A stretch of 26,883 nucleotides of DNA, taken from a virus. Positions within the stretch are counted from its first letter, which is position 1. Every line of letters starts with the position of its first letter. The notes beneath the pieces were generated by a model that was given only the letters and a program-made list of their open reading frames with translations, ran no database searches and was not told where the DNA came from. A program made the position numbers and the translations under genes. The stretch covers positions 1 through 26,883 of the IMG/VR virus record IMGVR_UViG_3300027659_000178; one strand, written 5' to 3'. Below are positions 1 to 26,883 of this stretch, piece after piece.

Positions 1-19
1 TGGCTCCGGACACACGAAT

Positions 20-41
20 GCCCCCCGCTTGCGCGGGGGGC
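20..41. terminator. Perfect GC hairpin, probable terminator
   Basis: Positions 20-28 and 33-41 form a perfect 9-bp inverted repeat (GCCCCCCGC against GCGGGGGGC) around the loop TTGC. It lies just past the stop codon of the minus-strand gene at 48-353, where a terminator for that gene is expected. No clear T-run follows on either strand, so it is a strong hairpin rather than a textbook intrinsic terminator. A nearly identical 20-mer recurs at 535-554. Confidence 0.6.
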
Positions 42-47
42 TTCGGG

Positions 48-353
48 TTAGTAGATATCCTTGCCCCTGCGAACCGTGGGCAACGAGATGACCGTTCCCT
101 CTGGCAGAGGATCGTAGCCTGCCTGCTGTAGGGCGAGAGCGATGTCACACCCCGTCACGCAGGCTATGTCATCTCCGAATTGCGTTTCCCCGTTCACCAC
201 GGTGAACACCATCGTTTCGTCTGCCCGTGAGGCGTGTGAGACGAATAGTTGCTCTCCGTCTGGCAGGGTGACCGTGAATTGCACCCAGTATTCGTTGATG
301 AATGACTGGCGGTAGACCTCGCGCGAGCGGGCTTCGGCAGTGGTCGTTGTCAT
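48..353 (-). CDS. Small hypothetical phage protein (101 aa)
   Basis: I do not recognise this family. The start is taken at the ATG at 353 because an AAGAGGAG ribosome binding site lies at good spacing upstream on the minus strand; a longer reading to 413 would put that site inside the gene. The protein begins MTTTTAEARS and has alternating strand-like segments (WVQFTVTLPDG, TMVFTVVNGE). It has no signal peptide or membrane segment, two cysteines (near CVTGC), and a basic tail (RRGKDIY). It is transcribed away from the repeat-rich stretch at 414-736 and ends at the hairpin at 20-41. An early or accessory small phage protein is plausible, but no function can be assigned. Confidence 0.7.
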   Translation of the reverse strand: MTTTTAEARSREVYRQSFINEYWVQFTVTLPDGEQLFVSHASRADETMVFTVVNGETQFGDDIACVTGCDIALALQQAGYDPLPEGTVISLPTVRRGKDIY

Positions 354-437
354 AGCGACTCCTCTTTTGAATTGTTGTCTGCGACTTGCTGACAGGGTCA
401 ACAATACACCCATCCTCTGCCATCCGCAACCCCATAG

Positions 438-463
438 TTATCCACAACCTGTAGTTATCCACA
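438..463 (+). promoter_or_regulatory. Pair of DnaA-box-like sites
   Basis: Two perfect TTATCCACA 9-mers lie at 438-446 and 455-463 in the same orientation, 17 bp start to start. This is the consensus DnaA box known from E. coli and matches one of the box types in the large array at 5040-5895. They stand in a gene-free stretch. Binding of DnaA is inferred from sequence only. Confidence 0.55.
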
Positions 464-522
464 GGGGGAGGGTGGTGGGATCTGCGTGAGAGTGAGCCCA
501 AATCCAATTCGACCGACCTCCT

Positions 523-557
523 CCCCCCCCCCCCCCCCCCGCTTGCGCGGTGGGTCC
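523..557. repeat. Run of 18 C followed by a second copy of the GC hairpin
   Basis: Positions 523-540 are 18 consecutive C residues. The last six Cs plus the following bases (535-554) repeat the 20-mer found at 21-40, with one change (T for G at 551) that leaves an imperfect stem. Such a long homopolymer is prone to slippage in replication and to sequencing or assembly error, so its length is unreliable. The whole stretch 414-736 has no convincing gene: it holds the DnaA-box pair (438-463), this element and the tandem repeats at 558-701. Confidence 0.7.
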
Positions 558-701
558 TTTCGCGCGCGGCCCCCTCGCCTTCGGCTCGGGGTTCTTTCGC
601 GCGCGGCCCCCTCGCCTTCGGCTCGGGGTTCTTTCGCGCGCGGCCCCCTCGCCTTCGGCTCGGGGTTCTTTCGCGCGCGGCCCCCTCGCCTTCGGCTCGG
701 G
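558..701. repeat. Four tandem copies of a 37-bp GC-rich repeat
   Basis: Identical 37-bp units start at 558, 595, 632 and 669; the fourth stops after 33 bp. Each unit begins TTTCGCGCGCGG and contains the interrupted dyad CCCC-TC-GCC-TTC-GGC-TC-GGGG, which can fold as a short hairpin. The array ends about 35 bp before the gene at 737. It could act as a set of terminators or as a protein-binding or recombination site; the sequence alone does not decide. Open frames running through it on both strands only reflect the repetitive GC-rich sequence. Confidence 0.85.
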
Positions 702-736
702 TGCTAGACTGAAGACTCCAACACTGCGGAGGATTT

Positions 737-1153
737 GTGAGCGAGCAGCTAGTTTTGTTCAGCGTTACTCCGGGGCCACTAAGCCTCACCCAATCAAGCT
801 TCACACTAGACACTCAAGTTGAGCCAGGGACTTGGACAGGAACACTTGCGGTGACTGTAGCCGACGCTCGCGGTGGTGAGAGTGGTTGGGACTTACTGGT
901 CAGCATTGACGGGTGTGACGAGTGGGCAATCAGCCAGGTCGTGCACCAAAGCTCAGCCGTAGGTTCAGCTCCAGGTATGAAGTTGAACTCAAGTCCTGGA
1001 GCCTTTGCAAGCGGTGAGCAGATGACACTGATGAGCAAGGACACACAAGTGGGACCAGCTGGTTCAACTGGTGGGGTATGGGAAGTAACCGTGAAGCTAC
1101 TGGTTAGCGCGGGGGATGCAGCAAAGCTAACACCGTCAGTCAGCTTGTCCTGA
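737..1153 (+). CDS. WxL-like beta-sandwich protein (138 aa), function unknown
   Basis: The GTG start at 737 follows a GCGGAGGA ribosome binding site. The protein is rich in Ser, Thr, Val and Gly with predicted beta strands. The central pattern GTWTGTLAVTVADARG followed by GWDLLVS resembles the core of WxL cell-surface domains (W, then a D-x-R-G turn, then G-W-x-L), but no signal peptide is visible, so it is unlikely to be exported as a classical WxL protein. In a phage it could be a decoration or tail-associated beta protein. It is the first gene after the GC repeats, and its stop is followed closely by the mini-gene at 1163. The family link is inference. Confidence 0.65.
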   Translation: MSEQLVLFSVTPGPLSLTQSSFTLDTQVEPGTWTGTLAVTVADARGGESGWDLLVSIDGCDEWAISQVVHQSSAVGSAPGMKLNSSPGAFASGEQMTLMSKDTQVGPAGSTGGVWEVTVKLLVSAGDAAKLTPSVSLS

Positions 1154-1162
1154 TGAACTACG

Positions 1163-1309
1163 GTGACTAGGGAAGAACTCCTGCAGCGTTTGGTTGATCC
1201 GGATCATCTGATGCAAGATGTGATTGCGGCGTTCATGTGCACGGTAGTGTTCGGCAGACTTCCAAAGCCGTTTACCGTGAAGCTCAGCGCATACCGAAGT
1301 GAGAAGTGA
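1163..1309 (+). CDS. Possible mini-protein (48 aa), hypothetical
   Basis: A GTG at 1163, nine bases after the stop of the upstream gene, opens a frame reading VTREELLQRL... and ending ...LSAYRSEK. It looks protein-like: an acidic/hydrophobic helix (EELLQRLVDPDHLMQDVIAAF), then a basic tail. No strong ribosome binding site is present, so translation would rely on coupling to the gene at 737. Its last 26 bases overlap tail-to-tail with the minus-strand kinase gene ending at 1284, which lowers confidence. Confidence 0.45.
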   Translation: MTREELLQRLVDPDHLMQDVIAAFMCTVVFGRLPKPFTVKLSAYRSEK

Positions 1310-1886
1310 ATCCGCCTTGTGGAGAGATCTCAATTGATCTACGGGTGACTAGATCAGCAGCGTCCTTAACAAGTGCTAAGGCTTGGTCTTGCCACGCAGC
1401 AAGAGTACCGTCGTTGGCAAGCGTGAAGTCGAATACGGCGTCGTGTGAGTGGTCAGCAATTCCGGGGCGAGTGATGTTGACAAGAACACCACGGCGGAGA
1501 ATCACCGCATCAAACTCGTTCGGGTAGTTCAGGTCAGTGATGATGTACTTCTGGCTTGGGGTGTAGTTATGCAGTACGGACTCAATCACAGCGTCTGGGC
1601 CAACGCAGTCTCGTGTGGCCTTAGTAGTTTGATCTAGAAGTCTGGTGATTTCTTCATAGTCTGATTTAGCACGCGCCCATCCCATCTGGTCAATGAGTGA
1701 GCGCAGTCGCATTATCCCGACGCCACCTTCAATAGCAAGGCCAGCATGGATCATCGGGTTCATCTGGTACAGCATGGACTCAGCTGTGGAACCAAAGCGT
1801 ATGTGGCTGTAGCCAAAGTCCTCAACTAATACCTGGGCGAGCGTGTGCTTTCCAGTATGGTCAGCCCCGTGAAGCCCGATAATCAT
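1284..1886 (-). CDS. Deoxynucleoside monophosphate kinase-like protein (copy 1)
   Basis: A P-loop NTPase of 200 aa of the phage dNMP kinase type, which phosphorylates deoxynucleoside monophosphates towards dNTPs for phage DNA synthesis. The Walker A region is G7-ADHT-G12-K13-H14-T15, directly followed by LAQVLVEDFGYS. The start (ATG at 1886) has a GGAG site. The C-terminal half of the second copy at 19582-20469 is clearly related: LVEDFGYS and an NP(M/I)I segment are shared, IITDLNYPNEFD aligns with VIPDVRFENEID, and both keep NDGT near the end. Here the residue after the P-loop Lys is His, where the other copy has Asp, and D-R-F is replaced by D-L-N-Y. It may therefore differ in substrate or activity. 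It is the only kinase-like gene on the minus strand and stands apart from the late genes. Confidence 0.75.
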   Translation of the reverse strand: MIIGLHGADHTGKHTLAQVLVEDFGYSHIRFGSTAESMLYQMNPMIHAGLAIEGGVGIMRLRSLIDQMGWARAKSDYEEITRLLDQTTKATRDCVGPDAVIESVLHNYTPSQKYIITDLNYPNEFDAVILRRGVLVNITRPGIADHSHDAVFDFTLANDGTLAAWQDQALALVKDAADLVTRRSIEISPQGGFTSHFGMR

Positions 1887-1996
1887 ATAGTTTCTCCAGT
1901 TCTTATGGTTTCGCGCACAGTATCACATCTGGTCTTGATTGTGAATGTATGGAGCGGAATCAAGAATATTCGGACCTTAAGTGGTATAGTTCACAT
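1887..1996. promoter_or_regulatory. Divergent intergenic region with candidate promoters
   Basis: This gap separates the minus-strand kinase from the plus-strand gene at 1997, so promoters for both directions are expected. On the plus strand a -10-like TATAGT is at 1985-1990, very close to the ATG, with no good -35. On the minus strand a GATACT hexamer (complement of 1919-1924) is preceded 15 bp upstream by TTCACA (complement of 1940-1945). These are weak matches, reported because of the divergent layout. Confidence 0.3.
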
Positions 1997-2473
1997 ATGG
2001 ATAACATCACCGCGAGTCAGATCAGATCGTTTGCCGCCAGCACTGCTGAGTCACTTGGACTGTCAGTAACTGCAGCTGCGGCAGTAACTCCCGGAGGTGA
2101 ATGCCCGCCTGCAACTCAGGACATCGGCATCAACCTGAAGAACCGCAAGAACGCGATTGATACCGCAAGCTATGGCCCACTCAACCCAGCCGAGCCCAAC
2201 GATGAGTTCTGGCAAGCACTGGCGTCAGAGTGGAATGTTGATGCAGAGTCTGCAAAGAAGCAGCGCTGTGGTAACTGTGCGGTGTTCATCAAGACTCCCG
2301 AGATGCTGGCTTGCATTGAGGCTGGACTTGGTAACGAAGCTGGCAACGAGGCTATGGATGTCATTGATGCCGGAGACCTTGGTTACTGTGAGGCGTTCGA
2401 CTTCAAGTGTGCATCGGCAAGAACGTGCCGAGCATGGGTTGCCGGAGGCCCTGTCACCGAATCGCGCAACTAG
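1997..2473 (+). CDS. Cysteine-rich protein upstream of terminase (158 aa), possible metal or Fe-S binder
   Basis: The start is placed at the ATG at 1997 (MDNITASQIR); an in-frame ATG at 1949 would extend it through the likely promoter region. The last half carries a regular cysteine set: C91-x2-C94, C106, C131, C138 and C144, in the context RCGNCAVF ... GYCEAFDFKC ... TCRAW. The spacing of C-x2-C, a later C and a G-x-C recalls small high-potential iron-sulfur-type or zinc-binding modules found in several phage head-region proteins. No signal peptide is seen, and the N-terminus has an Ala-rich helix. It lies 31 bases ahead of the large terminase and is probably cotranscribed with it. Metal binding is inference from cysteine spacing. 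Confidence 0.7.
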   Translation: MDNITASQIRSFAASTAESLGLSVTAAAAVTPGGECPPATQDIGINLKNRKNAIDTASYGPLNPAEPNDEFWQALASEWNVDAESAKKQRCGNCAVFIKTPEMLACIEAGLGNEAGNEAMDVIDAGDLGYCEAFDFKCASARTCRAWVAGGPVTESRN

Positions 2474-2504
2474 GATCAGCTAACCCCACCGTGAGGGTAA
2501 TACT

Positions 2505-5021
2505 TTGTCTGACTTGAGTTTGGCACAACAGATTGCCGCGCTTGACCCTGAGACTCGTGAGAAACTTCTTGCGGGTATTGACTCTGACTCTTTGCTGTAC
2601 GACTGGAGATTCTGGGGAAGACCAAACCAACTTCTGCCAGACGATGACTCATGGCATCTTGCGTTGTTGCTTGCTGGTCGTGGTTACGGCAAAGGCTTAG
2701 TGCTTGACACTCCGGTTCCAACTCCTACGGGTTGGACAACTATGGGTGAACTCAAGGCTGGTGATGAAGTCTTTGATGAACAAGGTCGCGTGTGCCGTGT
2801 GCTGATTGCACATGATGAGTACGTTCCGGAAAAAGCTTACCGCTTGACGTTCTCTGATGGAACACACATTGATGCGTGTGATCTGCATCAGTGGGTGACG
2901 TGGACATACCGTGACAAGAAGCAGTACTTGCGGCACGCTGAAAGAGATGGTCACTCGCGTATGGGCTACCCTGAGGATTGGGCTTCGTGGGCAGGCGCAA
3001 CTAGTTACACAGATAAGCACGGCCACGAGATTGAGACTAAACCTTACGGCTCAGGTATACGGATCACTCAAGACATTGTTGATACCTTCACTCACCGAGG
3101 CGAGCGACCAAACCACAGCATCCCACTTGCCGGTGCACTACAAACTCCTGAGGCCGACCTTGCCGTTGATCCGTGGGTGTTAGGGATGTGGCTTGGTGAC
3201 GGCTCACGTTCATCAGGAGACTTTACCTGTGCAGCTAGTGACTCGGCTTGGCTTGCAGAAACGCTGATGGCTTCTGGTTGTAACGTGTCACGCATACGGC
3301 CTGATGAGAACCGTGGATGGACTGTAGGGACTAAGGGACTCAAGGTTCAACTTCGTGAGGCTGGGGTAGTAGACAGCAAGCACGTGCCAGACATTTACAT
3401 GCGGGCATCAGAGAGTCAGCGGCTTGCACTGTTGCAGGGTCTTATGGACTCGGATGGGTTCTGTGACAAGCGCGGGTCAGTAGAGTTTTGCAACACGAAC
3501 AAGGGCTTGGCTCTTGCTGTGCTGGAACTTGCGCGGTCTTTGTCTGAGCGTCCTGTGCTTGCGGTCGGTAGGGCGACCTTGAACGGCAAAGACTATGGAG
3601 AGAAGTACCGAGTCACATGGAGACCTTCAAAGCACATACCGTTCAAGTTGCCGCGCAAGATTTCCCGGCTTCATAACCTTCCAGCTGCTCGGGTGTTTGT
3701 CTCTAGGCAGCGTGTGATCACTAGCTTCACTGAGATCACAGGTGCTGAGATTCCAGTCATGCGCTGTATCACTGTGGACTCTCCCAACTCCATGTACCTT
3801 GCCGGTGAGGGGATGATCCCAACACACAACACACGGGCTGGCTGTGAGTGGGTGCGTGAGATGGCTATATCTAAACCTGGATCTCGTGGAGCCATTGTTG
3901 CGCGTACTACTGCTGACGCACGTGACACTCTTGTTCAAGGTGAGAGTGGCATCCTGGCTGTCCATCCACCGAGTGAGCGACCTGAGTGGGAACCATCAAA
4001 GCGTCGTCTAGTGTGGCCCAACGGCTCTACCGCGATCTTGTACACAGCTGATGCTCCTGACCAACTTCGTGGACCACAGCAGGAGTGGGCACTAGCAGAC
4101 GAGGTAGCTACATGGTCGTACGTGCCTGATGCTTCAGGGTTGACTGCATGGGACAACCTTCGCGTGTCAACGCGTCTAGGCAAGAACCCCAAGATCGTTG
4201 CAATGACCACACCTAAGCGGACTCCCTTCTTACGTGAGCTGCTTGAGTTGGTAGAGAAGGACGACGGGATCATCCTTCGCCGTGGATCAACAATGGACAA
4301 TGCGGGCAACCTGTCTCAGGGATACCTTGACACGATCCTTGGATTGTATGAAGGTACGTCACTAGCGCGTCAGGAACTCTACGGCGAGATGCTAGACAAC
4401 GTCGAAGGCACTATGTGGCAGGACGACCTGATTGATCCTCTTCGTGTGAGTCAACTTCCTAGCGGTCTGTCCATCGTCGTCGGTGTTGACCCATCCGTGT
4501 CTGAGAACCCACGAGACGAGTGCGGGATTGTTGTTGTGGGCAGTACACGTGAGCGCCAGATCCATAAGCGTCAAGGCTTTGTGATTGAGGATGCGAGCGT
4601 GCATGGCTCTCCAGGTGTGTGGTCTAGGCGTGTGGTTGCTATGGCCAACAAGTACCGTGCTCCCATCGTTGCTGAAGTCAACCAAGGTGGTGCTCTTGTG
4701 CGCAGTGCCATTCATGGAATTGATCCAACTGTGCGAGTCATTGATGTCCGGGCTCATGTTGGGAAGGCTTTGCGTGCGGAGCCAGTAGTCCTGGCCTATG
4801 AGCAGTTGCGGGTGCATCACTTGGGCATACTTCCAGACCTTGAGTCTCAGATGCTTGGCTGGGTGCCAGGTGAGTCCAAGCGGTCTCCGGACAGGATTGA
4901 CGCACTCGTGCATGGTCTGTCTGCGCTGTTGGTCAAGCAGCCTCCAGGGTTCAGCGCGGGCGGTATGCGGACTAGGTCTGCTTCGGGTAATGTGCCCACG
5001 CCGCCTATTCGCAGATGGTAG
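2505..5021 (+). CDS. terL: Terminase large subunit (TerL) interrupted by an intein
   Basis: TerL is the ATP-driven motor and nuclease that cuts phage DNA and pumps it into the prohead through the portal. The 838-aa reading from a TTG start (GAGGGT site upstream) contains a 379-aa intein at residues 64-442; the spliced product would be 459 aa, a normal TerL length. Splicing joins AGRGYGK to T443-RAGCEW, restoring the Walker A motif GRGYGKT. Walker B is LADEVATW (D532, E533), followed by the coupling motif MTTPK. The C-terminal RNase H-like nuclease shows the expected acidic residues: D662 in VVGVDPS, E724 in VAEVNQGG, and D796/D799 in SPDRIDA. Without splicing the ATPase would be broken, so the intein must splice for packaging. 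It is followed directly by the DnaA-box array. Confidence 0.95.
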   Translation: MSDLSLAQQIAALDPETREKLLAGIDSDSLLYDWRFWGRPNQLLPDDDSWHLALLLAGRGYGKGLVLDTPVPTPTGWTTMGELKAGDEVFDEQGRVCRVLIAHDEYVPEKAYRLTFSDGTHIDACDLHQWVTWTYRDKKQYLRHAERDGHSRMGYPEDWASWAGATSYTDKHGHEIETKPYGSGIRITQDIVDTFTHRGERPNHSIPLAGALQTPEADLAVDPWVLGMWLGDGSRSSGDFTCAASDSAWLAETLMASGCNVSRIRPDENRGWTVGTKGLKVQLREAGVVDSKHVPDIYMRASESQRLALLQGLMDSDGFCDKRGSVEFCNTNKGLALAVLELARSLSERPVLAVGRATLNGKDYGEKYRVTWRPSKHIPFKLPRKISRLHNLPAARVFVSRQRVITSFTEITGAEIPVMRCITVDSPNSMYLAGEGMIPTHNTRAGCEWVREMAISKPGSRGAIVARTTADARDTLVQGESGILAVHPPSERPEWEPSKRRLVWPNGSTAILYTADAPDQLRGPQQEWALADEVATWSYVPDASGLTAWDNLRVSTRLGKNPKIVAMTTPKRTPFLRELLELVEKDDGIILRRGSTMDNAGNLSQGYLDTILGLYEGTSLARQELYGEMLDNVEGTMWQDDLIDPLRVSQLPSGLSIVVGVDPSVSENPRDECGIVVVGSTRERQIHKRQGFVIEDASVHGSPGVWSRRVVAMANKYRAPIVAEVNQGGALVRSAIHGIDPTVRVIDVRAHVGKALRAEPVVLAYEQLRVHHLGILPDLESQMLGWVPGESKRSPDRIDALVHGLSALLVKQPPGFSAGGMRTRSASGNVPTPPIRRW
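2694..3830 (+). mobile_element. Class 3 intein with LAGLIDADG homing endonuclease, inside the TerL Walker A
   Basis: Residues 64-442 of the TerL reading form a protein-splicing element inserted between the Lys and Thr of the P-loop. The N-terminal block reads LVLDTPVPTPTGWTTMGEL, but the first residue is Gly (G64), not the usual Cys or Ser. The signature of class 3 inteins is present instead: Trp at block B position 12 (H128-Q-W130), Cys at block F position 4 (C421 in MRCITVDSP) and Thr at block G position 5 (T440 in PTHN), with terminal Asn442 and Thr443 as the +1 residue. Class 3 inteins use the block F Cys as first nucleophile, so Gly1 is compatible with splicing. Two dodecapeptide motifs mark the homing endonuclease: VLGMWLGDG (D232) and LLQGLMDSDG (D315/D317), both with acidic residues kept, so it may still be active. 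Confidence 0.92.
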
Positions 5022-5039
5022 GGCAGCCCTAAGCTCAGG

Positions 5040-5895
5040 TTATCCACAGCGTTGTCCACATGGTTGTCCACAGGTTATCCACATGGTTGTCCACAGCCCA
5101 GACCAAGTTATCCACAGCGTTGTCCACAGGTTATCCACATGGTTGTCCACAGCCCAGACCAAGTTATCCACAGCGTTGTCCACAGGCCATGCGGCGTTAT
5201 CCACAGCCCAGACCAAGTTATCCACAGCGTTGTCCACAGGCCATGCGGCGTTGTCCACATGGTTGTCCACAGGTTGTCCACATGGTTGTCCACAGGCGAG
5301 CTCAAGTTATCCACACGGTTGTCCACAGGCCATGCGGTCGGCGTTATCCACAGGCCATGCGGTCGGCGTTTGTGCACAGCCAAGACCAAGTTGTCCACAG
5401 CCAAGACAAAGTTATGCACAGGCATCAACAAAGTTATGCACAGGCATCAACAAAGTTATGCACAGGCCAGCTCAAGTTATGCACAGGCATCAACAAAGTT
5501 ATGCACAGGCATCAACAAAGTTATGCACAGGCCAGCTCAAGTTATGCACAGGCATCAACAAAGTTATGCACAGCCCAGACCAAGTTGTCCACAGCCCAGA
5601 CCAAGTTATCCACAGCCAAGACCAAGTTGTCCACAGCCCAGACCAAGTTATCCACAGCGTTGTCCACAGCCAAGACAAAGTTATGCACAGGCATCAACAA
5701 AGTTATGCACAGGCCAGCTCAAGTTATGCACAGGCATCAACAAAGTTATGCACAGGCCAGCTCAAGTTATGCACAGGTATCAACAAAGTTATGCACAGGC
5801 ATCAACAAAGTTATGCACAGGCCAGCTCAAGTTATGCACAGGTATCAACAAAGTTATGCACAGGCCAGCTCAAGTTATGCACAGGTTTATCCACA
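5040..5895 (+). repeat. Array of 47 DnaA-box-like 9-mers, all in one orientation
   Basis: The stretch consists of TTATCCACA (12 copies), TTGTCCACA (16), TTATGCACA (18) and TTGTGCACA (1), all on the plus strand. They fit the known DnaA-box consensus TT(A/T)TNCACA and the actinobacterial preference TTGTCCACA. Start-to-start spacing is 11, 12, 21 or 22 bp throughout, apart from 25 and 26 bp around 5344-5370. Between boxes lie a few recurring spacers such as GCCCAGACCAAG, GCATCAACAAAG, GCCAGCTCAAG and GGCCATGCGGCG. Box types are zoned: 5040-5399 mainly TTRTCCACA, 5412-5572 only TTATGCACA, 5585-5668 TTRTCCACA, 5681-5883 only TTATGCACA, then a last TTATCCACA at 5887. Long open frames through it exist only because the repeat lacks stop codons. 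A replication origin or a DnaA-titrating decoy are the leading ideas; no phage initiator gene is seen in the window. Positions 5896-5999 hold nothing clear except a weak hairpin at 5926-5946. Confidence 0.93.
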
Positions 5896-5999
5896 GGGGG
5901 GTGTGTCTTTTTTGGAAACTCGGGAGGGTGGTCTGAAACACTACCCCTGCTCCAACACCGTGCTAGCGAAGTTTGAGCTAGGGTACGTAAGTTTACAAA

Positions 6000-6188
6000 C
6001 TAGGACTTCTTCCGAGTCTTCTTAGTCTGCTGCCCCTCTGCACTCACCCGGTGCCACGCTGCGACAACAGCATCCTTTTCCTCAACCGTGGGTTCGGGGT
6101 GACACGCACAGTCACACACGGCGTACGTAAAGACGCGAATACAATCTTCGTGACTTGAAGTTAAACACCAACCACTTGGTCCGATCAT
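6000..6188 (-). CDS. Small cysteine-rich hypothetical protein (62 aa)
   Basis: The ATG at 6188 is preferred over the adjoining GTG at 6191 because the AGGAGA site on the minus strand then sits at about 5 bases. The protein has an N-terminal part with Cys-rich segments (GWCLTSSHEDC, then VCDCACHPEPT), a charged middle (VEEKDAVVAAWHRVS) and a very basic tail (KKTRKKS). The C-x-C-x-C cluster next to His suggests metal binding, and the basic tail suggests nucleic acid binding; both are inference. It is transcribed divergently from the fibre gene at 6220 and towards the DnaA-box array, which makes it a candidate partner of that array, though only by position. Confidence 0.65.
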   Translation of the reverse strand: MIGPSGWCLTSSHEDCIRVFTYAVCDCACHPEPTVEEKDAVVAAWHRVSAEGQQTKKTRKKS

Positions 6189-6207
6189 CACATCTCCTGA
6201 ATAAAAG

Positions 6208-6219
6208 TTAGTTAACTAA
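6208..6219. promoter_or_regulatory. 12-bp perfect palindrome TTAGTTAACTAA
   Basis: A perfect self-complementary 12-mer sits between the divergent genes at 6188 (minus) and 6220 (plus), touching the start codon of the fibre gene. A dyad in a divergent AT-rich gap is a typical operator position. An AGTTAGT...ACTAACT inverted repeat with the same half-site occurs at 10021-10047. No regulator is identified. Confidence 0.35.
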
Positions 6220-9200
6220 GTGCTGATAGACTATATGAACGCGTATCGTACTAGAAAGCGAGTAGTTGTGGCTTCGTACCCTGAAGATATCCCAGACTTG
6301 ACCCGGCCAGTTCACTCTGACCCTGCAGCCGACGACTCTGCTACCGATGCCACAGTCATCGTAGACGCGATCTCAGACGAGATTGAAGCCATTGCAACTG
6401 AGCTTGGTGTCAGCCCAAGCGGGGAATATGAAACAGTCGTGGAAAGACTAGATGCTCTAGATGAAACTGACTGGACTAGTTTTGAAGTTTCTTCTCAATA
6501 CCGCGCTGGTACTGGACAAGTTCTAAAGTTTACTGATGAGACGCAACAGTCTATTATCGCTGCCCCAGATGCAACAGAGACTTACCCAGTCGCCCAAAGA
6601 CTAGTCGTGCAGGGTCCAGATGGATTCCTAAACAGTGACGGGGAGGGCGGAGACGTCTACCTGTGGGCTGGTGACGGAGCTGCTGACAACGGATCTGGCG
6701 GTGACATTAAGGTTGATGGTGGCCAAGGAGTAGGCACAGGCAGTGGTGGAACTGTAAAGGTTAGGGGCGGGGATACCCCAGATGGAACCGGAGGATATAT
6801 ACAGATAACCTCCGGAGAGTCAACCAACGGAGACGGCGGTTATGTACAGATAAACACTGGAGGCTCAAGCACGGCCAATGGTGGAAACATCAGCATTTAC
6901 AGTGGAAGCGGCGCCCTAAGCGGTGGCGACATTGACATATACGCTGGTTATGGAGACGGAGCTGGAGAAGGAGATTCTGGCGGAACAGTCACAATTTCCG
7001 GAGGAAACACCTCTGGTGGTACTGCAGGAAACGTCGTACTAGAGACTTTTAGCGGTGGAAAAGTTATTCTTGTTGGTAACGGCGGGGAGTTCTTAAACTC
7101 TGGTGAAGACGCAGATAACCAGATCGCAACTATGGGAGACCTAGACGCGCTAGCAGCACTTGGATTTACTTTCCTCGGAGCTTACACCGACTCAGTCAAC
7201 TACGCAGTAAACGATGTTGTCTCGTACGAAGGCTCATCCTACGTCTGCATCTCCCCAGTTACAGCCAACACTCAGATTGTCCCCGATGCTGAACCCTCTT
7301 ACTGGTCAGTTATGGCAGTTAAGGGTGCAGACGGCGCACCTGGCGCACCTGGCGATCCTGGTTCTCCAGGAGACCCTGGAGATCCAGGTGACCCCGGCCC
7401 CCCAGGCGAGAGCGCATACGAAGTTGCTGTTGCTAACGGATTTGTCGGTGACCAGGCAGCGTGGCTTGCTTCCCTTGAGGGTTCCCCTGGCGCACCTGGA
7501 AACGACGGAGAAGGCGTTCCAGTAGGCGGAGCAACTGGACAAATTCTGGCTAAGATTGACGGAGATGACTTCAATACCGAGTGGATTGATAACGAAGCAG
7601 TCTATTCAGGATTTACTTCAACAGTAAAGCACGCGGTCAGAGCCGCAGAAAATATCTCAAAGGGCCAGGCTGTCTACATTAGTTCTGCTAACGGAACTAA
7701 CATGATTGTCTCCAAGGCTTCCAACGCTACAGAGTCATCATCATCTAAGACTCTTGGACTCATGGAGTCCACTGTTGCTACAAACGGAACAGCAAACGTA
7801 GTAGTAGAAGGATTGCTCGCGGGACTAAACACAGGAACAGCTAACGCTGGAGACCCTGTGTGGCTTGGAACTGCAGGAAACCTTATCTACGGTCTAGCAA
7901 ACAAGCCTTACGCTCCTGATCACCTAGTTTCAATTGGTATTGTCACGCGAGCAAACGCCAGCACCGGAGAAATATTCATCAAGCCACAAAACGGCTATGA
8001 GCTCCGTGAGATACATGATGCACAGATATCAGCATCTCCAGTAGACGGCGACATTCTTGAGTATGAGTCTTCCACTGGTCTTTGGAAGAACAAGACTAGC
8101 TCGTCTGTGACTTCAAGAAACGTTGAGTCCAACGGACTTAGCGGCGTTCCAGTTTCATCAGACCCAGTAGTTATGAAGAATCCTCCAACTGTAACACTGG
8201 TAACGGACACTGGTGCCACCACCATCACGGGCGCAACACGTCGCCTGCCATCGCGTGACGGTTCAGACTTTACCTACTTAGGTGCGACATACGCAAACGT
8301 CGGAACAGTTGGTTCTTACACAAACTGCTACCGCCAAACCGGCCTAACTATTGCCAACGCCGCTGGTCAGATTGACAACCTTTTACGTTTTGAGTTTGAG
8401 ACTGACGCTGACCAATTGGAAATCTTGGTGCGTTCTGAGGATTCTACTCACGCCAAGTACCGCCTTTGGGTGGACGGCGAACGGGTCACGGAGTCTGAGT
8501 CAGCAGTTATCGGATCTGCGACGTCTTGGCGTCGCGTAAAAATTGTGTTCGCTTCTGCAACTAATCGCCGCATAACCTTTGAGGGCCAAGAGTTGACTTT
8601 TGGTGGCATCTTTGCTCTACCTACTCGCACCACTTGGCCTACGTCCCGCGACATCGGCCCCAAGGTTATTGTCGTGGGCGACTCCTACGGTACCTCGTTT
8701 GACACCGATGTTAAATGGGTATGGGACTCTTACGCTGTGGTCGCTGGGCGCCTACTGAACTGGAATGTTAACCCTTCCTTCGTTTCTGGCACAGGTTATG
8801 TTCAGGACGGTTTCGGTAGTGGTGAATCAACGTACGGTTCACGGTTCGCGGCTGACGTTACCGCCCTATCCCCGGACATTGTTGTGTTTACTGGTGGCCT
8901 GAACGACAACGCGGTAAGTCCGCTAACCCTGGTACAGACGGCTATCACGTCCCTATTCGCCGCCGCTAAAGCCGCGCTACCTGCCACCCGTTTCCTTGTC
9001 CTGGCCCCGTTCCGTCCTACCGATACCTATTACACGAGCCTAAACACTATTGCAGGGTACCTTTACGCGCAGGCCCTAGCTAACGGGTTCACCTATGTTG
9101 GCCAGCCGATCGAATACATCCAAGGCACCGGAACCGTCGCCGCCCCAACGGGCGTGGGGAACTCAGACTTTTACACGCTGGCCGATACTTACCACCTGAA

Positions 9201-9834
9201 CCCGGCGGGCTATGAGTTTTTGGGCCGCCGTCTTGCCGCCGAAATCCAAGACAGTACGCGCGACTGGTGGGCCACGGACCGCCTCGCCACGATGGCCGCG
9301 TCCAAGCGTGGGTTAGTACCCGCCCCCGCCGCGTCCCCATCCGCGAGCAAATACCTAACCGAAACAGGAACGTGGGCAACGGCGAGCGGTGGTGGTGGTG
9401 GTACCACCATCACGGCTGTCAGGGCGTACCGATCCGCCGGTCTGAACGTCACCACTGGGCTAGTCCAGGTCGGGTTTAACACGCAGTCCTACAGCGACGT
9501 AGCTGGGTACCACAGCACCACCGTAAATAATGCGCGTTTCAAGGCCCCCGCTGCTGGGCGCTACCGCCTCACGGCGCAGGTCGCCATGACAAATATTGGC
9601 AATCATGGCGCCATTATGGGCATTGACAAAAATGACGATCTAAACTTTCTTTACCAGCAACTATTGTACGCCGTTCCAGCTGGGGACCTAGTGGGGCAAG
9701 TCGTGGCCCAGGCGACAACCGGCTGGGTGAACCTAGCGCTAAACGACTATCTCGCGGTATCGGTGTTTACTGATGATACCAACTACGACATTACCGCCAA
9801 TAACACTTGGGCAGTTTTTGAGCGCGCTGTCTAA
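6220..9834 (+). CDS. Multidomain tail fibre with collagen repeats and SGNH hydrolase (1204 aa)
   Basis: A modular host-contact protein. Residues 1-127 are a helical base (VVERLDALDE). Residues 130-290 are glycine-rich repeats with alternating strands (GGDIKVDGG, GGYVQINTGG), likely a beta-helix-like shaft. Residues ~316-367 resemble a carbohydrate-binding CBM5/12-type module (YAVNDVVSYEGSSYVC ... SYW). From residue 369 come about nine collagen Gly-X-Y triplets, with a shorter set near 424-435. Residues ~810-1020 are an SGNH/GDSL hydrolase: nucleophile S822 in GDSYG, G857, N895 in GGLND, and D989/H992 in DTYHLNP. This domain probably removes acyl groups from host surface glycans. Residues ~1068-1204 look like a trimeric jelly-roll tip. 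The last third is visibly GC-richer than the first two thirds, which suggests a domain acquired by recombination. The start is GTG at 6220; an ATG at 6235 is an alternative, and neither has a strong ribosome site. Confidence 0.9.
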   Translation: MLIDYMNAYRTRKRVVVASYPEDIPDLTRPVHSDPAADDSATDATVIVDAISDEIEAIATELGVSPSGEYETVVERLDALDETDWTSFEVSSQYRAGTGQVLKFTDETQQSIIAAPDATETYPVAQRLVVQGPDGFLNSDGEGGDVYLWAGDGAADNGSGGDIKVDGGQGVGTGSGGTVKVRGGDTPDGTGGYIQITSGESTNGDGGYVQINTGGSSTANGGNISIYSGSGALSGGDIDIYAGYGDGAGEGDSGGTVTISGGNTSGGTAGNVVLETFSGGKVILVGNGGEFLNSGEDADNQIATMGDLDALAALGFTFLGAYTDSVNYAVNDVVSYEGSSYVCISPVTANTQIVPDAEPSYWSVMAVKGADGAPGAPGDPGSPGDPGDPGDPGPPGESAYEVAVANGFVGDQAAWLASLEGSPGAPGNDGEGVPVGGATGQILAKIDGDDFNTEWIDNEAVYSGFTSTVKHAVRAAENISKGQAVYISSANGTNMIVSKASNATESSSSKTLGLMESTVATNGTANVVVEGLLAGLNTGTANAGDPVWLGTAGNLIYGLANKPYAPDHLVSIGIVTRANASTGEIFIKPQNGYELREIHDAQISASPVDGDILEYESSTGLWKNKTSSSVTSRNVESNGLSGVPVSSDPVVMKNPPTVTLVTDTGATTITGATRRLPSRDGSDFTYLGATYANVGTVGSYTNCYRQTGLTIANAAGQIDNLLRFEFETDADQLEILVRSEDSTHAKYRLWVDGERVTESESAVIGSATSWRRVKIVFASATNRRITFEGQELTFGGIFALPTRTTWPTSRDIGPKVIVVGDSYGTSFDTDVKWVWDSYAVVAGRLLNWNVNPSFVSGTGYVQDGFGSGESTYGSRFAADVTALSPDIVVFTGGLNDNAVSPLTLVQTAITSLFAAAKAALPATRFLVLAPFRPTDTYYTSLNTIAGYLYAQALANGFTYVGQPIEYIQGTGTVAAPTGVGNSDFYTLADTYHLNPAGYEFLGRRLAAEIQDSTRDWWATDRLATMAASKRGLVPAPAASPSASKYLTETGTWATASGGGGGTTITAVRAYRSAGLNVTTGLVQVGFNTQSYSDVAGYHSTTVNNARFKAPAAGRYRLTAQVAMTNIGNHGAIMGIDKNDDLNFLYQQLLYAVPAGDLVGQVVAQATTGWVNLALNDYLAVSVFTDDTNYDITANNTWAVFERAV

Positions 9835-9869
9835 ACAGCTCTCTTAGGATTACTTCGTAAGGAGACAAA

Positions 9870-9992
9870 ATGCCTGATTACGGCGATGGCCAGTGGAGTG
9901 ACTACACCACCTGGGGTGTCTTCTTCTGGGGGCAAGAAGTGATTGATTTGTCCTCAATTGTCCCCGAAGAACCCGATGTTTACGTTCTTTAG
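9870..9992 (+). CDS. Mini tail-associated protein (40 aa)
   Basis: An ATG at 9870 with a good AAGGAG site opens a 40-aa frame beginning MPDYGDGQWSDYTTWG and ending PDVYVL. It is rich in Tyr, Trp, Asp and Gly. Short YG-x-G-x-W/Y-type proteins of this sort occur among phage tail genes, but no function is known to me. It lies 35 bases behind the fibre gene and 83 bases before the next tail gene, all on one strand. Confidence 0.7.
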   Translation: MPDYGDGQWSDYTTWGVFFWGQEVIDLSSIVPEEPDVYVL

Positions 9993-10020
9993 CTAGAATG
10001 TGCTGTACACTGGTTCAAGC

Positions 10021-10047
10021 AGTTAGTACTGGCTGCTAGAACTAACT
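10021..10047. promoter_or_regulatory. Inverted repeat upstream of tail gene
   Basis: AGTTAGT (10021-10027) and ACTAACT (10041-10047) form a perfect 7-bp inverted repeat around 13 bases, in the gap between the genes at 9870 and 10076. The half-site also occurs in the palindrome at 6208-6219. It may be an operator or an RNA hairpin; no T-run follows, so an intrinsic terminator is unlikely. Confidence 0.3.
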
Positions 10048-10075
10048 TGTCTGATCAGACTTTAGGAGAAGAAAC

Positions 10076-10447
10076 ATGGCTGGACTTACCGCCTCTGGTG
10101 CGGCAGACCTTCTTGAAGGTGCTCGCACCACCTGGACGTACTTGTCCTTGCACACCGCTGACCCCAGCGACGACGGTGCACATGAGATCTCAGGTGGGGC
10201 CTACACCCGCGAAAGCATTGACTGGGACGCAGCGCCTGTCACAGGACGCCTAGACACTGACTCGGACATCGTATTTGGTGGTCCCGCGTCATTGGTCACT
10301 GTTACCCATGTTGGTTACTGGACCGCCAGCACTGGCGGCACCTTCAAGAACTCCTACGCACTGAGCGAGTCACGGGCATTCGGTTCCGGCGACACCTTGA
10401 CCATCTCTGCTGACGATCTGGCTCTTATCCTTACACTTACGGCTTAA
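10076..10447 (+). CDS. Small tail structural protein, LHTADP type (123 aa)
   Basis: The protein starts at an ATG with a TTAGGAG site. It carries the pattern YLSLHTADPSDDG ... EISGGAYTRESI ... HVGYWTASTGGTF, typical of small beta-rich proteins in actinophage tail-fibre regions (a 'L-H-T-A-D-P' segment, a 'G-G-x-Y-x-R' turn and a 'W-T-A-S-x-x-G-T-F' strand). Such proteins are usually annotated as minor tail or fibre-associated proteins. The gene at 10562 is a paralogue sharing WTAST(G/A)GTF and SGDT. It probably forms part of the fibre or its attachment; the exact role is unknown. Confidence 0.75.
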   Translation: MAGLTASGAADLLEGARTTWTYLSLHTADPSDDGAHEISGGAYTRESIDWDAAPVTGRLDTDSDIVFGGPASLVTVTHVGYWTASTGGTFKNSYALSESRAFGSGDTLTISADDLALILTLTA

Positions 10448-10455
10448 GGATCACC

Positions 10456-10560
10456 ATGAAAGACACCCAAGACACTCAAGCACCGCCCACAGTAATTGGT
10501 CAGCTGACTATGGTTGCTGAAGCAACTGTCACTCGCGCCGAAGACACGAAGGAAGACTGA
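10456..10560 (+). CDS. Mini-protein between paralogous tail genes (34 aa)
   Basis: An ATG at 10456 follows a TTAAGGA site that overlaps the stop of the preceding gene. The frame reads MKDTQDTQAPPTVIGQLTMV and ends in a charged tail (RAEDTKED). Its stop TGA is one base from the ATG at 10562, as expected for a translationally coupled gene. It is hydrophilic, with no cysteine or membrane segment. Function unknown. Confidence 0.6.
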   Translation: MKDTQDTQAPPTVIGQLTMVAEATVTRAEDTKED

Positions 10561-10561
10561 T

Positions 10562-10960
10562 ATGGCTCTTGCTGTTGGATTGTCTGAAGTAAACGTTGCT
10601 AACAAACTTCTTGATGGTCTCACCAAGACCGGCACATACCCAGCCGCCGGTGGAATCTATGTCCAGCTACACATTGATATCCCAGGTGCAGCAGGATCGC
10701 TCTCGCCCGCAGCCGCTAGCACGCGTTACCTAGCAACTATGGGGTCTATCTCAGGTGGTTCCGTTTCACTCTCTAGCATGGCGAGCTCTTGGACAATCTC
10801 CACTGGTGAGACCATCAGTCACATTTCTCTCTGGACTGCTTCCACCGCAGGAACCTTCTTGTGGTCCGGAGCACTCAGCTCCCCAAAGACCGTTTCTTCG
10901 GGTGACACCTTTGCCCTTACTACTTTGACCCTGGCCTTCACTCCTATCGCAACGACGTAG
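10562..10960 (+). CDS. Small tail structural protein, paralogue of the 10076 gene (132 aa)
   Basis: The start is placed at the ATG at 10562 (MALAVGLSEV), preceded by AAGGAAG and one base after the stop of the mini-gene; a longer reading from 10514 would overlap that gene. Segments YVQLHIDIPG, STRYLATM, ISLWTASTAGTFLW and SSGDTFAL align with the same features of the gene at 10076, so the two arose by duplication. The protein is beta-rich, with a helical N-terminus (NVANKLLDGLTKTG). A role in the tail fibre or tip is inferred from context. Confidence 0.7.
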   Translation: MALAVGLSEVNVANKLLDGLTKTGTYPAAGGIYVQLHIDIPGAAGSLSPAAASTRYLATMGSISGGSVSLSSMASSWTISTGETISHISLWTASTAGTFLWSGALSSPKTVSSGDTFALTTLTLAFTPIATT

Positions 10961-11030
10961 CCATGACCGCGCCTAAGTCACACGGCGGAGTCTGTCTGTT
11001 CTTTGTTCACCCTGCACGGGAGTTACAGCG

Positions 11031-12587
11031 ATGATTGAAGTTAATTCTGCTTCGTACACCTTTGCTTCTTCAGGATCTGCTTTCACCGGAGTAACCACCA
11101 CTGGTACTTGGGCTTGGAGCGCCGGTGACTCAGGAAGAGTTCAGACAACTGCAGTTTCTGGGACTAAAACACTCGCCGTAGATACAGGATTTAGATCACA
11201 TAAAGTTGTTTTTACACTTGGATCTGGTAGCTTTTCAGGCGCAGCAAACGGAATATCTTTATTCTGCTCAGGATCTTCATCAAGCGCAGCTAATGCAGTA
11301 TTCCTTGACATAAAACTTGTTGGCACAGAGTACTACTTCACTCTTAGAGCAGCCGGAACTAACATAACTAAAGACTCTGACGCGGCACAGTCTTACGTAG
11401 CAGAGTACCCGTTTAACCCACCAGACTTAAGTACAATCGTGGCTTATGGTGGGCCAACCCAGTTTGAACTCTCTTTTGGTAAGTATGGTTGGCGTGCCAG
11501 ATACTATGACGCACTGCGCGTAATCTGGATAACTATTGCTGAGCTTCCTTTGTACATCCCGAATAACCACTCTGTGTCTGCAGGCTCTCAGACTAGACAG
11601 TACTTAAGAGCGTCTACGAACACCTGGGCAGGAGTAGTTGTTACCTCAAGTTATGTGACATCTATTGCTGATATACAGGTATACCAGATTGCAGAGTACG
11701 GAAACACACAGTCTGTATCTACTCTTTTGTTTGACGACCCTATGACTGGTAGAACCGAGAATCCATACATACCTACTAATAATTCTGTTGGTAATGCTTA
11801 CTACACAACAGGCACAGCTATACTAGCAAACAATATCTATCTATACAGTCCGACACTTACAATTGCTTCCTCGCCTAGAGGTTATGGAACTATAGCTCAG
11901 TACAACGCTTCTGGCTCACAAATCAGCAAATTTCCATCAGTCTCCAGTCCCGCCGAATACCCAACCTCTATGCTTAAATTTACTTATGAGAGCGGGCAAC
12001 TGGGTGTTCATGTCGGTGGGGAAATCACCACCACAGAAGCGGGACCAGGACCGTCCTGGAAAACTTTATGGTTTAATTCAAATCTTTCTGGATCTACTTA
12101 TGCAGTTACTTGGGAAGATCAAACCACGTTCAAAGACGCTTCCACTCAAGCAAATGTTACAACGTATGCTTACCCTGCTAACAGTGGAGGTTCCCCACTT
12201 TTAGTTAATGGAGACATTGTCTGGATTGTAATATACCCAACACTTTCTACGACATATCCGTCTGACTCAGCAACTGCATACACACTTCGAGTGTACAAAC
12301 AAAGTACTAAGCCAACTATTTCCTCTACACATATATTCAGCTACACTGCATCTGACTACTTTATGTACGGGATTGGGCTAGCTAACAATGCAGGCGCGGC
12401 CCGCATCAAATCACTAAGCTACTCTCTTGAGTCTGCGGATGTATTTACCGGGGTAGAGACTGCTACTCCCCTTGTGCTGACTTCTAGTACAACCCTTCAA
12501 CTCGCTCCTAGCACCACCAGCACCGAGCTCGTTGGTGGCGTATACTTAGGCACAGACTACGCATACCAGATTACGGAGACGACGTGA
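11031..12587 (+). CDS. Beta-rich tail fibre/adhesin protein (518 aa)
   Basis: I do not recognise a defined family. The protein is extremely rich in Ser, Thr, Tyr, Ala and Gly, with few charged residues, as in phage fibre shafts and lectin-like heads. Two similar halves can be made out: residues ~1-230 (AFTGVTTTGTWAWSAGDSG ... YYFTLRAAGTN), and from ~235 a segment starting LLFDDPMTGRTENP, a beginning often seen in concanavalin/LamG-type domains. The ATG at 11031 has a CGGGAG site, and the gene ends in a GTGA overlap with the next one. It belongs to the chain of coupled genes at 11031-17119. A receptor-binding role is inference. Confidence 0.7.
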   Translation: MIEVNSASYTFASSGSAFTGVTTTGTWAWSAGDSGRVQTTAVSGTKTLAVDTGFRSHKVVFTLGSGSFSGAANGISLFCSGSSSSAANAVFLDIKLVGTEYYFTLRAAGTNITKDSDAAQSYVAEYPFNPPDLSTIVAYGGPTQFELSFGKYGWRARYYDALRVIWITIAELPLYIPNNHSVSAGSQTRQYLRASTNTWAGVVVTSSYVTSIADIQVYQIAEYGNTQSVSTLLFDDPMTGRTENPYIPTNNSVGNAYYTTGTAILANNIYLYSPTLTIASSPRGYGTIAQYNASGSQISKFPSVSSPAEYPTSMLKFTYESGQLGVHVGGEITTTEAGPGPSWKTLWFNSNLSGSTYAVTWEDQTTFKDASTQANVTTYAYPANSGGSPLLVNGDIVWIVIYPTLSTTYPSDSATAYTLRVYKQSTKPTISSTHIFSYTASDYFMYGIGLANNAGAARIKSLSYSLESADVFTGVETATPLVLTSSTTLQLAPSTTSTELVGGVYLGTDYAYQITETT

Positions 12588-13567
12588 CATATCTAAACAC
12601 CGCGTACTCCACAAGCACGGACAACGCTGCTGCTGCTATATCGGCAATAAAAGCCGCACTAACTACATCTGGGTGGACTCAGTCAACCAATACTTGGACA
12701 AAAGTTGTTTCAGGTGGTCCGACACTCAGCGTAACTATTTCTGCCTCAGCACTCAGCGCTTCCGGAATTCTTGCGGTGACACTTGGATCTACAACTTCCA
12801 CTACAACTAGATACCTTTACGCTGGAAACTCAACGCTGACCAACTCTCTTATTGGAGTTGAATATTCCATAGGTCCTTCTCATTTCTACCTAAGATTCAC
12901 CGGCCCAGGGTCTGGTCAAACTGGAGCATTTGACGCCTCAAAGGGGTCTCCTTCCACCTTTATGTTGCTTACTACCTACACCCCCTACTTCTCAACAAGT
13001 AACGGCGGAGCAACGACAGCAAGGCGGTGGGCACTAGTGTCTTCCATAGGAAGCTCTTCTCCTACTGCATCCATATCCTCCCCTCCAACCGCTCAGTATC
13101 AAATCACTGCCCCTGCTCCAGATACTGGAACACTAGAAAATGATATTGAACTTTTGACCGTACGGCCTGTGATACAAGACACACCAGCCGTAGGAGACCT
13201 TATCCCGAACAAAACCTACGGAGCCGGTGATGTTTACTGGCCGTTTATCCTTGACTCAGCCACTCGCGGTCTGATGGGAAGACTTGACAATGTCTACTTC
13301 GGTGGGGATAATTACTCCACTGCAGCAGGCGACGACGTCTCGCTGAAACACACAAGAGATAATGTTTTGATAAACACCTATAAGTATGTACGAACAGTTC
13401 CTGCTTACTTTCCAAACACGTCTGGTGTAGTCTGGTACACACCTTTTGGTGTATGCAACCCTGTTCCTACAGCATCACAGGGTGTAACCAGTGCAGGCAA
13501 TGGTTTGACAGCCGTTAATGCTGCAGGTGGACCAAACATTCTTATCAAGAAAGGTGACGGCTCGTGA
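12584..13567 (+). CDS. Tail fibre-region structural protein (327 aa)
   Basis: The GTG start at 12584 overlaps the stop of the preceding gene (GTGA), so the two are translationally coupled. The N-terminus (residues ~12-45) has the layout NAAAAISAIKAALTTSGWTQ, a helix followed by S-G-W-T, which recurs in a group of phage tail-associated proteins. Then come Ser/Thr-rich strands, and the C-terminal part contains a compact region (YWPFILDSATRGLMGRLDNV ... VWYTPFGVCNPVP). No enzyme motif is visible. It is probably a structural component of the tail tip or fibre; the molecular role is unknown. Confidence 0.7.
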   Translation: MTYLNTAYSTSTDNAAAAISAIKAALTTSGWTQSTNTWTKVVSGGPTLSVTISASALSASGILAVTLGSTTSTTTRYLYAGNSTLTNSLIGVEYSIGPSHFYLRFTGPGSGQTGAFDASKGSPSTFMLLTTYTPYFSTSNGGATTARRWALVSSIGSSSPTASISSPPTAQYQITAPAPDTGTLENDIELLTVRPVIQDTPAVGDLIPNKTYGAGDVYWPFILDSATRGLMGRLDNVYFGGDNYSTAAGDDVSLKHTRDNVLINTYKYVRTVPAYFPNTSGVVWYTPFGVCNPVPTASQGVTSAGNGLTAVNAAGGPNILIKKGDGS

Positions 13568-14064
13568 TTAGATCTTGGCTTCTACCAAACGGAAACGTTA
13601 AATACTACGACACAGTTACTGACTGTGTTTACGAAACTAGCCTTGACGGAACTTCAGTATCCCCAGTCTCTCCCGCAACGGATACAGACCGCGAAGATTA
13701 CTACGAGCAGTTCCCTGTTGCGTCACAAGAAGAAGTCTATGCTCGCAATGAAATGATGGTTCAACTTAACACTGTCAGACAAGCTATCTCTGCAGCAAAA
13801 GTTGACTACGTCTACGAAAAAGATGAGCTAAACGACCTCCAACAACAGTGCTCCGATGTTATTACTGCTTACAGCTCTTTCCAGTTTAAGAACTACGAAG
13901 TTGATAAGTCAGCAGTAGCCCTGATCAGTGAGATGAATTCATACTACGCGCTAGCAATACTTTCAATGGATGCTCGCCTTACTGCTGCTGCTAATACTGC
14001 TTTGATGTATCAACCAAAGATTGACCAACTGGAATACCGTGTAGGTTTGCTGGAAGGTAACTAG
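13564..14064 (+). CDS. Hypothetical coiled-coil protein of the tail module (166 aa)
   Basis: It starts with a GTG in a GTGA overlap with the gene before. Residues 1-55 read like a short beta domain (MIRSWLLPNGNVKYYDTVTD), followed by mainly helical, heptad-like sequence (EEVYARNEMMVQLNTVRQAI, YEKDELNDLQQQCSDVITAY) to the end (IDQLEYRVGLLEGN). It may be an adaptor, chaperone or attachment protein for the fibres around it. No family is recognised. It directly precedes the adenylate-forming enzyme gene with a 4-base gap. Confidence 0.65.
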   Translation: MIRSWLLPNGNVKYYDTVTDCVYETSLDGTSVSPVSPATDTDREDYYEQFPVASQEEVYARNEMMVQLNTVRQAISAAKVDYVYEKDELNDLQQQCSDVITAYSSFQFKNYEVDKSAVALISEMNSYYALAILSMDARLTAAANTALMYQPKIDQLEYRVGLLEGN

Positions 14065-14068
14065 TCAA

Positions 14069-15367
14069 ATGATGGAGTTACTTCAGCTTTTTAATCCTAC
14101 AGATACAGTCATCATCCAAGATGACATTTCACTAACCGCAGAAGAGTTCTCAAATGCCAGCTACAAAGTTGCTGGTTATGTTGCAAAAAACTTTCCTGAC
14201 TCAAAAGTTATTGGTGTTAGATCAGATAACAGCGTTTACGGATTATTCTTAGCCTGCGGGGCGGGTCTTGCTGGCAAGCATGTCCTACCTCTGTCTACGC
14301 TTAACGATGGAACCCTCAACGACTACGCCATAAAGAACACAGGCTGCTCCGATTTCATCGGATACGGCACAGACCTAGATCATTCTGATGTCAAGAATAT
14401 TTTTAATCTTCCCGACTTTGAAACTGATGCAACCCCTGGAGACTACGTATTCTTGTCTTCTGGTTCAACAGGTAAGCCAAAGATCCATCTAAACAACCTT
14501 CTCCAGTGGGATGAGGGTGTCCCTCAAGCACGAGCAGATCTTTACTTCTCTAAAAGTATTACTAAGAGTAACAAGGCTTTTTACGCTGCTCCTGTTATGA
14601 CTGGCATCGGATCATACTTAGCATTTATGAACATTGGTTTGGTTCCTGTCTACACAGCTGGCCCACCAGCCACAGAAGCAATGCTTCACCTAATAGACAA
14701 GTACGAAATAGAAGCATCTACTGGACGTCCAGCATTGTTGGATAGATTTGCCATGTACGGGGTCACTGACTTCGGTGGTGTCAAGACACTTATCTCAGCA
14801 GGAGATTTCTTAACCGAGGACAACATAAAGTTTGTCACAGAGAAGATGAACATCCAAAATATTATTGACTGCTACAACTGCTCCGAGACTGGGATCATCG
14901 GTGTTAGAGAAGCTCTAACAGAAGATGAATTTACTTTGATGGATGATGTTGTCATCAGTGACGTAACAGATCTTGATTTTGAAGTTAAATCAATGAGTAC
15001 TGCTGGGATGATTATTGACTCAGAGGTTGTAAGAATGAGCACCAAGAGAGTTGACGATATTGTTGAGCTCAACGGTAACAAGCTAAGGCTGGTCGGAAGA
15101 TCTGTTAAAAAAGTAAAAGTAAACGGATTCTCTGTTTCACCTTCTATCATCGCAACTGCTGCCCTTCAGATAGCAGAGATCAACGACTGCATTGTCAAGG
15201 TAGACACAGAGAAAATAGACAGCTCTAACGTAATTGTGCTGAACTACACAGGCGAAAAGTGCGACGACGCTTACATCCTTGAAAACCTAAAGAAGAGACT
15301 CCCTTCGTACTCTCTACCTAAGAAAATAAACTATGTCCCTGTGGATAGCTGGGGAGTAATAAAGTGA
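14069..15367 (+). CDS. ANL-superfamily adenylate-forming enzyme (AMP-binding, acyl-CoA synthetase-like), 432 aa
   Basis: Enzymes of this superfamily activate a carboxylic acid with ATP to an acyl-adenylate and pass the acyl group to CoA, a carrier protein or another acceptor. The order of core motifs is kept: the P-loop A3 (LSSGSTGKPK, residues 129-138), an A4-like segment (AAPVMTGIGSY, 173-183), A5 (YNCSETG, 269-275), the A7/A8 hinge (VDDIVELNGNKLRLVGR, then VKVNGFSVSP, 328-358) and an A10-like end (LPSYSLPKKINYVPVDSWGV). At 432 aa it is shorter than the usual ~500-550. At A10 the position of the catalytic Lys after Gly is Val (G429-V430), with a Lys only as the last residue, so the adenylation step may be altered. 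Two adjacent ATGs open the gene, with a GAAGG site. It is locked between tail genes and coupled to the GNAT-like gene by GTGA. The substrate is unknown. Confidence 0.88.
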   Translation: MMELLQLFNPTDTVIIQDDISLTAEEFSNASYKVAGYVAKNFPDSKVIGVRSDNSVYGLFLACGAGLAGKHVLPLSTLNDGTLNDYAIKNTGCSDFIGYGTDLDHSDVKNIFNLPDFETDATPGDYVFLSSGSTGKPKIHLNNLLQWDEGVPQARADLYFSKSITKSNKAFYAAPVMTGIGSYLAFMNIGLVPVYTAGPPATEAMLHLIDKYEIEASTGRPALLDRFAMYGVTDFGGVKTLISAGDFLTEDNIKFVTEKMNIQNIIDCYNCSETGIIGVREALTEDEFTLMDDVVISDVTDLDFEVKSMSTAGMIIDSEVVRMSTKRVDDIVELNGNKLRLVGRSVKKVKVNGFSVSPSIIATAALQIAEINDCIVKVDTEKIDSSNVIVLNYTGEKCDDAYILENLKKRLPSYSLPKKINYVPVDSWGVIK

Positions 15368-15810
15368 TAGACAACATAAGATTTGTCATGCTCACAGGCG
15401 AAGACGAGCAACTCATCGGCACAAACGACGGAGCGCACGCAACCGGAGTAGCACTAAACGAGAACAACGAGTGTGTTTCAATCTCTTCGCAATACTGGAC
15501 TGAGCGTGGCAGTCTTTGCGCCAACTGCACGAGAGATTGTGCATGGGGAGGAATTGTTTGGACTCGCCCTGACTACCAGAACCAGGGAATATTTACCATG
15601 CTCTTTTTCTGGGTAAGAGAGCAAGCTGGGATTAACAAAACCTATATCTCTAAGAATGATCCATTTAATCTTCTTCTTGCAGATAAGTGGAACTTGTCTA
15701 TTCCAGACAACATTGAGAGTCTTCCAGCACTTGGTAATACCTATTCACTTTTTCTGCGTGCAGGTGAAATAGCGGACAGCGTCACGACAAGATTCCAAGC
15801 CGATGCCTAG
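15364..15810 (+). CDS. GNAT-like N-acyltransferase (148 aa)
   Basis: GNAT enzymes transfer an acyl group from acyl-CoA (or an acyl carrier) to an amine. The protein shows the central strand-helix of the fold, VWTRPDYQNQGIFTMLFFWV (residues 65-84), with Q72-N-Q-G75-I-F77 in the place of the acyl-CoA-binding Q/R-x-x-G-x-G/A loop; the last Gly/Ala is Phe. A later KTYISKNDPFNLLLADKWNL fits the C-terminal part of the fold. Unusual is a cysteine cluster C52-x2-C55-x3-C59 just before motif A. The GTG start overlaps the stop of the ANL gene (GTGA), and its own stop overlaps the next fibre gene by 8 bases. The family call rests mainly on motif A, so a non-catalytic relative is possible. Confidence 0.65.
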   Translation: MIDNIRFVMLTGEDEQLIGTNDGAHATGVALNENNECVSISSQYWTERGSLCANCTRDCAWGGIVWTRPDYQNQGIFTMLFFWVREQAGINKTYISKNDPFNLLLADKWNLSIPDNIESLPALGNTYSLFLRAGEIADSVTTRFQADA

Positions 15811-17119
15811 CCCAACCGTCTCTTATGTGTGGTTCATCGGGTCTGATGCACCCGGTGAGAGTACCGCGTGGACTGGAGACGTTACTGCCTCCGCAACAGC
15901 ATCTCTAACTGCTGCTGCAACGGTCACTAAAGACGCAACAGTGTCCCTATCAGCAACGTCAGCTATAACTTCTGCTGCTGCGATAACCAAAAATGCTGAC
16001 GCCACTCTTTCATCCACTGCAAGTATCACGTCTACTTCGACTCTCACACAGAACGCAGCAGCAGATCTCACACAAACTGCGTCTCTTACTTCTGTCGGAC
16101 AAAGACAAGCGTATGGAGTATCTGAGCAACCAATCTCACTTGCACAAAGTGCGAGTGTTAAGCGTGCCACCCACGGAGTAGCAGAGCAACCGATAACACT
16201 TGATCAGGAAGTGTTTGCTCGTATAGAAATATTTGCTACAGCTGAGCAGCCAATTTCATTGTCACAGCAAGCTTTCGCATCACTAAACGCAAGTGCGTCT
16301 GTGTCACAGACGCTAAGCCTAAGCCAAAACGCGTCTGTTTCAACTCAAAATATTTCTGTCTCTGTTGAACAGCCCATTGACTTTGTTGGCGGCGCTGCCG
16401 GGGTACGAGACACCAGCGGTATAGTTGAACAGCCTTTAACTCTTACGCAGTCCGCTGTTTCTACAGTAGCATTCGCACTGTCGTCTACGCAGCCGCTGGC
16501 TCTCATCCAAGAAGCTAGTGCAACACGCAGAACATTTGCGCAAGTAAGCCAGACAATAACCCTCGGGCAGTCATCGTCTGCCTCTACACAGGTTTATCTG
16601 TCGGCTGAGCAGCCCTTGGTCTTCACCAACGGTGCTACTGCCAGCGTAGAGATAATTGATTCTTCAGAGAACACAATTTCTCTCGGCGGATACGCGCTAG
16701 CTTCTGTGCAGATAGTCCTCACAGCAGAGCAAACACTGCTGTTCTCGCAGCAAGCTAGCGGAATCAGAGCAACGTTTGCCTCATCTGAGCAACCAATTGA
16801 TCTGTCCCAAGCTTCACCGGCACATGTTCAACTGTTTGTTCAAGCTATTCAGGCTCTTGGGTTCAGTCAGTTTATTGACTACGAAGTTACATTCTTTGCC
16901 TCTGCGAACGCGCCACTCCAGTTCTCTCAGATTGCTAATGTTCGACCTATCCTTAAGAGCGAGCTAAGGCTGTCACGCAGACCCGATGTACTAGTGATAC
17001 GCACAGAGGAACAAGGAGATGCACTAACTATCTCCTCAACGCCGCAAGATGAAGAATATGGACCCCAGTCTCGCATCGGCGACGTGGTATTATCTAAGAG
17101 AAGTTATTCTGTCGTCTAA
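15803..17119 (+). CDS. Repeat-rich tail fibre/adhesin protein (438 aa, 14 repeats of ~20 residues)
   Basis: After a short N-terminus (MPSPTVSYVWF), residues ~26-98 hold about four Ala/Thr/Ser-rich repeats of 18-20 residues (ATVTKDATVSL, AAITKNADATL, STLTQNAAADL). From ~105 to ~380 follow fourteen degenerate repeats of 20-23 residues, each starting with a form of (A/V)EQPISLSQ and then A-S-A-type strand residues, for example SEQPISLAQ, AEQPITLDQ, VEQPLTLTQ and SEQPIDLSQ. Such short strand repeats suggest a beta-solenoid shaft. A distinct charged end (LKSELRLSRRPDVLVIRTEE ... SRIGDVVLSKRSYSVV) may be the attachment domain. The gene overlaps the GNAT-like gene and closes the coupled chain. Confidence 0.75.
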   Translation: MPSPTVSYVWFIGSDAPGESTAWTGDVTASATASLTAAATVTKDATVSLSATSAITSAAAITKNADATLSSTASITSTSTLTQNAAADLTQTASLTSVGQRQAYGVSEQPISLAQSASVKRATHGVAEQPITLDQEVFARIEIFATAEQPISLSQQAFASLNASASVSQTLSLSQNASVSTQNISVSVEQPIDFVGGAAGVRDTSGIVEQPLTLTQSAVSTVAFALSSTQPLALIQEASATRRTFAQVSQTITLGQSSSASTQVYLSAEQPLVFTNGATASVEIIDSSENTISLGGYALASVQIVLTAEQTLLFSQQASGIRATFASSEQPIDLSQASPAHVQLFVQAIQALGFSQFIDYEVTFFASANAPLQFSQIANVRPILKSELRLSRRPDVLVIRTEEQGDALTISSTPQDEEYGPQSRIGDVVLSKRSYSVV

Positions 17120-17139
17120 ACCGTAAGGATGGGTCTGAA

Positions 17140-17496
17140 GTGGCAATTGCCCGACAAGACAAGACCTTCTACATCAAAGAGGGTTCTGCCCTGCCTCTCC
17201 TTACCGTCAAACTCGTTGACGCCGTTACCGGCCTCCCAGTTGACCTGACCCAGGCCGACGAAGTACGAATTAAGATCAGCGACGACGAGATGCAGATCGT
17301 TGACGCTCCTGCAGAAATCGGACCAGACCAAGACACAACCGGCGCAGGAATAGTCTCCGTAGACCCAACCCTGTTCTCAAACCAGCACGGAAGATACTTC
17401 GCGGAGTTTGATGTTTTCTGGACTGCGCAGAGATATCCGCAGACGTTTCCGCATAAAGACTATGTGTACCTCATAGTAGTGGAAGACGTAGATTAA
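17140..17496 (+). CDS. BppU N-terminal-domain-like baseplate protein (118 aa)
   Basis: The GTG start is preceded by AAGGA at a rather long distance of about 10 bases. The protein reads as one beta domain: SALPLLTVKLVDAVTGLPVD, LTQADEVRIKISDDE, GAGIVSVDPTLFSNQHGRYF and AEFDVFW. This is the layout of the N-terminal domain of baseplate upper proteins (an 'L-x-x-x-L-x-D-x-x-x-G-x-x-V-D-L-T' start and a 'G-x-Y-x-A-E-F' end), which anchor receptor-binding proteins to the baseplate. Here the domain stands alone, so it may act as an adaptor for the fibres encoded upstream. Assigned by pattern, with moderate certainty. Confidence 0.6.
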   Translation: MAIARQDKTFYIKEGSALPLLTVKLVDAVTGLPVDLTQADEVRIKISDDEMQIVDAPAEIGPDQDTTGAGIVSVDPTLFSNQHGRYFAEFDVFWTAQRYPQTFPHKDYVYLIVVEDVD

Positions 17497-17563
17497 AATA
17501 GACACTGTAAAGCCTAAGTCAAAGGAGAACTAAAACAATAAGAAGAGGGGCGGTATCGTCCAA

Positions 17564-17920
17564 ATGTTACCGAGAGACGAGGAATCTTTGGAGTTAATCT
17601 CCCGTGTAGAAGAACTGGCAAGAAGACTAGATATTAAAGAAATTAGAGATGAGGCTGAAAGTCAAGCCTTACGCACACTAATAAAAACCGAAGTTAGCTC
17701 CATGCAAAAAGATGTTGGAGCAATCATGGCTAACTCGGAAGAGTTAAAGAAATCTGTCGTCAAAAGCGTTCAAGACTTGAGTGAGCAGATAACAGAAAAC
17801 TATGTTCCTATCAACAGGTTTTCTCCGCTTGAAAAAATCTTTTGGGCGGTAGTTTTAGCCGTGCTGCTTGGACTCATCGGTGGAGCCTTAACAGTGCTAA
17901 CAAGCAGAGGAGGTGCTTGA
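17564..17920 (+). CDS. XhlA/holin-like membrane protein (118 aa)
   Basis: Residues 1-80 are charged and helical with heptad-like spacing (ELISRVEELARRLDIKEI, SVQDLSEQITENY). Residues 91-113 form one strong transmembrane helix (KIFWAVVLAVLLGLIGGALT), leaving a short basic tail. A cytoplasmic coiled coil with a C-terminal membrane anchor is typical of XhlA-type lysis proteins, which work with holins to open the membrane for the endolysin. The next gene, also a membrane protein, starts within its stop codon. No endolysin is visible in the window, so the lysis role rests on architecture and position. The ribosome site is poor (GAAGAGGGG about 13 bases upstream). Confidence 0.6.
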   Translation: MLPRDEESLELISRVEELARRLDIKEIRDEAESQALRTLIKTEVSSMQKDVGAIMANSEELKKSVVKSVQDLSEQITENYVPINRFSPLEKIFWAVVLAVLLGLIGGALTVLTSRGGA

Positions 17921-18420
17921 TGAATTATTCAACGGGGGCTCTAAAGAACGTACAGCCCCACCCTAGGATTGCAAAATTTGTGAGCTCGGTTACTTTTTAC
18001 ATCTTCTTAGTACTAGCAACAGTATTTGCTGTTTTTATTTACTTGATGATGGCCCCAGTTTCCGGAGTAACTAACACCAGTAAAGAGTTAGTTTCTAACA
18101 AAACAACCTATAAGCAAGGTGAGGTTGCGTTATTCACATCACCTGGTAAGTACTGCAACAATAACGGATACACAATTACTCTAACCAGAGACTACTCCTC
18201 AGAGCGAGGATTTGTTCGTCTTCCTATTGCAGGAGTCTACTCACCACCTGAGCCGTACTGTGAGGCTAACGTAGTATTTCCAAGTTCCATCCCTGAAGAC
18301 TTACCTCCAGGTAAATGGCAACTTATTCTTAGGATTACCTACAAGGCAAACCCAGTGCGAACAGTAACTATCACTGAGGCATCAAACTTTTTTACTGTTA
18401 GTGCATCCACGACAAACTAG
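17920..18420 (+). CDS. Membrane-anchored extracytoplasmic protein (166 aa)
   Basis: The ATG at 17920 shares a base with the preceding stop and has a strong GAGGAGG site. One transmembrane helix at residues ~20-43 (FVSSVTFYIFLVLATVFAVF) is followed by an outside domain of about 120 residues with beta character (KTTYKQGEVALFTSPGKYC ... RTVTITEASNFFTVSAS) and two cysteines that could pair. The likely topology is a signal anchor with the domain outside the cytoplasm. It pairs with the holin-like gene and could assist lysis or block superinfection; neither is shown by sequence. Confidence 0.6.
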   Translation: MNYSTGALKNVQPHPRIAKFVSSVTFYIFLVLATVFAVFIYLMMAPVSGVTNTSKELVSNKTTYKQGEVALFTSPGKYCNNNGYTITLTRDYSSERGFVRLPIAGVYSPPEPYCEANVVFPSSIPEDLPPGKWQLILRITYKANPVRTVTITEASNFFTVSASTTN

Positions 18421-18435
18421 TGATAGGGTACGGGT

Positions 18436-19014
18436 ATGTACCTTTCCAGACCCCTAACACGCAGGCGCACGCATAAAGACCGCGCTGAGCGAGTCCATTC
18501 CCCTGGTATCCCTGCAGACATCGCTGAGGGGCTCGCTGGGCTTGCAGAACAGGCTCGGAAGGTAACTAGACACACCTCGCCTCACTCGGACGCAGCGTTG
18601 GCTAGAGACCTTCTCAACGCCACTCTTGCTGCACTGTACGAGCGCAAGGTTCCCATTGAGGCTCTCGCACGGGCCGCGAGCATCAACCACCAAGCCGTCC
18701 GACGTCGTGTTGATTCCGCAAACCCGCAGGACTCCATCTTTACGCTGATTCCAGAATCCGTTGACCCCAACTCCGCGCTCGGTGGTAGCTTCCATTACCT
18801 GCTCACTCCCACCGCCGCTTCAACCGGACGCTTCAGCATCCGTGAGATCTACGGAGACCCTGAGGATGTTGGTTGCCCTGTACTGCGTACCCCAAAGCAA
18901 GCGCACGACTGGCTTGCACAGGAGAAGCCATCAAGCCTAACTCCAGTACGCACCAGCGGAGAAATTCTTTTACTCGTATTTGCGATTGATCCAGGTGATT
19001 TGAAGGATGAGTGA
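18436..19014 (+). CDS. Helix-turn-helix protein (192 aa), possible regulator or terminase small subunit
   Basis: The N-terminus is very basic (MYLSRPLTRRRTHKDRAERV). Residues ~72-92 form a helix-turn-helix pattern, VPIEALARAASINHQAVRRR, following the helix LARDLLNATLAALYERK. The C-terminal half (~100-192) is a mixed domain of unknown type. DNA binding is likely. With TerL in the window but no other recognisable small terminase subunit, that role is possible, yet the position 2 kb before the portal and far from TerL also fits a transcription factor. The stop overlaps the next mini-gene by 8 bases. Confidence 0.6.
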   Translation: MYLSRPLTRRRTHKDRAERVHSPGIPADIAEGLAGLAEQARKVTRHTSPHSDAALARDLLNATLAALYERKVPIEALARAASINHQAVRRRVDSANPQDSIFTLIPESVDPNSALGGSFHYLLTPTAASTGRFSIREIYGDPEDVGCPVLRTPKQAHDWLAQEKPSSLTPVRTSGEILLLVFAIDPGDLKDE

Positions 19015-19147
19015 CCAGAACGAAAACATCAGGGACAATGTAGAGATCGTCCAAAAGCTTCTCTCAGAAAACTTGATCTCAGGAATTATGTCCTTTGATG
19101 ATTTTCTAGAGATGATAAAAAGACCAGGAGAAGAAAAAGATGAGTGA
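19007..19147 (+). CDS. Mini-protein (46 aa), acidic, hypothetical
   Basis: An ATG at 19007 opens MSDQNENIRDNVEIVQKLLS and ends MIKRPGEEKDE. It overlaps the gene before by 8 bases and the gene after by 8 bases, and both junctions have the same sequence ATGAGTGACCA, so the three genes are probably translationally coupled. The sequence is acidic and helical (LISGIMSFDDFLEMI). Function unknown. Confidence 0.7.
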   Translation: MSDQNENIRDNVEIVQKLLSENLISGIMSFDDFLEMIKRPGEEKDE

Positions 19148-19562
19148 CCAACCAAAGCCCGCGTGGCTCACACCAGAGCGTCCACAGCCCTGGGACCCAA
19201 AGGTTGAGCCTCGTGCTCAGCTGGCCCTTGCTGTGGTGCACGACCTTTACCCTGCGCGTATCTGCGCCGAAGATACTCCTTCTCGGGAACGGTCAGTAAA
19301 GAACTGGCGTCACCGAACTCGTGTCATCATTACCCAAGATCACGCGTACTTCTTTGTTGAGTCTCCTGAGTACCCAGGAATAGCCCTACTCCACGATGCC
19401 CCCATAGTTTCTATGTCTGGATCTAAGAAAGACCAGACTGGCATCAGACTTGAGTTTGAGAACGAAGTCATTAGACTGTTCCCAGACCAGGGGTGCGGGT
19501 GTGGCTCAAGACTTAGAACAGTTCGCCCGTTCCCAAGCGCAGCAAACAAAAGCATCAGATAA
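19140..19562 (+). CDS. Hypothetical protein (140 aa)
   Basis: The ATG has a good CCAGGAGAAG site. The N-terminus is Pro/Trp-rich (MSDQPKPAWLTPERPQPWDP), the middle has strand-like segments (TRVIITQDHAYFFVESPEYP, TGIRLEFENEVIRLF), and the C-terminal part has a C-G-C-G motif (DQGCGCGSRLRTVRPF). No known family is recognised, and no membrane or signal sequence is present. It is cotranscribed with the HTH gene upstream and the dNMP kinase fusion downstream. Confidence 0.7.
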   Translation: MSDQPKPAWLTPERPQPWDPKVEPRAQLALAVVHDLYPARICAEDTPSRERSVKNWRHRTRVIITQDHAYFFVESPEYPGIALLHDAPIVSMSGSKKDQTGIRLEFENEVIRLFPDQGCGCGSRLRTVRPFPSAANKSIR

Positions 19563-19581
19563 CTAGAGACTAAGGACAGAA

Positions 19582-20469
19582 GTGACAGAGCACACCGAAC
19601 CGCTAAGCCTTTCTTTGATTTACCCCCACGGGGAGAACTTCATTGATGTAGCCGAGTATGTTCAGATGATCCACAATCATCTTGGAATATTTGCTAAGTC
19701 CGTCATTGACTGTGACTCCCCTGGGTGCGATACCCCAGACAACTTGCTCTACCAACGTCTAGCTGCTGTGTTTGATCCAGATAACTCAGACGGAGTGATC
19801 GTCTACCCTGGATGGGAAAACTGCGCGTCATCGCGCGAAGCCGTAAAGGTTGCCTACCGAGCCAGACTTCCCATCTACCGCATCGGCATGACAGATGCTG
19901 GCCCAGCACTCCTTCCTCGCGTAGAGGTAGTAGGTGTTTGCGGGTGGGCACAGTCTGGTAAAGACACTGTGGCTGGTGCGCTGGTTGAAGACTTTGGTTA
20001 CTCCAAAGCATCATTTGCAGATACTTTGCGCGACATCGTTTCGGTACTTAACCCGATCATCTCCGACACTGGGGTTCGCTACGCGGACTCAGTTAGAGAC
20101 ATTGGCTACGAAGAGACCAAGCGCGTCTACCCTGAGTCCCGCAGAGTCTTGCAAGTGCTTGGAACTGAGGGTGTTCGTGAGTTCCTTGATGAAGAAGCAT
20201 GGCCTCTGTCCCTCTACCTGAAGATCCAAGATGGAGCAAAGGTAGTTATCCCTGACGTCAGGTTTGAGAACGAGATTGACTTTGTTCGGTATTGCGGAGG
20301 AAAGGTCTGGTGGGTAAGTCGCCCTGAAGTATCCGCCCCGCCGTTTGCTCACGCGACCGAGAACTCAATTTCCCCAGACCATACGGATAACATTATCACT
20401 AATGACGGTACAGTTATTGATATTGCTCGTAAGGTTTCAGCACTGATGCGTGAGGACAGCAATGATTGA
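19582..20469 (+). CDS. DUF4406-like domain fused to dNMP kinase (295 aa, copy 2)
   Basis: The GTG start has a TAAGGA site. Residues ~10-105 resemble DUF4406-type, nucleoside 2-deoxyribosyltransferase-like proteins: YPHGENFIDVAEYVQMIHNH, then DGVIVYPGWENCASSREAVK and ARLPIYRI. Residues ~115-293 are a P-loop deoxynucleoside monophosphate kinase: Walker A G121-WAQS-G126-K127-D128-T129, then LVEDFGYSKASFADTLRD, TEGVREFLDE, VIPDVRFENEIDF and NDGT. The kinase would supply dNDPs for phage DNA synthesis, and the N-terminal part may bind or process nucleosides. It is a paralogue of the minus-strand gene at 1284-1886, which has only the kinase part. The stop overlaps the next gene. Confidence 0.85.
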   Translation: MTEHTEPLSLSLIYPHGENFIDVAEYVQMIHNHLGIFAKSVIDCDSPGCDTPDNLLYQRLAAVFDPDNSDGVIVYPGWENCASSREAVKVAYRARLPIYRIGMTDAGPALLPRVEVVGVCGWAQSGKDTVAGALVEDFGYSKASFADTLRDIVSVLNPIISDTGVRYADSVRDIGYEETKRVYPESRRVLQVLGTEGVREFLDEEAWPLSLYLKIQDGAKVVIPDVRFENEIDFVRYCGGKVWWVSRPEVSAPPFAHATENSISPDHTDNIITNDGTVIDIARKVSALMREDSND

Positions 20470-20752
20470 GACAGTTCTAGTCGTCGGACTAGCAACGTAT
20501 AGGGCCACTCGTCTAATTGTTGAGGACACTATTTTTGAACCACAGCGTGAATGGGTACTCAGCAAACTGTTCGGGTCAGGGTGGAAAGACCTGCTGGCTT
20601 ACCTGCTCACTTGCACTTACTGTATGTCCGTATGGATTGCTGCAGCCATGCTAGCCGTCTACTCACTTGTCCAGTACGGCTCATGGTTTGTAGTTTTTCT
20701 AGCAGCAGCAGCTATTCCTTCTTTAATCAGGGATTTTAGGCAAGATACCTGA
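20462..20752 (+). CDS. DUF1360-like small membrane protein (96 aa)
   Basis: The start is taken at the ATG at 20462, inside the end of the kinase gene; a longer reading from 20450 gives four more residues. The sequence ATYRATRLIVEDTIFEP, then LLTCTYCMSVWIAAAMLAVY (C51-x2-C54) and a second hydrophobic helix, matches the DUF1360 pattern of short membrane proteins with a T-C-x-x-C-x-x-x-W motif. Members are found in sporulating bacteria and in many actinophages; their function is unknown. It ends the gene run before the portal. Confidence 0.75.
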   Translation: MIETVLVVGLATYRATRLIVEDTIFEPQREWVLSKLFGSGWKDLLAYLLTCTYCMSVWIAAAMLAVYSLVQYGSWFVVFLAAAAIPSLIRDFRQDT

Positions 20753-20763
20753 TACGATATACT
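20735..20763 (+). promoter_or_regulatory. Candidate promoter ahead of the portal
   Basis: A good -10-like TATACT at 20758-20763 lies 17 bases after a weak TTTAGG (20735-20740), overlapping the end of the DUF1360-like gene. The 81-base gap to the portal start is the longest in this part of the window, which fits a new transcript for head genes. The -35 match is poor. Confidence 0.35.
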
Positions 20764-20833
20764 GTACGTAAATCTTTAACACCCCTATGTCAAAAGTCAT
20801 CGCCATCCATGAAGCGACTGAAAGGGCTGATCT

Positions 20834-22426
20834 ATGGGTGTCTTCACTCGCCGTGGCAATGAGCAAGAGCCACCCGCGCGTCAACGCTCACTGGTTGCCT
20901 CAGCTTCTAAAGAAAACCTAGATGATCGCAAGAGCCAAGAACTTTCTCTAGCCCGACGCCGCGAATCAGAACGCTGGCAGACCGAAGCTTGGGCTTACTA
21001 CGACGAAATTGGCGAAATCGCCTACGGCATGAACCTTCTCGCCGATGTCACATCGCGCGTACGACTTATTCCTGCAGTTGTCTCTGAAGGAGACGAGGGT
21101 CCTCGTCCAGCAAACACTGTTGACGACCTCACCCCACGACTTGAGCGCGCAGCCCAAGCAGCCCTGTCTAGGCTTAACCCAGCTGGTGGTAGCCAACAAG
21201 ACCTTATCCGCTCACTTGCACTCAACTTAAGCATCGCTGGTGAGGCTTACCTAGTCCGCTCACCACGGCGCATTGGCAGTGGTACTCCCGTTTCTTGGGA
21301 CGTTCGCTCAGTCGCCGAAGTACAAGTCACTGGTGGTGCAACTTACTTAGTCTCTGACCCGCGCAAACTGCAAAAGACTTTGCTCTCAGAGGCTGACGGA
21401 TTTTACGTCGCCCGTGTCTGGCGCCCACACCCCCAGTACGCATCTATGCCGTCCTGCTCAATGCGTGGAGTCCTTGACCTGTGCTCTGAGCTTCAACTCT
21501 TGAACAGCACATTCCGTGCGACGGCCCGTTCGCGCCTTAACTCTGGCCTGCTGTTCATTCCCGACACGCTGACTACTGCTACCCAGCAGACCTACGCGGA
21601 CTCAGTGGTTGACGATCAAGACATTGACGATGAGTTTGAGTCGTTTGAGACTGAGCTGATGCAGTCCATGACTACTCCCATTGCTGACGAGACCAGCGCA
21701 TCTGCTGTTGTCCCCCTGCTCGTGCGCGGACCATCAGATGCCGGAGACCAGATCAAGTACATCTCATTCCAGCGTTCATTTGACGCCGATCTGCGTGAGC
21801 GTGCTGACCGTGTTCTTGAGCGCATCCTCCAAGGAATTGACCTTCCTAAGGATATTGTTACTGGACTTGCATCTGTTAAGTATTCAAACGCTATCCAGAT
21901 TAAGGAAAGCCTCTACCAATCTCACGTAGAGCCCCTTGCTCAGCTCATCTGTTCAACGTTGACCACCGCGTATCTTCGTCCAGTGCTTGAGGCTGAGGGA
22001 TTCACACGCGAGCAAGCACTTCGTATTCAGATCTGGTTTGACCCGTCCAGCGTTGTTGCCTCTCCCGACTTGGCCGAAGCTTCGCGCTACGCTTACGACA
22101 ACCTGATGATCTCCAACGATGCGTGGCTCCACTACAACGGGTTCAACGAGAGCGATGCTCCCGACAACGAGGAACTCGCCCGCAGAATTGCGTTCAACAA
22201 GGGACAAGTTCTCCCCGAGTACCTTGACAAGGTCCTCCAAACCCTTGCACCAGACCAAACCCAAGCCGTTCAAGAAGCCACAGCCGCAGCCTCACCTGAG
22301 ACGGCTCTACCCCCAGAGATCATTCAAGCTCTCGGTGGAAAGCCATCTGAAACCGCTCCACCAGTGACACCGCCAAGTCAAGCGCCAGAAGAACCCGTTT
22401 CAGAGCAACCGACTCAGGAGTCTTAA
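20834..22426 (+). CDS. Phage portal protein (530 aa)
   Basis: The portal forms the dodecameric ring at one head vertex through which TerL pumps DNA and to which the tail attaches. Length and layout fit: a charged N-terminus, then the helical entry EAWAYYDEIGEIAYGMNLLA, the wing segment DLIRSLALNLSIAGEAYLVR, the central SRLNSGLLFIPD, the stem/clip region ISFQRSFDADLRERADRVLE and RILQGIDLPKDIVTG, and the C-terminal crown helices up to a Pro/Glu/Thr-rich tail (PPVTPPSQAPEEPVSEQPTQ). The ATG is preceded by GAAAGGG. Its last base is shared with the next start (TAATG). Confidence 0.85.
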   Translation: MGVFTRRGNEQEPPARQRSLVASASKENLDDRKSQELSLARRRESERWQTEAWAYYDEIGEIAYGMNLLADVTSRVRLIPAVVSEGDEGPRPANTVDDLTPRLERAAQAALSRLNPAGGSQQDLIRSLALNLSIAGEAYLVRSPRRIGSGTPVSWDVRSVAEVQVTGGATYLVSDPRKLQKTLLSEADGFYVARVWRPHPQYASMPSCSMRGVLDLCSELQLLNSTFRATARSRLNSGLLFIPDTLTTATQQTYADSVVDDQDIDDEFESFETELMQSMTTPIADETSASAVVPLLVRGPSDAGDQIKYISFQRSFDADLRERADRVLERILQGIDLPKDIVTGLASVKYSNAIQIKESLYQSHVEPLAQLICSTLTTAYLRPVLEAEGFTREQALRIQIWFDPSSVVASPDLAEASRYAYDNLMISNDAWLHYNGFNESDAPDNEELARRIAFNKGQVLPEYLDKVLQTLAPDQTQAVQEATAAASPETALPPEIIQALGGKPSETAPPVTPPSQAPEEPVSEQPTQES

Positions 22427-22815
22427 TGCTGTCGTTAGATACCGCAACAGGTGTCAAAAAGGCTGTAGAACTGCTTGACCAAGCAGAGATCATTACTGAT
22501 CAGATTTTAGCCGCTAGACGAATGGTAACGCGGCGTGCGCGCTTACTCAACTGCTCAAGCATGATTCCTACCGAGTGGCGCAAGACTCCTGTTGCTGCTT
22601 CTGGTTCTGAGGTTGAATCTCCCGAGCACGAGCGCGTACTCTCGGCAAAGTCAGAGCTTTGTGGCACAGATCAAGATGCACTTCGTCGTGTTTACCTGGA
22701 TGGTGTGAGAGAATATGCAATGCTCCCTGTTGAACAACGTCCACCGTTCAGTAGAGATGTGTACGCCCAAGCAAAGGTAAACACTTTTATCAGTGAGGCA
22801 GAGGTAACGGCATGA
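22426..22815 (+). CDS. Hypothetical protein after the portal (129 aa)
   Basis: The start codon overlaps the portal stop (TAATG), and its own stop overlaps the next start (ATGA), so it is coupled on both sides. It is mainly helical (GVKKAVELLDQAEIITDQIL, DALRRVYLDGVREYAML) with two cysteines. No motif is recognised. The place between the portal and the giant ORF suggests a head-assembly role, but this is context only. Confidence 0.65.
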   Translation: MLSLDTATGVKKAVELLDQAEIITDQILAARRMVTRRARLLNCSSMIPTEWRKTPVAASGSEVESPEHERVLSAKSELCGTDQDALRRVYLDGVREYAMLPVEQRPPFSRDVYAQAKVNTFISEAEVTA

Positions 22816-25800
22816 CCGACAACTCTTACGGAGACCAGAATTCTCCCGTAAAGGCAATTACAGCTGCCGGTGCTGGAGCAGTCCTTGACTCCCTCGGTCG
22901 TTGGTGGAAGCCATGGTTGCACCCACGTGACCGCTTTGGTCAGTTCATCCACACGCTTAGTAGAATTAAAGTTTCGCTTGCCAGGGGTGGCAGCGGGGAC
23001 GATATGACTGCAGAGATTGAGTTTGTTGATCCTGAGACTAGTTCTGTCTATGCAAAAATTATGAAAGTTCTTTCTCCAGATGCAAAGAACAAAGGGTTTG
23101 TCCCTGGAGACATGGTTGTCCTTCCTAAGGAAAACTTTGAAGTTCTGCCAGCTAAGGCACGAATTGAAGGCGGAGACAGAAGAGGCGCAGTCAAGATCAG
23201 CCGTAATGACACCAAAAAGATAGATAAACTTATTGATGATCTTCAGACAAACTCAAAAAATAGACCGGACGTAGATTCTAGAGTTCGTCAGGCAGCATCT
23301 ATTTTTGCGGCTGCTTTTGAAAAGTACTTTGACGAGACTAGAGATATGAATGGCAGCGTCCCATCCTCAAATGAAAGATACGTTAAAGCTACGACTGATT
23401 TCAGTGAGTCTATTGACCAGCTGTTAAACACGCTTGATGGAATCCGTGGGGAAGGCCGGTCCCCAGGAGATAGAAGAACTCCTGGACAAGACGACGCTTA
23501 CGGAACCATGATTGACGATAAAATTAATACACTGATGACAGTCCAAAGACTTGTTGAAGGTGGGGAAAGAACTAAAGGTAGATTTACCCGAGTAGGGAAA
23601 GCTCAGGTTGACGCCGGTGCAGGTGATGAGACAATACCAGCCGAGCTTAAGGCTCTTATTGAGTCTAGCTCTAGTGGTACTGGACCGCAGTTCAAAGATG
23701 TAAGCGGAAACGAAATTCCTAACCCTATTCTTGAAGCTGTTAAAACTCAGGCGCGTATTGATGCACAAGCTGGTAAGACGACGCTAACCCCCGAAGAGTA
23801 CGCACTGAAGTACGTAGCCGGAGGTGGATTAGCCACTACTCCTGAGCTAAGTGGTGTTACTCAACTAGCCCCAATATCTACCCGTGGTACTGAAGTTGTT
23901 GCGGCGCGCAGAAGTCTTGACACAGATGGAAACCCAGTATCAACTGGAGATTTTGTTGTAGTAGAGGCTGGAACTAAAAATAGCAAGCGTCCAGCGTTTA
24001 CTGGTGTAGTTGTAGCGTTTGGTAAAAGTAAGGGCCAGGACTTTATAGAGGTTCGTGATTTTTCAACTCCGGAGCAAATTGAAGCTGGTAGTCCAGAATA
24101 TAAGGACTACAGAATATTTAACACGTCAAACCTTCGTGTGACAACGCCTGAAGGTGCGTCTCAGGCATCAATTATGGCTGGAGTACCTGAAGAAGGCGTT
24201 GACTACTCAGAGTCACAAAAGGCTATTATTGATCTTATATCTGAATCTGGGGGAAGAAGATTTACTGGACAAGGTGCAGGTCGACTGTCTGAAACCTCTC
24301 GTGGTGGTGTATCAGTACTGGACCGGAAGAAAAAAGATGCTAACGGTCGTCTTATTGGTGTTGGTGACTGGGTTCGTGACTTGTCAAGTGGATTTAGGGG
24401 TCGTGTTGAGTCCTTAGAAGAAGTAAGTAACACAATAACCGTTCGTTTTGAAAGTGGAAGCGTTCAAAAAGCTCGTAAAGTTTCATCTAACTTTGAGCTT
24501 GTGTCCGGTGCTAATGGGTGGGACTACAACCGAGGTGACGTGGACAACGTCGCCGGTACTGGTGTTCTGGCTGTAACAAGAGAAGAAGCTGCAAAACTTG
24601 CACGGTCCTACGACTTGACTAATGCCGCAGATGCAATTGAACGTGGTGGAGATAAAGCTGAAATTCAAGCAGCTCTTGCTGAAGATGAGCAATGGACTTA
24701 TATAGCTCCAGAATTAGCACGCGCAAAAGCAGAACTGATTGACCAAGCTAGACGCGGTATTGCTACTGGACCAGCTGACGATTACACAGCTACTCTTTTG
24801 CAAGATGGGTCCATTCTTGGTGCGGCGTTTGAAGGACAGTTCGCGGATGGTCAACTACCAGAACCAGAAGCTCCAAGAATCATCACTCCAACTCCTCCAA
24901 AGGACGCACCAGAGAGTGCTATTCCTTCCAGTGTTTACAAAGATGTGCCTGATGGATCAATAGTTGTTGCCAACCCAGAAGACAAAGACTCTATCTTTGT
25001 GGTTACCCCAGATAAAAAAGCATCAGAATACCGTCGTGACACGGAAGCTGGCGACTTCGTTGACATGGGACCAATGGGAAGTGCTCCTCCCAAAGCCAAA
25101 AAAGATGGACGAACTCCAGAGGAACGCCGAGCGGATTCGCTTCTTGGAGAGCCGATCCAGGCAGAGGTTTACGCTGCGCGTGATAAGGCAGCCAGAGACA
25201 GCATTTCCGAACTACTCGGTATTGATGCTGCTGGTATGACGCGCGAAGAAATTTCAAACACACCAGAAATGAAAGACTTAATTGACAAGATAAGCAAGGG
25301 CGACCAAACAATAATTGATAAGGTCAACCGTGTTGGAGCTGACTTTAGAGAAATTTCTATGGCCGAAAAGGTTAAAGAAAACGGTCCATTAACAGAAACC
25401 TCCGCCTCAACTCCTGCTACTGCACCTACACCTTCTCCAGAAGCTCCAGCCAAGAAGCCAGAGCCAGCTAAAACCAAAAACATTGACACGAACGTGGCAG
25501 AAAAGTTTGTGATGAAGCTTGAGTCAGATATTTTTGATCTTGCTGAAAATGGAATAATCACCCCGAACGTAACCCAAACTGCGCTGGACAGGCTTAGAAA
25601 TCTTGACGAGTCTATCCAGACTGGCAAAGAAGACGTGTTTAACGACGCAGCAAGGAGTCTTGCTAGGACCCCTGGTCTGCCAGAAGCAATGTCTAACGCA
25701 ATTAACGACTTCATTGACCGCAACATTGAAAGCGGCGGAATATTCAAGGGAACTAGAGCAGCTGAAGCACCCGCTCCGGAACCCACACCTGCCCCCGCGC

Positions 25801-26883
25801 CAGAACCTTCTGTTACTCCTGCTGATTACACTCCAGCCTCTAACGTCCCAGATGGACTTAGGGGTTATGTTAATGGCATAAACACCGTTATGAACAATCT
25901 TGGCGATTGGAACGCTAAGTGGGTTGACAGCATTATGGACACAGCTTCCCGAGCTAAAGCTTTTGACTATGTGCGAAGAAGCAGAAATAATCTCTTAGAC
26001 GCTTACAGCAATATGCAAGAAGTCTTTAACAATCCAGATGCAACAAACCAGCAAAAAGACGAAGCCGTCATTAATATTTTTACTATGCTTGCCGAAGCAC
26101 TTCCTCCTACTAAGTCAATACTTGCTACCCAAGCACGAAGCGCAGCTGCACGAATTAAGTCAAAGTACAACATTGACGAAAAGGCAGCAGAGATAGTTGG
26201 TCCTGATGCAGCTGCCGAAGCCAGAGATGTACCTCTTTCTGAGACTGTTAGGGCAGAAGCATCAACTAACATTGTTGGAGACAACGGGGAACCCATTAGC
26301 ACGGGATTTGTTGCTGAGCTTAAGGAGACAAGACTCCCAGTTCCAGAAGATGGTTTAACTGCAGACGAAGTCAACGAGTACTTTGACAATGCTGTTCTTG
26401 CTTACCTGAACGAAACTGATGGCGCGTCTTTGATCATTTGGACAAGCGAGTACGGAAACACTATTCTATCCGTCGGTGTGGCTACGCCAGATGAAGCAAC
26501 TGCAGCTGACATAGCCGCAGGTGAGGATGACGTCTACTACGATGTCGTAGCAGGGGAATGGAAGGAAGGAGCAAACTTCACTGCACCAGAAGAACCAACT
26601 CCGGCCCCAGAAGAGACTAGCTACACATCTGATCTTTCAGGACTTAACCTAGAGGACGTTGATCCAGCATTTGAATCGGTTAATGAAGACCTCAAGTCTG
26701 CTTGGGAAGACCTCAAGTCCGGCGGAGACGTGTCAGACCAAGCACTGCAAGACATTGTTGATATTCTTAGCACCGACAGATCTGAGTGGGTAGACGCAGC
26801 AAACGATCCAATTACTGGAGAAGGCGCTCAAGATGTAGTTGATGTCATTGACACAGCCTTGGAAAGAATCGCATCCCGCACTG
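22812..26883 (+). CDS. Giant head-region protein, 3' end beyond window (at least 1357 aa)
   Basis: From the ATG at 22812 (ATGA overlap with the previous stop, GAGG site) one frame stays open to the last base, so the gene is partial. I do not recognise the family. The N-terminus is MTDNSYGDQNSPVKAITAAG. Three segments look like small SH3/KOW-type barrels: residues ~65-117 (GFVPGDMVVLPKENFEVL), ~375-440 (TGDFVVVEAGTKN ... FTGVVVAFG) and ~515-565 (GVGDWVRDLSSGFRGRVESL). They are separated by helical and charged stretches. Four Pro/Ala/Glu linkers (about residues 683-703, 865-890, 983-1003 and 1257-1270) divide the later part into domains. A capsid protease or scaffold is often found after the portal, but no protease motif is evident; a large internal virion protein is an alternative. 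Confidence 0.8.
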   Translation, partial: MTDNSYGDQNSPVKAITAAGAGAVLDSLGRWWKPWLHPRDRFGQFIHTLSRIKVSLARGGSGDDMTAEIEFVDPETSSVYAKIMKVLSPDAKNKGFVPGDMVVLPKENFEVLPAKARIEGGDRRGAVKISRNDTKKIDKLIDDLQTNSKNRPDVDSRVRQAASIFAAAFEKYFDETRDMNGSVPSSNERYVKATTDFSESIDQLLNTLDGIRGEGRSPGDRRTPGQDDAYGTMIDDKINTLMTVQRLVEGGERTKGRFTRVGKAQVDAGAGDETIPAELKALIESSSSGTGPQFKDVSGNEIPNPILEAVKTQARIDAQAGKTTLTPEEYALKYVAGGGLATTPELSGVTQLAPISTRGTEVVAARRSLDTDGNPVSTGDFVVVEAGTKNSKRPAFTGVVVAFGKSKGQDFIEVRDFSTPEQIEAGSPEYKDYRIFNTSNLRVTTPEGASQASIMAGVPEEGVDYSESQKAIIDLISESGGRRFTGQGAGRLSETSRGGVSVLDRKKKDANGRLIGVGDWVRDLSSGFRGRVESLEEVSNTITVRFESGSVQKARKVSSNFELVSGANGWDYNRGDVDNVAGTGVLAVTREEAAKLARSYDLTNAADAIERGGDKAEIQAALAEDEQWTYIAPELARAKAELIDQARRGIATGPADDYTATLLQDGSILGAAFEGQFADGQLPEPEAPRIITPTPPKDAPESAIPSSVYKDVPDGSIVVANPEDKDSIFVVTPDKKASEYRRDTEAGDFVDMGPMGSAPPKAKKDGRTPEERRADSLLGEPIQAEVYAARDKAARDSISELLGIDAAGMTREEISNTPEMKDLIDKISKGDQTIIDKVNRVGADFREISMAEKVKENGPLTETSASTPATAPTPSPEAPAKKPEPAKTKNIDTNVAEKFVMKLESDIFDLAENGIITPNVTQTALDRLRNLDESIQTGKEDVFNDAARSLARTPGLPEAMSNAINDFIDRNIESGGIFKGTRAAEAPAPEPTPAPAPEPSVTPADYTPASNVPDGLRGYVNGINTVMNNLGDWNAKWVDSIMDTASRAKAFDYVRRSRNNLLDAYSNMQEVFNNPDATNQQKDEAVINIFTMLAEALPPTKSILATQARSAAARIKSKYNIDEKAAEIVGPDAAAEARDVPLSETVRAEASTNIVGDNGEPISTGFVAELKETRLPVPEDGLTADEVNEYFDNAVLAYLNETDGASLIIWTSEYGNTILSVGVATPDEATAADIAAGEDDVYYDVVAGEWKEGANFTAPEEPTPAPEETSYTSDLSGLNLEDVDPAFESVNEDLKSAWEDLKSGGDVSDQALQDIVDILSTDRSEWVDAANDPITGEGAQDVVDVIDTALERIASRT

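Follow-up and report, generated by a model that had tools for sequence, protein, structure and literature searches.

A stretch of 856 bases in an uncultured freshwater phage carries 47 perfect copies of the DnaA-box motif TTRTSCACA, all facing the same way and spaced in step with the DNA helix. By far the most plausible ligand of these sites is the host initiator DnaA. The reading we favour, at somewhat less than even confidence, is that the stretch is a titration array, i.e., a decoy or sponge for DnaA comparable to the E. coli datA locus.

Sequence and organization of the array

The stretch of DNA analysed here (the window; 26,883 nucleotides) is a 26.9-kb IMG/VR virus record, a fragment of an uncultured freshwater phage whose hosts are probably actinobacteria. 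A pattern search of the window located TTRTSCACA 47 times at positions 5040–5895, on the + strand throughout. The copies comprise 12 TTATCCACA, 16 TTGTCCACA, 18 TTATGCACA, and 1 TTGTGCACA, and the initial annotation, which had counted 47 same-direction DnaA-box-like sites of these four forms in about 856 bp, was therefore exact. Outside the array the window contains two further sites (starting at 438 and 455), both on the + strand, and none is present on the - strand of the whole window. In 100 dinucleotide shuffles the window held a mean of 1.37 sites and a maximum of 5, as against 47 in the array, so that several consensus 9-mers occur together far above chance, as is characteristic of a DnaA-box cluster. 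Box positions 1, 2, 4, 6, 7, 8, and 9 are invariant in 47 of 47 copies, and no + strand site with a single mismatch was found within the array stretch. The boxes vary at position 3 (A/G) and position 5 (C/G) only; the spacers vary too.

Judged by sequence, binding of DnaA to these boxes is very likely. DnaA is the most plausible ligand because 28 of the 47 boxes are TTRTCCACA, i.e., TTATCCACA or TTGTCCACA, both high-affinity forms of the DnaA box (PMC4285127), and the 18 TTATGCACA boxes match the E. coli consensus TTWTNCACA (PMC5835720). The high-affinity actinomycete box is TT(G/C)TCCACA (PMC4285127), a form that may not be that of the host itself. The 19 boxes with G at position 5 do not conform to it, and most of them fit the E. 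coli consensus instead.

Successive boxes are separated, start to start, by 11, 12, 21, 22, 25 or 26 bp only. These distances correspond mostly to one or two helical turns, the best phase being obtained at a period of about 10.8 bp. With all 47 boxes on the + strand at spacings that include 11/12 and 21/22 bp, the array shows the common box direction expected of a datA-type titration locus. Among the 21/22-bp units, of which 11 are distinct, 7 of 9 columns in the box are invariant, compared with 2 of 12 in the spacer (Fisher p=0.009). Because the boxes are perfect and helically spaced while the spacer sequence varies, the array looks like the outcome of selection on a head-to-tail DnaA-binding surface rather than a set of neutral repeats.

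The array is composed of segments that differ in box type and density (Table 1). The last of these contains a 108-bp duplication (99% match), and the longest exact repeat inside the array is 100 bp; the exact copy number consequently depends on one metagenome assembly. Directly to the right of the two extra boxes, at positions 510–701, a poly-C run precedes a GC-rich repeat of 37 bp that is present in 4.1 copies (99% match).

Table 1. Coordinates of the array, its segments and the adjoining genes in the window.
Feature	Position	Strand	Remarks
Two extra TTATCCACA boxes	438..463	+	17 bp apart; second also followed by a G run (TTATCCACAGGGGGAGGG)
terL (terminase large subunit)	2505..5021	+	Intein-like insertion at the Walker A motif
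Whole array, 47 TTRTSCACA boxes	5040..5895	+	11/12, 21/22 and 25/26 bp spacings
Dense half, mostly TTATCCACA/TTGTCCACA	5040..5399	+	One TTGTGCACA at 5370; many gaps of 2–3 bp (11–12 bp start to start)
Eight TTATGCACA boxes	5412..5572	+	21/22 bp apart
Five TTATCCACA/TTGTCCACA boxes	5585..5668	+	Spacers common with dense half
Ten TTATGCACA boxes and last TTATCCACA	5681..5895	+	TTATGCACA boxes at 21/22 bp; last box followed by a G run
Tail fibre-like gene	6220..9834	+	First + strand gene past the array, with carbohydrate-binding module, collagen-like stretch and GDSL hydrolase

Two other readings of the stretch were rejected. Long + strand open reading frames cross it because the boxes, read in this direction, are free of stop codons; one such frame overlaps terL. 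An RNA element is not indicated either, there being no Rfam match and a folding weaker than that of shuffled sequences (z=+2.4). No tRNAs were found.

Genomic setting and distribution among relatives

The stop codon of terL lies 18 bp upstream of the array, whose neighbours are terL, a 63-aa open reading frame without a Pfam match, and the tail fibre gene. The intein-like segment of TerL comprises about 370 aa and ends in HN; it is absent from the TerL of phage DSL-LC01. Relatives of both TerL and the portal protein are found in Microbacterium and Gordonia phages and in DSL-LC01, a 129-kb lake phage with a host predicted as Actinomycetia. DSL-LC01 is the nearest complete relative and encodes a polymerase, a helicase, and a primase/helicase.

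Three close relatives (L124–L126; portal identity 95–99%) match the window only from about 9.9 kb rightwards. The left 9.8 kb is covered by no close relative, and the array is thus without a second assembly; in L125, the gene to the left of the shared region encodes a different, fibre-like protein. In the window 16 kb separate terL from the portal gene, as against at most a few kb in most relatives with both genes, so that the region may have been rearranged, or misjoined at the array repeat. Elsewhere in the window, positions 14069–15810 within the tail module contain a gene for an AMP-binding enzyme and a 148-aa open reading frame, with 95–100% identity in L125; the latter resembles an acetyltransferase by eye and has no PHROG match. 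Two different deoxynucleoside monophosphate kinase-like genes are also present, at 1284–1886 (- strand) and 19582–20469 (+ strand).

No cluster of at least four boxes was found near terL in 80 relatives (59–64% identity), nor across the complete DSL-LC01 genome, and these sequences contained only 12 TTRTSCACA sites in 1.2 Mb. Similarly, no cluster of at least three boxes occurred near the gene in 80 loci of relatives of a 174-aa protein. Clusters on mixed strands do occur at other places in two of 16 longer records (G019 and G025) of phages with relatives of this protein. Dense mixed-strand clusters are seen in L426 (G025:112500–119500) and L285, both from lake phages of roughly 117–129 kb sharing the 174-aa protein. 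From its absence near terL in the 80 relatives and throughout DSL-LC01, we conclude on comparative grounds that the array is an accessory, lineage-specific element. Its location after terL is true for this phage and is not conserved.

Similar clusters in other phages

The initial annotation knew of no described phage element of such size and regularity, and yet the array is not without parallel, since smaller arrays of similar spacing recur across many unrelated viral contigs and among cultured phages. When viral contigs were scanned for three boxes close together, one scan gave at least 120 stretches and another 106, and a strict 21/22-bp four-box pattern was matched at 16 viral and 11 bacterial-genome loci. 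A search for TTATGCACA tandems with the spacers of the array gave two 3-box loci only. The biggest other clusters have 24 (L237), 22 (L263), and 21 (L310) boxes; none above 24 was found, so that the array is about twice the size of any other encountered. Same-direction spacings of 11–23 bp numbered 229 in 77 non-redundant viral clusters, and 159 of them were 11, 12, 21 or 22 bp, a count that is descriptive because spacings within one cluster are not independent. L134 and L142 have eight and seven boxes every 21–22 bp with completely different spacers.

Contigs L263 (76,232 b) and L310 (75,238 b) are 84% identical and have a homologous end base in common, about 1.3 kb away from the array of each, which suggests that this base is a true genome terminus. 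In a further group (L295, L060, L112, and L012) the clusters adjoin the terL-portal genes, while that of L329 is just upstream of terL; in L069 and L329 the clusters are beside helicase or primase genes. The 24 boxes of L237 (749–1346), 23 of them in one direction and many 21/22 bp apart, are located on a contig binned as Anaerolineaceae and adjoin a gene for a 1314-aa protein matching phage families; L237 may come from a virus or mobile element that was not recognised as such.

Small unannotated clusters were also found in cultured phages, including Klebsiella Molineuxvirinae, Berlinvirus A7, Vibrio BD1/BD5, the T5-like DT57C, Arthrobacter Seahorse, and Lactococcus LW81 (the loci include L338, L340, L341, L342, L343, and L344). 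Those examined have 4–6 perfect boxes each, mostly in one direction and in several cases at 11/12 or 21/22 bp. Some are at or near genome ends: Seahorse (L341 3391–3434) has four boxes 48–91 bp from the genome end, and the boxes of BD1 are at most 150 bp from the end of the record. In F4M1D the boxes precede the early genes, being upstream of ocr and the RNA polymerase gene. Vibrio BD1 encodes its own RNA polymerase and primase/helicase, and neither this phage nor Molineuxvirinae, Berlinvirus A7 or DT57C is expected to need DnaA. The clusters of cultured phages and of contigs such as L263, L310, and L134 are thus like the array in being mostly one-way; they are often near genome ends and in phages with replication enzymes of their own, and differ from the array in size, with 4–6 boxes in cultured phages and up to 22 in viral contigs compared with 47.

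Taken together, these clusters apparently form a scattered, undescribed class of phage arrays, of which that in the window is the largest found. In the largely open-access literature searched, we found no account of phage DnaA decoy arrays or of phage DnaA-box arrays as a class; DnaA boxes in a phage were reported there only within an Ori-Finder origin prediction (PMC11512268).

Possible functions of the array

In the titration reading, the stretch would be a non-coding, cis-acting DnaA-binding array. Host DnaA would bind the same-facing boxes and could form a head-to-tail assembly on a single face of the helix, and each copy made as the phage genome multiplies would add 47 sites. Free, probably ATP-bound DnaA would be pulled off the host oriC, initiation on the host chromosome would drop, and nucleotides and replication machinery would be left to a phage with no need of DnaA. 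The virus would in effect carry a datA or titration cluster of very large size. Both titration in vivo and the benefit to the phage are conjectural steps in this scheme.

We favour this reading because the essential boxes of datA all face one way, a geometry described for head-to-tail DnaA (PMC5742627), and because in E. coli both initiation and growth suffer from extra copies of datA or from plasmids with DnaA boxes (PMC5742627, PMC5835720). Like the array, datA is a non-coding cluster whose essential boxes share a direction and whose extra copies depress initiation. It differs in that two of its boxes match the consensus and a few more are degenerate, with an IHF site that is essential, compared with 47 perfect boxes on a phage. 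A Streptomyces DnaA-box cluster outside oriC is reported to regulate chromosome replication (Smulczyk-Krawczyszyn et al. 2006, as cited in PMC5742627); according to this citation it is likewise actinobacterial, although chromosomal rather than phage-borne.

Several observations weigh against a decoy. A single infecting genome brings in 47 sites, a small number relative to the DnaA pool of the whole cell, so that titration would need prior phage replication or hydrolysis of DnaA-ATP. The 19 boxes with G at position 5 are weaker than the actinomycete optimum TT(G/C)TCCACA (PMC4285127). Moreover, the absence of an array near terL in the 80 relatives and the small size of the clusters in most cultured phages mean that the array is not a general need of the phage group, and the frequent position of clusters near genome ends or packaging genes suits a terminus function as well.

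Among the alternatives, a DnaA-dependent phage replication origin, at which DnaA would assemble on the array, open nearby DNA, and load helicase, comes first but is unlikely. Bacterial origins are defined by clusters of DnaA boxes (PMC4285127), oriC in E. coli and Streptomyces consists in part of head-to-tail low-affinity arrays, and the clusters beside helicase or primase genes in L069 and L329 are consistent with such a role. The array, however, is not flanked by an AT-rich unwinding element: from about 300 bp before it to about 300 bp past it, 50-bp bins reach at most 58% AT, and the nearest richer bin, with 68% AT, starts at 6201. The nearest DnaA-trio run is at 7799, 1.9 kb away. The array has no initiator (Rep) gene beside it, as an iteron origin would require, and no helicase gene, nor are dnaA and dnaN neighbours as at oriC. 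In addition, relatives with their own polymerase, helicase, and primase replicate without the array. For these reasons a classical origin is less likely than a titration array. Of the proposals in the initial annotation, the identity of the DnaA boxes and the decoy fit the evidence, whereas the origin is weakened. No clear sign of an origin was seen in the GC skew at the array. To our knowledge, 47 boxes is far above the count in any known origin, and oriC boxes do not all face one direction.

A genome-end or packaging element ranks next and is also improbable. DnaA would serve here as a host architectural protein at the terminus, in terminase cleavage, end protection or concatemer processing. 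The start of the array 18 bp past the terL stop, the clusters by terL-portal genes or upstream of terL in other contigs, the boxes near the Seahorse genome end, and the common end base of L263 and L310 are all compatible with this proposal. Against it, the array sits inside the contig, relatives package their DNA without one, and tens of boxes exceed the needs of a packaging signal.

There is little to recommend the idea that slippage enlarged a neutral tandem repeat here, or that the array arose in assembly, with the boxes kept by recent copying only. Local duplication of units is evident in the 108-bp and 100-bp repeats, and the lack of a close relative for the left 9.8 kb together with the 16-kb terL-portal gap would allow a misjoin. 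Copying would not explain, however, why the boxes are invariant while spacers differ, why variation is confined to positions at which DnaA boxes are known to differ, why a near-integral helical phase is kept, or why unrelated phages keep boxes between fully diverged spacers. Least probable of all is that DnaA on the array is a roadblock to transcription, ending the terminase transcript or insulating the tail genes: the boxes share one direction and come immediately after a gene, neither an intrinsic terminator nor a sigma-70-like promoter was found at the array, and a DnaA/box complex reportedly blocks RNA polymerase at E. coli asnC, but one or two boxes are enough in that case, 47 phased boxes would be excessive, and other clusters are not generally behind same-strand genes.

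Extending the titration reading beyond this phage, we speculate, with less confidence than for the array itself, that many unrelated phage families independently evolved one-way, helically phased DnaA decoys, often near genome ends, which stop host initiation by titrating or inactivating DnaA, the array in the window being an extreme case. DnaA-box clusters and bacterial titration loci were already known; a phage-borne one-way array of such size is a new form of them. The phage blocks on host replication initiation that we know of so far are proteins. If the titration reading is true, a DNA sponge for DnaA would represent a different route of takeover, one that works through nucleic acid and not through an inhibitory protein, and would account for the DnaA-box clusters that stand unannotated in well-studied phages (T5-like, SP6-like). 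Such a sponge is readily tested on plasmids, and a natural 47-box, one-way, helically phased array offers a ready substrate for studies of DnaA filament assembly and initiator titration.
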